NCBI RefSeq assembly: GCF_022899245.1
Contig: NZ_JALJAZ010000001.1
Coordinates: forward strand, 600,501 to 664,500
DNA from: Falsirhodobacter halotolerans
GTDB taxonomy: Bacteria > Pseudomonadota > Alphaproteobacteria > Rhodobacterales > Rhodobacteraceae
DNA length: 64,000 bases
Direction: 5' to 3'
Shown here: piece by piece, positions 1-64,000 of the stretch
How the letters are laid out: each line of letters starts with the position of its first letter
Numbering within the stretch: the stretch's first letter is position 1
Made by a program: the position numbers and the translations under genes
The notes under the pieces: generated by a model
What the model was told of the DNA's origin: nothing
The model's database searches: none
Seen by the model: the letters and a program-made list of their open reading frames with translations, nothing else

Positions 1-1080
1 GTGATGCAGAAGCATGTCCTTCTGGCGGATCGCCGCGAACATGTCGCCTTCGAAATCCTGCACCCGTTCGGGCACGCGCGGATTGAAAATCGGCCACAGC
101 AGATCGGGGCGCGACGGCAGGACCAGCTCCTTGAGGTCCGCCATGCCGATCAGGCCCCGCACCTGAATGACCTCCTGATCCGAGACGTCCAGCTCGTCCT
201 TGATCAGCGCGAACAGTTCGGGCGGGGCCCCGGCGCTGATGGTCAGGCGGATCACATCGCCGCGCCGGCGGCGTTTCAGCGCGGTCTCGAACTCGCGCAC
301 CAGATCCTCGGCCTCCTCCTCCACCTCCAGATCGCTGTCGCGCAGCACGCGAAAGCTGCAATGGCCGCGCATGGCATAGCCGGGGAAAAGTACGTTCAGA
401 TGCAGCAGCAGCAGTTCTTCCAGCGGCAGGAACCGTTGTTCGCCATCGCGGCCCGGAAGGGCGACGAAGCGGGCCACCTGCGCGGGAATCGGCAAAAGCG
501 CCTGAAGCGTGCGACTGTCCGAGGCCCGCTCCATTTCCAACCCCAGGCAGAATCCGGTATTGGGAATGAAGGGGAAGGGGTGCGCGGGGTCGATCGCCAG
601 GGGCGACAGGACCGGAAACACCGCGTCCAGAAAATGCCGCTCCAGATGGACCAGATCGCGTTTCGTCAGCTTCGACCGCGTCAGAAGGCGGATGCCCTCC
701 GCCTCCATCTGCTTGCGCAGACGGTTGTAGACCACCTGCTGCGTGCGCATCAGACGCCGCGCCTCGACATGGACCATCGCCAGTTGCTCGACGGGGGAGC
801 GGCCATCCTCGGACAGGCCGGGCTTGGACCGCCGCGCCAGCGCGCGCAGGCCCGCCACGCGCACGGTATAGAATTCGTCCAGGTTGGTATCGCAGATCGA
901 CAGGAACCGTAGCCGTTCCAGCAGCGGCACGGCGGGGTTCGTCGCCTCCTCCAGCACGCGCCAGTTGAAGCCGAGCCAGCTCATCTCACGGTTGAAGAAG
1001 CGGCGGGGGCCGGCAATCTCGGGCCCGGGCAGGCTGATCGGGGGGGCATAGGGCGTGCGAAGGAAGTCGGCGGTTGTCAT
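1..1080 (-). CDS. ppk1: Polyphosphate kinase 1, N-terminal 360 residues (cut by window start)
   Basis: Makes and remobilises long-chain inorganic polyphosphate from ATP. The minus-strand reading starts at the ATG at 1080 and stays open to base 1. Residues about 24-40 carry the PPK1 N-terminal signature (RFFNREMSWLGFN), and the last residues visible read DMLLHH, matching the DLLLHHPY segment of the family. The catalytic histidine domains lie beyond the window, so activity cannot be judged. The gene is followed upstream (higher coordinates) by hdaA on the same strand with a gap of 65 nt. The long plus-strand ORF over the same bases is an antisense shadow. Family assignment is secure; only the N-terminal part is seen. 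Confidence 0.93.
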   Translation of the reverse strand, partial: MTTADFLRTPYAPPISLPGPEIAGPRRFFNREMSWLGFNWRVLEEATNPAVPLLERLRFLSICDTNLDEFYTVRVAGLRALARRSKPGLSEDGRSPVEQLAMVHVEARRLMRTQQVVYNRLRKQMEAEGIRLLTRSKLTKRDLVHLERHFLDAVFPVLSPLAIDPAHPFPFIPNTGFCLGLEMERASDSRTLQALLPIPAQVARFVALPGRDGEQRFLPLEELLLLHLNVLFPGYAMRGHCSFRVLRDSDLEVEEEAEDLVREFETALKRRRRGDVIRLTISAGAPPELFALIKDELDVSDQEVIQVRGLIGMADLKELVLPSRPDLLWPIFNPRVPERVQDFEGDMFAAIRQKDMLLHH

Positions 1081-1145
1081 GCGATGTCTTCGGGCAAGAG
1101 GCTAGGTCTGAACACTGGGGATGTAGAGGATAGGTCGTGACAGGA

Positions 1146-1832
1146 TCATGACGCCCAAAAATCCGCCCCGTCCAGCAGTTCTGCGGCCATCTGTCGCGTG
1201 ATGGGGCGCCCTTCGGCCAGCGATCGCGCATCCAGCGCCGCGACCAGCGCCCGCGCGGTCGCCAGATCGCGGTCCATCCGCTGGCCCAGATAGGCGATGA
1301 GAGTGGGCGCCACGGTGATCTGGCGGTCGGCGAACAGCTTGACCAGAACGGCCGACAAGAGCGCGTCGTCCGGCGGGTCCAGGCGCGCCAGGGGGGCCGC
1401 CTGCATCCGGCTGCGAATGTCGGGCAGGGTCAGGCCCCAGTCGCGGGGAGGGGTGCGCGCGGTCAGAAGGAAGGGCACGCGCCGTTCGGCCAGAAGGTTG
1501 TGCAGGTGAAACAGCGCGACCTCGGCGTCGCGGTCGCCCGCCAGACGGTCGGCATCCTCAAGTGCGACGGCGGGTTCTTCGGCCAGCGCGCGCAGATCGG
1601 CGCCGGGCAGCGCGCCCGATTCCACCAGAACCGCCCCCGCCGCCGTGGCCCAGACATGGGCCAGATGCGTCTTGCCCGCGCCGTGCGGGCCGGCCAGGAT
1701 CATGCGGTTCTGTGGCCAGGCCCCCCATCCGTCGAGCGCCGCCACGGCCAGCGTGTTGGCGGGGGAGATGAACAGATCCTCCCGCCGAAGCGATGGCCGT
1801 GTGGGCAGGTCGAAGGCGAGCTGTCGGCTCAC
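1146..1832 (-). CDS. hdaA: HdaA-like DnaA-related regulatory ATPase
   Basis: A 228-residue DnaA AAA+ homologue without the DNA-binding domain of DnaA. Alphaproteobacterial HdaA promotes hydrolysis of DnaA-ATP on the DNA-bound clamp and so limits re-initiation. The N-terminus SRQLAFDLP contains the short QLAFDLP clamp-binding type motif, Walker A is GPHGAGKT at residues 48-55, and an ALEDAD Walker B-like segment follows. The start chosen is a GTG at 1832 whose last bases overlap the TGA of the upstream permease (GTGA), giving translational coupling; longer in-frame readings run through the permease gene and are artefacts. Permease-hdaA is a frequent alphaproteobacterial pairing. Assignment follows length, motif and context. 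Confidence 0.88.
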   Translation of the reverse strand: MSRQLAFDLPTRPSLRREDLFISPANTLAVAALDGWGAWPQNRMILAGPHGAGKTHLAHVWATAAGAVLVESGALPGADLRALAEEPAVALEDADRLAGDRDAEVALFHLHNLLAERRVPFLLTARTPPRDWGLTLPDIRSRMQAAPLARLDPPDDALLSAVLVKLFADRQITVAPTLIAYLGQRMDRDLATARALVAALDARSLAEGRPITRQMAAELLDGADFWAS

Positions 1833-2908
1833 CCCTGCTCTTCCCGGTAGGGTTGGTCGTCCACCCCGTGATACAGGCGGCTGGCCTTGTATTGCGATAC
1901 GGCGAACCGTGTCAGCACGCCCAGGGCGGCGGCCACGGGCACCGCGACCAGCATACCCACGAAACCGAACATCGCGCCGAAGGCCGACAGCGCAAAAAGC
2001 AGCCACACCGGATGCAGGCCCACCGAACTGCCCACCAGGCGCGGGGTCAGGATGTTGCCTTCCACGAACTGGCCCGACTGGAAGATCGCCCAGATGATCA
2101 GGATGTGCCACCATTCGCCCCAGAACTGGAACAGCGCAAGGCCGATCGCCAGACCGCCCCCGACCAGCGCGCCGACATAGGGGATGAAGGTCAGGAACCC
2201 CGCGATCGCACCCACGATCGCGCCGAAATTCAGCCCCGCCGCCATCAGCGCCACGGCGTAATAGGTGCCGAGGATCACGCAGACCAGCGTCTGCCCGCGC
2301 ACGAAGCCCGCCAGGGCGCGGTCGATCTCCTTGGCCAGTTCGCGGATCGTGGGGGCGTGTTCCAACGGCAAAAGCGCGTCGATCTTGGCCACCATCCGGT
2401 CCCAATCCAGAAGCATGTAAAACGCCACGACCGGCGCGATGACCATGAAGACCACCGCGTTGATGACCGAGAAGACCGATGCGATCAGCGTGTTCGCCAT
2501 CTCACCCCCCCGTTGCTGGATCGTCTGGCCCAGCGAATCCAGCGTCTGGCGGATGGTGGAGGTTTCGTCGTTCAGGTCGGGAAAACGTTCCAGAACGAAG
2601 GTCTGCAACCGCGTGAAGATTTCGGGCGCCGAATTGATCAGCTGCGTCAACTGGGCGATCAGCGTGGGGATCACGGCCAGAAACAGCATCACCACGATGA
2701 TGAGGGTCAGCACCGCGATCACCGTCGTGGCCAGGGTCCGGCTCAGCCCCAGCCGTTGCAGGCGGTCGGCCAGGGGGTCGAGGAAATAGGCGATGGCCCC
2801 CCCCACCAGAAACGGCAGGATCACGTCGCCCATCGCCCACATGAGGATCAGGAAGACCACGGCGGCGATGCCCCACCACTTGGTCTGGTTGAATTGCGAC
2901 GTCCGCAT
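1829..2908 (-). CDS. AI-2E family transporter (PerM-like permease)
   Basis: A 359-residue inner-membrane protein of the AI-2E/PerM/YdiK family. Hydrophobic segments are visible near residues 12-45, 60-90, 150-180 and in the C-terminal half, where the family core [13 protein letters not shown] is present. The substrate is unknown; members have been linked to autoinducer-2 export or cation/proton exchange, and neither can be inferred here. Its stop overlaps the GTG start of hdaA, so the two are probably co-transcribed. It is divergent from proS across a 128-nt gap. Confidence 0.88.
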
Positions 2909-3036
2909 GGGGATCTCCGTGTCCTGTGGGCAAGAGATGGCTCATCACCCGACGGTGCGCAAGCGAAAGCGCGTGGCGCTTGCCTGCCCGCGCGCAACGC
3001 CCTACACCGCAACAAACCGCATTCAACGAGGGCCCC

Positions 3037-4374
3037 ATGCGTCTGAGCCGTTATTTCCTGCCCGTCCTGAAGGAAAACCCTGCCGACGCGCAGATCGTGT
3101 CCCACCGTTACATGTTGCGGGCGGGGATGATCAAGCAACAGGCGGCGGGGATTTATTCCTGGCTGCCCTTGGGCTTCAAGGTCCTGAAGCGGATCGAGCA
3201 GATCGTGCATGAGGAGCAGATGCGCGTGGGCCACATCCCGCTTCTGATGCCCACGATGCAGACGGCGGACTTGTGGCGCGAAAGCGGCCGGTATGACGAT
3301 TACGGGCAGGAGATGCTGCGGATCAAGGACCGTCAGGGCCGCGAGATGCTGTTCGGCCCCACGAACGAGGAGATGATCACCGACATCTTCCGGGCCCACG
3401 TGAACAGCTACAAGGATCTGCCGCTGACGCTGTATCAGATCCAGTGGAAATTCCGCGACGAGGTGCGGCCGCGCTTCGGCGTGATGCGCGGGCGCGAGTT
3501 CCTGATGAAGGACGGCTACAACTTCGATCTGGACCGCGATGCGGCGATCCACGCCTACAACCGCCACATGGTCAGCTATCTGCGGACCTATGAACGCATG
3601 GGCCTCACGGCGATCCCGATGCGCGCCGACAGCGGGCCCATCGGCGGCGATGACACGCATGAATTCCTGGTTCTGGCCGAAACGGGCGAAAGCGAGGTCT
3701 TCTATGACAGCGCCGTCACCGACCTGAAGCTGGGCACGCGCGAGATCGACGTGGACGACCGCGCCGCCGTGGCCGATGTGTGCCGCGAATTCACGACGCT
3801 TTACGCCCGCACGGACGAAACCCACGACGCCGCCCTGTTCGACGCCGTGCCCGAGGACCGCCGCCGCGTGGCCCGCGGGATCGAGGTAGGGCAGATCTTC
3901 TATTTCGGCACCAAGTATTCCGAGGCGATGGGGGCCACGGTCGTCACCCCGGACGGCAGCCGCGTGCCGGTGGAAATGGGCTCGCACGGGATCGGCGTGT
4001 CCCGCCTTCTGGGCGCGATCATCGAGGCGAACCACGATGACAAGGGCATCATCTGGCCCGAAGGCGTGACCCCGTTCCATGTGGGCATCGTCAACCTCAA
4101 ACAGGGCGACGGATCGACCGACAGCGCCTGTTCCGCGCTTTACGCCGCGCTGGTGGCCAAGGGGCTGGAGCCGCTTTATGACGATCGCGACGAACGGGCG
4201 GGGGCGAAATTCGCGACGATGGACCTGATCGGGCTGCCGTGGCGCATTACGGTCGGCCCGCGCGGTCTGGCGAACGGCAAGGTCGAACTGACCAGCCGCC
4301 GCACGGGCGAATCCGAGGAGGTGTCGCTCGAGGCCGCCGTGGAACGCGTCGCCCAGATCTACGCCAACCTTTAA
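3037..4374 (+). CDS. proS: Prolyl-tRNA synthetase (short alphaproteobacterial type)
   Basis: Charges tRNA-Pro with proline in the cytoplasm. The 445-residue protein starts at [15 protein letters not shown]; the in-frame ATG 111 nt upstream would add a non-conserved N-terminus. Class II motifs are visible: motif 1 region around [17 protein letters not shown], motif 2 ([18 protein letters not shown]) and motif 3 ([13 protein letters not shown]). The length is about 120 residues below the E. coli enzyme because the editing insertion domain between motifs 2 and 3 is missing, which is normal in alphaproteobacteria. LolC follows after 10 nt on the same strand. Confidence 0.97.
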
Positions 4375-4384
4375 GGAGCCGTTC

Positions 4385-5674
4385 ATGGCCACCAGACCCT
4401 TCGCGTCCTTCGAATGGATGATCGCCTGGCGCTACCTTCGGGCGCGTCGGGCCGAAGGCGGCGTGTCCGTCATGACATGGATCAGCCTGATCGGCATCAC
4501 GCTCGCGGTCTTCGCCCTGATCGCGACGCTGGCCGTCCGGTCGGGCTTTCGGGCCGAATTCGTGGACACGATCCTGGGCGCCAACGCCCACGTCACCGTC
4601 TATTCCGCCGGAACGGTGGATCAGAACGGCGTGGTGACGCGGGGCATCCAGGATTTCGACGCGCAGGCCGAACGGCTGGCGCAGGTGCCGGGCGTGACAC
4701 GCGCGGCACCTTTGGTGAAGGGGCAGGTCATGGCCTCGGCCAACGACGTGTCGGGTCTGGGCGATGTGTTCGGCATCCGCGAAAGCGATCTGCGCGCCAT
4801 CCCCCGCGTCGGCGACGGTGCGGCGGACGCGATCGGCACGCTTGACGGCTTCGGCGACGGTCAGGGCATCGCCATCGGCAGCGAGATGGCCCGCGACCTT
4901 GGCGTGACGGTGGGCGACCGCATCCGCCTGACCTCGGCCAACGGGGTGCGCACGGCCTTCGGCACCAGCCCGCGCGTCAACGCCTACGAGGTGACGTATA
5001 TCTTCACCGCGGGCCGCTATGACATCGACAAGGTCCGCATCTACATGCCCTTTGCCGAGGCGCAGAGCTTCTTCAACCGCGAAGGCTTCGCGGACGAGAT
5101 CGAGGTGATGGTGGAGGACCCCGAGCATGTGGACCGCGTGATGCCCGACCTGATGCAGGCGGCGGCCCCGGGGTCGATGTTCTGGACCTGGCGTGACAGT
5201 GCCGGCAGCTTTCTGCGCGCGCTGGATGTGGAGGACAACGTGATGTTCGTCATCCTGTCCATCCTCGTGCTGATCGCCACGATGAACATCGTGTCGGGTC
5301 TGATCATGCTGGTGAAGAACAAGGGCCGCGACATCGGCATCCTGCGCACGATGGGCCTTACCGAAGGATCGATCCTGCGCATCTTCTTCATCTGCGGCGC
5401 GGGGACGGGGATCGTCGGCACGGCGATGGGGGTGATCCTCGGCTGTCTGTTCGCGATCTATATCGACCCGATCTTCAGCCTTGTGAACTATGTCGGCGGG
5501 GGGGGCGTCTGGGATCCGGAAATCCGCGGCATCTATCACCTTCCGGCGCAGCTTCGCGTGAACGATGTGCTGTCGGCGGTGGTGCTGTCCTTGGGCCTGT
5601 CCTTCATCATCACGATCTTTCCCGCCCGTCGCGCCGCGCGGATGAACCCGGTGGAGGCGCTGCGCTATGAATGA
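4385..5674 (+). CDS. lolC: Lipoprotein-releasing ABC transporter permease LolC/LolE
   Basis: Membrane subunit of the Lol system, which extracts mature lipoproteins from the inner membrane for transfer towards the outer membrane. The 429-residue protein has the expected order: N-terminal helix (residues about 30-50, WISLIGITLAVFALIATLAV), a large periplasmic MacB-like domain (about 50-275), and three C-terminal helices (about 285-310, 335-365, 395-415) ending in FPARRAARMNPVEALRYE, the FtsX-family signature. One permease gene replaces the LolC/LolE pair of enterics, as usual in alphaproteobacteria. It overlaps lolD by 8 nt. Confidence 0.95.
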   Translation: MATRPFASFEWMIAWRYLRARRAEGGVSVMTWISLIGITLAVFALIATLAVRSGFRAEFVDTILGANAHVTVYSAGTVDQNGVVTRGIQDFDAQAERLAQVPGVTRAAPLVKGQVMASANDVSGLGDVFGIRESDLRAIPRVGDGAADAIGTLDGFGDGQGIAIGSEMARDLGVTVGDRIRLTSANGVRTAFGTSPRVNAYEVTYIFTAGRYDIDKVRIYMPFAEAQSFFNREGFADEIEVMVEDPEHVDRVMPDLMQAAAPGSMFWTWRDSAGSFLRALDVEDNVMFVILSILVLIATMNIVSGLIMLVKNKGRDIGILRTMGLTEGSILRIFFICGAGTGIVGTAMGVILGCLFAIYIDPIFSLVNYVGGGGVWDPEIRGIYHLPAQLRVNDVLSAVVLSLGLSFIITIFPARRAARMNPVEALRYE

Positions 5675-6341
5675 GATGCTGGTTCTGGACGGGCTGCAAA
5701 AGGGCTACAACCCCGGCCGTCCCAATGCGATCACGGTGCTGGACGGGGCGTCGCTTACCGTCGGCGCGGGCGAGGTGGTGGCCCTGGTCGCCCCGTCGGG
5801 TGCGGGGAAATCCACGCTTCTGCACATCGCGGGCCTGTTGGATACGGCGGATGCGGGGCGGGTGCTGATCGGCGGCACGGATTACGCCGGCAAGTCCGAC
5901 CGCGCCCGGACCGAAGCGCGGCGGCGCGACGTCGGCTTCATCTATCAGTTCCACCACCTGCTGCCGGAATTCACGGCCGCCGAAAACATCATCCTGCCGC
6001 AACTGGCGAACGGTGTGGTGCGCAAGGATGCCGAGGCGCGGGCGGCGGAGCTTCTGGCCCATGTCGGCGTCGGGCATCGCGGCGACCATCGCCCCGCCGC
6101 CATGTCGGGGGGCGAACAGCAGCGCGTGGCCTTCTGCCGGGCGCTGGCGAACCGACCGAAGCTGCTGCTGGCGGACGAACCCACCGGCAACCTCGACCCC
6201 ACCACCTCGGACCGGGTGTTCGATGCGCTGATGACGCTGGTGCGGGAAACCGGCCTGTCGGCGTTGATCGCAACGCACAACCTTGCGCTGGCCGAACGCA
6301 TGGACCGGACGGTTCGGATGGAAGGCGGCAAACTGGTGTGA
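5667..6341 (+). CDS. lolD: Lipoprotein-releasing ABC transporter ATP-binding protein LolD
   Basis: ATPase of the Lol complex that powers lipoprotein release. The 224-residue protein has Walker A APSGAGKST at about 42-50, Q-loop near QFHHLLPEF, signature SGGEQQR at 147-153, Walker B LLLADE at 166-171 and the H-loop in IATHN. The ATG lies inside the end of lolC (8-nt overlap), so the two subunits are translationally coupled. The length is that of the family. Confidence 0.95.
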   Translation: MNEMLVLDGLQKGYNPGRPNAITVLDGASLTVGAGEVVALVAPSGAGKSTLLHIAGLLDTADAGRVLIGGTDYAGKSDRARTEARRRDVGFIYQFHHLLPEFTAAENIILPQLANGVVRKDAEARAAELLAHVGVGHRGDHRPAAMSGGEQQRVAFCRALANRPKLLLADEPTGNLDPTTSDRVFDALMTLVRETGLSALIATHNLALAERMDRTVRMEGGKLV

Positions 6342-6346
6342 TCGTG

Positions 6347-6385
6347 GGCGCCGGAGGAGGGGGAGGAGAGACCTGGTCCGGCGCC
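6347..6385 (+). terminator. Inverted repeat after lolD (terminator-like)
   Basis: GGCGCCGGA at 6347-6355 is complementary to TCCGGCGCC at 6377-6385, leaving a 21-nt loop, starting 6 nt past the lolD stop. There is no T tract, so intrinsic termination is doubtful. It may only slow RNA decay from the 3' end. Confidence 0.3.
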
Positions 6386-6479
6386 ACACCCTCAATCTGC
6401 CACCCTTTCGCGGGGGTGCGGATTCAAATCGTTCCATTCCGGCACCGCCGCGCGAAAACGCCTAAAATTCCGGCGCTTT

Positions 6480-7202
6480 TCAGGTCTCCGGCCCCACAGG
6501 ATGCGGTTTGTCGATGGGCCAGCCCGCAATCTCCGTCGCGACAAGGTGTTCGAGGTGATGCAGGTTGCGGTCGCGCAGGCCGTATTCCTCCAGCTTGCGC
6601 ACCGTGTTGTGCAGATATTGCGCCCCTGATCCGCCGTGGCCGCAGGCGTGCGCCAGCCGCCATGCCTGCTCCTCGGGGGGGAGGGAGACCACCATGTCGC
6701 CCTTCGGCCCCGCCCAGAAGGTCAGCGCCCGTTCCACGCCGCGTTCGGTCTTGACCTGAACCCAGCGGACATTCTCCACCAGTTCCTTTGCCACCAGTTC
6801 GCGTTTCAGCAGGGCGCGCAGGCTGTCCTGCTCGTGCCCCTTCGCGATCTCCATGATCAGGCCGGTGGCCGAACCGCCGCGCGCCAGCGCCATCATCAGG
6901 CCGGGGCAATCCTCCGATCCACGCCATTGGCGAATCTCCAGACAGAAGGACCGATGCCAACCATGCGCCACGGCCTTGCGGATGTCGCCAACCGTGAAAT
7001 CCGGGTTCCAGATCAGGCTGCCATAGGCGAAGATCGGGACCGGTCCCTGATGCCCGCGCATCAGATCGGCCGTCAGATCGTCGTAATCGGCGTCGGTCAG
7101 CGGCGTCCAGCCGGGCGGGGGGCCGGGGTCGGGCACATGGCGCAGGGTGCGCAGGACGGCGTCGTCGGTCAGGCTCAGGCGGGGGGAGGGGGTGCGGGGC
7201 AT
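6480..7202 (-). CDS. chaC: ChaC-type gamma-glutamylcyclotransferase
   Basis: Probably cleaves glutathione to 5-oxoproline and Cys-Gly in the cytosol. The 240-residue protein carries the family signature FAYGSLIWNPDF near residue 60, followed by HGWHRSFCLEI, and the conserved catalytic glutamate region. C-terminal RDRNLHHLEHLVATEI is also typical. It is monocistronic and lies between the convergent lolCD operon and parE on the same strand. Glutathione reductase and a GST gene lie within 6 kb, but I see no operon link. Confidence 0.9.
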   Translation of the reverse strand: MPRTPSPRLSLTDDAVLRTLRHVPDPGPPPGWTPLTDADYDDLTADLMRGHQGPVPIFAYGSLIWNPDFTVGDIRKAVAHGWHRSFCLEIRQWRGSEDCPGLMMALARGGSATGLIMEIAKGHEQDSLRALLKRELVAKELVENVRWVQVKTERGVERALTFWAGPKGDMVVSLPPEEQAWRLAHACGHGGSGAQYLHNTVRKLEEYGLRDRNLHHLEHLVATEIAGWPIDKPHPVGPET

Positions 7203-7239
7203 GGCCCTCAGATGGCACCGCCCCGCCGGAATTGCCAGA

Positions 7240-9189
7240 TCAGACGTCCAGTTCCTCGACGAATTTGGCGTTTTCCTGAATGTATTGAAAGCGCAGCTCC
7301 GGCTTCTTGCCCATCAGGCGTTCGACCAGATCGCCCGCCTCGTTATCCTCGTCGATCGATACGCGGATCAGCTTGCGGGTGGCGGGGGTCATCGTCGTCT
7401 CCTTCAGGTCCTTGGCGTCCATCTCGCCAAGCCCCTTGAAGCGCTGCACGTCGATCTTGCCCTTGCCGCCAAGGCCCTTCTTCACCCACTTCTCCTTCTC
7501 CGCGTCGTCGGCCACATACATCCGCCGCGCCCCTTGCGTCAGGCGATAGAGCGGCGGGCAGGCCAGATAGAGATGCCCCCGGTCGATCAGCGGGCGCATC
7601 TGGGTGAAGAAGAACGTCATCAGAAGGGAGGCGATATGCGCGCCGTCCACGTCGGCGTCGGTCATAATAATGATCTTTTCATACCGCAGGTCGTCGACGT
7701 TGAACTTCGCGCCCATGCCGACGCCCAGCGCCTCGCAGATGTCGCGGATCTCGGCGTTGTCGTTCAGCTTGCCGCTGGCCGCGCCCAGAACGTTCAGGAT
7801 CTTGCCCTTCAGCGGCAGCAGCGCCTGCGTGTTGCGGTCCCGCGCGCCCTTGGCCGACCCTCCGGCGCTGTCGCCCTCGACGATGAACAGCTCGGTCCCG
7901 GCGCGGTTCTTGGCGGTGCAGTCGGTCAGCTTGCCCGGCAGGCGCAGCTTTTTCGTGGCGGATTTGCGCGCGGTTTCCTTTTCCGCCCGCCGCCGCATCC
8001 GTTCTTCCGCCCGCAGCACCAGAAAATCGAGGATCGCCCCCGCCGATTTGTTGTCGGAGGCCAGCCACATGTCGAAATGGTCGCGGACCGAGGATTCGAC
8101 GTATTTCGCCGCCTCGTCCGTCGAAAGCCGGTCCTTGGTCTGGCCCACGAAGGACGGCTCTCGGATGAAGATCGAGATCAGCGCGACGCCGCCGGTCAAC
8201 AGATCCTCGCGCGTGATGTCGGAGGCCTTGCGGTTCTTTACCAGCTCGCCATAGGCCTTGATCCCCTTCAGGATCGCGGCCCAGAACCCCGCCTCATGCG
8301 TGCCGCCTTCGGGGGTGGGGACGGTGTTGCAATAGGAATGGATGGACCCGTCGCGCGAAGGGGTCCAGTTGATCGCCCATTCGATCCGGCCCGGCACGCC
8401 GAACTTCTCCTGAAACACCACCTTGCCGGCAAAGGGGGCGGCGGCATAAGTCGTCACGCCTTCCAGCGTCTCGTTCAGGTAATCGGCCAGCCCGTTGGGA
8501 TACTGGAACGTCGCCTCCATCGGCGTGTCGCCATCCTCCAGCGCGGATTTCCAGCGGATTTCCACGCCCGAGAACAGATAGGCCTTGGAGCGCACCATCT
8601 TGTAGAGGCGTGAGGGTTTCAGCAGCAGATGGCCGAAAATCTCGGGGTCGGGGTGGAAGGTCACGGTCGTTCCGCGCCGGTTCGGGGCGGGGCCGACCTT
8701 GGCCACCGGCCCCTGCGGCACCCCGCGCGAAAACTCCTGCACGTAAAGCTCGCGGTTGCGCGCCACCTCCACCCGCATCCGGTCGGACAGGGCGTTGACC
8801 ACCGACGACCCGACGCCGTTGAGGCCCCCCGAGGTCGAATAGGCCTTGTTGGAGAACTTGCCCCCCGCATGAAGGGTGCAGAGGATCACCTCCAGCGCCG
8901 ACTTGTCCGGGAACTTGGGGTGCGGATCGACCGGAATGCCGCGCCCGTTGTCGCGCACCGTCACCGAATGGTCGGCATGCAGCTCCACCTCGATGCGGTT
9001 GGCGTGGCCCGCCACCGCCTCGTCCATGGAGTTGTCCAGAACCTCGGCCACCAGATGGTGCAGGGCGCGTTCATCCGTGCCGCCGATATACATGCCGGGG
9101 CGTTTGCGGACCGGCTCCAGCCCTTCCAACACCTCGATCGAGGAGGCGTCATAGGTCTCGGTCGTCTGGGAAAGCAAGTCTTCGGGCAT
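7240..9189 (-). CDS. parE: DNA topoisomerase IV subunit B
   Basis: ATPase subunit of topoisomerase IV, which decatenates daughter chromosomes. The 649-residue protein has the GHKL ATP site (EVLDNSMDEA, residues about 50-60; DNGRGIPVDPHP; GLNGVGSSVVNALS) and the TOPRIM domain (FIVEGDSAGGSAK; metal motif TDADVDGAHI). Residues that separate ParE from GyrB include the shorter C-terminus without the long GyrB insertion. The ATG at 9189 is preceded by an AAGGA Shine-Dalgarno at 9196-9200 that is buried in a perfect hairpin (9191-9213). A GST gene lies 69 nt upstream on the same strand. Confidence 0.95.
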   Translation of the reverse strand: MPEDLLSQTTETYDASSIEVLEGLEPVRKRPGMYIGGTDERALHHLVAEVLDNSMDEAVAGHANRIEVELHADHSVTVRDNGRGIPVDPHPKFPDKSALEVILCTLHAGGKFSNKAYSTSGGLNGVGSSVVNALSDRMRVEVARNRELYVQEFSRGVPQGPVAKVGPAPNRRGTTVTFHPDPEIFGHLLLKPSRLYKMVRSKAYLFSGVEIRWKSALEDGDTPMEATFQYPNGLADYLNETLEGVTTYAAAPFAGKVVFQEKFGVPGRIEWAINWTPSRDGSIHSYCNTVPTPEGGTHEAGFWAAILKGIKAYGELVKNRKASDITREDLLTGGVALISIFIREPSFVGQTKDRLSTDEAAKYVESSVRDHFDMWLASDNKSAGAILDFLVLRAEERMRRRAEKETARKSATKKLRLPGKLTDCTAKNRAGTELFIVEGDSAGGSAKGARDRNTQALLPLKGKILNVLGAASGKLNDNAEIRDICEALGVGMGAKFNVDDLRYEKIIIMTDADVDGAHIASLLMTFFFTQMRPLIDRGHLYLACPPLYRLTQGARRMYVADDAEKEKWVKKGLGGKGKIDVQRFKGLGEMDAKDLKETTMTPATRKLIRVSIDEDNEAGDLVERLMGKKPELRFQYIQENAKFVEELDV

Positions 9190-9190
9190 G

Positions 9191-9213
9191 GGCGGTCCTT
9201 GGGTTGGACCGCC
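9191..9213 (-). promoter_or_regulatory. Hairpin covering the parE ribosome-binding site
   Basis: A perfect 8-bp stem, GGCGGTCC paired to GGACCGCC, with a 7-nt loop ends 1 nt before the parE start codon. The likely Shine-Dalgarno AAGGA (9196-9200) lies partly in the loop and partly in the stem. There is no T tract, so it does not look like a terminator; in the mRNA it would compete with ribosome binding. Function is inferred from position only. Confidence 0.5.
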
Positions 9214-9230
9214 ATTAGACCATTCCGGGC

Positions 9231-9251
9231 GGGGGCGGGCAAGCCGCCCCC
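9231..9251 (-). terminator. GC hairpin after the GST gene
   Basis: GGGGGCGG (9231-9238) pairs with CCGCCCCC (9244-9251) around a 5-nt loop, 8 nt after the GST stop codon. No T tract follows on the minus strand, so it is a weak or Rho-assisted terminator at best. Confidence 0.35.
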
Positions 9252-9258
9252 TGTCACG

Positions 9259-9918
9259 TTACGCGGGTTCCGCCGCCCGTGCGGCCATCATGTCCTGGAA
9301 CGCGGGCCGCGCCTGGCATCGCGCCAGCCATGCGCCCACCGCCGGATATTCGGCCAGCAGCGTCGGATGCCCCTGACCATAGCGCGTGCATTCGGCCACG
9401 TTGATGTCGGCCACGGTGAACCGGTCGCCCACCAGCCAGTCATGCGTGGCCAGATGCCGTTCGAGCCGGGCGAACGGGCGGCGCAGCTTCTGGGCCGAGA
9501 TCGCCAGCGCGCCCTGCGCCTCCGCCATCTCGGTTCCGCCCTGTTCCAGCACGGTCTGGATTTCCAGCGCGGGGGATTCGATGCCGGTGGCGGCCAGCAG
9601 GCTCCACTGACAGATCAGCGCGACCTCCGCCGGGGTGCGCCCGCCCAGATCGCCGCCCCGCACCTGCGCGATATGCTGGGTGATCGCCAGCGATTCGGTC
9701 AGGATCAGCCCGTCCTCCTCCATCACCGGGATCTGGCCCAGCGGGTTCAGGGTCAGAAACTCCTCCGACTGGGTGTTGAAGGGCGCATCCGCGTCATGCG
9801 GGGCGCCCAGACGATAGGCCTGGATGACCGGCACATGATTGAACGTGCCGCCGATTTCGCGAAGCAGCCACAAGGGCCGCGTCGCGCGCGAGCGATAGAC
9901 ACCATAGATCGTCAGCAT
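9259..9918 (-). CDS. Glutathione S-transferase family protein
   Basis: A 219-residue protein with the two-domain GST layout: an N-terminal thioredoxin fold (residues 1-80, with LNPLGQIPVMEEDG and the ESLAI glutathione gamma-glutamyl site) and an all-helical C-terminal domain containing WLVGDRFTVADINVAEC, the N-capping box region. N-terminus MLTIYGVYRSRATRPLWLLREI suggests a Ser/Arg type active-site start rather than Tyr. The substrate cannot be predicted. It is divergent from the MATE pump gene. Confidence 0.85.
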   Translation of the reverse strand: MLTIYGVYRSRATRPLWLLREIGGTFNHVPVIQAYRLGAPHDADAPFNTQSEEFLTLNPLGQIPVMEEDGLILTESLAITQHIAQVRGGDLGGRTPAEVALICQWSLLAATGIESPALEIQTVLEQGGTEMAEAQGALAISAQKLRRPFARLERHLATHDWLVGDRFTVADINVAECTRYGQGHPTLLAEYPAVGAWLARCQARPAFQDMMAARAAEPA

Positions 9919-10042
9919 TTGCCTCTCCCCGAGATTGCTGCGCGCATGGTCACCATGTTTCGCGGGGAACGGAAAGGGGAACGGTTTCCCTGTTCACAAA
10001 ACGGCGAAGATTTGGGCATAAGGGCGGGACAAGAGGTGTTCC

Positions 10043-11386
10043 ATGTCATTGCCCGTTCCCGCCCATATCCGCGCCACACTGGCGTTGGGTCTTCCGCTCA
10101 TCGGTTCCAACCTTGCGCAGATGTCGCTGCATGTCAGCAATTCGGTGATGATGGGCCGATACGGCGTGCCGGAACTGGCGGCGACCGTGCTGGGGGCGTC
10201 CACGTTTTTTGTGACGTTCATCCTGGGCGCGGGTTTTGCCAACGCGGTGTTGCCCATGGTCGCCTCGGCCTTGGGGCGGGGGGATGAGGCGCAGGTGCGG
10301 CGCGACACGCGGATGGGGCTGTGGCTGTCCATCGCCTATGGAGTGGCGGTGCTGCCGATCTTCTGGTTTTCCGGCACGTTGCTGGGGTGGGCGGGGCAGG
10401 AGCCGCAGGTGGCGGCGCTGGCGCAGGACTATCTGCGCATCTCCGGGTTCGGGATGTTCGCGGCGCTGACGGTGATGGTCCTGAAAAGCTATCTTTCCGC
10501 GCTGGGCCGGACGCAGGTCGTGCTGTGGTCCACGCTGACCGCGCTGGGGGTGAACGTGGCCGTCGGCTTTCCCCTGATCTTCGGGCTTTGGGGCCTGCCG
10601 GAGATGGGGGTGCGGGGCGCGGCCATCGCCAGCCTTGCGGTGCAGGCGCTGAACGTGCTGGTTCTGGGGATCTATGCCGCGTTCCTGCCCGAGCTGCGCC
10701 GGTTCGAGCTCTTCAGCCGTTTCTGGCGCCCCGACTGGCCCGCGCTGGTGCAGGTGGCCCGTCTTGGTGCGCCCATCGGCTTCACCGGTCTGGCCGAGGC
10801 GAGCCTGTTTCAGGCCACCGCCTTGATGATGGGCTGGATCGGCACGGTGGAACTGGCGGCCCACGGCATCGCGCTGGAGGTGGCGGCCTTGTCCTACATG
10901 ATCCATCTGGGGCTGGCCTCCGCCGCGACGATCCGCGTCGCGCGCTATCACGGGGCCGGGCTGGTGGAGGAGATGCGCGTGTCGGCCTGGGTCGCGATCG
11001 GCCTGTCCTGCGCGGTGGGCGTGGCGGTGGTGGGGCTGTATCTTGGCCTGCCCGCGCAGATCATCGGCTTGTTCCTGACCGACGGCGCGCCCGATACGGC
11101 CGCGATCATCGCCTATGGCACCGGCCTTCTGGCGCTGGCGGCGGCGTTCCAGTTCGGGGATGCGATGCAGGCGGTCGCGCTGGGCCTGTTGCGCGCGCTG
11201 AAGGACACGCGGACGCCGATGATCATCGCGATCATCAGCTATTGGGTGGTGGGGCTGCCCACCGGCTATCTCTTGGGGTTTCATGTGGGCTGGGGCGGAT
11301 ACGGGCTTTGGACGGGGCTGGTTCTGGGGCTGGGGGTCGCGGCGGCGGCGCTGATGCTGCGGTTCTGGATGCGCGCGCCGCGCTGA
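10043..11386 (+). CDS. MATE family efflux transporter
   Basis: A 447-residue inner-membrane antiporter of the multidrug and toxic compound extrusion family (NorM-like), with about 12 predicted helices. It starts AHIRATLALGLPLIGSNLAQMSLHVSNSVMMGRYG, matching the first-helix signature of MATE proteins, and carries the paired repeat LAAHGIALEVAALSYMI in the second half. Such pumps use sodium or proton gradients to expel cationic drugs; the substrate here is unknown. rpiA begins 58 nt downstream. Confidence 0.92.
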   Translation: MSLPVPAHIRATLALGLPLIGSNLAQMSLHVSNSVMMGRYGVPELAATVLGASTFFVTFILGAGFANAVLPMVASALGRGDEAQVRRDTRMGLWLSIAYGVAVLPIFWFSGTLLGWAGQEPQVAALAQDYLRISGFGMFAALTVMVLKSYLSALGRTQVVLWSTLTALGVNVAVGFPLIFGLWGLPEMGVRGAAIASLAVQALNVLVLGIYAAFLPELRRFELFSRFWRPDWPALVQVARLGAPIGFTGLAEASLFQATALMMGWIGTVELAAHGIALEVAALSYMIHLGLASAATIRVARYHGAGLVEEMRVSAWVAIGLSCAVGVAVVGLYLGLPAQIIGLFLTDGAPDTAAIIAYGTGLLALAAAFQFGDAMQAVALGLLRALKDTRTPMIIAIISYWVVGLPTGYLLGFHVGWGGYGLWTGLVLGLGVAAAALMLRFWMRAPR

Positions 11387-11444
11387 TTGTGGATGGGCGG
11401 GCGCTTGCCTATAAGGGGCGCGACCGTTCCCGCAGGAGGCGCTG

Positions 11445-12233
11445 ATGCCCACCGAACTCTCCCCCATCGAAAAGGCGAAGTTCGCCGCCGCCCGTCATGC
11501 CACGACCTTCATCCGCGACGGGATGAAGGTGGGCCTTGGCACCGGATCGACCGCGGCGTGGATGGTGCGCTGTCTGGCCGAGCGGGTGCGGGACGAAGGG
11601 CTGCGCGTCACCGGGGTCGCCACATCGACCCGCACGGCGGATCTGGCCCGCAGCCTGGGCCTGACCGTCACCACGCTGGAGGAGGCGGGCTGGCTGGACC
11701 TGACCATCGACGGGGCGGATGAATTCGACGGCGATCTGGGTCTGATCAAGGGCGGCGGCGCGGCGCTGCTGCAGGAAAAGATCGTGGCCGCCGCGTCGGA
11801 CCGGATGGTCGTGATCGCCGATGCGGCGAAACGGGTGGCGGCGCTGGGCGCCTTCCCCCTGCCGGTGGAGGTGATCCCGTTCGGCTGGACCGCGACGCAG
11901 CGCCTGATCGAGGAGATGCTGGCCGGTCAGGACGTTCTGGGCCACGAGATCACACGGCGGATGGCCGGCGATCAGCCGCTCCGCACGGATGAAAACAACC
12001 TGATCCTCGATCTGCACCTGAAGCGGATCGGCGACGCCCGCGCGCTGGCGCTGATGTTGAACCAGATCCCGGGCGTGGTCGAAAACGGGCTGTTCAACGA
12101 CATCTGCGACACGGTCATCGTCGGCCATCCCGACGGCCGGGTGGAGGCGTTCGAACCCGACGCCCCCGCGCGCGAGGTGGGGCTGATCGACATCCGCTCC
12201 TCCGCCAACATCTTTGCCGATCTGGGAGAATGA
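11445..12233 (+). CDS. rpiA: Ribose-5-phosphate isomerase A
   Basis: Interconverts ribose-5-phosphate and ribulose-5-phosphate in the pentose phosphate pathway. The 262-residue protein has the phosphate-binding GLGTGSTAAWMV (residues about 26-37), the catalytic loop DLTIDGADEFD (about 85-95) with the essential aspartate and glutamate, and KGGGAALLQEKIVA. A GGAGG ribosome site precedes the ATG. Its stop overlaps the region of the gor start, so the two form an operon. Confidence 0.96.
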   Translation: MPTELSPIEKAKFAAARHATTFIRDGMKVGLGTGSTAAWMVRCLAERVRDEGLRVTGVATSTRTADLARSLGLTVTTLEEAGWLDLTIDGADEFDGDLGLIKGGGAALLQEKIVAAASDRMVVIADAAKRVAALGAFPLPVEVIPFGWTATQRLIEEMLAGQDVLGHEITRRMAGDQPLRTDENNLILDLHLKRIGDARALALMLNQIPGVVENGLFNDICDTVIVGHPDGRVEAFEPDAPAREVGLIDIRSSANIFADLGE

Positions 12234-12235
12234 CG

Positions 12236-13594
12236 ATGGCTTTCGATTACGACCTTTTTGTCATCGGCGGCGGTTCGGGCGGGGTGCGCGCGGCGCGGGT
12301 CGCGGCGGGCGATCACGGCGCGAAAGTGGCGCTGGCCGAGGAATACCGCATGGGCGGCACCTGCGTCATCCGTGGCTGCGTTCCGAAAAAGCTGATGGTG
12401 TTCGCCAGCGAATACGGCGAAATGGCCGCGGACGCGCAGGCCTATGGCTGGGACATGGAGGTGCGCGGCTTCGACTGGACGCGTTTCCATGCCAACCTGG
12501 AGGTGGAGCTGAACCGGCTGGAGGGCGCCTATCGCAACACCCTGCGCAATGCGGGGGTTCAGACGTTCGACCAGCGCGCGACCGTGGTCGATCCGCATAC
12601 CGTGGCGCTGGCCGATGGCACCCGCCTGACCGCCAGGCACATCCTGATCGCCGTCGGCGGTCGCCCCTTCGTGCCGGAGTTCGAGGGGTCGGACCTCGCC
12701 ATCACCTCGAACGAGATCTTCCATCTGTCGGCGCTGCCGACAAAGGCGCTGATCGTCGGCGGCGGCTATATCGCGTCGGAATTCGCCTGCATCCTGAACG
12801 GGCTGGGGGTGGAGACGCACCAGTATTACCGGGGCGACCAGATCCTGCGCGGCTTCGATCAGGAATGCCGCACCCATATCGCCACGCAGATGCAGGCCGA
12901 CGGCGTGCGCCTGCGCACCGGCACCGACATCGTCCGGCTGGAGCGGGAGGGCGCGGCCATCCGCGCCACCGCGACCGACGGATCCGACGATCTGTTCGAC
13001 GTGGTGATGTATGCCACGGGCCGCGTGCCCAACACCGACAGCCTGGGGCTGGAGGGGGCGGGCGTCCATCTTGGCCGCAAGGGCGAGGTGGTGGTGGACG
13101 ATTACAGCCAGACCAACATCCCCTCCGTCTTCGCCGTGGGCGACGTGACCGACCGCATCGCCCTGACGCCCATCGCCATCCGCGAAGGGCACGCCTTTGC
13201 CGATACGATGTTCGGCGGGCAGAAGCGGACGGCGGATTGGGACCTCGTGCCGTCCGCCGTGTTCACCCAGCCGGAATTCGGCACCGTGGGCCTGTCTGAG
13301 GAGGACGCGGCGGCCAAGGGTCCGATCGAGGTCTATGTCGCGACCTTCCGGCCCATGCAGACCCTGTTCGCCGGACGTCAGAACCGGGTGCTGATGAAGC
13401 TGGTTGTCTGCGCCCAGACGCGTGTCGTCCTGGGCTGTCATATCGTCGCACCCCATGCGGGGGAAATGATCCAGATGGCGGGCATCGCGGTCAAGATGGG
13501 CGCGACGAAAGAGGATTTCGACCGCACCGTGGCCGTCCACCCCTCGATGTCCGAGGAGCTGGTGACGATGCGGAAACCCGTGCGCAAAACTTGA
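12236..13594 (+). CDS. gor: Glutathione-disulfide reductase
   Basis: Flavoenzyme that reduces oxidised glutathione with NADPH. The 452-residue protein has the FAD motif VIGGGSGGVRAAR (residues about 9-21), the redox-active pair GGTCVIRGCVPKK (about 39-51), the NADP-binding segment IVGGGYIASEFA, and the C-terminal dimer/active-site region VAVHPSMSEELV with the catalytic His-Glu. I chose the ATG at 12236 over one at 12230 because GGGAG at 12224 gives 7-nt spacing only to the former. rpiA ends 3 nt before this start. Confidence 0.95.
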   Translation: MAFDYDLFVIGGGSGGVRAARVAAGDHGAKVALAEEYRMGGTCVIRGCVPKKLMVFASEYGEMAADAQAYGWDMEVRGFDWTRFHANLEVELNRLEGAYRNTLRNAGVQTFDQRATVVDPHTVALADGTRLTARHILIAVGGRPFVPEFEGSDLAITSNEIFHLSALPTKALIVGGGYIASEFACILNGLGVETHQYYRGDQILRGFDQECRTHIATQMQADGVRLRTGTDIVRLEREGAAIRATATDGSDDLFDVVMYATGRVPNTDSLGLEGAGVHLGRKGEVVVDDYSQTNIPSVFAVGDVTDRIALTPIAIREGHAFADTMFGGQKRTADWDLVPSAVFTQPEFGTVGLSEEDAAAKGPIEVYVATFRPMQTLFAGRQNRVLMKLVVCAQTRVVLGCHIVAPHAGEMIQMAGIAVKMGATKEDFDRTVAVHPSMSEELVTMRKPVRKT

Positions 13595-13609
13595 TTTTGC
13601 CGGACGAAT

Positions 13610-13622
13610 GGTCAATTTGACC
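13610..13622. promoter_or_regulatory. 13-bp palindrome upstream of hflK
   Basis: GGTCAATTTGACC is a perfect dyad (6-bp arms, 1-nt centre) in the 52-nt gap between gor and hflK, 24 nt before the hflK ATG. It could be an operator half or a chance palindrome; no known site class is matched with certainty. Confidence 0.3.
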
Positions 13623-13646
13623 GCAGTTTGAGAAGAGGGAAGCGGA

Positions 13647-14804
13647 ATGGCGAATGGTGGGCCGTGGGGCGGCGGCGGTGGGGGCGGACGTGATCCGCAG
13701 GACGGGCGCAACGAAGGCAATCGGGGCGACAACCGTGGCGGACCCCCGCCCGGCGGCAACGGCGGCCCGGATTTCGACGACATGGTCCGCAAGGGCCAGG
13801 AACGTCTGCGCGTGATCATGGGGGGGCGTGGCGGCCGCACCGGGGGCCCCGCCGGGCCTGCGGGGCAGGGCGGCAGCATCCCCCCGAAATACATCGTGTT
13901 GGGCGGCCTTGTGGCGGCGGCGCTGATGTGGTCCGTCGCCTCGATCTATACCGTGCGTCCCGAACAACGGTCGGTCCAGCTTTTCCTGGGCGAGTTTTCG
14001 ACGATCGGTCAGCCGGGTCTGAACTTCGCCCCCTGGCCGCTGGTCACCCATGAGATTGTGGAAGTGACGGGCGAACGCAGCACCGAGATCGGTCTGGGGC
14101 AGGCGGGGCAGAACGACACGGGCCTCATGCTGACGCAGGATCAGAACATCGTCGATATCGGCTTTCAGATCGTCTGGAACGTGGCCGATCCGGCGGCTTT
14201 CCTCTTCAACCTTGAAAACCCGAACGAGACGATCCGCGCCGTGGCCGAAAGCGCCATGCGCGACATCATCGCGCGTTCGAACCTTGCCCCCATCCTCAAC
14301 CGGGACCGTGGGGCGATCGCGAACCAGCTTCTGGGCGCGGTTCAGGGCACGCTCGACAGCTATAACGCGGGGATCAACGTGATCCGCGTCAACTTCGACC
14401 GCGCCGATCCGCCCGAAGAGGTGATCGACAGCTTCCGCGAAGTGCAGGCCGCCCAGCAGGAACGCCAGCGGCTGGAAAACGAGGCGGGCGCCTATCGCAA
14501 CCGCGTGACCGCGGGCGCGCGCGGGGAAGCCGCCCGCGTGCTGGAGGCCGCCGAAGCCTATCGCGCGCAGGCCGTCAACACCGCGCAGGGGGAGGCGAGC
14601 CGCTTCAACTCCATCTACGACCAGTATGTGACCGCACCCGACGTGACGCGTGAACGCATGTATCTGGAAACGATGGAACGGGTTCTGGGCGGCATGAACA
14701 CCACCATCCTGGACGGGGTGACGGGCGAAGGCGGGGTCGTGCCCTATCTGCCGCTCAATGAACTTGGCGCGCGTCCCGCGCCGCAAAGCGGGGGGGCGAA
14801 CTGA
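13647..14804 (+). CDS. hflK: FtsH protease modulator HflK
   Basis: Membrane-anchored SPFH/prohibitin-family protein that forms a large ring with HflC around FtsH and restrains its proteolysis. The 385-residue protein has a Gly/Pro/Asn-rich cytoplasmic N-terminus (residues 1-75), one transmembrane helix (about 80-100, YIVLGGLVAAALMWSVASIY), then the SPFH domain (VRPEQRSVQLFLGEF) and a helical region rich in Ala, Glu and Arg (about 250-320). The stop overlaps the ATG of hflC by 1 nt, the normal arrangement. Confidence 0.95.
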   Translation: MANGGPWGGGGGGGRDPQDGRNEGNRGDNRGGPPPGGNGGPDFDDMVRKGQERLRVIMGGRGGRTGGPAGPAGQGGSIPPKYIVLGGLVAAALMWSVASIYTVRPEQRSVQLFLGEFSTIGQPGLNFAPWPLVTHEIVEVTGERSTEIGLGQAGQNDTGLMLTQDQNIVDIGFQIVWNVADPAAFLFNLENPNETIRAVAESAMRDIIARSNLAPILNRDRGAIANQLLGAVQGTLDSYNAGINVIRVNFDRADPPEEVIDSFREVQAAQQERQRLENEAGAYRNRVTAGARGEAARVLEAAEAYRAQAVNTAQGEASRFNSIYDQYVTAPDVTRERMYLETMERVLGGMNTTILDGVTGEGGVVPYLPLNELGARPAPQSGGAN

Positions 14805-15718
14805 TGCGCGCGATCTACATTCTTCCGGCACTGATCCTTGCGGCGGCGCTGGTGCTGCTGTCGGTGTTCATCGTCGATGAACGCGAAAAGGCCTTGGTGC
14901 TGCAATTCGGTCAGGTCAAGGCCGTGCGGGAGGAGCCGGGCATCGGCTTCAAGATCCCCTTCATCCAGGAGGTCGTCACCTATGACGCCCGTATCCTGAG
15001 CCTTCAGACCCAACCGCTGGAGGTGACGCCGCTGGACGACCGTCGCCTGATCGTGGACGCCTTCGCGCGGTGGCGCATCGTCAATGTGGTCGAGTTCCGC
15101 GAGGCGGTCGGCAGCGGCGGCATCGCCACCGCGCAGACCCGTCTGGACCGCATCATGAACGCGGCCATCCGCGAGGTTCTGGGCGGCGTGAACTCCAACC
15201 GTGTCCTGTCCGAAGACCGGATTCCGCTGATGGTGCAGATCCGCGACATCGCGCGGCGGCAATCCGCCAGCCTGGGGATCGAGGTGATCGACGTGCGCCT
15301 GACCCGCACCGACCTGCCGACGCAAAACCTCACGGCCACCTATGCCCGTATGCGCGCCGAACGTCAGCGCGAAGCGGCGGACGAGATCGCGCGCGGCAAC
15401 GAGGCGGCGCAGCGCATCCGCGCCGAGGCCGACCGCGAGGTGACCGAGGTGACGTCCAAGGCCAGCAGCGACGGCGAGGTGATCCGCGGTCAGGCCGATG
15501 CCGAACGCAACCGCATTCTGGCCGAAGCCTATACCCGCGATGCCGAGTTCTTCGCCTTCAGCCGCTCGCTCGACGCCTATGGCCGGGCATTGGGACGGCC
15601 CGAAAGCAGCATCGTCCTGACGCCGGACAGCGACTTCTTCCGCTATCTGGACGCGCCGACCGCGATCGCGCCGCCGGCGACACCGCCGCAGGCCCCTGCG
15701 CCGCAACCGGCCCAGTGA
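14804..15718 (+). CDS. hflC: FtsH protease modulator HflC
   Basis: Partner of HflK in the periplasm-facing ring that controls FtsH. The 304-residue protein begins with a membrane helix (residues about 5-22), then SPFH features (VDEREKALVLQFGQVKAVREEPGIGFKIPFIQ) and the long coiled-coil helix (about 175-250, RAERQREAADEIARGNEAAQRIRAEADREV). The last 20 residues are a Pro/Ala tail. It is the last gene of the operon; a strong terminator starts 7 nt after the stop. Confidence 0.95.
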   Translation: MRAIYILPALILAAALVLLSVFIVDEREKALVLQFGQVKAVREEPGIGFKIPFIQEVVTYDARILSLQTQPLEVTPLDDRRLIVDAFARWRIVNVVEFREAVGSGGIATAQTRLDRIMNAAIREVLGGVNSNRVLSEDRIPLMVQIRDIARRQSASLGIEVIDVRLTRTDLPTQNLTATYARMRAERQREAADEIARGNEAAQRIRAEADREVTEVTSKASSDGEVIRGQADAERNRILAEAYTRDAEFFAFSRSLDAYGRALGRPESSIVLTPDSDFFRYLDAPTAIAPPATPPQAPAPQPAQ

Positions 15719-15724
15719 TCCCGC

Positions 15725-15750
15725 AAAACCGCCCTTCGGGGCGGTTTTTT
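15725..15750 (+). terminator. Intrinsic terminator after hflC
   Basis: AAAACCGCCC pairs fully with GGGCGGTTTT around a TTCG tetraloop, followed by further T residues. A textbook Rho-independent terminator for the hflKC operon. Confidence 0.92.
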
Positions 15751-15905
15751 CATGTTCCGTGGCAAAGGTTACAGCTTTTCACACCCAATTGACGCGGCGC
15801 GACCGGGATTGCATTGCGCGGCCCCCCGCCTAGTTGCCATGTCAAGGCTGCCAGCGCCGGGCACGATGCCGGGGCGCGCTTGATGACGACGAAAGGAATG
15901 TCGCG

Positions 15906-17376
15906 GTGCTTACCAATTCCAAAACTCCGCCCCGCCGCACACTGGTCCGCGCCGCGCTGATGCTCAGCGTTGCCGGGTCGATGGCGTTTGGGGCCGTGCC
16001 CTATGCGGCCGCCCCGGTGGCCGCGCAGGACGCGCCCTCCAGCTTTGCCGATCTGGCCCAGCAGATCAGCCCGTCGGTTGTGAACATCACCACCACCACC
16101 ACCATCGCGGCCGACACGCAGCGTCCGCCCATGTTCCCCAACGGATCGCCGTTCGAGGAGTTCTTCCGCGACTTCATGAACCCCGGCGGTCCGGGCGGCC
16201 CCGGCCCGCAGGCACAGCCCCACCGCGCCGAGGCGCTGGGGTCGGGCTTCATCATCTCCGAGGACGGCTATATCGTCACCAACAACCACGTCATCGAGAA
16301 TGCCGACGACATCCAGATCGAGCTTTTCTCGGGCAAGACGCTTGAGGCGAAGCTGGTCGGCACCGACGCCAGCACCGACATTGCCCTGCTGAAGGTCGAG
16401 AGCGACGAACCGCTGCCCTTCGTCCCTTTCGGCAATTCGGACCAGATGCGGGTGGGCGACTGGGTTCTGGCGATGGGCAACCCGCTGGGGCAGGGCTTCT
16501 CGGCCTCCTCGGGGATCGTGTCGGCCCGCAACCGCGCGCTGCAGGGCACCTATGACGACTATATCCAGACCGACGCCGCCATCAACCGCGGCAACTCCGG
16601 CGGGCCGCTGTTCAACATGGACGGGCAGGTCATCGGCGTGAACACCGCGATCCTTTCGCCCAACGGCGGCTCGATCGGGATCGGCTTCTCCATGGCGTCG
16701 AACGTGGTGCAGAAGGTCGTCCAGCAGTTGCGCGAATTCGGCGAAACGCGGCGCGGCTGGCTGGGCGTCCAGATCCAGGACGTGACGGCGGACGTGGCCG
16801 AGGCGATGGGCGTGGACACCGCCTCCGGCGCCCTGATCACCGATGTGCCGGACGGACCGGCCAAGGATGCGGGCATTCAGGCGGGCGACATCATCACCAG
16901 CTTTGCCGGTCAGAACGTCAGCGACACGCGCGAACTGGTGAACCGCGTGGCCGATGCGCCCATCGGAGAATCAGTGCCGGTCGTGGTTCTGCGCGACGGG
17001 CGCACGCAGACGCTGAACGTGACGCTGGGCCGCCGCGAAGAGGCGCAGGGCGCGCAACCGGGACGGCCGAACGGCCAGCAGACCCCCGAGCATAACGGGG
17101 AAGTGCTGGGCCTGACCGTGATGCCGCTGAACCCCGAGGTGGCGCAGGAACTGGGTCTGGACGCCGAGGCCCGTGGCCTTGCGATCACCGAAGTGGACGA
17201 GATGTCCGAAGCCTTCCAGAAGGGGCTGCGCGCGGGCGATGTCATCACCGAGGCGAACCAGCAGCCGGTGGGATCGGTGTCCGACCTGACCGCACAGGTC
17301 ACGGCGGCGGTCGATGGCGGGCGCAAGTCGATGCTGTTGCTGGTCCGTCGCGAAGGGGCGCCGCGCTTCGTCGCGC

Positions 17377-17402
<26 letters not shown>
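15906..17402 (+). CDS. degP: Do/DegP-family periplasmic serine protease
   Basis: Envelope quality-control protease and chaperone. The start is taken as GTG at 15906 because AAAGGA at 15892-15897 gives 8-nt spacing; the longer reading has no ribosome site. The 498-residue product has an N-terminal signal peptide (arginines, then LMLSVAGSMAFGAVPYAAAPVAAQ), the trypsin-like domain with His128 (NNHVIEN), Asp158 (STDIALL) and Ser231 (GNSGGPLF), and two PDZ domains (about 290-380 and 400-498). A Gly/Pro-rich loop (about residues 85-105) follows the N-terminal segment. It is convergent with, and overlaps by 26 nt, the lipoprotein gene downstream. Confidence 0.94.
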
Positions 17403-18390
<988 letters not shown>

Positions 18391-18463
18391 CACCCCGACA
18401 TGGGGGCGGGACGCGCGGCGATCAAGACTGGACGAAGTTCCCACTCTGTTCTAACGTCGTCGC

Positions 18464-19552
18464 ATGGGACCCGATGATCGCACCACGCGCCCCGAACAGC
18501 GCATCCGGGCGCGCGGGGCCAGCAGCAACACCACCGGGCGGTTCGAAGGGGTGGAGCGCACCGCTTTCGACGACGGCTGGGATCTGCCCGAGGAGGAGCG
18601 CCTTCTGCGGACCGAGGTGCGCGACGAGCGGGCGCGGTCGGCCATCACCTACAACACCTCGCCCGATCTGCCGTTCGACCGGTCGGTCAACCCCTATCGC
18701 GGATGCGAGCATGGCTGCATCTATTGCTTTGCGCGGCCCAGCCACGCTTATCTGAACATGTCGCCCGGTCTGGACTTTGAAACGAAGCTGATCGCCCGCC
18801 CCGGCATCGCGGCGGTGCTGGAGCGGGAGTTGCGGGCGAAATCCTATGTCCCCCGCACCATCGCGCTGGGAACGAACACCGACCCCTATCAACCGCTTGA
18901 AACGACCCGCCGGGTGATGCGCGAGGTGCTGGAGGTTCTGGCGGCCTTCGATCATCCTGTGGCCATCGTGACCAAGGGCGCGCTGATCGAGCGGGATATC
19001 GACCTGCTGGGCCCGATGGCGGCAAAGGGGCTGGCGCGAGTGGGCATTTCCATCGGCACGCTGGATCATGGGCTGGCGCGGGCGATGGAGCCGCGCGCCG
19101 CGTCCCCCACGCGCCGTCTGCTGATGGTGAAACGCCTGGCCGAGGCGGGGATTCCCGTCCGCATCATGGCGGCCCCCATCATCCCCGGCCTGACCGATCC
19201 CGAGATCGAGGCGATCCTGACCGAAGGCGCGGCGGCGGGCGCCACGGCGGCCAGCTGGATCCTGCTGCGCCTTCCGCGCGAGGTTTCGCCGCTGTTTCAG
19301 GAATGGCTGCAAGTGCACCACCCCAACCGGGCGGCGGGGATCATGGCCCGCATCCGCGACAGTCACGGGGGCCGCGACTACGACCCCGAATGGGGCAAGC
19401 GGATGCGGGGCGAGGGGATCTGGTCCGACCTGATCGCGCAGCGGTTCGACGTGGCGATCCGGCGGCTGGGCCTGGGCGTGCCGCAACCGCCGCTTCGAAC
19501 CGACCTGTTCCGCCCGCCGCCGCGCGCGGGCGATCAGCTGTCCTTGTTCTGA
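18464..19552 (+). CDS. PA0069-family radical SAM protein
   Basis: A 362-residue radical S-adenosylmethionine protein related to SplB but not a spore photoproduct lyase. The cluster cysteines are C81, C85 and C88 in RGCEHGCIYCFARPSHAYL. Other family segments are ALGTNTDPYQPLE and the C-terminal VHHPNRAAGIMARIRDSHGG followed by GGRDYDPEWGKRM. The reaction is unknown for this widely conserved family. It converges with the ATPase zeta subunit gene, the ends overlapping by 19 nt. Confidence 0.92.
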   Translation: MGPDDRTTRPEQRIRARGASSNTTGRFEGVERTAFDDGWDLPEEERLLRTEVRDERARSAITYNTSPDLPFDRSVNPYRGCEHGCIYCFARPSHAYLNMSPGLDFETKLIARPGIAAVLERELRAKSYVPRTIALGTNTDPYQPLETTRRVMREVLEVLAAFDHPVAIVTKGALIERDIDLLGPMAAKGLARVGISIGTLDHGLARAMEPRAASPTRRLLMVKRLAEAGIPVRIMAAPIIPGLTDPEIEAILTEGAAAGATAASWILLRLPREVSPLFQEWLQVHHPNRAAGIMARIRDSHGGRDYDPEWGKRMRGEGIWSDLIAQRFDVAIRRLGLGVPQPPLRTDLFRPPPRAGDQLSLF

Positions 19553-19854
19553 TCCAAAAGCTGGGCCTTGGCCTCGGCCTCCATCTCGGTCAGCTTGGCG
19601 CGGATATCGGCCTCCGACGCCTTGCCGTCCAGATCGGCCACCAGCTTGCGAACTACATCCTCATGCCCCGCCTCCTGAAAATCGGCCTTCACCACGCTGA
19701 CGGCGTAATTGTCGGCCTCGTCCCCGGTCTTGCCCAAAAGACCGGCGGCCCAGAGGCCCAGAAGGCGGTTGCGGCGGGCCTCCGCCCGGAACTGCATGTC
19801 GGCGTCATGGGCGAAACGGGTCTCGAACGCTTTGGCGCGGTCGTCGAATTGCAT
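19534..19854 (-). CDS. F1-ATPase inhibitory zeta subunit (DUF1476)
   Basis: A 106-residue protein of the DUF1476 family. In Paracoccus denitrificans this is the zeta subunit that binds F1 through its N-terminus and blocks ATP hydrolysis. The sequence MQFDDRAKAFETRFAHDADM, then FRAEARRNRLLGLWAAGLLGKTGDEADNYA matches that family closely along the whole length. The start at 19854 is the family's; an extended reading to 19944 adds non-conserved residues. The gene is alone here, with no ATP synthase genes nearby, as is usual. It overlaps the radical SAM gene tail-to-tail. Confidence 0.88.
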   Translation of the reverse strand: MQFDDRAKAFETRFAHDADMQFRAEARRNRLLGLWAAGLLGKTGDEADNYAVSVVKADFQEAGHEDVVRKLVADLDGKASEADIRAKLTEMEAEAKAQLLDQNKDS

Positions 19855-20009
19855 CGGAAATCCTCCTGTCCTGTGTCCATGGGAAATGGGGGGCGGCGCG
19901 GGGCGGGCAAGGGTGCGCCCTTGCGGCGAACGGTCGCTTGGCATATAGCGCGGGGACGGATGGGTGGCCGCTGCGCCGCCCCGTCCGCATTTGGGTGTTC
20001 GGAGTTGAA

Positions 20010-20750
20010 ATGGCGCGCCGCAAGAAGGTCTATGAAGGGAAAGCCAAGATCCTTTTCGAAGGGCCGGAGCCGGGAACCCTGATCCAGTATTTCAAGGACG
20101 AATCCGACGAGACCGAATCCCGCCCCGACGGGCGCGGCGTTCTGAACAACCGGTTGTCCGAATTCTTCATGTCCGGCCTCAATTCGGTCGGCGTGCCTAC
20201 GCATTTCATCCGCCGCATCAACATGCGCGAGCAGCTTGTCCGCATGGCCGAGATGCTGCCGGTGGAGGTGATGGTGCGCAATTTCGCGGCCACCGGCATG
20301 ACCCAGCGGCTGGGAATTCCCGAAGGCACCGCGCTGCCGCGGCCCATCGTCGAATATTATTTCAAGGACGACGCGCTGGACAATCCGTTGGTGTCCGAGG
20401 AACACATCGTCGCCTTCGGCTGGGCCAACCAGCAGGATCTGGACGACATCGTGGCGCTGGTCCTGCGGGTGAACGATTTCCTGTCCGGCACGATGCTGGG
20501 CGTGGGCGTCCGGCTGGCCGATTTCCGGCTGGAGGTGGGCCGCATCTGGGAGGGCGATTTCATGCGCCTGATCCTGGCCGATGAGATCACGCCCGACAAT
20601 TGCACGTTGTGGGACATGCGCGGCCTGGATGCCGAGGGCAACCAGCGCGATCCGTCGCCCTTGCCCGACATGTCCACCGAGCTTGCCCGTCGTCTGGGGG
20701 TTCTGCCCTCCAACGTCACGCATACGACCAAACCGACTTTGATCAACTGA
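20010..20750 (+). CDS. purC: Phosphoribosylaminoimidazole-succinocarboxamide synthase
   Basis: Step of de novo purine synthesis that joins aspartate to CAIR using ATP (SAICAR synthase). The 246-residue protein starts MARRKKVYEGKAKILFEG after a GGAG site at 20001; the upstream in-frame extension is not conserved. Conserved segments include KDDALDNPLVSEEHI and IVLADEITPD-like LILADEITPDNCTLWD. purS starts 10 nt downstream, and a terminator follows that pair, so purQ is not in the same transcript here. Confidence 0.96.
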   Translation: MARRKKVYEGKAKILFEGPEPGTLIQYFKDESDETESRPDGRGVLNNRLSEFFMSGLNSVGVPTHFIRRINMREQLVRMAEMLPVEVMVRNFAATGMTQRLGIPEGTALPRPIVEYYFKDDALDNPLVSEEHIVAFGWANQQDLDDIVALVLRVNDFLSGTMLGVGVRLADFRLEVGRIWEGDFMRLILADEITPDNCTLWDMRGLDAEGNQRDPSPLPDMSTELARRLGVLPSNVTHTTKPTLIN

Positions 20751-20760
20751 GGTGCCCCCG

Positions 20761-21000
20761 ATGAAAGCCCGCGTCCACATCATGCTGAAAGACGGTGTTC
20801 TGGATCCCCAGGGGGAGGCGGTGCGCCATGCGCTTGGCACGCTGGGCTTTGCCGGCGTGGAAGGCGTTCGTCAGGGCAAGGTCATCGAACTGGACCTGAC
20901 CGCGACCGACAAGGCGGCGGCGGAGGCCGAGGTGCGCGCCATGTGCGAAAAGCTGCTGGCAAACACCGTGATCGAGAAATACTCGGTCGAGATCGCCTGA
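20761..21000 (+). CDS. purS: Phosphoribosylformylglycinamidine synthase subunit PurS
   Basis: Small structural subunit (79 residues) of the three-part FGAM synthase PurS-PurQ-PurL. The sequence MKARVHIMLKDGVLDPQGEA and the ending EKYSVEIA are those of the family. I take the ATG at 20761 (GAGG at 20749 gives good spacing); a GTG at 20752 would add three residues. purC is directly upstream, while purQ lies 13.4 kb away and purL is outside the window. Confidence 0.94.
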   Translation: MKARVHIMLKDGVLDPQGEAVRHALGTLGFAGVEGVRQGKVIELDLTATDKAAAEAEVRAMCEKLLANTVIEKYSVEIA

Positions 21001-21008
21001 TCCCGGCG

Positions 21009-21033
21009 GCGGCGGGCGAAATCCCGCCGCTTT
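21009..21033 (+). terminator. Probable terminator after purS
   Basis: GCGGCGGG (21009-21016) pairs with CCCGCCGC (21023-21030) around a 6-nt loop, followed by TTT. It begins 8 nt after the purS stop. The T tract is short but the stem is strong. Confidence 0.65.
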
Positions 21034-21106
21034 CCGCCCCCGCCGGTTCGGTTCGGGGCCGGTGTCTGTTACCCTTTGCCCTTCGCGCAAGATCAGGGAG
21101 ACGGAC

Positions 21107-21421
21107 ATGACGGCCCACCCCAAGACCATTCCACAGAATGCGGATTTTTCCCCCGCCCCCGATCTGACCCGCGCGCCCCCGCTCGATGACGGAACGGCTA
21201 CGTTGATCGACCGCCATCTGCGGGCCATCGACCGCGTGCATATCCGCGTTCTGGGCGACGACCGGGCCGCCTCGCAGCCGGTGGAGCAGCATCTTCGGGC
21301 CAAGGGGCTGGGGGTCGATGTCTCGCTCTCGGAACGGATGATCCCGCCGCCGCGCAGCCGATACGTGTTCCGTTATCAGGGGCGGACGGCGTTTCTGACG
21401 ATCGCGCCGGACCTGGACTGA
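21107..21421 (+). CDS. Hypothetical protein (104 aa)
   Basis: I do not recognise this family. The ATG at 21107 has AGGGAG in front of it; an upstream in-frame start (21062) lacks one. The protein is soluble, with a Pro-rich N-terminus (residues 1-30), a central acidic/basic helix region (TLIDRHLRAIDRVHIRVLGD) and a beta-rich C-terminus (SRYVFRYQGRTAFLTIAPDLD). No signal peptide or membrane segment is visible. It stands between the purS terminator and the convergent alpha/beta hydrolase gene. Codon use resembles its neighbours, so it is likely real. Confidence 0.6.
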   Translation: MTAHPKTIPQNADFSPAPDLTRAPPLDDGTATLIDRHLRAIDRVHIRVLGDDRAASQPVEQHLRAKGLGVDVSLSERMIPPPRSRYVFRYQGRTAFLTIAPDLD

Positions 21422-21458
21422 AGCCGGAACTGGAACGCTTGGGTATACCTGACCGCTC

Positions 21459-22229
21459 TCAGGCCTCCAGAAACACCTTCACCGTCGCCTCGAATTCGCG
21501 CGGGGCGTCGGCGTGCAGCCAGTGGCCCGCCTGGGGCAGCTTGGCGAAACGGGCGCGGGGGAACAGGGCGCGGATGGGCGCGCGATGTTCGGCGCGGACA
21601 TAGTCGGATGTGCCGCCCGACAGAAACAGGGTCGGGCCGTCGAAGGGGCCGGGGGCGCCCGGCCAATCCATGACCTTCGGCATCTCCCGCTCCATCGTCG
21701 CAAGGTTGATCTTCCAGCGCGGCGGGTCGGATTTCAGGTCCAGCGATTGCAGGAAGAAGGCGCGCAGGCCGGCATCCGGCTGAACCTTTGCCATGCGGGC
21801 GTCGGCGTCGCGGCGGGTCTTGATGCCGGTCAGGTCCAGATCGCGCATGGTGCGCAGATGGGCCATCTGGTCATGGCCATAGACCACGGGCGCGATGTCG
21901 GCCACCACCAGCCGCCGCACCAGATCGGGCTGTGTCAGGGCCAGATGCATCGCCGTCTTGCCGCCCATCGAATGGCCCAGCACATCGGCTTGGCCGCCAT
22001 GGGCCGCGATCACCTCGGCCACGTCCTGTGCCATCGAGGGGTAGTCGTGGGTGTCCGACCAGAAGCTGTCGCCGTGGTTGCGCTGATCCACCGCGATCAC
22101 GTCGCGCATGTCCGACAGGGTGCGGGCGATGGAGTTGAAGTTCCGCCCCAGCCCGAACAGGCCGTGGACGATGATCAACGGGACCGCGCCCGAAGGCGTC
22201 CGCGCGGGGTGAATAAGGGTGTTCAGCAT
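21459..22229 (-). CDS. Alpha/beta hydrolase (YbfF-like esterase)
   Basis: A 256-residue serine hydrolase. HG oxyanion region VHGLFGLGRNF near residue 20, nucleophile elbow GHSMGGKTAM (Ser in GHSMG, about residue 94), and a C-terminal histidine in AGHWLHADAP complete the triad. The overall pattern MLNTL...RNHGDS is that of E. coli YbfF and its relatives (acyl-CoA or short ester hydrolysis in vitro); the natural substrate is unknown. The ATG at 22229 lies only 3 nt after the T run of the glyA terminator and has no clear Shine-Dalgarno of its own. Confidence 0.87.
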   Translation of the reverse strand: MLNTLIHPARTPSGAVPLIIVHGLFGLGRNFNSIARTLSDMRDVIAVDQRNHGDSFWSDTHDYPSMAQDVAEVIAAHGGQADVLGHSMGGKTAMHLALTQPDLVRRLVVADIAPVVYGHDQMAHLRTMRDLDLTGIKTRRDADARMAKVQPDAGLRAFFLQSLDLKSDPPRWKINLATMEREMPKVMDWPGAPGPFDGPTLFLSGGTSDYVRAEHRAPIRALFPRARFAKLPQAGHWLHADAPREFEATVKVFLEA

Positions 22230-22232
22230 GGC

Positions 22233-22254
22233 AAAAGGGGGCCTTTCGGCCCCC
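22233..22254 (-). terminator. Intrinsic terminator after glyA
   Basis: On the minus strand GGGGGCC and GGCCCCC form a 7-bp stem closed by a GAAA tetraloop, followed by TTTT. It ends transcription of glyA and directly abuts the start of the hydrolase gene. Confidence 0.82.
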
Positions 22255-22261
22255 CCCTCCG

Positions 22262-23557
22262 TCACATGTTCGGATAAAGCGGGAAGCGCGCGCACAGGGC
22301 CTTCACCTCGGCCGCGACCTTCGCCTCCACCTCGGCATTGCCGTCGGGGCCGTTGGCGGCCAGACCGTCCACGACCTCCACGATCCAGTCGGCGATCTGG
22401 CGGAACTCGGCCTCAGCAAAGCCGCGCGTGGTGCCTGCGGGGGCACCCAGACGGATGCCGGAGGTGACGAACGGCTTTTCCGGGTCGAAGGGCACGCCGT
22501 TCTTGTTGCAGGTGATGTGCGCGCGGCCCAGCGATTCCTCGGCCGCCTTGCCGGTCACCTTCTTGGGGCGCAGGTCGGCCAGGCACAGATGGTTGTCGGT
22601 GCCGCCCGACACGATGTCGATCCCGCCCTTCATCAGCTGGTCGGCCATGGCGGCGGCGTTCGTCTTGACCTGCGCGGCGTATCCCTTGAACTCGGGGCGC
22701 AGCGCCTCGCCGAAGGCCACGGCCTTGGCGGCGATGACATGCATCAGTGGGCCGCCCTGAAGGCCGGGGAACACGGCGGAGTTGATCTTTTTCGCCAGCG
22801 CCTCGTCGTTGGTCATGATCATGCCGCCGCGCGGACCGCGCAGGGATTTGTGCGTGGTCGTCGTCACCACATGGGCGTGCGGCACGGGGGAGGGGTGCAC
22901 CCCACCGGCCACAAGACCCGCGATATGCGCCATGTCCACCATGAGATAGGCGCCCACCTCATCCGCGATGGCGCGGAATTCGGCCCAGTCCCAGACGCGG
23001 CTGTATGCGGTGCCGCCCGCCACGATCAGCTTCGGCTTGTGCTCGCGCGCCTTGGCGCGGATGTCGTCCATGTCCAGCATGTGATCCTGCTGGCGCACGC
23101 CATAGGACACGACGTTGAACCATTTCCCGGACATGTTCACCGGCGATCCGTGCGTCAGGTGTCCGCCCGAATTCAGATCAAGGCCCATGAACGTGTCGCC
23201 CGGCTGCAGCAGCGCCAGGAACACGGCCTGGTTCATCTGGCTGCCCGAATTCGGCTGCACGTTGACGAACCCGGCGCCGAACAGCTCCTTCGCGCGGTCG
23301 ATCGCCAGCGTTTCGGTCACATCCACATGCTGGCACCCGCCATAGTAGCGTTTGCCCGGATAACCTTCGGCGTATTTGTTCGTCAGCACCGACCCCTGCG
23401 CCTGAAGCACGGCCAGGGACACGATGTTTTCCGACGCGATCAGCTCGATCTCGTCACGCTGGCGGCCCAGTTCGTCGGTGATCGTGGTGGCGACGGCGGG
23501 GTCGCTGTCGGCAAGCGATGTGGTGAAATAGCCGGCGTCGATATGCGGGGCGGTCAT
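22262..23557 (-). CDS. glyA: Serine hydroxymethyltransferase
   Basis: PLP enzyme that converts serine and tetrahydrofolate to glycine and 5,10-methylene-THF. The 431-residue protein starts [20 protein letters not shown]; conserved blocks are [20 protein letters not shown], and the PLP lysine K237 in [16 protein letters not shown]. The ATG at 23557 is the family start; the longer reading runs antisense through nadK. It is divergent from nadK across 108 nt and ends in an intrinsic terminator. Confidence 0.97.
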
Positions 23558-23665
23558 CTGGCTCTCCTGCGCTGCGGTTGGGGGGTGTTTATCGCAACGC
23601 GGCCCGCGCCGGAAGGCCAGATTCGCACCTTGAGTTCCGCGCGTCCTCACCGCAAGACTGGCGTC

Positions 23666-24427
23666 ATGACACACCGCATCCGCTTTACTGCCAGTCAGGT
23701 TCCCGCCGCCCGCGTGGCGCTGGACCGGCTGACCACCCTTCACGGACAGGTGGAGGTGGACGAGGCGGAGGTTGTCGTCGCGCTGGGCGGCGACGGGTTC
23801 ATGCTGCAGACGCTGCATGATCTGCAAGGGCGCGATCTGCCCGTCTATGGTATGAACCGTGGTACGGTGGGGTTCCTGATGAACGCCTTCACGACCGCGG
23901 ATCTGCCCCGCCGCTTGTCCGTCGCGGTGGAGGAGGTGATCAACCCCCTGTCCATGCGCGCCGTGACCACGGGGGGGGAGGTGCGCGAGGCCATCGCCAT
24001 CAACGAGGTCAGCCTGCTGCGGCAGGGGCCGCAGGCGGCGCGGTTGCAGATTTCCGTCGATGGACGGTTGCGGCTGGAGGAGCTGGTCTGCGATGGCGCG
24101 CTGGTGGCGACGCCGGCGGGGTCCACGGCCTACAACTACTCCGCCCACGGGCCGATCCTGCCCATCGGCGCGGATGTGCTGGCGTTGACGGCGGTGGCCC
24201 CGTTCCGCCCCCGCCGCTGGCGCGGGGCGCTTTTGCCCAAGCGCGCCACGGTTCGGTTCGACGTGCTGGAGGCCGACAAGCGTCCGGTCATGGCCGATGC
24301 CGACGGGCGGTCCTTTCGCGATGTCGCCTCGGTGGAGATCCGGTCAAACCCCGAGATCCGCCACCGCATCCTGTTCGATCCCGGACACGGCCTTGATGAA
24401 CGCCTGATCCGGGAACAGTTTCTTTAG
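23666..24427 (+). CDS. nadK: NAD kinase
   Basis: Phosphorylates NAD to NADP. The 253-residue protein has the GGDG motif at 41-44 ([10 protein letters not shown]), the NE motif in AINEVSLLR, and [22 protein letters not shown], the diagnostic ATP/NAD-binding segment. The chosen ATG gives the normal alphaproteobacterial length. It converges with maeB, the stops overlapping by 4 nt. NADP supply next to an NADP-dependent malic enzyme is notable but may be coincidental. Confidence 0.95.
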
Positions 24428-26703
24428 CCGTAATGCGACACCGGCGTGCCGGCGATGGCCGACATATTCAAAAGGCCCCGGGCGGTGACGGCGGGCGTCA
24501 CGATATGGGCGCGGTTGCCCATGCCCATCAGGATCGGACCCACCTCCAGCGCGTTGGCCTTCATCTTGAGGATGTTGCGCACACCCGACGCCGTGTCGGA
24601 ATTGGCAAAGACCAGCACGTTGGCCGCCCCCTCCATCCGCCCGCCGGGCAGCAGACGCTTGCGCGACGCCTCGTCCAGCGCGGTGTCGATATGCATCTCG
24701 CCCTCATAGCTGAAATCGACGTTCTGCGCGTCCAGAATGGCCAGCGCCTCGCGCATCCGCCGCCCCGAATCGTTGTCGAGGTTGCCGAATTGCGATGACG
24801 AGCACAGCGCCACCTTGGGCGTCAGGCCGAAGCGTTTCACATGGCGCGCGGCACCCCGCACGGTGTCCGCGATCTGCCCCGGTGTCGGTTCGGAATGGAT
24901 ATGCGTGTCGGCGATGAACAGCGGCCCGTCTTCCAGAATCATCAGGCTGAGCGCGCCGATCGGGTGCAGGCCGTCCTGCGCCAGAATCTGCTGCACGAAA
25001 TCCAGATGCCACAGATATTGGCCGAAGGTGCCGCAGATCAGGCTGTCGGCCTCGCCCCGCTGCACCATGGTCGCGGCGATGGCCGTGGTGTTGGTGCGCA
25101 TGACCGAACGGGCCACGTCGGGGGTGACCCCGTGGCGGGCGCGCAAGTTCAGATAGGTTTCCCAGTATTCGCGATACCGCGTGTCGCTTTCGGGGTTCAC
25201 GATCTCGAAATCCACCTCGGGGCGGATGGTCAGGCCCGCCCGTTCGGCGCGGACGGCGATCACCTCCGGGCGGCCGATCAGGATCGGCTTGTCGCTGGTT
25301 TCCTCCAGCATGGCGTTGGCGGCGCGCAGCACCCGCTCGTCCTCGCCCTCGGCAAAGACGATGCGGCGGGAATGCTGGTTCGACGCCTCGAACACCGGGC
25401 GCATGATCAGCGACGACCGGATCATCGACGCATCCAGCCCGCGTTTATAGGCGTCCAGATCCGCGATGGGCCGCGTGGCGACCCCGCTTTCCATCGCCGC
25501 GCGGGCGACGGCGGTCGCGACCACGCCCATCAGGCGCGGATCGAACGGCTTGGGGATCAGGTAATTCGCGCCGAAGGTCAGCTGTTCCCCGGCATAGGCG
25601 GCGGCGGCCTCGGCGCTGGTGGTGGCGCGGGCCAGCGCGGCGATGCCTTCGATGCAGGCGATCTTCATCTCATCGTTGATCGTGGTCGCGCCCACGTCCA
25701 GCGCGCCGCGGAAGATGAACGGGAAACACAGGACGTTGTTCACCTGATTGGGGAAATCCGACCGCCCGGTGGCGATCAGCGCGCCGGGCGACGCTTCGCG
25801 CGCCACCTCGGGCAGAATCTCGGGCGTGGGGTTGGCCAGCGCGAAGATGATCGGGTTCGGGGCCATCTTCGCCACCATTCCCGCCGTCAGCACGCCGGGA
25901 CCGGACAGGCCGAGGAACAGGTCCGCCCCCTCGATCACGTCGTCCAGCGTCCGCAGATCGGTCTTCTGGGCATATTCCGCCTTTTGCGGCGTCATCTCTT
26001 CCGTCCGGCCCTCATGGACCAGACCGGCGATGTCGCACAGCCAGACATTCTCGCGTTTCACCCCCAGCTTCAGCAGCATGTTCAGGCAGGCGATCCCCGC
26101 CGCCCCGCCGCCGGTGGAGACGACCTTGATCTCCTCCCACGCCTTGCCCGACACGTGCAGCGCGTTGGTGGCCGCAGCCCCCACGACGATGGCGGTGCCG
26201 TGCTGGTCGTCGTGGAAGACCGGAATGTTCATTCGTTGGCGGCACAGATCCTCGACGATGAAACAGTCGGGGGCCTTGATATCCTCAAGGTTGATCGCGC
26301 CGAAGGTCGGCTCCAGCGCGCAGACGATATCGGCCAGCTTGTGCGGATCGGATTCGTTCACCTCGATGTCGAAGCAGTCGATATTGGCGAATTTCTTGAA
26401 CAGGACGGCCTTGCCCTCCATCACCGGCTTGGAGGCGAGCGCGCCGATGTTGCCCAAGCCCAGAACGGCGGTTCCGTTGGAGATGACGGCCACGAGGTTG
26501 CCCCGCGCGGTATAGCGGCTGGCATCCTGCGGGGTGGCCTTGATTTCCATGCAGGCCTCGGCCACGCCGGGGGAATAGGCAAGGCTCAGGTCGCGGCCAT
26601 TCGCCAGCGGCTTCGTCGCCCGCACCTCCAGCTTTCCCGGTTTGGGAAATTCGTGGTAGTTGAGCGCGGGGTGACGGGTGCTGTCCTTACGCTGATCTTC
26701 CAT
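24424..26703 (-). CDS. maeB: NADP-dependent malic enzyme with phosphotransacetylase-like domain
   Basis: Oxidative decarboxylation of malate to pyruvate with NADP, supplying NADPH and pyruvate during gluconeogenic growth. The 759-residue protein is the large MaeB type: an N-terminal malic enzyme (residues about 1-425; FPKPGKLEVRATKPLANGRDLSLAYSPG start, NAD(P) motif VVSTGGGAAGIACLNMLL) and a C-terminal phosphotransacetylase-like domain (about 430-759) that in this family is regulatory (acetyl-CoA sensing) rather than catalytic. A dyad at 26724-26741 lies just upstream of the ATG. Confidence 0.95.
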   Translation of the reverse strand: MEDQRKDSTRHPALNYHEFPKPGKLEVRATKPLANGRDLSLAYSPGVAEACMEIKATPQDASRYTARGNLVAVISNGTAVLGLGNIGALASKPVMEGKAVLFKKFANIDCFDIEVNESDPHKLADIVCALEPTFGAINLEDIKAPDCFIVEDLCRQRMNIPVFHDDQHGTAIVVGAAATNALHVSGKAWEEIKVVSTGGGAAGIACLNMLLKLGVKRENVWLCDIAGLVHEGRTEEMTPQKAEYAQKTDLRTLDDVIEGADLFLGLSGPGVLTAGMVAKMAPNPIIFALANPTPEILPEVAREASPGALIATGRSDFPNQVNNVLCFPFIFRGALDVGATTINDEMKIACIEGIAALARATTSAEAAAAYAGEQLTFGANYLIPKPFDPRLMGVVATAVARAAMESGVATRPIADLDAYKRGLDASMIRSSLIMRPVFEASNQHSRRIVFAEGEDERVLRAANAMLEETSDKPILIGRPEVIAVRAERAGLTIRPEVDFEIVNPESDTRYREYWETYLNLRARHGVTPDVARSVMRTNTTAIAATMVQRGEADSLICGTFGQYLWHLDFVQQILAQDGLHPIGALSLMILEDGPLFIADTHIHSEPTPGQIADTVRGAARHVKRFGLTPKVALCSSSQFGNLDNDSGRRMREALAILDAQNVDFSYEGEMHIDTALDEASRKRLLPGGRMEGAANVLVFANSDTASGVRNILKMKANALEVGPILMGMGNRAHIVTPAVTARGLLNMSAIAGTPVSHYG

Positions 26704-26723
26704 GCGGCCCTCCGGTAAAAAAC

Positions 26724-26741
26724 TGGTTTAGCTTTAAACCA
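26724..26741. promoter_or_regulatory. Dyad operator candidate between maeB and cdd
   Basis: TGGTTTA and TAAACCA form a perfect 7-bp inverted repeat separated by GCTT. It lies 21 nt from the maeB ATG and 76 nt from the cdd ATG in the divergent gap, and it is markedly AT-rich compared with its surroundings. TGGT...ACCA dyads are typical of GntR-family operators, but no regulator gene is adjacent. Confidence 0.42.
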
Positions 26742-26816
26742 TCTGCCGGTGCGCACAAGGCGCGCTTGCATAAGACCCGCGCGGGGCCATACTTTCCACA
26801 AAGACACGGAGAGCCC

Positions 26817-27239
26817 ATGACCAAACCCGATCCCCTGCTTCTGGCCGCCGCGACCGACGTGCGCATGAACGCCTATGCCCCTTATTCGAATTTCAAGGTG
26901 GGGGCCGCGATCCGCACGGTGGATGGCCATATCCATGCGGGCTGCAACGTGGAGAACGTCGCCTTCCCCGAAGGCACCTGCGCGGAAGCCGGGGCCATCG
27001 CCGCCATGGTCGCGGCGGGAGAGACGAAGATCGCCGAAATCCTCGTGATCGCCGATGCGGCGACGCCCGTGCCCCCTTGCGGCGGGTGCCGTCAGAAGAT
27101 CGCCGAATTCGCGGGTCCGGGGGCGATGGTCACGCTGTGCAGCACCAACGGGGCCGCGCGCGACATGACGGTGGCCGACCTGCTGCCCGGCGCGTTCGAC
27201 GCGACCTTCCTCGATCATCCCGCGACGGAACTGTCCTGA
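26817..27239 (+). CDS. cdd: Cytidine deaminase
   Basis: Zinc enzyme that deaminates cytidine and deoxycytidine. The 140-residue tetrameric type has NVENVAFPEGTCAEAGAI, where the Cys-Ala-Glu carries the first zinc ligand and the proton-shuttling Glu, and PCGGCRQ, with the two further zinc cysteines. The ATG at 26817 has GGAGAG upstream; earlier in-frame codons are not conserved. Its TGA overlaps the deoA ATG (ATGA-type), so it heads a coupled salvage operon. Confidence 0.95.
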   Translation: MTKPDPLLLAAATDVRMNAYAPYSNFKVGAAIRTVDGHIHAGCNVENVAFPEGTCAEAGAIAAMVAAGETKIAEILVIADAATPVPPCGGCRQKIAEFAGPGAMVTLCSTNGAARDMTVADLLPGAFDATFLDHPATELS

Positions 27240-28546
27240 TGGACCTGCGCGCCTTTCTGTCCGGCCTGCGGCAGGGGCAGGAGCCGGAGGCGGCGGCGCT
27301 GGCCGAATTCGCCGCCGGTCTTGCGTCCGGGGCCGTCAGCGATGCGCAGGCCGGGGCCTTCGCCATGGCGGTCTGCCAGCGTGGTCTGTCGGACGGGGCG
27401 CGCGTGGCCCTGATGCGCGGGATGCGCGACTCGGGCCGTGTGATGGAGTGGGATCTGCCGGGCCCGGTGCTGGACAAGCATTCGACCGGCGGGGTGGGGG
27501 ATTGCGTGTCCCTGCTTCTGGCGCCGGCGCTGGTGGCCTGCGGTGCGTATGTCCCGATGATTTCGGGCCGTGGCCTGGGCCATACGGGCGGCACGCTGGA
27601 CAAGCTGGAGGCGATTCCCGGCTTTCGCGTCGCGATGGACGAACAGGCCCTGCGCCGCCAGATGGAGACGACGCGCGTCGCCATCGTCGCCGCATCCGAC
27701 ACGCTGGCCCCGGCCGACCGCCGTCTTTACGCCATCCGCGATCTGACCGGAACGGTGGAGAGCCTGGATCTGATCACCTCCTCCATCCTGTCGAAAAAGC
27801 TGGCGGCGGGGCTGGAAGGGCTGGTGCTGGACGTCAAGGTCGGCTCCGGCGCGTTCATGAAGACGATGGAGGAGGCGGAGGCGCTGGCCCGCGCGCTGGT
27901 GACCACCGCGCAGGGGGCGGGCTGCATGGCGACCGCGCTGATCACCGACATGAACCAGCCGCTGGCGACGGCGGCGGGCAACGCGCTGGAAGTGGCGGAG
28001 GTGATGGAGACAATCACCGGCGTGTCGGTCAACATGGCCCTGTGGGAGGTGACGGTCGCCCTGGGGGGCGAGGCGCTGGCCCTGGGGGGTCTGGCCGCCG
28101 ACGCGCTGGAGGGGGAGGGCCGCATCGCCGAGGCGCTGGAATCGGGCCGCGCGGCCGAATATTTCGCCCGCATGGTGGCCGCTCAGGGCGGGCCTGCGGA
28201 TTTCGTCGAACGCTGGCCCGACCGTCTGCCCGCCGCCGCCGTCATGCTGGAGGTGCCAAGCCCCGCCACCGGTCATATTCACGCCATCGACACCGAGGCG
28301 CTGGGCCGCACGGTTCTGGCGCTTGGCGCGGGGCGGCAGGCGGCGGGCGGGCGGGTCAACCCCTCGGTCGGTCTGTCCGATCTGGCCGCGATCGGCGAGG
28401 AGGTGGAGGTCGAGGTGCCGCTGGCCATGGTGCACGCCGCCACGCTGGTGGATGCCGAACGGGCGGTTGCCGCCGTGCAGCGCGCCTATCGCCTCGCCCC
28501 CGCCGAACCGGATGAGACGCCGCTGATCCGGGGGCGTGTGGCATGA
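27239..28546 (+). CDS. deoA: Thymidine phosphorylase
   Basis: Splits thymidine (and deoxyuridine) with phosphate into the base and deoxyribose-1-phosphate. The 435-residue protein carries the signature DKHSTGGVGDCVSLLLAP (residues about 80-97) and GRGLGHTGGTLDKLEAIPGF. The N-terminal helical and C-terminal alpha/beta domains are complete. The start at 27239 shares bases with the cdd stop; the longer reading frame starts inside cdd. The stop overlaps the deoB start by 4 nt. Confidence 0.95.
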   Translation: MDLRAFLSGLRQGQEPEAAALAEFAAGLASGAVSDAQAGAFAMAVCQRGLSDGARVALMRGMRDSGRVMEWDLPGPVLDKHSTGGVGDCVSLLLAPALVACGAYVPMISGRGLGHTGGTLDKLEAIPGFRVAMDEQALRRQMETTRVAIVAASDTLAPADRRLYAIRDLTGTVESLDLITSSILSKKLAAGLEGLVLDVKVGSGAFMKTMEEAEALARALVTTAQGAGCMATALITDMNQPLATAAGNALEVAEVMETITGVSVNMALWEVTVALGGEALALGGLAADALEGEGRIAEALESGRAAEYFARMVAAQGGPADFVERWPDRLPAAAVMLEVPSPATGHIHAIDTEALGRTVLALGAGRQAAGGRVNPSVGLSDLAAIGEEVEVEVPLAMVHAATLVDAERAVAAVQRAYRLAPAEPDETPLIRGRVA

Positions 28547-29667
28547 GCCGCGTGTTCCTGATCGTGATGGACAGCGTGGGCATCGGCGGCGCGCCGGATG
28601 CCGCGGATTTCGGCGATGCCGGGGCGAACACGCTGGGCCATATCGCGGGCGCGGGACCGTTGCGGATGCCGGTGCTGGACGGGCTGGGGCTGGGTGCGGC
28701 GCTGCATCTGGCCAGCGGGATGACCGCCCCCGGTCTGGGTGCCGCCCCCACCGGCGCCTGGGGTGCCGCGACCGAGGTGTCGCGGGGCAAGGACACGCCG
28801 TCGGGCCATTGGGAACTGACGGGGGTGCCGGTGCCGTGGGACTGGCATTACTTCCCCCACGCCCCCTTCGACGCCGATCTGGTGGCGCGGGTCTGCGATC
28901 TGGCGGGGGTGGACGGCATTCTTGACGGCGGGCATTCGGGCGGCATCGCCATCATGAACGCCCTGGGGGCGGAGCATCTGCGCACCGGGCGGCCCATCTG
29001 CTACACCTCGGCCGACAGCGTGTTCCAGATCGCCGCGCATGAGGAGGCGTTCGGGCTGGACCGCCTGCTGGCCCTGTGCGAGGGGCTGGCCCCGATGCTG
29101 CACGCCCGCCGTGTGGGGCGGGTCATCGCGCGGCCCTTCACGGGGGCCGAAGGGGCCTTCACCCGCACCGCCAACCGCCGCGATTACGCGATCGCCCCCC
29201 CCGCGCCGACCCTGCTGGACCGGGCGCAGGCGGCGGGGCATGTCACCCATGCGGTGGGCAAGATCGGCGACATCTTCTCGCATCGCGGGATCGACCATCT
29301 GCACAAGGGGGGCGACGCCGCGCTGATGGACCACCTGCACCGCCTGATGCGGCAGGCGGAGGATGGCGCGCTGGTCTTCGCCAATTTCGTCGAATTCGAC
29401 AGCCTGTATGGCCATCCGCGCGATGTGGCGGGCTATGCCCGGCATCTGGAATGGTTCGACGGGCAGGCGGGGCGGCTGATCGCGGCCATGCGCGCGGGGG
29501 ACATCGTCATCTTCACCGCCGATCACGGCAATGACCCCACATGGCGCGGCAGCGACCACACCCGCGAACGCGTGCCGGTTCTGGTGGCGGGCATGACCGG
29601 CGCACTGGGGCTGATCCCCTTTACCGGCGTCGGCGATCTGGCCGCGCGGCATCTGGGACTGGCATGA
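28543..29667 (+). CDS. deoB: Phosphopentomutase
   Basis: Converts (deoxy)ribose-1-phosphate to the 5-phosphate, linking nucleoside phosphorolysis to central metabolism. The 374-residue alkaline-phosphatase-superfamily enzyme has the metal motif VMDSVGIGGAPDA at the N-terminus, KDTPSGHWELTG with the phosphorylated threonine, and FTADHGNDPTWRGSDHTRE with the C-terminal metal ligands. It starts 4 nt inside deoA and ends 4 nt inside the next gene. Confidence 0.95.
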   Translation: MSRVFLIVMDSVGIGGAPDAADFGDAGANTLGHIAGAGPLRMPVLDGLGLGAALHLASGMTAPGLGAAPTGAWGAATEVSRGKDTPSGHWELTGVPVPWDWHYFPHAPFDADLVARVCDLAGVDGILDGGHSGGIAIMNALGAEHLRTGRPICYTSADSVFQIAAHEEAFGLDRLLALCEGLAPMLHARRVGRVIARPFTGAEGAFTRTANRRDYAIAPPAPTLLDRAQAAGHVTHAVGKIGDIFSHRGIDHLHKGGDAALMDHLHRLMRQAEDGALVFANFVEFDSLYGHPRDVAGYARHLEWFDGQAGRLIAAMRAGDIVIFTADHGNDPTWRGSDHTRERVPVLVAGMTGALGLIPFTGVGDLAARHLGLA

Positions 29668-30440
29668 GGGTCGATCTGACGCTGGACCTGATCGGCGCGG
29701 CCCCGACGCGGCTGATCGCCGATCTGGCGCGCGAGAAGGACGTGGACCTGTCGCGCCTGTTCGTCGATGGGGGATACAATCTGACGCACGGTTTTCTTGC
29801 CGCCTATGACGCGGCGGCGGGGGTGGTGGTCGGCGCGCGCGATGTTGCCCGTGTGGCGGATGCGGTCTTGGGCGAGGGCTATGCCGATCTGCGCCTGACC
29901 CCGCGCGAGGGCTGGGCGGATTTGCTTTCGGCGGTGGCCGAGGGGGCGGCGGGACGGCCCCACACGCTGATCGCCCGCCTGCCGCATCATCTGGGGCCGG
30001 AGGCGCTGCGCCCCATGGCCCTGTGGGCGGCGGTGGCGGGATCGCCTGTGGCCCTGACCGGCACGCCCGACCCGTGGTGCCTGGACTGCGTGGCCGAGGC
30101 GGGGGTGCCGCTGATCCTCGACGGCACCGATCTGGCGCGCACCCCGCGTCGCATTCGCGTGCCCACGCTGACGGATGCCGAGGCCGAACGGATGGCCGAG
30201 GTGGGCGTGGGGGTCGAACTGACCGATTGGACGCAGGCCGGGCGGCTGTATGATCGGGGGGTGACGCTGGCCCTGGGGCGCGGGTTCGCCGCATTCCAGC
30301 CGCTGGACCTGCCATCGCGCCTGCATGAGGCGTTCGACTGGGACGACGCCGTGTTCCGCGATCTGGACCGTAGGGCCTTTGCGGTGGCCGTCTGCGATGA
30401 TACGACGCGCGCCAAGATGAAGGAGATGACGGATGCCTGA
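29664..30440 (+). CDS. Adenosine deaminase-like protein lacking all active-site residues
   Basis: A 258-residue protein in the slot where related operons carry add. By eye it aligns with alphaproteobacterial adenosine deaminase: [10 protein letters not shown] against VELHxHxEGA, DLSRLF and FLAAYD (residues 28-49), GPEAL (111-115), [11 protein letters not shown], and the C-terminal [20 protein letters not shown] then CDDTTRA. The zinc HxH reads T6-L-D8; HAGE reads DGTD (153-156); the GHG histidine region reads IRVP (164-167); the SDDP zinc aspartate reads LGRG (204-207). It is also about 70 residues shorter. The frame is open and both ends overlap neighbours (deoB, upp), so it is still translated with the operon. 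Catalysis is very unlikely; the role is unknown. Confidence 0.68.
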
Positions 30441-31074
30441 GACACGCGATCACCTGACCGTGGTGACCCATCCGCTGGTGCAGCACAAGCTGACGCTGAT
30501 GCGCAAGAAGGACACCTCCACCGCCAGTTTCCGCCGCTTGCTGCGCGAGGTGAGCCTGCTGCTGGGGTATGAGGTGACGCGCGGTCTGGACATGACGACC
30601 GTGCGGATCGAAACGCCGGTGACGGAGATGGACGCGCCCGCGCTGGACGGCAAGAAGCTGGCGCTGATCTCCATCCTGCGGGCGGGGAACGGGCTGCTGG
30701 ACGGGTTGATGGAGCTTATTCCCGCCGCGCGGGTCGGGTTCATCGGTCTTTACCGCGACCCCGACACGCTGAAGCCCGTGCAATATTACTGCAAGGTGCC
30801 CGAGGCGCTGGAGGATCGTCTGACCATCGCGGTGGACCCGATGCTGGCGACCGGCAACTCCTCGGTCGCGGCGATTGATCTCTTGAAGGCCAACGGCGCG
30901 AAGAACATCCGCTTCCTGTGTCTTCTGGCCTCCCCCGAAGGGGTGGCGGTGATGAAGGCCGCGCATCCCGACGTGCCGATCGTCACGGCCGCCTTGGACG
31001 ATCGTCTGGACGATCACGGATATATCGTGCCGGGACTAGGGGATGCGGGTGATCGCATGTTCGGCACAAAATAG
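30433..31074 (+). CDS. upp: Uracil phosphoribosyltransferase
   Basis: Makes UMP from uracil and PRPP. The 213-residue protein has the UPRT pattern: [20 protein letters not shown] at the N-terminus, [19 protein letters not shown], the PRPP motif [11 protein letters not shown], and the C-terminal uracil site [17 protein letters not shown]. It begins 8 nt inside the preceding gene and is the last gene of the cdd-deoA-deoB block. A symmetric hairpin 80 nt downstream separates it from the convergent gene. Confidence 0.96.
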
Positions 31075-31153
31075 GCTTTACTTGCGCGCCCGATCCCGGC
31101 AATCTGACGTCGATTTCAAGGCCGGACCGTCGGGCAGGACGCAGTACCGAAAC

Positions 31154-31181
31154 CGCCCCCGTCGTACATGCGACGGGGGCG
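31154..31181. terminator. Bidirectional terminator-like hairpin between upp and a convergent gene
   Basis: CGCCCCCGTCG pairs perfectly with CGACGGGGGCG (11 bp) around TACATG. It stands between two converging genes. On the minus strand it is followed by GTTTC; on plus by TAATC, so T tracts are poor, but the stem is the strongest in the region. Confidence 0.6.
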
Positions 31182-31190
31182 TAATCATGT

Positions 31191-32213
31191 TCAGCCCTGA
31201 CAGACGGATTGCAGGCTCAGCCATTCGTTGTCGGTCAGGATCGGGCGCGGCGGGCCTTCGGGCCACGGGTCTTCGGCCACCAGCGCCTCGGCCTGATCGG
31301 GCCGCAGGGCGCGGGCATAGGGGGCGACCGACAGATCCGCCGCGCCGAACCGTGCCAGAAGGCGGTCGCCGGGAATGCCTTCGGGCGTGCTTTGCACCAG
31401 CCATTCGGCATAGCCGTCCAGCGCGTCCTGCGGCATCTGACCCGTGGTCAAGAGGCGCAGCGTCGCCCATGTCCCGGCATAGCGGAGCAGGGGTTGCAGC
31501 GGGTCCACCTCGGTCGAACGGATGCCTTCGGCCAGCGCGGCCCCCGCGGCGACGTCGGGGCTGTCTTGTTGTTCCACAAGGGGGCTGGGCAGCAGGATCT
31601 GACGCCCCGGCAGGTGCACGGGGCGGGGCAGGCCGTTCATCACATAGATGCGGACCGAGGCCGCGTTGAACACCCGCGTTGCCAGCGTTTCCGTGGCCGC
31701 GCGGCCCAGGGGCGCGGCGCAGGGCGCGCCGGTCAGGTGCAGCATCTCGGTCATCGCCATGTCGCCCAGACGGACGCGCGTGGCGTCGGGCACCACCGCC
31801 ACGGTGTGCGACCGGATGGCCCCGGGCAGGAACAACCCCGCCAGGATCACAAGGCCCAGGCTGACGGCCAGGATGATGTTGCGCACCCGGCCCGGATGGG
31901 GGCGGGCGGCCAGGATCGCGCCATGCACGGTGGACAGCGCCTCGATCATGGCGGGTTCGTCGATTTCCAGCGTTTCGCCATCATGGTCGGCGCCGGGGGC
32001 ATAGAGGGCGGGGGTCGTGTCGTTCAGCCGTTCGACCGCCGGAAGGGACCAATGGGCCAACGGCTGGTCGGAGCGGGGATCGGCGAGGATCAACGACGCC
32101 TCGCGGAAGAACACGATCACCTCGCGCCGTTGGGCGTCGTTATGTTCGCGCCACAGGCCGGAGCATTCCAGACGGGCGTAATGGGACAGCGCGGTGGAGC
32201 TTTGGCGCACCAT
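31191..32213 (-). CDS. Membrane protein resembling an M48 peptidase without HExxH
   Basis: A 340-residue protein with a soluble N-terminus, one membrane helix at about 111-130 (RNIILAVSLGLVILAGLFLP) and an extracytoplasmic C-terminal domain. That domain resembles M48-type zinc proteases: VRIYVMNGLPRPVHLPGRQI (187-206) has the fold's strand and LPG turn, and LLRYAGTWATLRLLTTGQM (242-260) follows where expected. The place of the HExxH helix reads AALAEGI (225-231), with no zinc ligands. I infer a non-catalytic relative; an unrelated fold is possible. It lies 13 nt downstream of tdk on the same strand. Confidence 0.5.
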   Translation of the reverse strand: MVRQSSTALSHYARLECSGLWREHNDAQRREVIVFFREASLILADPRSDQPLAHWSLPAVERLNDTTPALYAPGADHDGETLEIDEPAMIEALSTVHGAILAARPHPGRVRNIILAVSLGLVILAGLFLPGAIRSHTVAVVPDATRVRLGDMAMTEMLHLTGAPCAAPLGRAATETLATRVFNAASVRIYVMNGLPRPVHLPGRQILLPSPLVEQQDSPDVAAGAALAEGIRSTEVDPLQPLLRYAGTWATLRLLTTGQMPQDALDGYAEWLVQSTPEGIPGDRLLARFGAADLSVAPYARALRPDQAEALVAEDPWPEGPPRPILTDNEWLSLQSVCQG

Positions 32214-32226
32214 TCAGGCGGACCGG

Positions 32227-32820
32227 TCAGTGAACGGGATCAACGGCAGACGCCCCTTCGGCAACGGCCCCGCGCCAGTGCCGGCGGCACAGCGAGGCAT
32301 AGGTTTCATTCCCGCCGATCTGGACCTGCGCGCCATCGCGCACCGCCCGGCCTTCGGCATCCAGGCGCACGACCATCGTCGCCTTGCGCCCACAATGGCA
32401 GATGGTGCGAATCTCGCGCAAGTCATCGGCCAAGGCCAGCAAGGACGCCGATCCGGGGAACAATTCCCCCCGGAAATCGACCCGAAGGCCATAGCACATG
32501 ACGGGAATGGACAGATCGTCGGCCACGCGGGCCAATTGCCACACCTGATCGGGGGTCAGGAACTGCGCCTCGTCCAGAAAGACGCAGGCGGTGGGGCGAT
32601 GACGGATCAGGGCGAAAAGGTCGGTATCCGTATCGAAGGTCTCGGCCCGTTCGGCGATGCCGATGCGGCTGGCGATCGTGCCCGCGCCCGCGCGATCGTC
32701 CAGCGCGGCGGTCAGCAACAGCACCTCCATCCCCCGTTCGCGGTAATTGTGCGCGGCCTGAAGCAACAGGGTCGATTTGCCCGCGTTCATGGTGGAATAA
32801 TGGAAATACAGCTTGGCCAT
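32227..32820 (-). CDS. tdk: Thymidine kinase
   Basis: Phosphorylates thymidine and deoxyuridine with ATP. The 197-residue type II enzyme has the P-loop [11 protein letters not shown] (residues about 12-22), [11 protein letters not shown] (Walker B), [18 protein letters not shown] (lasso/active-site loop) and the CxxC zinc pair ICHCGRKA, with a further cysteine near the C-terminus. Placement beside the cdd-deoA-deoB-upp block, though on the opposite strand, groups the pyrimidine salvage functions. Confidence 0.95.
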
Positions 32821-32874
32821 GGATGTCCCATAGCGCAGGGGGGCCGAGGGGGGAAGTCCCCCCCGGCCCGGGGA

Positions 32875-34200
32875 TCAGCGCGACGAACGGCGCGGGGCGG
32901 CGGCCCCGCCGGGGCGGCCCTGCGGGCGGGCGGCCTTGGGTTTCGCGGCGGGTTTGGCCCCGCCGGGTTTGGCGCCTTGGGCCCCGCGCGGCTTGCCGCT
33001 GGATCCGTGGCCGCCGGGCCGGGGCCCGCGCGTCTGGTGCGGCTTGCCCGCCGCCGCCACGATGTCGGCTGCCCAGGGTGCGCCGCCGACCACCGGAATG
33101 GCCTTTTTCAACACCTTCTCGATGTCGCGCAGCTCGCCCATCTCGGCCGGGGCGCAGAAGGCGATGGCACGGCCGTCGGTGCCCGCCCGCGCGGTCCGCC
33201 CGATCCGGTGAACGTAGTTTTCCGGCACGTTCGGCAGGTCGTAGTTATAGACGTGGCGCACATCGGGAATGTCGATCCCGCGCGCGGCCACATCCGTCGC
33301 CACCAGAACCTTCAACGTGCCCTCGCGGAACTCCTGCAAGGTGCGCTCGCGCTGGTTCTGGCTTTTGTTGCCGTGGATGGATCCGGCGGCGAAGCCCCAG
33401 CTGACCAGCAGCTTCATCAGCTTTTCCGACCCGTGCTTGGTGCGCCCGAACACGATCGACCGTTCTTCGGGATGTTCCTTGAGATAGCCTTCCAGCAGCT
33501 TGGCCTTGTCGCCCTGCGGGGTGAAGTGGATCGCCTGGGTCACCTTGTCGGCGGGCTTACCGGGGGGGGAGACCTGAACCTTGACCGGATCGCGCAGATA
33601 GGTGCCGGCCAGCTCCTCGATGTCCTTGGGCATGGTGGCCGAGAACAGGAGCGTCTGACGCTTCAGCGGGATGTGCTTGGCGATCTTGCGCAGGGAATGG
33701 ATGAAGCCCATGTCCAGCATGTGATCCGCCTCGTCCAGGACGAGGTAGCCGCATTTTTCCAGCGTGACGTCGCCGCGCTCCAAAAGGTCGATCAGGCGGC
33801 CGGGGGTGGCGACCAGAACGTCGGTGCCGCGCTTCAGCTTTTCCGCCTGCTTGTTGATCGACGCGCCGCCCACGACCGTGGTGATCTTGGTCGGCGTGCC
33901 CTTGGTGAAGGTCAGGAAGTTTTCCGAGATCTGGTTCACCAGTTCCCGCGTGGGCGCGAGGATCAGCGCGCGCACATGGCGCGGGCCTGCGGGGTGGTGG
34001 ATCGCCAGAAGGCGGTGCAGCAGCGGCAGGCCGAAGGCCGCCGTCTTGCCGGTGCCGGTCTGGGCCAGACCCATCAGGTCGTGGCCCTTCATGATGTGCG
34101 GAATGGCCTGCGCCTGAATGGGCGTCGGCGTGGTCAGTTTGGTGTGGGACAGTGCTTTCAGCAATGTCTCGCTTAGGCCGAGGTCGGCGAATGTGGTCAT
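32875..34200 (-). CDS. DEAD-box RNA helicase (RhlE-like)
   Basis: ATP-dependent RNA helicase, likely in ribosome assembly or cold-stress RNA remodelling. The 441-residue protein has Q motif (TTPTPIQAQAIP), Walker A AQTGTGKT (46-53), PTRELVNQI, DEAD at 156-159, SAT (FSATMP), and the C-terminal motifs VATDVAARGIDIPDV and HRIGRTARAG. A basic, Gly/Pro/Lys/Arg-rich tail of about 55 residues (from about 385) fits RNA tethering. Start MTTFADLGLSE is the family start; the ORF extension to 34281 is not conserved. Convergence with nothing; divergent from purQ across 207 nt. Confidence 0.93.
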   Translation of the reverse strand: MTTFADLGLSETLLKALSHTKLTTPTPIQAQAIPHIMKGHDLMGLAQTGTGKTAAFGLPLLHRLLAIHHPAGPRHVRALILAPTRELVNQISENFLTFTKGTPTKITTVVGGASINKQAEKLKRGTDVLVATPGRLIDLLERGDVTLEKCGYLVLDEADHMLDMGFIHSLRKIAKHIPLKRQTLLFSATMPKDIEELAGTYLRDPVKVQVSPPGKPADKVTQAIHFTPQGDKAKLLEGYLKEHPEERSIVFGRTKHGSEKLMKLLVSWGFAAGSIHGNKSQNQRERTLQEFREGTLKVLVATDVAARGIDIPDVRHVYNYDLPNVPENYVHRIGRTARAGTDGRAIAFCAPAEMGELRDIEKVLKKAIPVVGGAPWAADIVAAAGKPHQTRGPRPGGHGSSGKPRGAQGAKPGGAKPAAKPKAARPQGRPGGAAAPRRSSR

Positions 34201-34407
34201 GGGTATCCCCTGAGGTTGCGGTGGGTTGCCCCTGCGTGATGGTGGAAACCGATGACCGGCACGCCCGTTCTCTCTGCTCACGCGGCAGGGGGCGGTGCGG
34301 TTGTGGTGCAGATGGCGGCAAACACCGGATAAGTCAACCCGTCCCCTCTGGCATCAACGGCGCGGGTGGGGTATGAGCGGCCAATCTCATATTGCCGGAG
34401 CCGCCCC

Positions 34408-35076
34408 ATGAAAGCCGCCGTCATCACCTATCCCGGATCGAACTGCGACCGCGACCTTGCGGTGGCCTTCCGCGACGCGGGGGCAGAGGTCGTGACCGTC
34501 TGGCACAAGGAGACGGAGCTTCCGGCGGGCGTCGATGTGGTCGGCGTGCCGGGCGGCTTTTCCTTTGGCGACTATCTGCGCTGCGGCGCGATCGCCGCGC
34601 GGTCGCCCATCAGCGGCGCGCTGGCCCGGCATGTGGAACGTGGCGGCTATGCCATCGGCATCTGCAACGGCTTTCAGGTTCTGACCGAGACCGGCCTTCT
34701 GCCGGGCGCGCTGATGCGCAATGCGCGGTTGAAATACATCTGCCGTCAGGTGCGGCTGAAGGTGGAGACGGCGGACAGCGCCTTCACCTCCGGCTATGCC
34801 AAGGGCGCGGCGATCACCGTGCCGATCGCCCACCACGACGGCAACTACACCGCCGATGCGGACACGCTGGCGCAGCTGCGGGCCGAGGATCGCGTGGCCT
34901 TCACCTATCTCGACAATCCCAACGGCGCGATGGAGGACATTGCGGGCATCCTGTCGGCCAACCGCCGCGTGCTGGGCATGATGCCGCATCCCGAACGCGC
35001 CATGGCCGCCAATGTCGGCAGCGCCGATGGCCGCCCGCTGTTCGAGGCCCTTCTGGGCAGGATGGCGCTTGCCTGA
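34408..35076 (+). CDS. purQ: Phosphoribosylformylglycinamidine synthase subunit PurQ
   Basis: Glutaminase subunit that feeds ammonia to PurL in FGAM synthesis. The 222-residue class I amidotransferase has [18 protein letters not shown], the nucleophile C86 in GICNGFQVL, and the His-Glu pair in MMPHPERAM. The ATG at 34408 follows a GGAG-containing leader. It is 13.4 kb from purC-purS; most relatives keep the three together. A DctB-like kinase gene begins 46 nt later. Confidence 0.95.
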
Positions 35077-35122
35077 CCGCACCCCGCTTGAGGGTGAGGC
35101 CGCGGGAGAATATCCTGCGCGC

Positions 35123-36889
35123 ATGACGCGGCAGGGCAAACAGGGCATGGCAGAGGATGGGGGGCGCACGTTGATCTCGTGGCGCCTCAGGATCATCATC
35201 GTCCTGCTGATCGCCGTGGCCGTCGCGACCGTCTTCTTCACCAACCGCTGGATGACGGAACGCGCGACGGAAACCACCCGCAACCGGGCCGAGGTGCGGC
35301 TCGCGCTCTATTCCGGCAATCTGCTGAGCGAGTTGCAGCGGACCTCGGTCGTGCCGCTTCTGCTGGCGCGGGACAGCTCGCTCATCACCGCGCTGACGTC
35401 CGAACAATACTCCGTCACGTCCCAACGTCTGATGACCTTCCGCAACGAGATCGGGGCGGCGGCCATCTCGCTTCTGGATCGCAACGGGCGCGTGGTGGGG
35501 GCGACCAACCGCAACCTTCTGGGCACGAATTACCGCAACGAACCGTTCTTCGTCGACGCGATGCGCACCAAGGAAACGGTGTTCAGCGCGACGCGCCGGT
35601 CGGAAGGGGCCTTCGATTTCACCTATTCCCGCGCGGTGGTGCAGGACAATCAGATGATCGGCGTCGTGGTCGTCGCGGTCGACATGCTGAAATACGAACG
35701 GGTCTGGGCCGGTTTGCAGGACGCGGTCTTGGTGACCGACAGTTCGGGCACGGTGATCCTGGCGACCGAGCCGCGATGGCGTGGGCTGGAGGTGAACCAG
35801 GCGCTGGCGGTGCGCGATCCGCCCTCGGCCATCCGGCGGGCGTTTCAGGTGACGACCGACTGGGCGCAGGAACCGCCCGACGCCTATCTTCGGGGCGAGG
35901 CGGTGCTGCGCACCGACGCGCGCGTGCCGTTCCGCGGCTGGCGGCTGACGACCTTCACGGCCTATAATTCCGTGCGCGAACGGGTGAACGCCATCCTCGC
36001 GCTGGAGATCATGGGCTTTGCGATCCTGTTGGCCGCGACCTTCTATGCCCTGTCGCGGCGCACATGGTCGCGCAGCGTCTCGCTGCAACGGGAATCGGCG
36101 GAGTTGCGGATGCTGAACCAGCGCCTGCACCGTGAGATCACCGAGCGGGAGAAGGCGCAGAAGAACCTGGCCGTGGCGGAGGCAACGCTGGCGCAATCGT
36201 CGAAACTGGCGGCCTTGGGCGAGATGTCGGCCGCCGTCAGCCACGAGCTGAACCAGCCGCTGGCGGCGATGAAGACCTATCTGGCCGGGGCGCGGCTTCT
36301 GTTGCAGCGGCGGCGCACGGATGAGGCGATGTCCTCGTTCCAGCGGATCGACGATCTGATCGAACGGATGGGCGCGATCACGCGGCAGTTGAAATCCTAT
36401 GCCCGCAAGGGCGGCGAGGCGTTCGAGCCGGTGGACATGCGCCACTGCATCTCGGGCGCGCTGTCGATGATGGAGCCGCAGTTGAAGGCCCGCGTGGTGC
36501 GCATCAACCGCCAGATCCCCAAGGGGCCGGTCATGGTCCTGGCCGATCGTCTGCGGCTGGAGCAGGTGATTATCAACCTTTTGCGCAACGCGCTGGACGC
36601 GACGCGGAACGTGGCCGAACCGCAGATCGACATCGGTCTGGAGGAGGGCGCGGTCGTGGCCCTGTCGGTGCGCGACAACGGGGCGGGCATCGCCGATCTG
36701 TCGAATTTGTTCGAGCCGTTCTACACCACCAAGAAGCCCGGCGAGGGCGTGGGGCTTGGCCTCGCGATATCGTCAGGGATCGTGAAGGATTTGGGCGGGC
36801 GGCTGACGGCCACCAACGCCGACGGGGGCGGGGCTGTTTTCGAGGTCCAACTGCCCCTACTTGAAGACCAGATGGAAGCAGCAGAATGA
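35123..36889 (+). CDS. dctB: DctB-like sensor histidine kinase
   Basis: Membrane sensor kinase paired with the regulator downstream; DctB proteins sense C4-dicarboxylates in the periplasm. The 588-residue protein has TM1 at about 20-40, a periplasmic double-Cache-type domain (about 41-290), TM2 at about 291-309, a coiled coil (about 320-360), and the HisKA domain with H374 (AAVSHELNQPLAAMKTYL), then N, G1 and G2 boxes (IINLLRNALDA; VRDNGAGI; GVGLGLAIS). The start is uncertain between ATGs at 35123 and 35147. Ligand is inferred from homology only; the TRAP genes at 61.7-64 kb are possible targets but distant. Confidence 0.85.
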   Translation: MTRQGKQGMAEDGGRTLISWRLRIIIVLLIAVAVATVFFTNRWMTERATETTRNRAEVRLALYSGNLLSELQRTSVVPLLLARDSSLITALTSEQYSVTSQRLMTFRNEIGAAAISLLDRNGRVVGATNRNLLGTNYRNEPFFVDAMRTKETVFSATRRSEGAFDFTYSRAVVQDNQMIGVVVVAVDMLKYERVWAGLQDAVLVTDSSGTVILATEPRWRGLEVNQALAVRDPPSAIRRAFQVTTDWAQEPPDAYLRGEAVLRTDARVPFRGWRLTTFTAYNSVRERVNAILALEIMGFAILLAATFYALSRRTWSRSVSLQRESAELRMLNQRLHREITEREKAQKNLAVAEATLAQSSKLAALGEMSAAVSHELNQPLAAMKTYLAGARLLLQRRRTDEAMSSFQRIDDLIERMGAITRQLKSYARKGGEAFEPVDMRHCISGALSMMEPQLKARVVRINRQIPKGPVMVLADRLRLEQVIINLLRNALDATRNVAEPQIDIGLEEGAVVALSVRDNGAGIADLSNLFEPFYTTKKPGEGVGLGLAISSGIVKDLGGRLTATNADGGGAVFEVQLPLLEDQMEAAE

Positions 36890-36896
36890 GGTACGC

Positions 36897-38225
36897 ATGG
36901 CGCGGGCAATGAAGGTCGCGATTGTCGACGACGAGGCCGATCTGCGGCAGTCCGTAAGCCAGTGGTTGGCATTGTCGGGGTTCGACACCGAAACCTATGC
37001 CACCGCCGAAGAGGCGCTGAAGGGGATCGGCCCCGATTATCCGGGGATCGTGGTCAGCGACATCCGTATGCCCGGCATGGACGGGATGGCGCTTCTGAAA
37101 CGGTTCATGAGTTTGGACAGCGGGTTGCCGGTCATCATGATCACGGGGCATGGCGACGTGCCCATGGCGGTGGAGGCGATGCGCCTTGGCGCTTATGATT
37201 TCTTGGAAAAGCCGTTCAACCCCGACCGGATGACGGAGCTGACCAAGAAGGCGACGCAGGCCCGGCGGATGACGCTGGACAACCGTGCCCTGCGCCGCGA
37301 ACTGGCCGATGCCGGGGCGATCATGCAAAAGCTGATCGGCGGTTCGCCCGCGATGGAGCGGCTGCGCGAGGATATCCTCGATCTGGGACAGGCCGACAGC
37401 CATGTGCTCGTGGACGGGGAAACCGGCACCGGCAAGACATTGGTGGCCCATGCGCTGCACGCCGTCGGCCCCCGCGCGGGCAAGAAGTTTGTCACGATTT
37501 CGTGCGCGGCGTGGACCGAGGACCAGCTTCAGGCCAAGCTGTTCGGCCCGGTGGAGGAGGGTGGCCTGCCCCTTATCGAAGAGGCGCGCGGCGGCACGCT
37601 GTGTCTTGAGGATGTGGAGGCGCTGAGCCACGCGCTGCAATCGCGCCTGCTGACGCTGATCAACGATCAGGCGGTTCCGCCCGAAACGCGGATCATCGCC
37701 ATCTGCAACCAGCACGCCCCCGACAAGACGCTGGAGGATGTGCTGCGGCCCGACCTCTTCTATCGTCTGGGCGCGATGACCATCGTTCTGCCGCCCCTGC
37801 GCACCCGGGGCGAGGATATGCTGACGCTGTTCAACCGCATGTCCGAACAATTCGCCGAGGAATATGGCTGCGACGCCCCGCAGGTGACCGCGCAGGAGGC
37901 GGCGCAGCTTCTGCAGGCGCCGTGGCCCGGCAATGTGCGCCAGTTGGTCAATATCGCCGAACGTGCGGTGCTGCAGAACCGGCGCGGCTCCGGCTCCATC
38001 GCGTCGTTGCTGATGGCCGACAACGAGGCGTCGGGCCCGGCCCTGACGACCGAGGGCAAGCCGCTGAAGGATTATGTCGAGGCGTTCGAGCGGATGCTGA
38101 TCGACAACACCATGCGGCGGCACAAGGGCTCCATCGTGGCGGTGATGGAGGAATTGTGCCTTCCCCGCCGGACCCTGAACGAGAAGATGGCGAAATACAG
38201 TTTGCAGCGGGCCGATTACGTCTGA
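36897..38225 (+). CDS. dctD: DctD-like response regulator without GAFTGA loop
   Basis: Response regulator of NtrC/DctD layout, 442 residues: receiver (1-120) with D11, D12, phospho-acceptor D55 (SDIRMPG), T83 and K105; AAA+ domain (about 145-365) with Walker A GETGTGKT (174-181) and Walker B GTLCLED; Fis-type helix-turn-helix (about 405-435). The sigma-54 contact loop is absent: LFGPVEEGGLPLIEEARGGTL stands where a GAFTGA segment should follow LFG, and about 10 residues are missing. Walker B has LED instead of DE. It probably does not activate sigma-54 polymerase and may work with sigma-70, as Rhodobacter capsulatus NtrC does. It follows dctB by 7 nt. Confidence 0.85.
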   Translation: MARAMKVAIVDDEADLRQSVSQWLALSGFDTETYATAEEALKGIGPDYPGIVVSDIRMPGMDGMALLKRFMSLDSGLPVIMITGHGDVPMAVEAMRLGAYDFLEKPFNPDRMTELTKKATQARRMTLDNRALRRELADAGAIMQKLIGGSPAMERLREDILDLGQADSHVLVDGETGTGKTLVAHALHAVGPRAGKKFVTISCAAWTEDQLQAKLFGPVEEGGLPLIEEARGGTLCLEDVEALSHALQSRLLTLINDQAVPPETRIIAICNQHAPDKTLEDVLRPDLFYRLGAMTIVLPPLRTRGEDMLTLFNRMSEQFAEEYGCDAPQVTAQEAAQLLQAPWPGNVRQLVNIAERAVLQNRRGSGSIASLLMADNEASGPALTTEGKPLKDYVEAFERMLIDNTMRRHKGSIVAVMEELCLPRRTLNEKMAKYSLQRADYV

Positions 38226-38231
38226 CAGGAT

Positions 38232-38259
38232 CGCGCGGGGGATGTCCTCCGCGCGTTTT
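38232..38259 (+). terminator. Intrinsic terminator after dctBD
   Basis: CGCGCGGGGG (38232-38241) pairs with CCTCCGCGCG (38246-38255), one G-T wobble included, around an ATGT loop, and is followed by TTTT. It starts 6 nt after the regulator's stop. Confidence 0.82.
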
Positions 38260-38277
38260 CATATTTCGGGGGGGGCG

Positions 38278-38505
38278 ATGCGCCTGTCTGTTGCCGTGAT
38301 GCTGATCCTGTCCGCCTGCGGCCCGCTGCCCGCGCATGAAGATGCGGACCGTTCCACCGTCGTTCGGGATGGGGAGGGGTCTTGGACGGATTCCGCGGCG
38401 CGGCCGTCCGAACGCGTCGCGACGGGGGCCATTGGCGGGTCTGCGGCGGGCGACACCTTGGGCGGGGGCCCCTTGACCGGCGATGTGATCGGCCCGGTCC
38501 ACTGA
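38278..38505 (+). CDS. Small putative lipoprotein (75 aa)
   Basis: The ATG at 38278 gives a short lipoprotein signal, MRLSVAVMLILSACGP, with lipobox LSAC (Cys 14). The mature part (about 60 residues) is polar and Gly/Ser/Ala-rich, with GGSAAGDTLGGGPLTGDVIG near the end, and has no recognised domain. A run of G just before the ATG is the only ribosome-site candidate. The gene lies right after the dctBD terminator and before the long RNase E leader. Function unknown. Confidence 0.5.
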   Translation: MRLSVAVMLILSACGPLPAHEDADRSTVVRDGEGSWTDSAARPSERVATGAIGGSAAGDTLGGGPLTGDVIGPVH

Positions 38506-38866
38506 TCCGCGCCGCGAAAAGAACCCATTGTGTTTTATGTCACGCTGCCGCTATGGTCGCAGGGCGCGGGTCTGTAATCTGCGCATCGCAAGTTTTGCCG
38601 ATGGCACGGGACCGGCGGGGAAGCCCGCCCGGCCTGAGACATCGGCGGTCATGGCCGCAAGGCTGCAAGAATACCCGCCACTGGCGGGCGTAACGTAAGG
38701 GCGCGACACAGCGTCCGGGATATGAACACGATGGGCGCAGGAGTGATGACAGAAGAGGCGTGGCGCGAAGGCGTCGCGATGCCCTGTCCTCCGCGCAGCC
38801 CGTCCCCTGCAAGTCGCCACACGCAATTCTCCCGTTCGCGGACGGGTTGTCTGGGCGCATTGGAAC
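38506..38866 (+). promoter_or_regulatory. 361-nt leader/promoter region of the RNase E gene
   Basis: No convincing gene lies here. It contains three small hairpins: GGCGGG/CCCGCC at 38614-38629, CCCGCC/GGCGGG at 38674-38688, and CCCGT/ACGGG at 38831-38846, the last 20 nt before the rne ATG. A weak promoter-like pair (TTGTGT at 38528, TATGGT 18 nt later) is near the upstream end. Long structured rne leaders mediate feedback cleavage by RNase E in enterics; an equivalent role here is inference. Confidence 0.4.
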
Positions 38867-41281
38867 ATGATGGCCAAGAAAATGCTGATCGACGCCACGC
38901 ACCCGGAGGAAACCCGGGTCGTCGTGGTGGACGGAAACAAGGTCGAGGAGTTCGACTTTGAAACCGTCAACAAACGGCAGATCGCCGGAAACATCTACCT
39001 TGCCAAGGTAACGCGGGTCGAGCCGTCGCTGCAGGCGGCCTTCGTCGATTACGGCGGGAACCGTCACGGCTTCCTCGCCTTTGCCGAGATCCATCCCGAC
39101 TACTATCAGATCCCGACGGCGGACCGTCAGGCCCTTCTGGAAGAGGAGCGGGCCTATGCCCGCGCCGAGGAAGAGGAAAAAGAGCGCAACCGCCCCGTCG
39201 TCGAGGATGTGAACGACGACAGCGAAGGCGCCGAGGACGAGGAGGGCGACATCGAGTCCGTCGCCGAGGAGGACGTGTCGGAGGAAATCCGCGCGCCCCG
39301 CAAGCCGCGCGCCCGCCGCTACAAGATCCAGGAGGTCGTCAAGGTCCGCCAGATCATGCTGGTGCAGGTGGTCAAGGAAGAGCGTGGCACCAAGGGCGCG
39401 GCGCTGACCACCTATCTCAGCCTGGCCGGCCGGTATTGCGTGCTGATGCCGAACACGGCGCGGGGCGGCGGGATTTCCCGCAAGATCACCCAAGCCGCCG
39501 ACCGCAAGAAGCTGAAGGAAATCGCCGGGGAAATGTCCGTGCCGGAAGGCGCGGGCCTGATCATCCGCACCGCGGGGGCCAAGCGCACCAAGGCGGAAAT
39601 CCAGCGCGATTACGAATACCTGATGCGCCTGTGGGAGCAGATCCGCGACCTGACGATGAAGTCGGTCGCCCCTGCGCCGATCTATGAAGAAGGCGATCTG
39701 ATCAAACGCTCGATCCGCGACCTGTTCAACCGTGAGATCGAGGAAGTGCTGGTCGAGGGCGAGGCGGGCTACCGCACCGCCAAGGACTTTATGCGGATGA
39801 TCATGCCCAACCACGCGCGGCAGGTTGTGCGCTATACCGACCAGATGCCGCTGTTCGCGCGCTATCAGGTCGAAAGCTATCTGGGCGGGATGTTCAACCC
39901 GGTCGTGCAGCTGAAATCGGGCGGCTATATCGTCATCGGCGTGACCGAGGCGCTGGTCGCCATCGACGTGAACTCGGGCCGGGCCACCAAGGAAGGGTCG
40001 ATCGAGGAGACGGCGCTGAAGACCAACCTGGAGGCCGCCGAGGAGGTGGCCCGCCAATTGCGCCTGCGCGATCTGGCCGGTCTGATCGTCATCGACTTCA
40101 TCGACATGGACGAGCGCAAGAACAACATCGCCGTCGAAAAGCGCATGAAGGACCGGCTGAAGACCGATCGCGCGCGCATCCAGGTGGGCCGCATTTCCGG
40201 CTTTGGCCTGATGGAGATGAGCCGCCAGCGCCTGCATCCGGGCATGTTGGAATCCACGACCCAGCCCTGCGCGCATTGCCACGGCACGGGCCTGATCCGG
40301 TCGGACGACAGCCTGTCGCTGCAGATCCTGCGCCAGTTGGAGGAGGAGGGCACCCGCAAGCGGTCGAAAGAGGTGCTTCTGCGTGCCCCGGTCGCGGTGG
40401 TGAACTTCCTTCTGAACGCCAAGCGCGAGCATGTGGCCCAGATCGAGGCGCGGTACGGCATGGCCGTGCGCGTGGAGGCGGATCCGCATCTCGTCTCGCC
40501 CGATTATTCGATCGAGAAGTTCAAAACCGCCACCCGCATCGTGCCCGAAGCGCCGACCGTGGTGTCGGGCGATGCCTCGCTGATGGGCGATCTGATCGAG
40601 GACGAGGATCTGGATCCGATCGTGGAGGAGGCCGAGGAGGTCTCCGAGGTCGAGCCGGTCGAGGATGAGACCGAGGCCGCGGGCGAAGGGCAGGGCAAGA
40701 AGAAGCGCCGCCGCCGTCGGCGTCGGCGGGGTGGCCAGACCGAGGCCGCAACGACCGAGGGCACGACCGACGAAGTTGTGGGCGACGAGGATGGCGGCAC
40801 CGCCGAAGGTGTCGCGGTCGAAATCGCCGCCGCCCCCGTGATGGCCGAGCCTGCGCCGGAACCCGCGCCCGTCGCGGCCGAGGAGGCGCCGAAGCCGAAG
40901 CGCACCCGCACCCGCCGCAAGAAGACCGACGAGCCTGTGGCCGAGGCAGCCCCGGCGGTCGAACCGGTCGCGGTCGAGCCCGCCCCGGTCGAGCCGGAGC
41001 CGGTTGAGGAGGCGCCGAAGCCCAAGCGCACCCGCGCCAAGAAGGTGGTGGAGAAGGCGGAGGAACCGGCCCCGGCCAAGCCCGCCACCCGCACGCGGAA
41101 GAAGGCGACCCCCAAGGTCGAGGCCGAGGCGGAGGCGGAGACCCCGCCGAAGACCACGCGCACGCGCCGCAAGAAGGCCGATGACGTCCCGGCTCCGGTG
41201 GCCGAACCCGAGGCCACGCCCCAGCCGAGCGCCGAGGTGGAGGATGACAAGCCCAAGCGGCGCGGCTGGTGGTCCGCATAA
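38867..41281 (+). CDS. rne: Ribonuclease E/G
   Basis: Endoribonuclease that starts mRNA decay and processes rRNA/tRNA precursors; scaffold of the degradosome. The 804-residue protein has an S1 domain (about 35-170) interrupted by an acidic insert (about 85-145, DDSEGAEDEEGDIESVAEED) typical of alphaproteobacteria, the catalytic DNase I-like region (VAIDVNSGRATKEG, metal Asp; VIDFIDMD), and the Zn-link CAHCHGTG near residue 467. The C-terminal 240 residues are low complexity: acidic Ala/Glu/Pro tracts alternate with basic blocks such as KPKRTRTRRKK, repeated four or more times, a likely RNA-binding/scaffold tail. Start is ATGATGGCC; either ATG is possible. Confidence 0.96.
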   Translation: MMAKKMLIDATHPEETRVVVVDGNKVEEFDFETVNKRQIAGNIYLAKVTRVEPSLQAAFVDYGGNRHGFLAFAEIHPDYYQIPTADRQALLEEERAYARAEEEEKERNRPVVEDVNDDSEGAEDEEGDIESVAEEDVSEEIRAPRKPRARRYKIQEVVKVRQIMLVQVVKEERGTKGAALTTYLSLAGRYCVLMPNTARGGGISRKITQAADRKKLKEIAGEMSVPEGAGLIIRTAGAKRTKAEIQRDYEYLMRLWEQIRDLTMKSVAPAPIYEEGDLIKRSIRDLFNREIEEVLVEGEAGYRTAKDFMRMIMPNHARQVVRYTDQMPLFARYQVESYLGGMFNPVVQLKSGGYIVIGVTEALVAIDVNSGRATKEGSIEETALKTNLEAAEEVARQLRLRDLAGLIVIDFIDMDERKNNIAVEKRMKDRLKTDRARIQVGRISGFGLMEMSRQRLHPGMLESTTQPCAHCHGTGLIRSDDSLSLQILRQLEEEGTRKRSKEVLLRAPVAVVNFLLNAKREHVAQIEARYGMAVRVEADPHLVSPDYSIEKFKTATRIVPEAPTVVSGDASLMGDLIEDEDLDPIVEEAEEVSEVEPVEDETEAAGEGQGKKKRRRRRRRRGGQTEAATTEGTTDEVVGDEDGGTAEGVAVEIAAAPVMAEPAPEPAPVAAEEAPKPKRTRTRRKKTDEPVAEAAPAVEPVAVEPAPVEPEPVEEAPKPKRTRAKKVVEKAEEPAPAKPATRTRKKATPKVEAEAEAETPPKTTRTRRKKADDVPAPVAEPEATPQPSAEVEDDKPKRRGWWSA

Positions 41282-41288
41282 GATACGG

Positions 41289-41315
41289 AAAAGGGCGCCT
41301 CGGGCGCCCTTTTTT
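41289..41315 (+). terminator. Intrinsic terminator after rne
   Basis: AAGGGCGCC pairs with GGCGCCCTT around TCG, extended by AA/TT and followed by T residues. It begins 8 nt after the rne stop. Confidence 0.92.
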
Positions 41316-41382
41316 CATCCCGCCACGCCTTTGTGACAGGTTGGCAGGGTGACGGCGCGGCGGGGTGTGATAGGGGAAGGGC

Positions 41383-42129
41383 ATGTTCGGTTTCGACATC
41401 CTCGACGCGGGTCTTCTGCCTGCCATGCTGATCGCCCTGACGGCGGGTGTGCTGAGCTTTCTCAGCCCCTGCGTTCTGCCGATCGTGCCGCCCTACTTGG
41501 CCTATATGGGCGGGATCAGCATGGCGGAGATCGGGGGCCATGCGCGGCGGCGGATCATCCTGCCCGCGCTGTTCTTCGTGCTGGGTTTGTCCACCGTCTT
41601 TCTGTTTCTGGGGTTCGCCGTCTCCACCCTCGGCAGTGCACTTTTGCAATATCAGGGGGTGATGACCAAGGTTGCGGGCGTGACCGTCATCCTGTTCGGG
41701 CTGCATTTCCTTGGCATCCTGCGGATCCCGTTTCTGGAACGGGACATTCGTGTCCAGGCGGGCGAGCGGGGGGGATCGGCCTTCGGCGCCTATATCCTCG
41801 GGCTGGCCTTCGCCTTCGGCTGGACGCCGTGCATCGGTCCGCAACTGGGCGCGATCCTGTCGCTGGCCGCGTCGGAGGGGGATGTTGCGCGGGGGACGAC
41901 GCTTCTGGGCGTCTATGCCGTGGGTCTGGGGCTGCCGTTCCTTCTGGCCGCGCTGTTCATCCATCGCGCCGTGGGGATCATGAACCGGTTGAAGCCGTGG
42001 ATGGGCGTGATCGAAAAGGCGATGGGGGCCTTGCTTCTGATCGTGGGAATCGCGCTGGTGACCGGGCTATTCTCGGCCTTTTCGTTCTTCCTCTTGGAAC
42101 ATGTGCCGTTCCTCAGCCGTCTGGGCTGA
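41383..42129 (+). CDS. ccdA: Cytochrome c biogenesis protein CcdA
   Basis: Inner-membrane thiol transporter (248 residues, about six helices) that carries electrons from cytoplasmic thioredoxin to periplasmic partners for cytochrome c maturation. The two essential cysteines are in LSFLSPCVLPIVPPYLAYMGG (about residue 30) and FGWTPCIGPQLGAIL (about residue 150). The gene is alone behind the rne terminator. Its last 63 nt overlap the 3' end of the RHH gene on the other strand. Confidence 0.95.
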   Translation: MFGFDILDAGLLPAMLIALTAGVLSFLSPCVLPIVPPYLAYMGGISMAEIGGHARRRIILPALFFVLGLSTVFLFLGFAVSTLGSALLQYQGVMTKVAGVTVILFGLHFLGILRIPFLERDIRVQAGERGGSAFGAYILGLAFAFGWTPCIGPQLGAILSLAASEGDVARGTTLLGVYAVGLGLPFLLAALFIHRAVGIMNRLKPWMGVIEKAMGALLLIVGIALVTGLFSAFSFFLLEHVPFLSRLG

Positions 42130-42333
42130 CCGCAACCACCGCAGCACATGGACACGGATGGCGGAGGCGAGGTTCACCTCCCCCCGTTCGGCGTCGATGC
42201 TGGCGGCCAGTTCGTTCAGGGCGACATCCCGCGCCGCCGCCATCTGCCGGAACGCGTCCCAGAATTCCGGCTCCAGCGTGACGGAGGTGCGGTGGCCGCG
42301 CAGGGTGAGGGAGTGTTTCTGCGGCCCCTTCAT
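42067..42333 (-). CDS. Ribbon-helix-helix domain protein
   Basis: An 88-residue protein of the RHH_4 type (about residues 10-70; GHRTSVTLEPEFWDAFRQMA, then DVALNELAASID), possibly a DNA-binding regulator. It is the third gene of a coupled chain: its ATG overlaps the DUF4169 stop, whose ATG overlaps the fumC stop. The last 21 codons (rich in Glu and Arg) run into ccdA on the opposite strand, an unusually long convergent overlap. Target unknown. Confidence 0.85.
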   Translation of the reverse strand: MKGPQKHSLTLRGHRTSVTLEPEFWDAFRQMAAARDVALNELAASIDAERGEVNLASAIRVHVLRWLRSAQTAEERHMFQEEERKGRE

Positions 42334-42503
42334 TCGCGGGCGTGGCCGTCCAGATCGCGGCGGGCCTTGTCGGCCCGCGCCGTCTGCGCGTCGCGTTCGG
42401 CCTTCGTGCGGCCGAATTTCGCCGCATTGGCGTCGCCCTGCGCGCGCCTCTCCTCCCGCTCGCGGGATTTGCGGGCGGCGCGCAGGTTGACGACCTTGGT
42501 CAT
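42330..42503 (-). CDS. DUF4169 family protein (57 aa)
   Basis: A short, highly charged, helical protein, beginning [20 protein letters not shown] and ending DLDGHARE. It matches the small DUF4169 family found in alphaproteobacteria next to fumC and an RHH gene. Its start overlaps the fumC stop (ATGA) and its stop overlaps the RHH start (ATGA). No function is known; the basic N-terminal half suggests nucleic-acid or protein binding. Confidence 0.8.
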
Positions 42504-43891
42504 TTCGGGCCGATCATGTCCTCGGGACGGACCACGCGGTCGAACGTCTCACCATCGACGAAGCCGAGGGCGATCGCCTCCTCCCGCAGGGTAGTGCCGT
42601 TCTTGTGCGCGGTCTTGGCCACCTTGGTCGCGTTGTCATAGCCGATGGTAGGGGCCAGCGCCGTCACCAGCATCAGCGATTCCTTCATCAGCTTGTCGAT
42701 CCGCGCGGTGTTGGCTTGGGTTCCCGCGACCATGTTGTCGGTGAACGACCCCGCCGCATCGCCCAGAAGCTGCATGGATTGCAGCACGTTGTAGGACATC
42801 ATCGGGTTGTAGACGTTCAGCTCGAAATGCCCTTGGCTGCCGGCAAAGCCCACGGCGGCGTCGTTGCCCATGACATGCGCGCAGACCATGGTCAGCGCCT
42901 CGGCCTGCGTGGGGTTCACCTTGCCCGGCATGATGGACGATCCCGGCTCGTTTTCCGGCAGGATCAGTTCGCCCAGGCCGGAGCGGGGGCCGGAGCCCAG
43001 AAGGCGCAGGTCGTTCGCGATCTTGAACAGCGATCCGGCCACCGTCTTCAGCGCGCCCGAGAACATGACCATCGCGTCATGCGCGGCCAGCGATTCGAAT
43101 TTGTTGGGGGCGGTGACGAAGGGCAGGCCGGTGATCGAGGCGATTTCCGCCGCCACGCGCGTGTCCCAGCCCTTTTTGGTGTTCAGCCCGGTGCCGACGG
43201 CGGTGCCGCCCTGCGCCAGTTCATAGATGTCGGGCAGGCAGGCCTTCACCCGCTCGATCCCTTTGGCGACCTGATGGGCATATCCGCCGAATTCCTGACC
43301 CAGCGTCAGGGGGGTGGCGTCCTGCGTGTGCGTGCGGCCGATCTTGATGATGTCCTTGAATTCCTCGGACTTCGCCACCAGCGCCTTGTGCAGCTTTTCC
43401 AGGCCGGGGATCAGCGTGTCGCGCGCCATCAGGCCGATGGCGACGTGCATCGCCGTGGGGAAGGTGTCGTTGGACGACTGGCCCATGTTGCAATGGTCGT
43501 TCGGGTGGACGGGTTTCTTCGACCCCATCGTCCCGCCCAGCATCTCGATCGCGCGGTTGGAGATGACCTCGTTCGCGTTCATGTTGGATTGGGTGCCCGA
43601 CCCCGTCTGCCACACGACCAGCGGAAAGTTGTCGTCGAAGCGCCCGTCGATCACCTCGGTCGCGGCGGCGGCGATGGCGTCGGCGGTCTGGGCGTCCATG
43701 TCGCCCTGCGCCTTGTTGACCAGCGCGCAGGCCTTCTTGATCACACCAAGCGCGCGGATGATCGCGACCGGCTGCTTTTCCCACCCGATGGGGAAGTTCT
43801 GGATGGAGCGCTGCGTCTGCGCCCCCCAATATTTGTCGGCGGGAACTTCGAGCGGGCCGAAGCTGTCGGTTTCGGTGCGGGTCGCGGTCAT
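42500..43891 (-). CDS. fumC: Fumarate hydratase, class II
   Basis: Oxygen-stable, iron-independent fumarase of the TCA cycle. The 463-residue protein has [40 protein letters not shown], and the family signature [13 protein letters not shown] containing the catalytic serine. AGGAGG immediately upstream favours the ATG at 43891 (6-nt spacing) over the ATG at 43897, which has none. It heads the overlapping fumC-DUF4169-RHH chain. sspB lies 90 nt upstream on the same strand. Confidence 0.97.
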
Positions 43892-43981
43892 GACCATCCT
43901 CCTGTTTATGCCCAACGTGATAGGCCGGAACGGAGGGCGGTTCAATGCGGCGCCGCGCCGTTCGGGGCCGCGCAAGGTCCG

Positions 43982-44434
43982 TTACTTGCGGAACTGATCC
44001 AGGCTGACGACCTGCGCATCCGTGCGCGGGGGTTCGGGCGCGGGGTCCATCTCTTCGTCCTCCTCCATCTCTTCCAGATCGTCCTGCGTTTCGAAGCGCA
44101 GGCCGAATTCCACCGACGGATCGACGAAGGTGCGCACGGCGTCGAAGGGGATGACCATCGGTTCGGGCTGGTTGCCGAAGTTCAGCGTGATGGTGAACCC
44201 TTCGTTGGTGACGGTCAGGTTTTCGAACCAGTGCTGGATCACCACCGTCATTTCCTCGGGATAGCGAGCATGAAGCCAGTCCGCCATCTCCACCCCGTCA
44301 TGGGTGGTGTCGAAGGTGATGAAGAAATGATGCGCGCCGGGAAGACCGTTGGCCGCCACATCCTCAAGCACGTTCTGGATCAGCGTCCGCATCGCGCGGT
44401 GCATCAGGGTGCCGTAATCGATGCTGCGGGTCAT
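43982..44434 (-). CDS. sspB: SspB-alpha family ClpXP adaptor
   Basis: Delivers ssrA-tagged and other substrates to ClpXP. The 150-residue protein has the SspB fold region (residues about 1-115; LPGAHHFFITFDTTHDGVEM, then VVIQHWFENLTV) and an acidic linker (DDLEEMEEDEEMDPAPEP) ending in VVSLDQFRK, which fits the ClpX-binding XB-type tail. GGAGGA sits 7 nt before the ATG at 44434; an in-frame TTG one codon earlier is not needed. The tmRNA gene that makes the tag lies directly upstream on the same strand. Confidence 0.92.
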   Translation of the reverse strand: MTRSIDYGTLMHRAMRTLIQNVLEDVAANGLPGAHHFFITFDTTHDGVEMADWLHARYPEEMTVVIQHWFENLTVTNEGFTITLNFGNQPEPMVIPFDAVRTFVDPSVEFGLRFETQDDLEEMEEDEEMDPAPEPPRTDAQVVSLDQFRK

Positions 44435-44497
44435 CAAACTTTCCTCCGTGTCTTTGGGCGGAGCATAGGCAATTCAGGGGCGAAGGAAAGGGAAAGT

Positions 44498-44810
44498 GCA
44501 GGCTTCTGTTGCCAGGTGCCTGCGAACCCCGCCTTACGCGGCTAAGCGCAAGGACTTAGGTTTCGATGTCATCACTGCTTACGCAGCAACAGCCATCGGA
44601 GCACGGTTGTCGTTTGCAACTGTACAATTCGGACCGATTACGGTGGTACCTCACCGAGCGAAAGCTGGCCCCTTTAGACGTTCGTCGATCCTGTTTCGAC
44701 CCCATCCGCCCCAAACGAGGGAGTGTTGGTGGAGTCGCCGGGTACCGCCCCCGGGTCCGATCCGCTTATTACGGGTGCGTTTATCGCCATAGTCCGGGCG
44801 AACCCGAACA
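44498..44810 (-). ncRNA. ssrA: Circularly permuted two-piece tmRNA (ssrA)
   Basis: Rescues stalled ribosomes by trans-translation. Read on the minus strand the order is permuted. The acceptor piece (about 44810-44727) comes first; it ends with a T arm CCGGG-GGCGGTA-CCCGG, then CGACTCC and an encoded ACCA. A 23-nt intervening segment (44726-44704) follows, then the coding piece from 44703, starting GGGGTCGAAACAGGATCGACG. GGGGTCG pairs with CGACTCC as the acceptor stem (one G-U). The tag frame at 44617-44579 reads ANDNRAPMAVAA then TAA. A GCAGGC/GCCTGC pairing near 44523-44498 marks the 3' end. Piece ends are approximate; identity is certain from the tag and tRNA-like parts. Confidence 0.95.
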
Positions 44811-44815
44811 CCCCC

Positions 44816-44844
44816 AATATAAAGCGCCGGGGCGGCGCCGACAA
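44816..44844 (-). promoter_or_regulatory. Promoter of the tmRNA gene
   Basis: On the minus strand TTGTCG (44844-44839) and TATATT (44821-44816) are separated by 17 nt, placing the start of transcription near 44810. This is the best sigma-70-like pair in the region and fits a highly expressed RNA. Confidence 0.65.
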
Positions 44845-44893
44845 GGGGAACCCCGCCGCCGTGTTTCAGGTTCACCCCGAAACGGAGGATGAT

Positions 44894-45217
44894 ATGGCCG
44901 ATCACGACGAGACGTGGAGCGAATGGCAGGATCTGGTGAACATGACCCCCGCCGCCCTGAAAAAATGGCTGGACACCGATGAGAGCAAGTCGGTCGGCGC
45001 GGGAGAAGGGGAGAGTGTGGGCCATCAGTCGGGCCGCCACATCCTGCGCATCAAGGACAAGAAGAAGGCGGACCTGACTGAAGACGACTGGTCGCACATG
45101 GCCAAGGTCGTCGGCTATATCAAGCGCCACACGGCGCAGGGTGGCCCCAAATCGGACAAGGAACACAGCGCCTGGCGCTATTCCCTGATGAACTGGGGCC
45201 ACGATCCGCTGAAGTGA
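44894..45217 (+). CDS. DUF3140 domain protein (107 aa)
   Basis: A small soluble protein starting MADHDETWSEWQDLVNMTPA, with WLDTDESKSVG and, at the C-terminus, SAWRYSLMNWGHDPLK. These match the DUF3140 family of bacterial and fungal proteins, sometimes noted as DNA-binding, whose function is not known. GGAGGATGAT precedes the ATG. The gene is divergent from the tmRNA and ends exactly one base before the convergent PotD-like gene. Confidence 0.82.
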   Translation: MADHDETWSEWQDLVNMTPAALKKWLDTDESKSVGAGEGESVGHQSGRHILRIKDKKKADLTEDDWSHMAKVVGYIKRHTAQGGPKSDKEHSAWRYSLMNWGHDPLK

Positions 45218-46264
45218 TCAGAACCCGGCCTTGATCTGTTCGAACGTCTCGACCATGCGGTCGCGGCGTTCGACGGGGATCGGGGTCTGGGCCAGAAGCG
45301 TCGTGTCCACCGGATCCAGATAGGCGGCCTTCAATTCGTCTTCGGACAGCAGCGCCATGCCGTCGGGGTTGGTGTGGGCATAGCCGATGTTCTCCACCAG
45401 CACCGGCGCGGATTGTGGCTCAAGCCAGGCGTTGATGAAATCATAGGCCTTGTCCTCGACCCCCGGCCCGTCCTTGAAGTTGACGTAACCGCAGAAGAAA
45501 GACGATGCGCCTTCCTGCGCTTCGCGGTTGAAGCCGACGGGATAGCCGTCGTTCTGCATCAGGGCCACGCCGTCGTTCCACGACCAGGCCACCTGCACCT
45601 GCCCGCCCGCCATCAGCTGCGTCAGTTCCGACGGGTCGGCCCAATAGGCGACGACATTGGGATGCACGTCGCGCAGCCATTGGGCGGCGGCCTCGAACTG
45701 TTCCTCGGTCGCGGTGGTCCAGTCGGTCACCCCCGTCGCCAGATAGGCCAGCGCCCAGATGTCGTCGGTGTTGTCGGGCAGCGAGATGCGGCCCGCATAT
45801 TTCGGATTGGCGAAGACCTGAACGCTTGCCACATCCTCCTCGGGGACGGTGTCGGGGTTGTAGGCGATGGCGGTGTAGGCGTAATCGGTCGGGATGAACC
45901 ACACGCCCTCGTCATCCTTGAAAATCTCGGAATCCGTGAACCGCGCGTCGATCTTGGCATAGTTCGGAATGCGGGCCACGTCCCACGGTTCGATCAGGCC
46001 GGCATCGCGGTATTTCGACACCATCTGCGAACAGGGATGGCCGACATCGGCGCGAAAGCCCGCGGCGACCTTCTGGAACGCCTCGTCATCGTCGCCGAAC
46101 AGCGACCATGTGGGCGCGTCGCCATGGGCATCGACATAGGTCTGCACCAGCGCCGGAATCTCGAACCCCGCCCAGTCGAGGACGATCAGATCGCGGTCGG
46201 CGGCGAGTGCCGGACCGGCAAGGGCAAGGGCCGAGGCGGCCCCGAGGACGGACTTGAGCGGCAT
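45218..46264 (-). CDS. Periplasmic ABC transporter substrate-binding protein (PotD-like)
   Basis: A 348-residue extracellular solute-binding protein of the spermidine/putrescine (PotD) class. A signal peptide is clear (MPLKSVLGAASALALAGPALA, cleavage after ALA near residue 22). Family features include IVLDWAGFEIPALV at the mature start, FIPTDYAYTAIAYNPDTV, and WSWNDGVALMQNDGYPV. No permease or ATPase genes are adjacent, so it is an orphan or serves a transporter elsewhere. The substrate (polyamine or another amine) is inferred only from the family. Confidence 0.85.
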   Translation of the reverse strand: MPLKSVLGAASALALAGPALAADRDLIVLDWAGFEIPALVQTYVDAHGDAPTWSLFGDDDEAFQKVAAGFRADVGHPCSQMVSKYRDAGLIEPWDVARIPNYAKIDARFTDSEIFKDDEGVWFIPTDYAYTAIAYNPDTVPEEDVASVQVFANPKYAGRISLPDNTDDIWALAYLATGVTDWTTATEEQFEAAAQWLRDVHPNVVAYWADPSELTQLMAGGQVQVAWSWNDGVALMQNDGYPVGFNREAQEGASSFFCGYVNFKDGPGVEDKAYDFINAWLEPQSAPVLVENIGYAHTNPDGMALLSEDELKAAYLDPVDTTLLAQTPIPVERRDRMVETFEQIKAGF

Positions 46265-46389
46265 GGGGCATATCCTTTGCGGCAGGGGAGGTGGGTGGGA
46301 CGATAATCGCGCGGACCGCCCCATCGCAAGATGCGATCTTGGCACGGGGGGACGGACGCCTAAATCTTGGGCCAAACGGAGGGATCTGA

Positions 46390-47346
46390 ATGTTCCGCGC
46401 GCTTCTGGTGTCCGACAACGGGCCGCCCGCCCTGCATCACCTGACCGAGGATGACCTGCCCGAGGGGGAGGTGACGGTCGCGGTCGAATGGTCCTCGCTG
46501 AATTACAAGGACGGGATGGTTCTGGCGGGGCGGGGCGGGTTGGTCCGCCGGTTTCCGCATGTGCCGGGGGTCGATCTGGCGGGGCGGGTGACGGCCTCGC
46601 AGGATGACCGATTCGCCGTGGGGGATCGGGTGATCCTGACCGGCTGGCATGTGGGCGAGCGTCATTGGGGCGGGTATGCCGAACGCGCGCGGGTGAAGGC
46701 CGATTGGCTGGTCCCGTGCCCCAAGGGCCTGTCCTTGCGCGATGCGATGGCGCTGGGCACGGCGGGGTTCACGGCCATGCAGGCGCTGGTCGCGTTGGAG
46801 GATCGGGGGATGGAGGCCGGGGCGGAGGTTCTGGTCACCGGCGCCTCGGGCGGGGTCGGGTCGGTGGCGGTGGCGCTTCTGGCCGACCGTTATCGCGTGG
46901 CGGCGATGACGGGGCGCGACGGATCCTATCTGCGGGATCTGGGCGCGGCGGAGGTGGTGCCGCGCCCATCGGGCGACGCGCGCCCGCTGGACAGTGCCCG
47001 CTGGGGCGGGGCGATCGACGCGGTGGGGGGGGACGGGCTGGCCCATGTGCTGGCCGCGATGCGCCCCGGCGCGGGCGTGGCGGCGATCGGGCTGGCGGGG
47101 GGCGCATCGGCGCATCTGTCGCTGATCCCGCTTTTGCTGCGGGGCGTGGCGCTTCTGGGGATTGATTCGGTCACCTGTCCCGCGCCGTTGCGCACCCGCA
47201 TCTGGGACCGGCTGGCGAACGAGATGCCGCGCGATAAGTTGCAGGCCATGACATACGAGATCGACTTGACCGACCTGCCCGGACATGCGGCGAAAATCCT
47301 GAACGGCGATGTGCGGGGGCGGACGGTGGTCCGCGTCGCCCGATGA
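46390..47346 (+). CDS. acuI: Acrylyl-CoA reductase (NADPH), AcuI
   Basis: Medium-chain reductase that turns toxic acryloyl-CoA into propionyl-CoA in DMSP and 3-hydroxypropionate breakdown. The 318-residue protein starts MFRALLVSDNGPP and has WSSLNYKDGMVL, PHVPGVDLAGRV, and the nucleotide motif VTGASGGVGSVAVALL (residues about 149-164). It lacks zinc-binding cysteines. GGAGG lies upstream of the ATG. The stop overlaps the photolyase start (ATGA), coupling the two; no acuR or dmd genes are seen. Confidence 0.88.
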   Translation: MFRALLVSDNGPPALHHLTEDDLPEGEVTVAVEWSSLNYKDGMVLAGRGGLVRRFPHVPGVDLAGRVTASQDDRFAVGDRVILTGWHVGERHWGGYAERARVKADWLVPCPKGLSLRDAMALGTAGFTAMQALVALEDRGMEAGAEVLVTGASGGVGSVAVALLADRYRVAAMTGRDGSYLRDLGAAEVVPRPSGDARPLDSARWGGAIDAVGGDGLAHVLAAMRPGAGVAAIGLAGGASAHLSLIPLLLRGVALLGIDSVTCPAPLRTRIWDRLANEMPRDKLQAMTYEIDLTDLPGHAAKILNGDVRGRTVVRVAR

Positions 47347-48764
47347 CCATGATCCTGTGGCTTCGGCGCGATCTGCGCACCAGCGATTCGCCCGCGCTGA
47401 CCGCGGCGCTGGACAGCGGGTGCCCGCTGGTTCCGGTCTTCATCCTCGACCCAGAAACGGAGGCCACGGCCGCCGCCCCGAAATGGCGGCTGGGCGAGGC
47501 GATCGGCCATTTTGCCAAACGATTGGAGGAAAAGGGCAGCCGCCTGATCCTGCGGCGCGGCAAGGCCGAGGAGGTGCTGCCCGCGCTGGCGGCCGAGGTG
47601 GGCGCGTCGGATGTCCACTGGACCATCCTGCACGACCGCGCCGCGCGGGACCGCGACGGACGCGTGGCCAAGGCGCTGCAGGCCAAGGGCATCGCCGCCC
47701 ATGCCCATCACGGGCACACCTTGGTCCCGCCCGAGGCGATCTCGACCGGGGCGGGCGGGCATTACAAGGTCTATACCCCCTTCTGGAACGCGCTGCGCAA
47801 ACATGGGGTGGCGGCCCCCGCGCCGTCGCATCGCAGCTTCCACGCGCCCGAAACCTGGCCCGCATCGGACCGGCTGGGGGATTGGGCGATGGGGGCGGCG
47901 ATGAATCGCGGTGCGGCGGTCGTGGCACCCTATGCCGTGGTGGGGGAAGAGGCCGCCAGCGCCCGGTTTCGCGCCTTCCTCAAACGCCTTGACGCCTATC
48001 CCCGCGCGCGGGACGACATGGGGGAGGAGGGGACGTCGGGGCTGTCGGAAAACCTGACCTATGGCGAAATCGGGCCCCGGACCCTGTGGCACGCGGGGAT
48101 GGAGGCGCTGCACGACGGATCGAAGGGCGCAGAGCTGTTCCTGCGCGAACTGGCCTGGCGCGATTACGCCCATCACCTGCTGTGGCACACGCCGCATCTG
48201 CCCGACCGAAGCTGGCGCGACGGGTGGCAGGATTTCCCGTGGCGCAAGGAGTCCAGGGATGCCGAGGCGTGGCGGCAGGGCCGGACCGGCCAGCCCATCG
48301 TCGATGCCGCGATGCGCGAACTGTTCGTGACCGGCACGATGCACAATCGCGCGCGGATGATCGTGGCAAGCTATCTCACCAAACACCTTCTGACCGATTG
48401 GCGCATCGGGTTGGCCTGGTTCGAGGAGACGTTGACCGACTGGGATCCGGCCTCGAACGCGCTCAATTGGCAATGGGTGGCCGGGTCGGGGCCGGATGCC
48501 TCGCCCTTCTTCCGCATCTTCAACCCGGAAACGCAGGCGAAGAAGTTCGATGCCAAGGGCGCTTATGTCGCCCGCTGGCGGGCCGAGGGGCAGGCGCATC
48601 CGCCCAAGACCGCGCTGGCCTTCTTCGACGCCGCACCTCGGTCATGGAAGCTGGACCCGAAGGCCAAGCCCGCCCCGGCCCTGGTCGATCTGGGGGCAGG
48701 GCGGCAACGGGCGCTGGACGCTCTGGCGTCGATGCGCGAAGATCGGGCGAATTCCGAGGATTGA
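47343..48764 (+). CDS. phrB: Deoxyribodipyrimidine photolyase
   Basis: Blue-light-driven repair of cyclobutane pyrimidine dimers. The 473-residue class I photolyase has the N-terminal antenna domain (ILWLRRDLRTSDSPAL) and the FAD-binding helical domain with LTYGEIGPRTLW, RQGRTGQPIVDAAMREL, MHNRARMIVASYLTKHLL and WQWVAGSGPDASPFFRIFNP, the family signature that includes the electron-transfer tryptophans. Translationally coupled to acuI and followed 4 nt later by a Nudix gene. Confidence 0.95.
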   Translation: MTMILWLRRDLRTSDSPALTAALDSGCPLVPVFILDPETEATAAAPKWRLGEAIGHFAKRLEEKGSRLILRRGKAEEVLPALAAEVGASDVHWTILHDRAARDRDGRVAKALQAKGIAAHAHHGHTLVPPEAISTGAGGHYKVYTPFWNALRKHGVAAPAPSHRSFHAPETWPASDRLGDWAMGAAMNRGAAVVAPYAVVGEEAASARFRAFLKRLDAYPRARDDMGEEGTSGLSENLTYGEIGPRTLWHAGMEALHDGSKGAELFLRELAWRDYAHHLLWHTPHLPDRSWRDGWQDFPWRKESRDAEAWRQGRTGQPIVDAAMRELFVTGTMHNRARMIVASYLTKHLLTDWRIGLAWFEETLTDWDPASNALNWQWVAGSGPDASPFFRIFNPETQAKKFDAKGAYVARWRAEGQAHPPKTALAFFDAAPRSWKLDPKAKPAPALVDLGAGRQRALDALASMREDRANSED

Positions 48765-48768
48765 CGCC

Positions 48769-49641
48769 ATGACCACCGACATCCGCACCCGCCCCGTGCA
48801 ACAGATCGTGGACGGGGACGACGCCGCGCAGGTGACGGCGCGGCGTGCCTTCTTTCAAGCCGTGACGGCGGGCGACGTGGTCGATGATCCGGCGGGCCGG
48901 TTCCTTGCGCGCGATGTCATGGCGCTGATGGGCGCGCGCGATGCGGCGCAGGTCGCGCGGCGTCTGGGGCAGATGCGCGTCGCCGCAACCAGCCGCGCGC
49001 GGGCCGAGGCCGCCCCGACAACGCGCCGCCACGATGCCATGCCGCAGGACATCCACGAGGTCCGGCGCATCCAGCCCTACGCCCACTTCTTTGCCGTGGA
49101 GGAATACGATCTGACGTTCCGCCGCTTCGACGGCACGCCAAGCGAGGTTGTCAATCGGGCCGTCTTCATCTCGGGCGATGCGGTGACGGTGCTGCCCTAT
49201 GATCCCGTGCGCGACCGCGTGCTGGTGGTGGAGCAGTTCCGCCCCGGCCCCTACGGCCGCGACGATCCGCAGCCATGGCAGATCGAGGCGATCGCGGGCC
49301 GCATCGACGCGGGCGAAACGCCCGAGGTGGCCGCGCGCCGCGAGGCGGTGGAGGAGGCGGGCCTGACCCTTGAGGGGTTGGAGCGGGTGTCGTCCTTCTA
49401 TCCTTCGCCGGGGGCGAAGGCGGAATTCATCTATGCCTATGTCGCCGTGACCGATTTGCCGGACGATGCGGCGGGGGTGTTCGGGATGGAGGGGGAGGCG
49501 GAGGACATTCGCGGCCACCTCATGTCCCTGTCCGACCTGATGGGGCTGGTGGCGAGCGGCGAGGTGCAGAATGCCCCGTTGATCATCACCGCCCTGTGGC
49601 TTGAGCGCGAGGCCGCGCGGATCAGAGCATCCGGCCCATGA
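48769..49641 (+). CDS. Nudix hydrolase (ADP-ribose pyrophosphatase type)
   Basis: Probably cleaves ADP-ribose or a related nucleoside diphosphate. The 290-residue protein has the Nudix box GRIDAGETPEVAARREAVEEAGL (around residues 180-200; REAVEEAG catalytic helix) preceded by VLVVEQFRPGP. About 125 residues precede the Nudix domain; their VTARRAFFQAVTAG...MGARDAAQVARRLGQM part resembles the linker found in relatives that carry a gamma-glutamylcyclotransferase-like domain first, so this copy appears to have lost that domain. It ends 20 nt inside the convergent cytochrome b561 gene. Confidence 0.85.
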   Translation: MTTDIRTRPVQQIVDGDDAAQVTARRAFFQAVTAGDVVDDPAGRFLARDVMALMGARDAAQVARRLGQMRVAATSRARAEAAPTTRRHDAMPQDIHEVRRIQPYAHFFAVEEYDLTFRRFDGTPSEVVNRAVFISGDAVTVLPYDPVRDRVLVVEQFRPGPYGRDDPQPWQIEAIAGRIDAGETPEVAARREAVEEAGLTLEGLERVSSFYPSPGAKAEFIYAYVAVTDLPDDAAGVFGMEGEAEDIRGHLMSLSDLMGLVASGEVQNAPLIITALWLEREAARIRASGP

Positions 49642-50119
49642 CCCCGTCGCGGCGCAGCCCGTGCCGCGCTGCCGCCGCCATGTGCAGCAGGGTCAGACCG
49701 ATGATGACGTAATGCGCGGCCCAGTGGACGCGCTTGGCGGTGTCGGCCACCTGCGGATCGCCTTCCATGCGCGGCAGGCCCAGCAGGTCCACGATCTCCA
49801 GCGGGAACCCCCCGGCGGTGACGCGGACATAGCCCGACACCCCCAGAACGATCAGCGTGGCATAAAGCGCCCAATGCGTGGCCTTCGCCACCCCCGCCAG
49901 CGGAACGGTCAGGGGGGGTGGCGGGCTGATCGCGCGCCAGGCCAGCCGCAGGGCCACCAGAATCAGGATCACCACGCCGACATTCTTGTGAAACAGGAAC
50001 AGCGCGTCGCCGAAGGGCGCATCGTCGCGCACCATCAGAAGGCCGGCCGCAATCGTCGCCAGAACCAGAACGGCGGTGATCCAGTGCAAGGCCCGGGCCG
50101 GTGCGCGGTAGCGTGTCAT
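49622..50119 (-). CDS. Cytochrome b561
   Basis: A 165-residue di-heme membrane cytochrome of the bacterial b561 (CybB) family with four helices. It starts MTRYRAPARALHWITAVLVL, where the histidine is a likely heme ligand; FHKNVGVVILILVALRLAWR, ATHWALYATLIVLGVSGYV and VHWAAHYVIIGLTLLHMAAA supply the other histidines. Members move electrons from ubiquinol to superoxide or oxygen. The ATG at 50119 is preferred over an extended reading to 50167 that runs back to thrS. Confidence 0.9.
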   Translation of the reverse strand: MTRYRAPARALHWITAVLVLATIAAGLLMVRDDAPFGDALFLFHKNVGVVILILVALRLAWRAISPPPPLTVPLAGVAKATHWALYATLIVLGVSGYVRVTAGGFPLEIVDLLGLPRMEGDPQVADTAKRVHWAAHYVIIGLTLLHMAAAARHGLRRDGVMGRML

Positions 50120-50163
50120 AGAGGTGCCTCCCGCGCCGATGATGGCACGGAAGGCGGGCCCGG

Positions 50164-52104
50164 TCACCGGGGGATTGCCGAATCCGCCGATAGGCTGGCG
50201 ACGATGTCGTCCAGCGTGGCGCTTTCGGTCCGGGTTTCGCCCAGACGGCGGACGGAGACGGTGCGCTCCTCCACCTCGCGCATGCCGACGGCGAGGATGA
50301 CCGGCACCTTGCCCACCGAATGTTCGCGGACCTTGTAGTTGATCTTTTCGTTGCGCAGATCGGTTTCGGCCCGCACGCCCGCGGCCTTCAGCGCCTCGGC
50401 CACCTCGCGCGCGTAATCGTCGGCATCCGACACGATGGCCGCCACGACCACCTGACGCGGGGCCAGCCAGAAGGGCAGCTTGCCGGCATAGTTTTCGATC
50501 AGGATGCCGATGAACCGTTCAAAGCTGCCCAGAACCGCGCGGTGCAGCATGTAGGGACGGTGCTTGCCGCCATCCTCGCCGATATATTGCGCGTCCAGCC
50601 GTTCGGGCAGGTTGGGATCGACCTGGAACGTGCCGCACTGCCATTCGCGGCCGATCGCGTCGGTCAGCTTGAAATCCAGCTTGGGGCCGTAGAAAGCGCC
50701 GTCGCCCTCGTTGATCTCGTAGGGCAGGCCCAGCTTCTCGATCGCGCCCTTCAGCGCGCCTTCGACCTTGTCCCACTGTTCGTCGGTGCCGATGCGGACA
50801 TCGGGGCGGGTGGACAGCTTGATGTCGAACTTTTCGAACCCAAGATCGCGATAGACTTCGGACAGAAGCGAGATGAAGCCCGCGCATTCGCTTTCGATCT
50901 GATCCTCGGTGCAGAAGATGTGGCCATCGTCCTGCACGAAGCCGCGCACCCGCATCAACCCGTGCATGGAGCCCGAGGATTCGTAGCGGTGGCAGGACCC
51001 GAACTCGGCCAGCCGCAGCGGCAGGTCGCGATAGGATTTCATGCCGTGGTTATAGACCTGCACATGGCAGGGGCAGTTCATCGGCTTCAGCGCGTTGATG
51101 CGCTTTTCCTTGGCGCCTTCCTCGTCCACCTCGACGATGAACATATTCTCGCGATAGGCTTCCCAGTGGCCGGACTTTTCCCACAGGATGCGGTCCAGCA
51201 CCTGCGGCGTGCGGATTTCCTTATACCCCGCCGCGCGCTGCTTGCCGCGCATGTAATCTTCCAGCGTGCGATAGATCTGCCAGCCGTTCGGATGCCAGAA
51301 CACCATGCCCGGCGCTTCTTCCTGCAGGTGGAACAGCTCCATCTCGCGGCCCAGCTTGCGGTGGTCGCGCTTGGCGGCTTCCTCCAGCATCAGAAGATGG
51401 GCTTTCAGATCCTCGCGGTTCTTGAAGGCCACGCCATAGATGCGCTGCAACATGGGCCGCGTGCTGTCCCCCAGCCAATAGGCCCCGGCGACCGAGGTCA
51501 GCTTGAACGCATCCGCCGGAAGCTGTCCGGTGTTCTGCAGGTGCGGGCCACGGCACAGGTCCATCCAGGGCCCGTGCCAATACATGCGGATCGGCTCATC
51601 GCCCGGAATGCGGTCCAGGAGTTCGACCTTGAACGGCTCGCCCGCCGCCTCGTAATGGGCGCGGACGCGGGGGCGGTCCCAGACCTCGGTCTTCACCGGC
51701 TCGCGCGCGTTGATGATGTGCTTCATCTTCGCCTCGATCGCGCCAAGGTCTTCGGGCGTGAACGGTTCCGCCCGGTCGAAATCATAGAACCAGCCCTGAT
51801 CGCGGACGGGGCCGATGGTGACCTTCACGTCCGGCCACAGCTCCTGCACCGCGCGGGCCATGACGTGGGCGAAATCGTGGCGGATCAGCTCCAACGCCTG
51901 GGCGTTGTCCTGCATGGTGTGGATGGCGATGCTGGCATCCTCGTCGATCGGCCATTGCAGGTCGTGATGCGCGCCGTTCACCGTGGCCGAGATGGCCTTC
52001 TTGCCAAGGCTGGTGGAGATGGCCGAGGCCACATCGCCGGGCGTGACGCCCGCGTCGAAGGCGCGTTGATTGCCATCGGGAAAGGTCAGGGTGATCTGGG
52101 CCAT
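50164..52104 (-). CDS. thrS: Threonyl-tRNA synthetase
   Basis: Charges tRNA-Thr. The 646-residue enzyme has the N-terminal TGS domain (1-65), the editing domain (about 70-225), the class II catalytic core ([23 protein letters not shown] with the zinc cysteine; motif 2 [30 protein letters not shown]; motif 3 [21 protein letters not shown]) and the anticodon-binding domain (about 540-646). All parts are complete. It lies 44 nt upstream of the cytochrome b561 gene on the same strand and is divergent from an alpha/beta hydrolase. Confidence 0.97.
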
Positions 52105-52230
52105 ATGCGGCTCCTCGTCGGTTTGGCGCCCACGGAACGCCCGGTTGCGGGTATGTCGCAGGGGTTGTCGCGGGGCGGGGCTGGAAAGTCAACCGCGCCC
52201 CGCGCTAGGGTGCGATCAAAGGAGACACCC

Positions 52231-52959
52231 ATGACCGATTTTCTGACCACGCCCGAGGGCCGCCGCATCGCCTATGACCTGACCGTGGGGGCGGGCCCGG
52301 CGGTGGTGTTCCTGGGCGGTTTCCGTTCCGACATGGAGGGGACGAAGGCGCTGGACCTTCGCGATTGGGCCGCCGCGCAGGGGCGGACCTTCCTGCGGTT
52401 CGATTATTCCGGCCACGGCCTGTCGGGCGGACGGTTCGAGGATGGGTGCATCGGCGATTGGTATGAGGATGCCCGCGCCGCCCTGTCGCTGGTGGCGGGG
52501 CCGGTCGTTCTGGTCGGATCGTCGATGGGGGGCTGGATTTCACTTCTGCTGGCGCGCGAGATGCCGGAGCGGGTGGCGGCCTTCGTCGGCATCGCCGCCG
52601 CGCCCGACTTCACCGAAGATCTGATGTGGGACGCCTTTGACGAGGATCAGCGCGCGCAGGTCATGGCGGGCGTCTATCCCATGCCGTCCCCATACGGCGA
52701 GCCGACGCCGATCACGCGGCGTCTGATCGAGGATGGGCGGGAGCGGCTGGTCCTGCGCTCGCCCCTGGCCTTCGGGTTCCCCGTGCGGCTGCTGCAAGGG
52801 ACGGCGGATGCGGATGTGCCGGTTTCGGTCGCCATGCGCCTGATCCAGCATATCGACGGGCCGGACAAACAGATGATGGTGATCGGCGGGGCGGACCATC
52901 GGTTCTCCACCCCCGAATGTCTGCGGGAAATCCGGCGGGTGGTGGCGGAGGTCGCCTAG
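52231..52959 (+). CDS. Alpha/beta hydrolase (ABHD10-like)
   Basis: A 242-residue serine hydrolase: [12 protein letters not shown] in the oxyanion region (about residue 31), [20 protein letters not shown], nucleophile elbow GSSMGGW (Ser about 102), and the C-terminal histidine in GGADHRFS. The combined pattern GFRSDM...DYSGHG...GSSMGG is that of prolyl-oligopeptidase-like/ABHD10-type esterases (depalmitoylase or acyl-glucuronide esterase in animals). GGAG precedes the ATG. It converges with rimO, overlapping 4 nt. Substrate unknown. Confidence 0.87.
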
Positions 52960-54347
52960 ACCTGCCGCCCCCAGAGGTCGTATTCGCTGGCCTCTTCCAC
53001 CCGCACGGTGACCATGTCACCCGGCTTCAGCCCCTCGAACCCTTCGTCGATGAACAGGTTGCCGTCGATTTCGGGCGCGTCGGCCTTGGTGCGGCAGGTG
53101 GCGCCGTCGGAGTCCACCTCGTCCACGATGACCTGTTGCAGGCTGCCGACCTTGGCCGCCAGCTTCGCCTCGGAAATGGCTTGGGCCTTTTCCATGAAGC
53201 GGTCCCAGCGGTCCTGCTTCACCTCGGGGGCCACATGGTCGGGCAAGAGGTTCGACCGCGCCCCCGCGACGTTTTCGTATTGGAAGCAGCCGACGCGGTC
53301 CAACTGCGCCTCGTCCAGCCAATCGAGCAGGGTCTGGAACTCGGCCTCCGTCTCGCCCGGATAGCCGACTATGAAGGTGGAACGCAGGGTGATGTCGGGG
53401 CAGGCGGCGCGCCAGGCCGCGATTTCGTCCAGCGTCCTGGCCGCCGCCGCCGGACGCGCCATGCGGCGCAACGTGTCGGGATGGGCGTGCTGGAACGGAA
53501 TGTCGAGGTAGGGGAGCACCAGCCCCTCCGCCATAAGCGGAATCAGGTTGCGCACATGGGGATAGGGATAGACGTAATGCAGCCGCACCCACGCGCCGAG
53601 CTGCCCCAGTTCCCGCGCCAGATCGGTGATGTGCGCCCGCACCTCGCCGCCCTTCCACGGGGCCATGTCGTGCTTGCGGTCCACGCCATAGGCGGAGGTG
53701 TCCTGGCTGATGACCAGCAGTTCCTTGACGCCCGCATCGACCAGCTTCTCCGCCTCGCGCAGGATGGCGTGGGCCGGGCGGCTGGCCAGCTTGCCGCGCA
53801 TGTCGGGGATGATGCAGAACTTGCAGGCGTGATTGCAGCCTTCGGAAATCTTGAGATAGCTGTAATGGCGGGGCGTCAGGCTGACGCTTTGCTGGGGCAG
53901 CAGATCGACGAAGGGATCGGGCTTCGGCGGCACGGCCTTGTGCACGGCGTCCAGCACCGCCTCATACTGGTGGGGGCCGGTGACGGCCATGACCTTGGGG
54001 TGCGCGCCGGTGATGTATTCGGGGTCGGCCCCCAGACATCCGGTGACCAGAACCTTGCCGTTTTCGCGCAGCGCCTCGCCGATGGCGTCCAGACTTTCGG
54101 CCTTGGCGGAATCGAGAAACCCGCAGGTGTTGACGATGACCGCATCCGCGCCCTTGTAATCGGGGCTGATCGCATATCCTTCCGCCCGCAGGCGGGTCAG
54201 GATGCGTTCGCTGTCCACCAGCGCCTTGGGGCAGCCAAGGCTGACCATGCCGATGGTCGGCTGGCCCGCGCGCGGGTTGGCGTCGATCTGGATCTTCGGG
54301 GCAAGATCCGGGCGGAGGTTCGGCGGGTTCTGGGTCATCGCGCGCAT
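52956..54347 (-). CDS. rimO: Ribosomal protein S12 methylthiotransferase RimO
   Basis: Radical SAM enzyme that adds a methylthio group to Asp of ribosomal protein S12. The 463-residue protein has the N-terminal UPF0004 domain with cluster cysteines C39, C75 and C104, the radical SAM motif C171xxxC175xxC178 (GCNHACKFC), and a C-terminal TRAM domain (about 400-463). The local sequence [13 protein letters not shown] is the RimO rather than MiaB form. The ATG at 54347 or 54338 could be used. It lies 32 nt downstream of the idi gene on the same strand. Confidence 0.95.
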
Positions 54348-54379
54348 ATAGACGACGCGCGGCCTTCGCGGAAGGGGAT

Positions 54380-55390
54380 TTACAGCAGTTCGGCCATGCG
54401 CAGGGCGGCAAGATCGCGTGATCCGGTGCAGAAGCAGGCAACGCGCAACTGCCCTTCCAGAACGGCGAAGGCGTCGGCCACCGCCTCCGGCCCCTGCACG
54501 GCGGCGGGCAGGATCGCCCCCGCCACCCCCGCCATGTCCGCCCCAAGGCGCACCGCGCGCGCCACGTCCAACCCCGTGGCGATCCCGCCCGAGGCGAGGA
54601 CCGTCGCGTCGGGGCAGGCGGCGCGGACCTGCCGGATGGAGGTGGCGGTGGGAATGCCCCAGTCGGCGAACGCGTCCGCGATGGCGGCCCGGACGGGATC
54701 GGTGTTGCGGGCCGCCTCCACCGCCGCCCAGCTTGTGCCGCCCGAACCGGCGGTGTCGAAGATGCCGACGCCCTCATCCGCCAGGCGTCGGGCGAGTGTG
54801 CCCGACAGGCCCGCGCCCACCTCCTTCACCACCAGCGGAACATCCAGATGGCGGGCCAGCGCCCCGATCTTCGCCGGAAGGTCGCGCCAGTCGCGGTCGC
54901 CCTCGGGCTGCAGCGCCTCCTGCAATGGGTTCAGATGGATGATGAGGGCGTCGGCCCCGATCCCCTCCACCGCGCGGCGGGCATGGTCCACGCCGTAGCC
55001 GAGGTTCATTTGCGCCGCGCCCAGATTGGCCAGAATTGGAATGTCCGGGGCCAGCCGCCGCAGGTCGGCATCCAGGCCCCCGGCGGCCCCATCCTCCAAC
55101 GCGACGCGCTGCGACCCGACGGCCAGCGCCACCCCCGTTGCCTGACAGGCGATGGCAAGATTACGGTTGATGTCCGCCGCCCGCGCCGGTCCGCCCGTCA
55201 TCGAACTGACGAAGATCGGCAAGGCGACGGGGCGGTTCAGAAAGCGGGTGGACAGGTCCACCGCATCCATGTGCAGATCCGGCAGGGCGTTGTGGGCAAA
55301 GCGCACCGCGTTCAGCCCCGTGTCCCCCGACCCCGCCGCCCGACCGTCCAGCACGATGTCCAGATGCTGCGACTTTCGTTCCGTGGTCAT
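54380..55390 (-). CDS. fni: Type 2 isopentenyl-diphosphate delta-isomerase
   Basis: FMN- and NADPH-dependent enzyme that interconverts IPP and DMAPP, priming carotenoid synthesis. The 336-residue protein begins [18 protein letters not shown] and has [50 protein letters not shown] and [20 protein letters not shown], all of the type 2 family. The longer reading runs antisense through crtE and is rejected. It is divergent from crtE across 90 nt, so the two can share control. Type 2 rather than type 1 isomerase is found in several Paracoccus-like carotenoid producers. Confidence 0.94.
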
Positions 55391-55410
55391 GAGGTTTCCG
55401 CAGGTTGGGT

Positions 55411-55440
55411 TTGACAAGGGGGGCCTTGCTTCCAGATAGT
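55411..55440 (+). promoter_or_regulatory. Candidate crtE promoter
   Basis: TTGACA (55411-55416, perfect -35) and GATAGT (55435-55440) are spaced 18 nt apart, about 40 nt before the crtE ATG. The -10 complement (ACTATC) overlaps a possible -10 for the divergent fni gene. No TGT-N12-ACA PpsR-type site is seen in the gap. Confidence 0.45.
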
Positions 55441-55480
55441 CGCACTGACAGCCCCGGCAAACCGAAGCGATCGCATACTT

Positions 55481-56404
55481 ATGAACATGACGCCAGACCT
55501 GCACCCCGGACCGCGCCATGCCGAAACCTTCGACCGGTTTCGCGCGGCGCTGGACCACCGGCTTGAGGTGGTGCTGGGCGCCACGTCCGACGCGCCATCG
55601 CGGTTGCGTCAGGCTTCGTCGCAAGCGGTGCTGAGCCCCGGCAAGCGGATGCGCCCTTTCATCCTGCATCTGGTGGCGGGGCGGATGGATGCGGCGGTTC
55701 TGGATGCCGGCGTGGCGCTTGAGATGGTGCACTCGGCCTCTCTCATCCTGGACGATCTGCCTTGCATGGATGATGCGCATCTGCGGCGCGGGGCGGCGGC
55801 GACCCATGTGACCTGGGGGGAGGCGACGGCGATTCTGGGGGCCGTGGGGCTGTTGAACCAGTCCTTCGGTGTTCTGGGCGCGGTGGAGGCGACGGACGCG
55901 CAGCGCGTGGCGCTGGTCCGGGTCATGTCGGACGCCGTGGGCTGGAACGGGCTGGTCGCGGGGCAGGATTACGACGTGAACGGCCCGGAAGGGACGGGCA
56001 GCGTGGATCACATCGACCGCGTCAACCGGATGAAGACCGGCGTCCTGCTGATCGCCGCGGCCGAGATGGGGGCGATTCTGGCAGGGCGTTCCGACGATTG
56101 CCGTGCCCATCTGCGCCGGTTCGCGGGCGATCTGGGCCAGGCGTTCCAGATCGCCGACGATCTGGGGGATGCGCTGAAATCGCGGGTCGAATTCGGCAAG
56201 GACGTGGGCAAGGATGCGGGCAAGGACACGCTGGTCGCGCGTCTGGGGCCGGAACTGGCGCTGCGCCGCTGTCTGGACCTGCTGCTTCAGGCGCAACATG
56301 CGCTGGAGGCGGCGGGCCTGGACTTCGCGCCCTTCCACTGGATGATCGGGCAGGTGTTCGACCGCGATCTGCTGATTGCCCGCGTGGGCAAGGGGGCGGC
56401 GTGA
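55481..56404 (+). CDS. crtE: Geranylgeranyl diphosphate synthase
   Basis: Prenyl transferase that makes GGPP (C20), the precursor of phytoene. The 307-residue protein has the first aspartate-rich motif ILDDLPCMDD (D91, D92, D97, D98) and the second motif ADDLGDAL (D226, D227, D230), plus GKRMRPF near 54-60. It starts at 55481 (or the ATG at 55487). Its TGA overlaps the A of the crtZ ATG, so crtE and crtZ are coupled. C20 specificity is inferred from the carotenoid context. Confidence 0.93.
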   Translation: MNMTPDLHPGPRHAETFDRFRAALDHRLEVVLGATSDAPSRLRQASSQAVLSPGKRMRPFILHLVAGRMDAAVLDAGVALEMVHSASLILDDLPCMDDAHLRRGAAATHVTWGEATAILGAVGLLNQSFGVLGAVEATDAQRVALVRVMSDAVGWNGLVAGQDYDVNGPEGTGSVDHIDRVNRMKTGVLLIAAAEMGAILAGRSDDCRAHLRRFAGDLGQAFQIADDLGDALKSRVEFGKDVGKDAGKDTLVARLGPELALRRCLDLLLQAQHALEAAGLDFAPFHWMIGQVFDRDLLIARVGKGAA

Positions 56405-56913
56405 TGTCGTGGATCCTGCCGATCGTCGTCGTCATCGCCACGGTGGCCTTCATGGAATGGGTGGCGTGGGCGTCGCACAAATACATCATGCACGGCTGGG
56501 GCTGGGGTTGGCACAAATCCCACCACGAGGAAACGCACGGCATGTTCGAACTGAACGACCTTTATGCCGTCGTCTTCGCGCTGTTTTCCATCGGGCTGTT
56601 CGTGGCGGGGGAATGGCTGTGGCGTCCGGCGACCTGGCTGGGGATCGGTGTGCTGATCTATGGGATCCTATATTTCATCGCCCATGACGGGCTGGTGCAC
56701 AAACGCTGGCCGTTCCACTACATCCCGCGCAAGGGCTATGCCAAACGTCTCTATCAAGCGCACCGCCTGCATCACGCGGTGGAGGGGAAGGAAGGCTGCG
56801 TGTCCTTCGGCTTCATCTGGGCCAGGCCGGTGAAAACGCTGGTGAAAGAGCTGGACCAGAACAAACGCGCCGACCGCAACCTGATGCGCGACGTTCAGGA
56901 AGGGCGGGAATAA
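56404..56913 (+). CDS. crtZ: Beta-carotene hydroxylase
   Basis: Non-heme di-iron membrane enzyme that hydroxylates beta-carotene at C3/C3' to zeaxanthin. The 169-residue protein has the four histidine motifs: H25x4H30, H37xxH40H41, H94x4H99 and H120xxH123H124. Hydrophobic stretches are at about 3-20, 52-70 and 76-93. The start shares bases with the crtE stop. Its last 19 nt overlap the 3' end of crtB on the other strand. Confidence 0.94.
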   Translation: MSWILPIVVVIATVAFMEWVAWASHKYIMHGWGWGWHKSHHEETHGMFELNDLYAVVFALFSIGLFVAGEWLWRPATWLGIGVLIYGILYFIAHDGLVHKRWPFHYIPRKGYAKRLYQAHRLHHAVEGKEGCVSFGFIWARPVKTLVKELDQNKRADRNLMRDVQEGRE

Positions 56914-57779
56914 AGCCCGACCCGCGGCGACGGCGTGCGGAACCGGCTGCGGGCCACATCGCCCAAGGCGGCGGTGAACAGCGCGGCCTTTTCGGCCTTC
57001 GTGGTGCTGATCCGCCGCTCCCACGCCTCCGGCCCGCCCTTGCGCAGCTTTTCCCCGATGGCGCGATAGACGCGGCGGGCGGCGGCGATGGCCAGGGCCG
57101 AACGCGGCGGCAATTCCGCGATGCCGTCCAGCGCGCTGTCGTAATACGCCTCGGCCATGTCCAGAAGCCGCAGCGCGGCGGCATAGCGGGTGGGGGTGGC
57201 CGCCAGGATATCATCGGGGATATAGCATCGGCCCGCCGCCGCATCCTCCATCACGTCGCGCGCGATGTTGGTCAGCTGGAACCCGATCCCAAGGTCGGAG
57301 GCGCGGTCCAGTGTCCGTTCGTCCCGCACGCCCATGATCTGAGCCATCATCACCCCGACGACCCCCGCCACGTGGTAGCAATAGGTCAGAAGATCGTCGG
57401 TCGTGGCGTAGTGCTTTTCCTCCACATCCATCGCGAATCCGTCGATCAGCGCCAGAGGATGACGCGGCGGAATGGCGTTGCGTTCCACCACCCGGCGCAG
57501 GGATTCGAAGACGGGATCGGTCTGCGGCGCGCCGTGCAGCGCGGCCTCGGTCTGGGCGCGCAGGGTGACCAGCCGCGCGCGCTGTCCCGCGCGGAAATCG
57601 GCGCGCTGGGCGTGGCCCAGATCCTGCCCGTCGATCACGTCATCCGCGTGGCGGCACCAGGCATAGAGCATGACGCAATCGGCCCGCACATCCGCCGGAA
57701 AAATCCGCGCGGCGGCGGCAAAGCTTTGCGACCCCTTGGCGATCGACGCCTCGGCCCCGCGCAGAACGGCGTCGGTCAT
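56895..57779 (-). CDS. crtB: Phytoene synthase
   Basis: Condenses two GGPP into 15-cis-phytoene. The 294-residue protein has the first Mg-binding motif RHADDVID (D46-D50), the second NIARDVMED (N171, D175, D179), and YCYHVAGVVGVMMAQIMGV, the squalene/phytoene synthase signature. The ATG at 57779 overlaps the crtI stop (ATGA), so it is third in the crtY-crtI-crtB transcript; the extended reading lies inside crtI. It converges with crtZ. Confidence 0.95.
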   Translation of the reverse strand: MTDAVLRGAEASIAKGSQSFAAAARIFPADVRADCVMLYAWCRHADDVIDGQDLGHAQRADFRAGQRARLVTLRAQTEAALHGAPQTDPVFESLRRVVERNAIPPRHPLALIDGFAMDVEEKHYATTDDLLTYCYHVAGVVGVMMAQIMGVRDERTLDRASDLGIGFQLTNIARDVMEDAAAGRCYIPDDILAATPTRYAAALRLLDMAEAYYDSALDGIAELPPRSALAIAAARRVYRAIGEKLRKGGPEAWERRISTTKAEKAALFTAALGDVARSRFRTPSPRVGLYSRPS

Positions 57780-59230
57780 ATCATCAGCCCCGCCGTCGCC
57801 TCGGCCGAACCGACGACGCCCGGAATGCCTGCGCCGGGATGGGTGCCCGCGCCGACGATATACATGTTCGTCAACCGCTCGTCCCGGTTGTGGGGGCGGA
57901 ACCACGCGCTTTGGGTCAGGATCGGCTCGATGGAAAACGCGCTGCCGTGATGGGCGTTCAGCTCATCGCGGAAATCGAAGGGAGTGAAGTGGCGCACGGT
58001 CATCAGATCGCGGCGCAGGTTGGGGATATACCGCGCCTCAAGGTAATCCAGAATCCGGTCGCGGTATTGGGGCCCCACCACGTCCCAGTCGATCGCGGCC
58101 TGCCCCAGATGCGGCACGGGCGAAAGGACGTAATAGGCGCTGCACCCTTCGGGGGCCAGGCTGTCATCCGTGACCGAGGGCGCGTGGAGATAGAGCGAAA
58201 AGTCGTCCGGCAGGTCGTGGCCGTGAAAAATCTCCTGGATCAGATCGCGGTAGCGGTTGCCGAACAGGACCATGTGGTGCCGCAGGTCCGGCCGCGCGCC
58301 GCGCAGCCCGAAATAGGTGACGAAAAGCGACATCGAATGGCGTTTCGCCGCCAGCTTTTCCCCCTTCGGATCGGCCAGCAGCTTGCGGTAGGTGTGGACC
58401 ACATCGGCGTTCGACGCGATCATGTCGAAGGGCTGACGCGTGCCGTTCACGCGCAGGGCGGTGGCGCGGTTGCCTTCGGTGTCGATCCCCTCCACCTCGG
58501 CGTTGCAATGGATGGTGCCGCCCAGATCCTGGAACAGGTTCACCATCCCGTGCACCAGCGCCCCCGTGCCGCCCTTGGCGAACCAGACCCCGCCCTGACG
58601 TTCCAGCGCATGGATCAGGGCATAGATCGACGAGGTCTCGAACGGGTTGCCGCCGACCAGCAGGGTGTGGAAGCTGAACGCCTGCCGCAACTGGTCGTCC
58701 TTGATGAATTTCGCCACCATGGAATAAACGCTGCGCCAGCTTTGCAGCCGGGCCAGTTGCGGCCCCGCCTTGATCATCGACTTGAAATGCAGGAACGGCA
58801 CTGTGCCCAGCTTTTCATACCCCTCGCGATAGACGTCGCGGGAATAGGCGAGAAAGCGGCGATAGCCTTCCACGTCCTCGGGGCTTTTGGCGGCGATCTG
58901 CGCGTCGATGGCGTCCTGATCGTCGGCGTAATCGAAGCGATAGCCGTCCTCCCAGCACAGCTGATAGAACGGGGTGACGGGCAGCAGGGTGACGTAATCC
59001 TCCATCCGCCGCCCCGACAGCGCCCACAGCTTCTTCAGGCAGTCCGGGTCGGTGATGACCGTCGGCCCCGCATCGAAGGTGAAGCCCGCATCGCGATAGA
59101 CATAGGCCCGCCCGCCGGGCAGGTCGCGCTTTTCGAACACGGTCGTCTGGATGCCCGCCGATTGCAGGCGGATGGCCAGCGCCAGACCTCCCAGGCCCGC
59201 ACCGATGACGGCGGCGTTACGTTCGGTCAT
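57776..59230 (-). CDS. crtI: Phytoene desaturase (CrtI type)
   Basis: FAD enzyme that desaturates phytoene, probably four times to lycopene since a beta-cyclase follows. The 484-residue protein has the dinucleotide motif AVIGAGLGGLALAIRL (residues about 7-22), FEKRDLPGGRAY, SFHTLLVGGNPFETSSIYAL, and the C-terminal bacterial desaturase signature YIVGAGTHPGAGIPGVVGSAEATA. AAGGA lies 8 nt before the ATG. It overlaps both crtY and crtB by 4 nt. Confidence 0.96.
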   Translation of the reverse strand: MTERNAAVIGAGLGGLALAIRLQSAGIQTTVFEKRDLPGGRAYVYRDAGFTFDAGPTVITDPDCLKKLWALSGRRMEDYVTLLPVTPFYQLCWEDGYRFDYADDQDAIDAQIAAKSPEDVEGYRRFLAYSRDVYREGYEKLGTVPFLHFKSMIKAGPQLARLQSWRSVYSMVAKFIKDDQLRQAFSFHTLLVGGNPFETSSIYALIHALERQGGVWFAKGGTGALVHGMVNLFQDLGGTIHCNAEVEGIDTEGNRATALRVNGTRQPFDMIASNADVVHTYRKLLADPKGEKLAAKRHSMSLFVTYFGLRGARPDLRHHMVLFGNRYRDLIQEIFHGHDLPDDFSLYLHAPSVTDDSLAPEGCSAYYVLSPVPHLGQAAIDWDVVGPQYRDRILDYLEARYIPNLRRDLMTVRHFTPFDFRDELNAHHGSAFSIEPILTQSAWFRPHNRDERLTNMYIVGAGTHPGAGIPGVVGSAEATAGLMI

Positions 59231-60360
59231 GGCAGGGTCCTTCGGGGCAGGGCGCGCAGGGCACGGGGAATGGAGACGGGTGGTTTGCCGATCAGGATGC
59301 GGGCCATATCGGCGGGCGTGGTCCGTCCGGCATAGAAACGCGCAATCAGCGGCTCGGGCAAGGTGTAGAATCGCTGCATCACATGGCGGCGCTGGGCGGG
59401 GTCGGCCGCGCGGAACAGCATCCGGTTCAACATGCGGTAAAAGCCCTGCCGTCTGGCACGGGTCAGCGCGTCGGACGTCAGATGGCGGGCCAGCGCCTCC
59501 GACCCCTCGTGCCAATGCCGCGCGACGACATTCGCGGTGCGCACGGCGTCGGGCAGGGAATAGCCGGTGACGGGATGGAACTGCGCCGCCCGCATCCCGA
59601 TGCGGGGCAGGGCCGCATCCGCCCAGAACCGCGCCGCGTCGTAGTCGAGCGCGAGGGGGAGGGAGGACGTCTCCTCGGCCAGCACATCGGCGATGGTCCA
59701 GCCTTGGCCTTGGGCATAGGCGGCGATGCCCGCGCGAAAGGCCTTGGCATCCACCTCCGGCCCATCGGAATACCGCGTATCCTCGATCAGCAGGCGGGTC
59801 GGTGAAAACGGCAAAAGATAGACGAAGCGATAGCCGTCGAGCTGATCGACGGTGGCGTCCATGATGACGGGGCGGGTCAGGCCGTGGGGGGCGGTCAGCG
59901 CCACCTCTTGCCCCAGGAACTTCTGCCAGGCCACCCGCAGCGCGGGGTGGGGCGCGGCCCCGCGGGCGTCGATGACCAGCGGCGCGCGCAGGGCGGTGCC
60001 GTCCACCGTCAGATGGTCGGCGGCCAGCGTCGTCACCTGTCCCTGCACGATGCGGACCCCGCAATCGGCCACGGCGCGGGCCATCGTTTCGGGGCGGATG
60101 GTGGCATATCCGCTGTCCAACGTCCGGCGGTAATCGGGAAAGCGCACGTCCTGCCCCTGCCAGCGCGCGGCGATCGCGGGGGAGATCCAGCGCAGATCGT
60201 CCCCGGTGACGTCATCGTCGTGAAACGACCATGTGCGGCCCACGAACGGGGTGGCGCTGTCGATCAAGGTGACGCGGGGGGCATCCGGCAGGGCGCGCAG
60301 GCGCAGCGCCGTCAGCGCGGCGGCCAGTCCCGCCCCCGCAATCGCGATATCCGTATCCAT
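59227..60360 (-). CDS. crtY: Lycopene beta-cyclase
   Basis: Closes both ends of lycopene to give beta-carotene. The 377-residue CrtY-type flavoprotein has the N-terminal nucleotide-binding motif IAGAGLAAALTALRL, a WSFHDDDV segment, VDQLDGYRFVYLLPFSPTRLLIEDTRYSD, and IGMRAAQFHPVTGYSLPDA, all family landmarks. An in-frame TTG precedes the ATG at 60360 and is not needed. It is the first gene of the crtYIB operon, 70 nt from the tRNA-Glu gene on the same strand. Confidence 0.95.
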   Translation of the reverse strand: MDTDIAIAGAGLAAALTALRLRALPDAPRVTLIDSATPFVGRTWSFHDDDVTGDDLRWISPAIAARWQGQDVRFPDYRRTLDSGYATIRPETMARAVADCGVRIVQGQVTTLAADHLTVDGTALRAPLVIDARGAAPHPALRVAWQKFLGQEVALTAPHGLTRPVIMDATVDQLDGYRFVYLLPFSPTRLLIEDTRYSDGPEVDAKAFRAGIAAYAQGQGWTIADVLAEETSSLPLALDYDAARFWADAALPRIGMRAAQFHPVTGYSLPDAVRTANVVARHWHEGSEALARHLTSDALTRARRQGFYRMLNRMLFRAADPAQRRHVMQRFYTLPEPLIARFYAGRTTPADMARILIGKPPVSIPRALRALPRRTLP

Positions 60361-60430
60361 CAAGCCCCCGCGCCTTTCCCGCGAACCTAGCGGAGACAGG
60401 GGAAATGGCGAGGCAAATCTTTGGAAAATG

Positions 60431-60505
60431 TGGCAGCCCGTAGGGGAGTCGAACCCCTCTTTTCAGGTTGAAAACCTGACGTCCTAACCGATAGACGAAC
60501 GGGCC
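60431..60505 (-). tRNA. tRNA-Glu (UUC)
   Basis: The minus strand folds as a full cloverleaf: acceptor GGCCCGT/ACGGGCT (first pair G-U), anticodon stem TCAGG/CCTGA with loop TTTTCAA (anticodon TTC), T arm AGGGG-TTCGACT-CCCCT, discriminator G and an encoded CCA. Confidence 0.96.
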
Positions 60506-60521
60506 ACACTGGGATGGGCGG

Positions 60522-60550
60522 TGCATACTGTCCGGGCCGTCACCGCGCAA
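60522..60550 (-). promoter_or_regulatory. Promoter of tRNA-Glu
   Basis: TTGCGC (60550-60545) and TATGCA (60527-60522) on the minus strand are separated by exactly 17 nt and lie 17 nt before the mature tRNA 5' end. Confidence 0.5.
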
Positions 60551-60631
60551 GGGGAAAAGACACGAGGCGGGGATTTTTCTGCTGCGCCCGCCGTCTTGAC
60601 GGGGGCGGCCGGGCGGGGATGATGGCGCATC

Positions 60632-61519
60632 ATGTTCGGGTTCCGCGACATCTTCATCATTCAGGCCATCGTGCAGCACGGGGGCTTTCGCGCCGCGTCG
60701 GATGCGACGGGGGTGGCGCAGTCGGCCATCTCGCGCCGGGTGCGCCATCTGGAGGATCGGATGAAGATCACGATCTTCGAACGCGACGGGCGCGGGGTGC
60801 GCCTGACCGCCGTGGGCCGCCGCCTGCTGGAGGAGGCGGAGACCCTGATCACCCAGCGCGACCGGATCCTGGACGAATTGACGCAGAACGTCATGGCGGG
60901 GGTGGTCCGGTTGGGCGTGGCCGAAACCCTCAGCCATACGGTCCTGCCGCGGATGCTGACCGAATTGCGCCGCCGCCACCCCCTGCTGCGGTTCGAGATT
61001 TCGGTCGATACGTCCGAGCAGATGGCCCGGATGCTGGTGGCGGACCAGTTGGACGTGGCGATGCTGCTGCGCGATCAGGCCCCGCGCGAGGCGACGGTGG
61101 CGCCGCTGCCGCCCGTCAGCCTGGGGTGGTTCGTCTCTGCCGTGCATTTCACCGTGGCGCAGCCCGCCAACGTGGCCGACATCGCGCATCTGCCCATCGT
61201 CACCTTTCCCAAGGGAACCCTGCCGCACCGTCAGGTGGATCACCTGCTGTCGCCCACGCGACGGCAGGCGGCGGTCGTGCACGGGTCGGCCTCGCTCGCC
61301 ACGATGCTGCAACTGGTGGATCAGGGGTTCGGCATCGGCACCATTCCCCACGATCTGGTCGCCGGCTGGCCGCAGGTTCATCTGCACGAGGTGATCGTCA
61401 CGCCCGAGGCGCGGCTGCCGGATCTGGAATTCGTCATCTGCCACATGCCCGACCGCAACGAAAAGATCGGGCGCGAGGTGACGTCCGCCGCCTTGGGGTT
61501 GGACGCACCGATGCCGTAA
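60632..61519 (+). CDS. LysR-family transcriptional regulator
   Basis: A 295-residue regulator with the N-terminal winged helix-turn-helix (residues about 5-65; FRAASDATGVAQSAISRRVR and HLEDRMKITIFERDGRG) and a periplasmic-binding-like effector domain (about 90-290). It lies directly upstream of a dctPQM-type TRAP operon on the same strand, 187 nt before its first gene, and is likely its regulator; the effector would then be the transported acid. That link is inferred from position. Confidence 0.9.
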   Translation: MFGFRDIFIIQAIVQHGGFRAASDATGVAQSAISRRVRHLEDRMKITIFERDGRGVRLTAVGRRLLEEAETLITQRDRILDELTQNVMAGVVRLGVAETLSHTVLPRMLTELRRRHPLLRFEISVDTSEQMARMLVADQLDVAMLLRDQAPREATVAPLPPVSLGWFVSAVHFTVAQPANVADIAHLPIVTFPKGTLPHRQVDHLLSPTRRQAAVVHGSASLATMLQLVDQGFGIGTIPHDLVAGWPQVHLHEVIVTPEARLPDLEFVICHMPDRNEKIGREVTSAALGLDAPMP

Positions 61520-61529
61520 GGGCATCGGT
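61507..61529. repeat. Dyad over the LysR stop codon
   Basis: ACCGATGCC and GGCATCGGT form a perfect 9-bp inverted repeat around GTAAG, which contains the stop codon. No T tract follows. It may weaken read-through into the TRAP genes or serve as a binding site. Confidence 0.4.
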
Positions 61530-61706
61530 ATTGGATAAGATTGCCTTCTTGATGCGATGGGATGCGGCTGCAATCCTTTCGCCATCGACCGGACAGTGCG
61601 GGACGACCGCATCCGGCCCCGGTGCCGACATCCGGCCTTCAGGACCGAACCGGCATCCAAAAAACGCCCGCCGGAAAGGCGGCTTTCACCTCAACGGGAG
61701 ACCGAC

Positions 61707-62738
61707 ATGAAACTTGCGACCCTCATTCTTGGCTCGACGATGCTGGCCACCTCCGCCATGGCGGAAGACCTCAGTGTTGTCGGAAGCTGGAGCAACCTGC
61801 CGCTGTATCAGAATTTCGAAACCCCGTTCTGGACGCAGGAAATCGGCAGCCTGACGAATGACGAATTCACCGCCCAACTGACCAGCTTCGACCAGATGGG
61901 CGTGGCGGGGGCCGACGTGTTCCGCATGTTGGGCGACGGGCTGTTCGACGTCGGCGCCACCGTGGCCGATTACACCGTCGGCGACGCGCCCGAACTGGAG
62001 GGGCTGGATGTGCCGCTTCTGGCCACCACCGTGGCGCAGGCGCAGGCCATGGTCGATGCGGCCAAGCCGATGGTGGCCGACATCATGCGCGCCCGATTCG
62101 GGTCCGAGATGCTGGGCATCGCCCCCTATCCCCCGCAGGTCGTTTTCTGCCGGGGCGCGATCGCGTCGCTGGACGATCTGAAGGGCAAGAAGGTGCGCGG
62201 CTCAGGCCGGATGACCACGAAATTCCTGGAGGCGCTGGGGGCCGAGGGCATCAACATCGCCTTTTCCGAAGTGCCCGGATCGTTGGAGCGGGGCGTGATC
62301 GACTGCGCCGTCACCGGGGCCGGGTCGGGCTTTTCCGCCGGCTGGTGGGAGGTCAGCGACACGCTGGTCGCCCTGCCGCTGGGCGGGTGGGATCCGGTGG
62401 TGATCGCGATGAACGGCGACCGGTTCGACGCGTTGGACGCCGAGGCGCAGGAGACGCTGAAAACCGCCGTGGCCGAGGGGCTGGAAACCCCCGCCTGGGA
62501 TGCGGCCGAAGGCGGGCTTGAAACGTATCTGGCCTGCCTGACCGGGAATGCCGCCTGCCCGGTGGAGACGGCGGCCGCCATGACGCTTCTGGAGCCCACC
62601 GCCGCCGATATCGAGGCCGCGCGCGCCATCCTGACGACTGAGGTCCTGCCCGACTGGGCGGGCCGCGCGGGCGACGAATGGGTCACGCGCTGGAACGACA
62701 CGGTGGGCACGGCCGTGGGCCTGACCATCGCGCAATAA
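61707..62738 (+). CDS. dctP: TRAP transporter solute-binding protein, DctP family
   Basis: Periplasmic receptor of a tripartite ATP-independent transporter. The 343-residue protein has a signal peptide (MKLATLILGSTMLATSAMA, cleaved before EDLSVVGSW) and the DctP-fold core VRGSGRMTTKFLEALGAEGIN, where the conserved arginine that pairs with the ligand carboxylate is expected. GGGAG precedes the ATG. The ligand cannot be named; the family mostly binds organic acids. It is followed after 10 nt by the small membrane subunit. Confidence 0.9.
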   Translation: MKLATLILGSTMLATSAMAEDLSVVGSWSNLPLYQNFETPFWTQEIGSLTNDEFTAQLTSFDQMGVAGADVFRMLGDGLFDVGATVADYTVGDAPELEGLDVPLLATTVAQAQAMVDAAKPMVADIMRARFGSEMLGIAPYPPQVVFCRGAIASLDDLKGKKVRGSGRMTTKFLEALGAEGINIAFSEVPGSLERGVIDCAVTGAGSGFSAGWWEVSDTLVALPLGGWDPVVIAMNGDRFDALDAEAQETLKTAVAEGLETPAWDAAEGGLETYLACLTGNAACPVETAAAMTLLEPTAADIEAARAILTTEVLPDWAGRAGDEWVTRWNDTVGTAVGLTIAQ

Positions 62739-62748
62739 GGGCGGGACC

Positions 62749-63294
62749 ATGATCGACCGCATCCATGACGCGCTGCGGCGCGCGAACGGGGCGATCGCCA
62801 TCCTTCTGGGGGTGGCGCTGGTCCTGACGGTTCTGTTCATCCTGACCGACGTGATCCTGCGCCGCGCCGGGCTCGGCTCTCTGGGCGGCTCGGACGAGGT
62901 GTCGGGCTATGTCATGGGTGCGGTCGCAAGCTGGGGTCTGGCCTGTGCGCTGATGGACCGGGCGCATGTCCGCATCGACGTGATCCGCCAGCGTCTGGCC
63001 GCCCCCGGTCGCGCGGTGATGGACATCTTCGCGATGATCGTCACCACCGGCGTCGTGCTCTTGATCGCGGTGCGGTGCTGGCCCGTCCTGTCCAAGACGC
63101 TGACCAGCGGCGCGCGGGCAAACACCTCGTTGGAGACGCCCTTGTGGATTCCGCAAGGGATCTGGTTCGCGGGCTGGGTCTGGTTCGCCTTCACGGCCAC
63201 CGCCCTCAGCCTGATCGCCATCGCCTATTTGGCCACCGGTCGGCGCGAGGCGTTCGAGGCGACCGCCGGCATCGGGGCGGAGGTGGAGACATGA
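62749..63294 (+). CDS. dctQ: TRAP transporter small membrane subunit, DctQ type
   Basis: A 181-residue four-helix protein (helices near 13-35, 52-70, 90-112 and 133-158). VLTVLFILTDVILRR and the GSDEVSGYVMGAVASWGLACAL segment are typical of DctQ. It couples DctP to the large permease. It overlaps the dctM start by 4 nt (ATGA), so the two are translated together. Confidence 0.9.
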   Translation: MIDRIHDALRRANGAIAILLGVALVLTVLFILTDVILRRAGLGSLGGSDEVSGYVMGAVASWGLACALMDRAHVRIDVIRQRLAAPGRAVMDIFAMIVTTGVVLLIAVRCWPVLSKTLTSGARANTSLETPLWIPQGIWFAGWVWFAFTATALSLIAIAYLATGRREAFEATAGIGAEVET

Positions 63295-64000
63295 TCTGGA
63301 CCGTCGGGCTGTCGCTTCTGGGCCTCATGGCCCTGTCCCTGCCGGTGGGGATCGTGCTGTTTCTTCTGGGCATCGGGGTGGGGGAGTTCTATTCCGCGTT
63401 CCCGCTGCTGCGGGGTCTGGGGCAGTTGATCTGGTCCTCCTCGGCCTCCTCCACGCTTATCGCCATTCCGCTGTTCGTGCTGTTGGGAGAGATTCTGGTG
63501 CGGGGCGGCGTGGCCGAACGCACCTATGGCGCGCTGGACACTTGGCTGTCCTGGCTGCCGGGCGGGCTGGTCCATGCCAACATCGCCACGGCGACGATGT
63601 TCTCGGCCACCTCTGGGTCGTCCGTCGCGACGGCGGCGACGGTGGCCACCGTCGCCATGCCGCAGGCCGAACGGCTGAACTACGACCCGCGCCTGTTTTC
63701 CGGCGCGATCGCGGCGGGGGGCACGCTGGGCATCCTGATCCCGCCGTCGATCAACCTGATCGTCTATGGCTTTCTGACCGAAACCTCGATCCCGCAATTG
63801 TTCTCGGCGGGGCTTCTGCCGGGGCTGCTGATGGCGCTGGCCTTCATCGCGGTGACGGTGGTGATCTGCGTGCTGCGCCCGGCCCTGGGCGGGCCGTCGC
63901 GCCGGTTCACATGGTCCGCGCGGGCCGCCAGCCTGGTTCAGTTGGGGCCGATCGTGCTGCTGTTCGGGGTGGTCATCGGCTCGATCTATGCCGGATGGGC
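63291..64000 (+). CDS. dctM: TRAP transporter large permease, DctM type (cut by window end)
   Basis: Ion-coupled transport subunit, truncated at residue 236 by the window edge; about half of a normal DctM. Visible are the first helices (IWTVGLSLLGLMALSLPVGI), IAIPLFVLLGEILVRGGVAERTY, the conserved FSATSGSSVATAATVATVAM and the GILIPPSINLIVYGFLTETS region. The frame is open to the last base. It begins inside the end of dctQ. Confidence 0.93.
   Translation, partial: MIWTVGLSLLGLMALSLPVGIVLFLLGIGVGEFYSAFPLLRGLGQLIWSSSASSTLIAIPLFVLLGEILVRGGVAERTYGALDTWLSWLPGGLVHANIATATMFSATSGSSVATAATVATVAMPQAERLNYDPRLFSGAIAAGGTLGILIPPSINLIVYGFLTETSIPQLFSAGLLPGLLMALAFIAVTVVICVLRPALGGPSRRFTWSARAASLVQLGPIVLLFGVVIGSIYAGW

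Follow-up and report, generated by a model that had tools for sequence, protein, structure and literature searches.

The slot between deoB and upp in the window, which is the whole stretch of 64,000 nucleotides of Falsirhodobacter halotolerans that was analysed, contains a gene whose product we refer to as pseudo-ADA. By sequence criteria, this product is a pseudoenzyme, that is, a homologue of an enzyme, here adenosine deaminase (ADA), whose catalytic motifs have been lost. Pseudo-ADA has nevertheless been kept by selection as a protein, with dN/dS values of 0.14–0.28 within sub-lineages of the genus and with omega = 1 rejected.

The gene order at the locus is cdd-deoA-deoB-pseudo-ADA-upp, with all genes on the forward strand. 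The neighbours are cdd (cytidine deaminase, 26766–27239, start codon uncertain; NF004064, 139.9 bits), deoA (thymidine phosphorylase, 27227–28546; NF004490, 548.6 bits), deoB (phosphopentomutase, 28543–29667; NF003766, 455.4 bits), and upp (uracil phosphoribosyltransferase, 30433–31074; NF001097, 284.5 bits). The pseudo-ADA frame (29664–30440, forward strand) starts with ATG, encodes 258 residues and has no internal stop, as the sequence-only reading had described. The frame overlaps both neighbours, by 4 nt (ATGA) at the deoB stop and by 8 nt at the upp start. The likeness in codon use that had been noted also holds, where the GC content by codon position is 0.77/0.51/0.84 in pseudo-ADA versus 0.75/0.52/0.87 in deoB. 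A Shine-Dalgarno-like AAGGAG for upp, identified by consensus match only, is found inside the 3' end of the frame (30420–30425, forward strand), 7 nt 5' of the upp ATG. The slot is the one in which relatives carry add: in the compared loci with a contig reaching that far, deoB and upp flank an ADA gene. Pseudo-ADA is presumably expressed, judging from its membership of the operon. A convergent gene of 340 aa with no Pfam match adjoins upp in the window (31191–32213, reverse strand), and similar ORFs are found beside upp in two other loci (L011 and L012).

Pseudo-ADA descends from an operon-borne add, as it matches the NCBIfam adenosine deaminase model NF006848 (E 4.4e-14), occupies the same slot and is alignable with ADA. 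The match scores 52.5 bits and does not reach the curated cut-off of 426 bits, which is far above it. The Pfam search with the window protein gave nothing up to E 10, and thus no PF00962 match, while PF00962 matches three of the five genus copies of pseudo-ADA (best E 5.2e-7). No ADA was found in the PDB by sequence search with the protein (best E 0.5, unrelated) or with a five-sequence profile (best E 0.4, unrelated). Four things thus connect pseudo-ADA with ADA: its NF006848 match, its alignment, its slot and its structure model. The PHROGs search with pseudo-ADA gave nothing, and the plasmid sequence search gave a single match, a stretch of Pseudorhodobacter turbinis with 27% identity.

The catalytic motifs were compared using an alignment of pseudo-ADA with 15 ADAs. 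The HxH, HAGE, GHG, and DDP motifs of ADA contain the zinc ligands and catalytic residues. In pseudo-ADA, TLD (codons 6–8, 29679–29687) is aligned to HLH, where the zinc-binding HxH would be, and DGTD (codons 153–156, 30120–30131) is aligned where HAGE would be. LGRG (codons 204–207, 30273–30284), within LGRGF, is aligned to STDDP. These three replacements agree with the sequence-only reading, which had also proposed that GHG is replaced by RVP. No histidine of that fourth motif is kept. Its exact counterpart is less certain, as a deletion lies at or next to the place of GHG and the alignment there is ambiguous; the nearest counterpart of RIGHG is RIRVP (codons 163–167, 30150–30164; all four on the forward strand). 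The estimate of about 70 missing residues is also borne out, where 258 aa compared with approximately 325 leaves approximately 67 gone. Pseudo-ADA shares with the bacterial adenosine deaminase (the add product; NF006848, PF00962) a common slot and an alignment along its length, and a model based on an ADA alignment predicts the same barrel for it. Unlike that enzyme, it has lost the catalytic motifs, is about 67 residues shorter and would not be expected to deaminate adenosine.

The ORF is present without stops in five of the seven genus genomes, in the same slot, and these copies form two sub-lineages. Sub-lineage A consists of G000, G002, and G005, with 75–77% identity to the window copy. 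Sub-lineage B consists of G003 and G006, which are 92% identical to each other and approximately 41% identical to A. The catalytic motifs are absent in all five copies: no histidine of HxH or HAGE and neither aspartate of DDP is kept, and GHG is lost as well, with a neighbouring HH there in sub-lineage B. None of the five copies has the frameshifts that would mean plain decay. Both junctions overlap in all five, given the start codons that were chosen. The five copies share 69 invariant residues, of which 41 also occur commonly in the 15 ADAs, 15 are mixed, and 13 are rare in ADAs and are regarded as derived. The derived residues favour, short of proof, that the motifs were lost once, in the ancestor of the genus, and that the copies diverged afterwards.

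A tree was constructed from deoB and upp of 70 genomes. In it, A together with G001 and G004 forms a group separate from B (support 100). G004 and G000 are sisters (92), as are G001 and G002 (92). G001 and G004 are the two genus genomes without a copy. In G004, upp closely follows deoB with a Shine-Dalgarno-like site and with no pseudo-ADA between them. In G001, the deo operon is split (L058 and L066) with upp away from cdd-deoA-deoB, and no pseudo-ADA copy was found. The positions of both genomes in the tree point to two probable losses of the gene within A, and the role of pseudo-ADA is therefore dispensable. In G002, the locus (L060) has no deoA match and deoB lies directly after cdd. The trees conflict inside A, where the pseudo-ADA tree joins G000 and G005 (98) and the deoB and upp tree places G005 with G001 and G002 (95).

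Within A, dN/dS of pseudo-ADA is 0.22–0.28, compared with 0.13–0.21 for deoB and 0.08–0.11 for upp of the same pairs. Within B, the corresponding values are 0.14, 0.11, and 0.05. The bootstrap ranges of the pseudo-ADA values within sub-lineages exclude 1, and each of the four quarters of the gene shows the constraint. Pairs of intact ADAs elsewhere have values of 0.08–0.16, so that dN/dS of pseudo-ADA is about double that of a working ADA but far from neutral. The codon branch model, based on 238 codons aligned in all five copies and on only five sequences, gave omega of 0.123 for A, 0.102 for B, and 0.30 for the stem. Omega = 1 is rejected, with 2dlnL of 201 for A and 72 for B; under the alternative arrangement of A these values are 200 and 72, and the result is thus independent of the conflict between the trees. 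Because the motifs are missing in all five copies, the branches inside A and B postdate the loss. The expectation that dN/dS would not be near 1 holds within each sub-lineage but not between A and B, where pseudo-ADA has dN of 0.58–0.62 and dN/dS of 0.63–0.77 while deoB has 0.14–0.16 and 0.16–0.24. Positive selection on the A–B stem, at which these values hint, was considered and rejected, since the stem is saturated and three omegas gain only a non-significant 2dlnL of 3.04 over one.

A structure model built from the ADA alignment keeps the eight-stranded barrel (pLDDT 68.5, pTM 0.56), while single-sequence folding with no alignment was uninformative (pLDDT 40). The predicted fold is ADA-like, but true ADAs supplied the alignment behind the model, and the likeness is not independent support. 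With the motifs lost, the frames unbroken in relatives, dN/dS well below 1 within sub-lineages and the predicted fold ADA-like, the pseudoenzyme part of the sequence-only reading is upheld.

No second intact add was found, either with PF00962 in the own genome or with NF006848 in the seven genus genomes. PF00962 gave 0 matches in the own genome, a search in which the model also misses pseudo-ADA itself; it gave matches in 8 of 14 control genomes. All seven NF006848 matches in the seven genus genomes are at the pseudo-ADA places. In the control, this model matched 7 of 14 genomes including E. coli, with none over the cut-off. Both results together make the loss of ADA look genus-wide. The genome has DeoD-type and PUNP-type purine nucleoside phosphorylases, and adenosine is accepted by DeoD-type enzymes. 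These phosphorylases offer a possible bypass of adenosine deamination.

In the wider family, NF006848 matches 297 of 394 genomes, 273 of them over the cut-off, and 97 genomes, some of which are incomplete, have no match at E 0.001. Inspection covered every one of the 24 matches below the cut-off (including G000) and 73 of the 273 that passed. All four motif groups are kept in 97 of the 105 genomes outside the genus that have an aligned ADA-family stretch, a set that includes a few divergent paralogues outside the slot and in which some genomes may overlap. The eight exceptions are G280 and G399 (one genus), G320, G172, L005, G330, G153, and G344. The ADA stretches of L005, G330, and G153 are cut by contig ends, and the G330 piece has one TAG inside. 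The matches of G344 and G393 are in frames of more than 800 codons, look like other proteins and were set aside; G393 did not align. G172 (L136) has TDAP instead of TDDP, with the other motif groups all present. In G320 (L110, 1453–1713), an in-frame add remnant of 86 residues still shares ATGA with deoB and ATGCCTGA with upp as overlaps.

Both examined genomes of genus g275 (G280, L099; G399, L114) encode a full-length ADA-like protein between deoB and upp. HAGE is changed to DAGQ or DAGE and DDP to GHP or AFP in these proteins, and L114 has further changes of HLH to NLH and of GHG to GQG. They resemble pseudo-ADA in the slot and in the loss of catalytic residues. They differ in being full length and under weaker constraint, with dN/dS of 0.31 versus 0.10 for deoB. 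In the ADA tree, G280 falls with the present genus (support 100), whereas in the deoB and upp tree, which does not include G399, it falls with L098 (support 100). The G280 protein (L071, the same as L099) was therefore rejected as an intermediate towards pseudo-ADA. We take its grouping in the ADA tree as long-branch attraction, with transfer as the alternative, and we favour a catalytic loss in g275 that is independent of the present genus.

The explanation that we consider fairly probable is a retained role of pseudo-ADA at the protein level without deamination, since a dead protein that is still held in shape by selection in related species has probably taken on another job. The operon add has lost the residues for metal binding and catalysis together with many loop residues, most probably ahead of the diversification of the genus, and the ADA barrel would have been kept after catalysis was lost. 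With a DeoD-type purine nucleoside phosphorylase in the genome, adenosine deamination may have become unnecessary. The least certain step is that pseudo-ADA might be translated together with a neighbouring salvage enzyme and serve it, without catalysis of its own, as a partner or ligand-binding subunit, where DeoB and Upp are the obvious candidates; such a specific partner role is put forward tentatively. The sequence-only reading had offered a regulatory subunit or a nucleoside sensor as candidate roles. ADA and dihydroorotase both belong to the amidohydrolase superfamily. An inactive dihydroorotase chain (pDHO) of Pseudomonas is needed for ATCase activity (PMC7053772). The pDHO differs in having a proven partner and complex and another parent enzyme, while pseudo-ADA has much of its loops cut away and only a candidate partner.

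The strongest rival to a protein-level role is slow decay, in which a useless add is on its way out and what remains of constraint merely keeps a toxic or misfolded product from arising. Purifying selection on pseudo-ADA could indeed reflect avoidance of a harmful misfolded product. The two genus genomes without a copy, the family genomes without an NF006848 match, the G320 stub and the A–B dN/dS are all in line with decay. Open frames are also weak evidence by themselves, because a neutral simulation (80% GC, substitutions only, no indels) ended with an open frame in 39% of runs at 0.15 substitutions per site, in 16% at 0.35 and in 12% at 0.7. However, the post-loss branches have dN/dS well below 1, which in A and B is near the deoB values of the same pairs, and we consider decay rather unlikely. 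It has also been suggested that the ORF is a spacer that only carries ribosomes from deoB to upp, with its amino acids irrelevant. The overlaps at both junctions in the genus and in the G320 remnant would suit such coupling, but intact ADAs often have tight junctions too: in 37 of 91 such loci, the ADA stop comes after the upp codon that is aligned first (a crude measure, with some loci from the same genome). The constraint over the whole length and the rejection of omega = 1 make a pure spacer unlikely, upp has its own AAGGAG near its start and G004 manages without the ORF. That suggestion is thus weakened, and we regard it as improbable.

A barrel with a new function, in which the mouth of the old active site is re-lined and binds or converts another ligand, is an unlikely reading of the predicted model. 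In clade A, invariant polar residues are found at every predicted strand end (D8, R77/T79, R105, T132, D153/T155/D156, R165, T187/D188, and R206), and the A–B dN of pseudo-ADA is about four times that of deoB. The invariance is 77% at strand ends versus 64% elsewhere, a difference that falls short of significance (Fisher P 0.13) and that 16 of 257 circular shifts attain; polar positions alone give no significant enrichment either (P 0.43). Sub-lineage B has other residues at the strand ends, the limits of the strands were taken from a model whose confidence is moderate, and the stem omega brings no significant gain. A re-lined pocket in clade A is therefore at most suggested by the predicted structure. 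The more elaborate proposal that the operon ADA was repeatedly made dead in the family and that the genus barrel now serves the deo operon as a new regulatory subunit that binds nucleosides or sugar phosphates, with its pocket re-lined differently in the two sister lineages, is speculative and likewise unlikely. The kept predicted barrel and the lack of another add found in the genome would fit retained adenosine deaminase activity with catalytic residues that have shifted to other positions, but the loss of the motif residues in all five copies makes this highly improbable.

Many known pseudoenzymes are extra paralogues beside a working enzyme. In the present case, the only add found in the genome became a non-enzyme and was then kept. 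No bacterial ADA pseudoenzyme was found in a literature search with partial open-access coverage. Intact parents in neighbouring genera, together with the less advanced g275 case, provide a before-and-after series in one operon slot. The use of an enzyme scaffold after catalysis is thereby directly testable.
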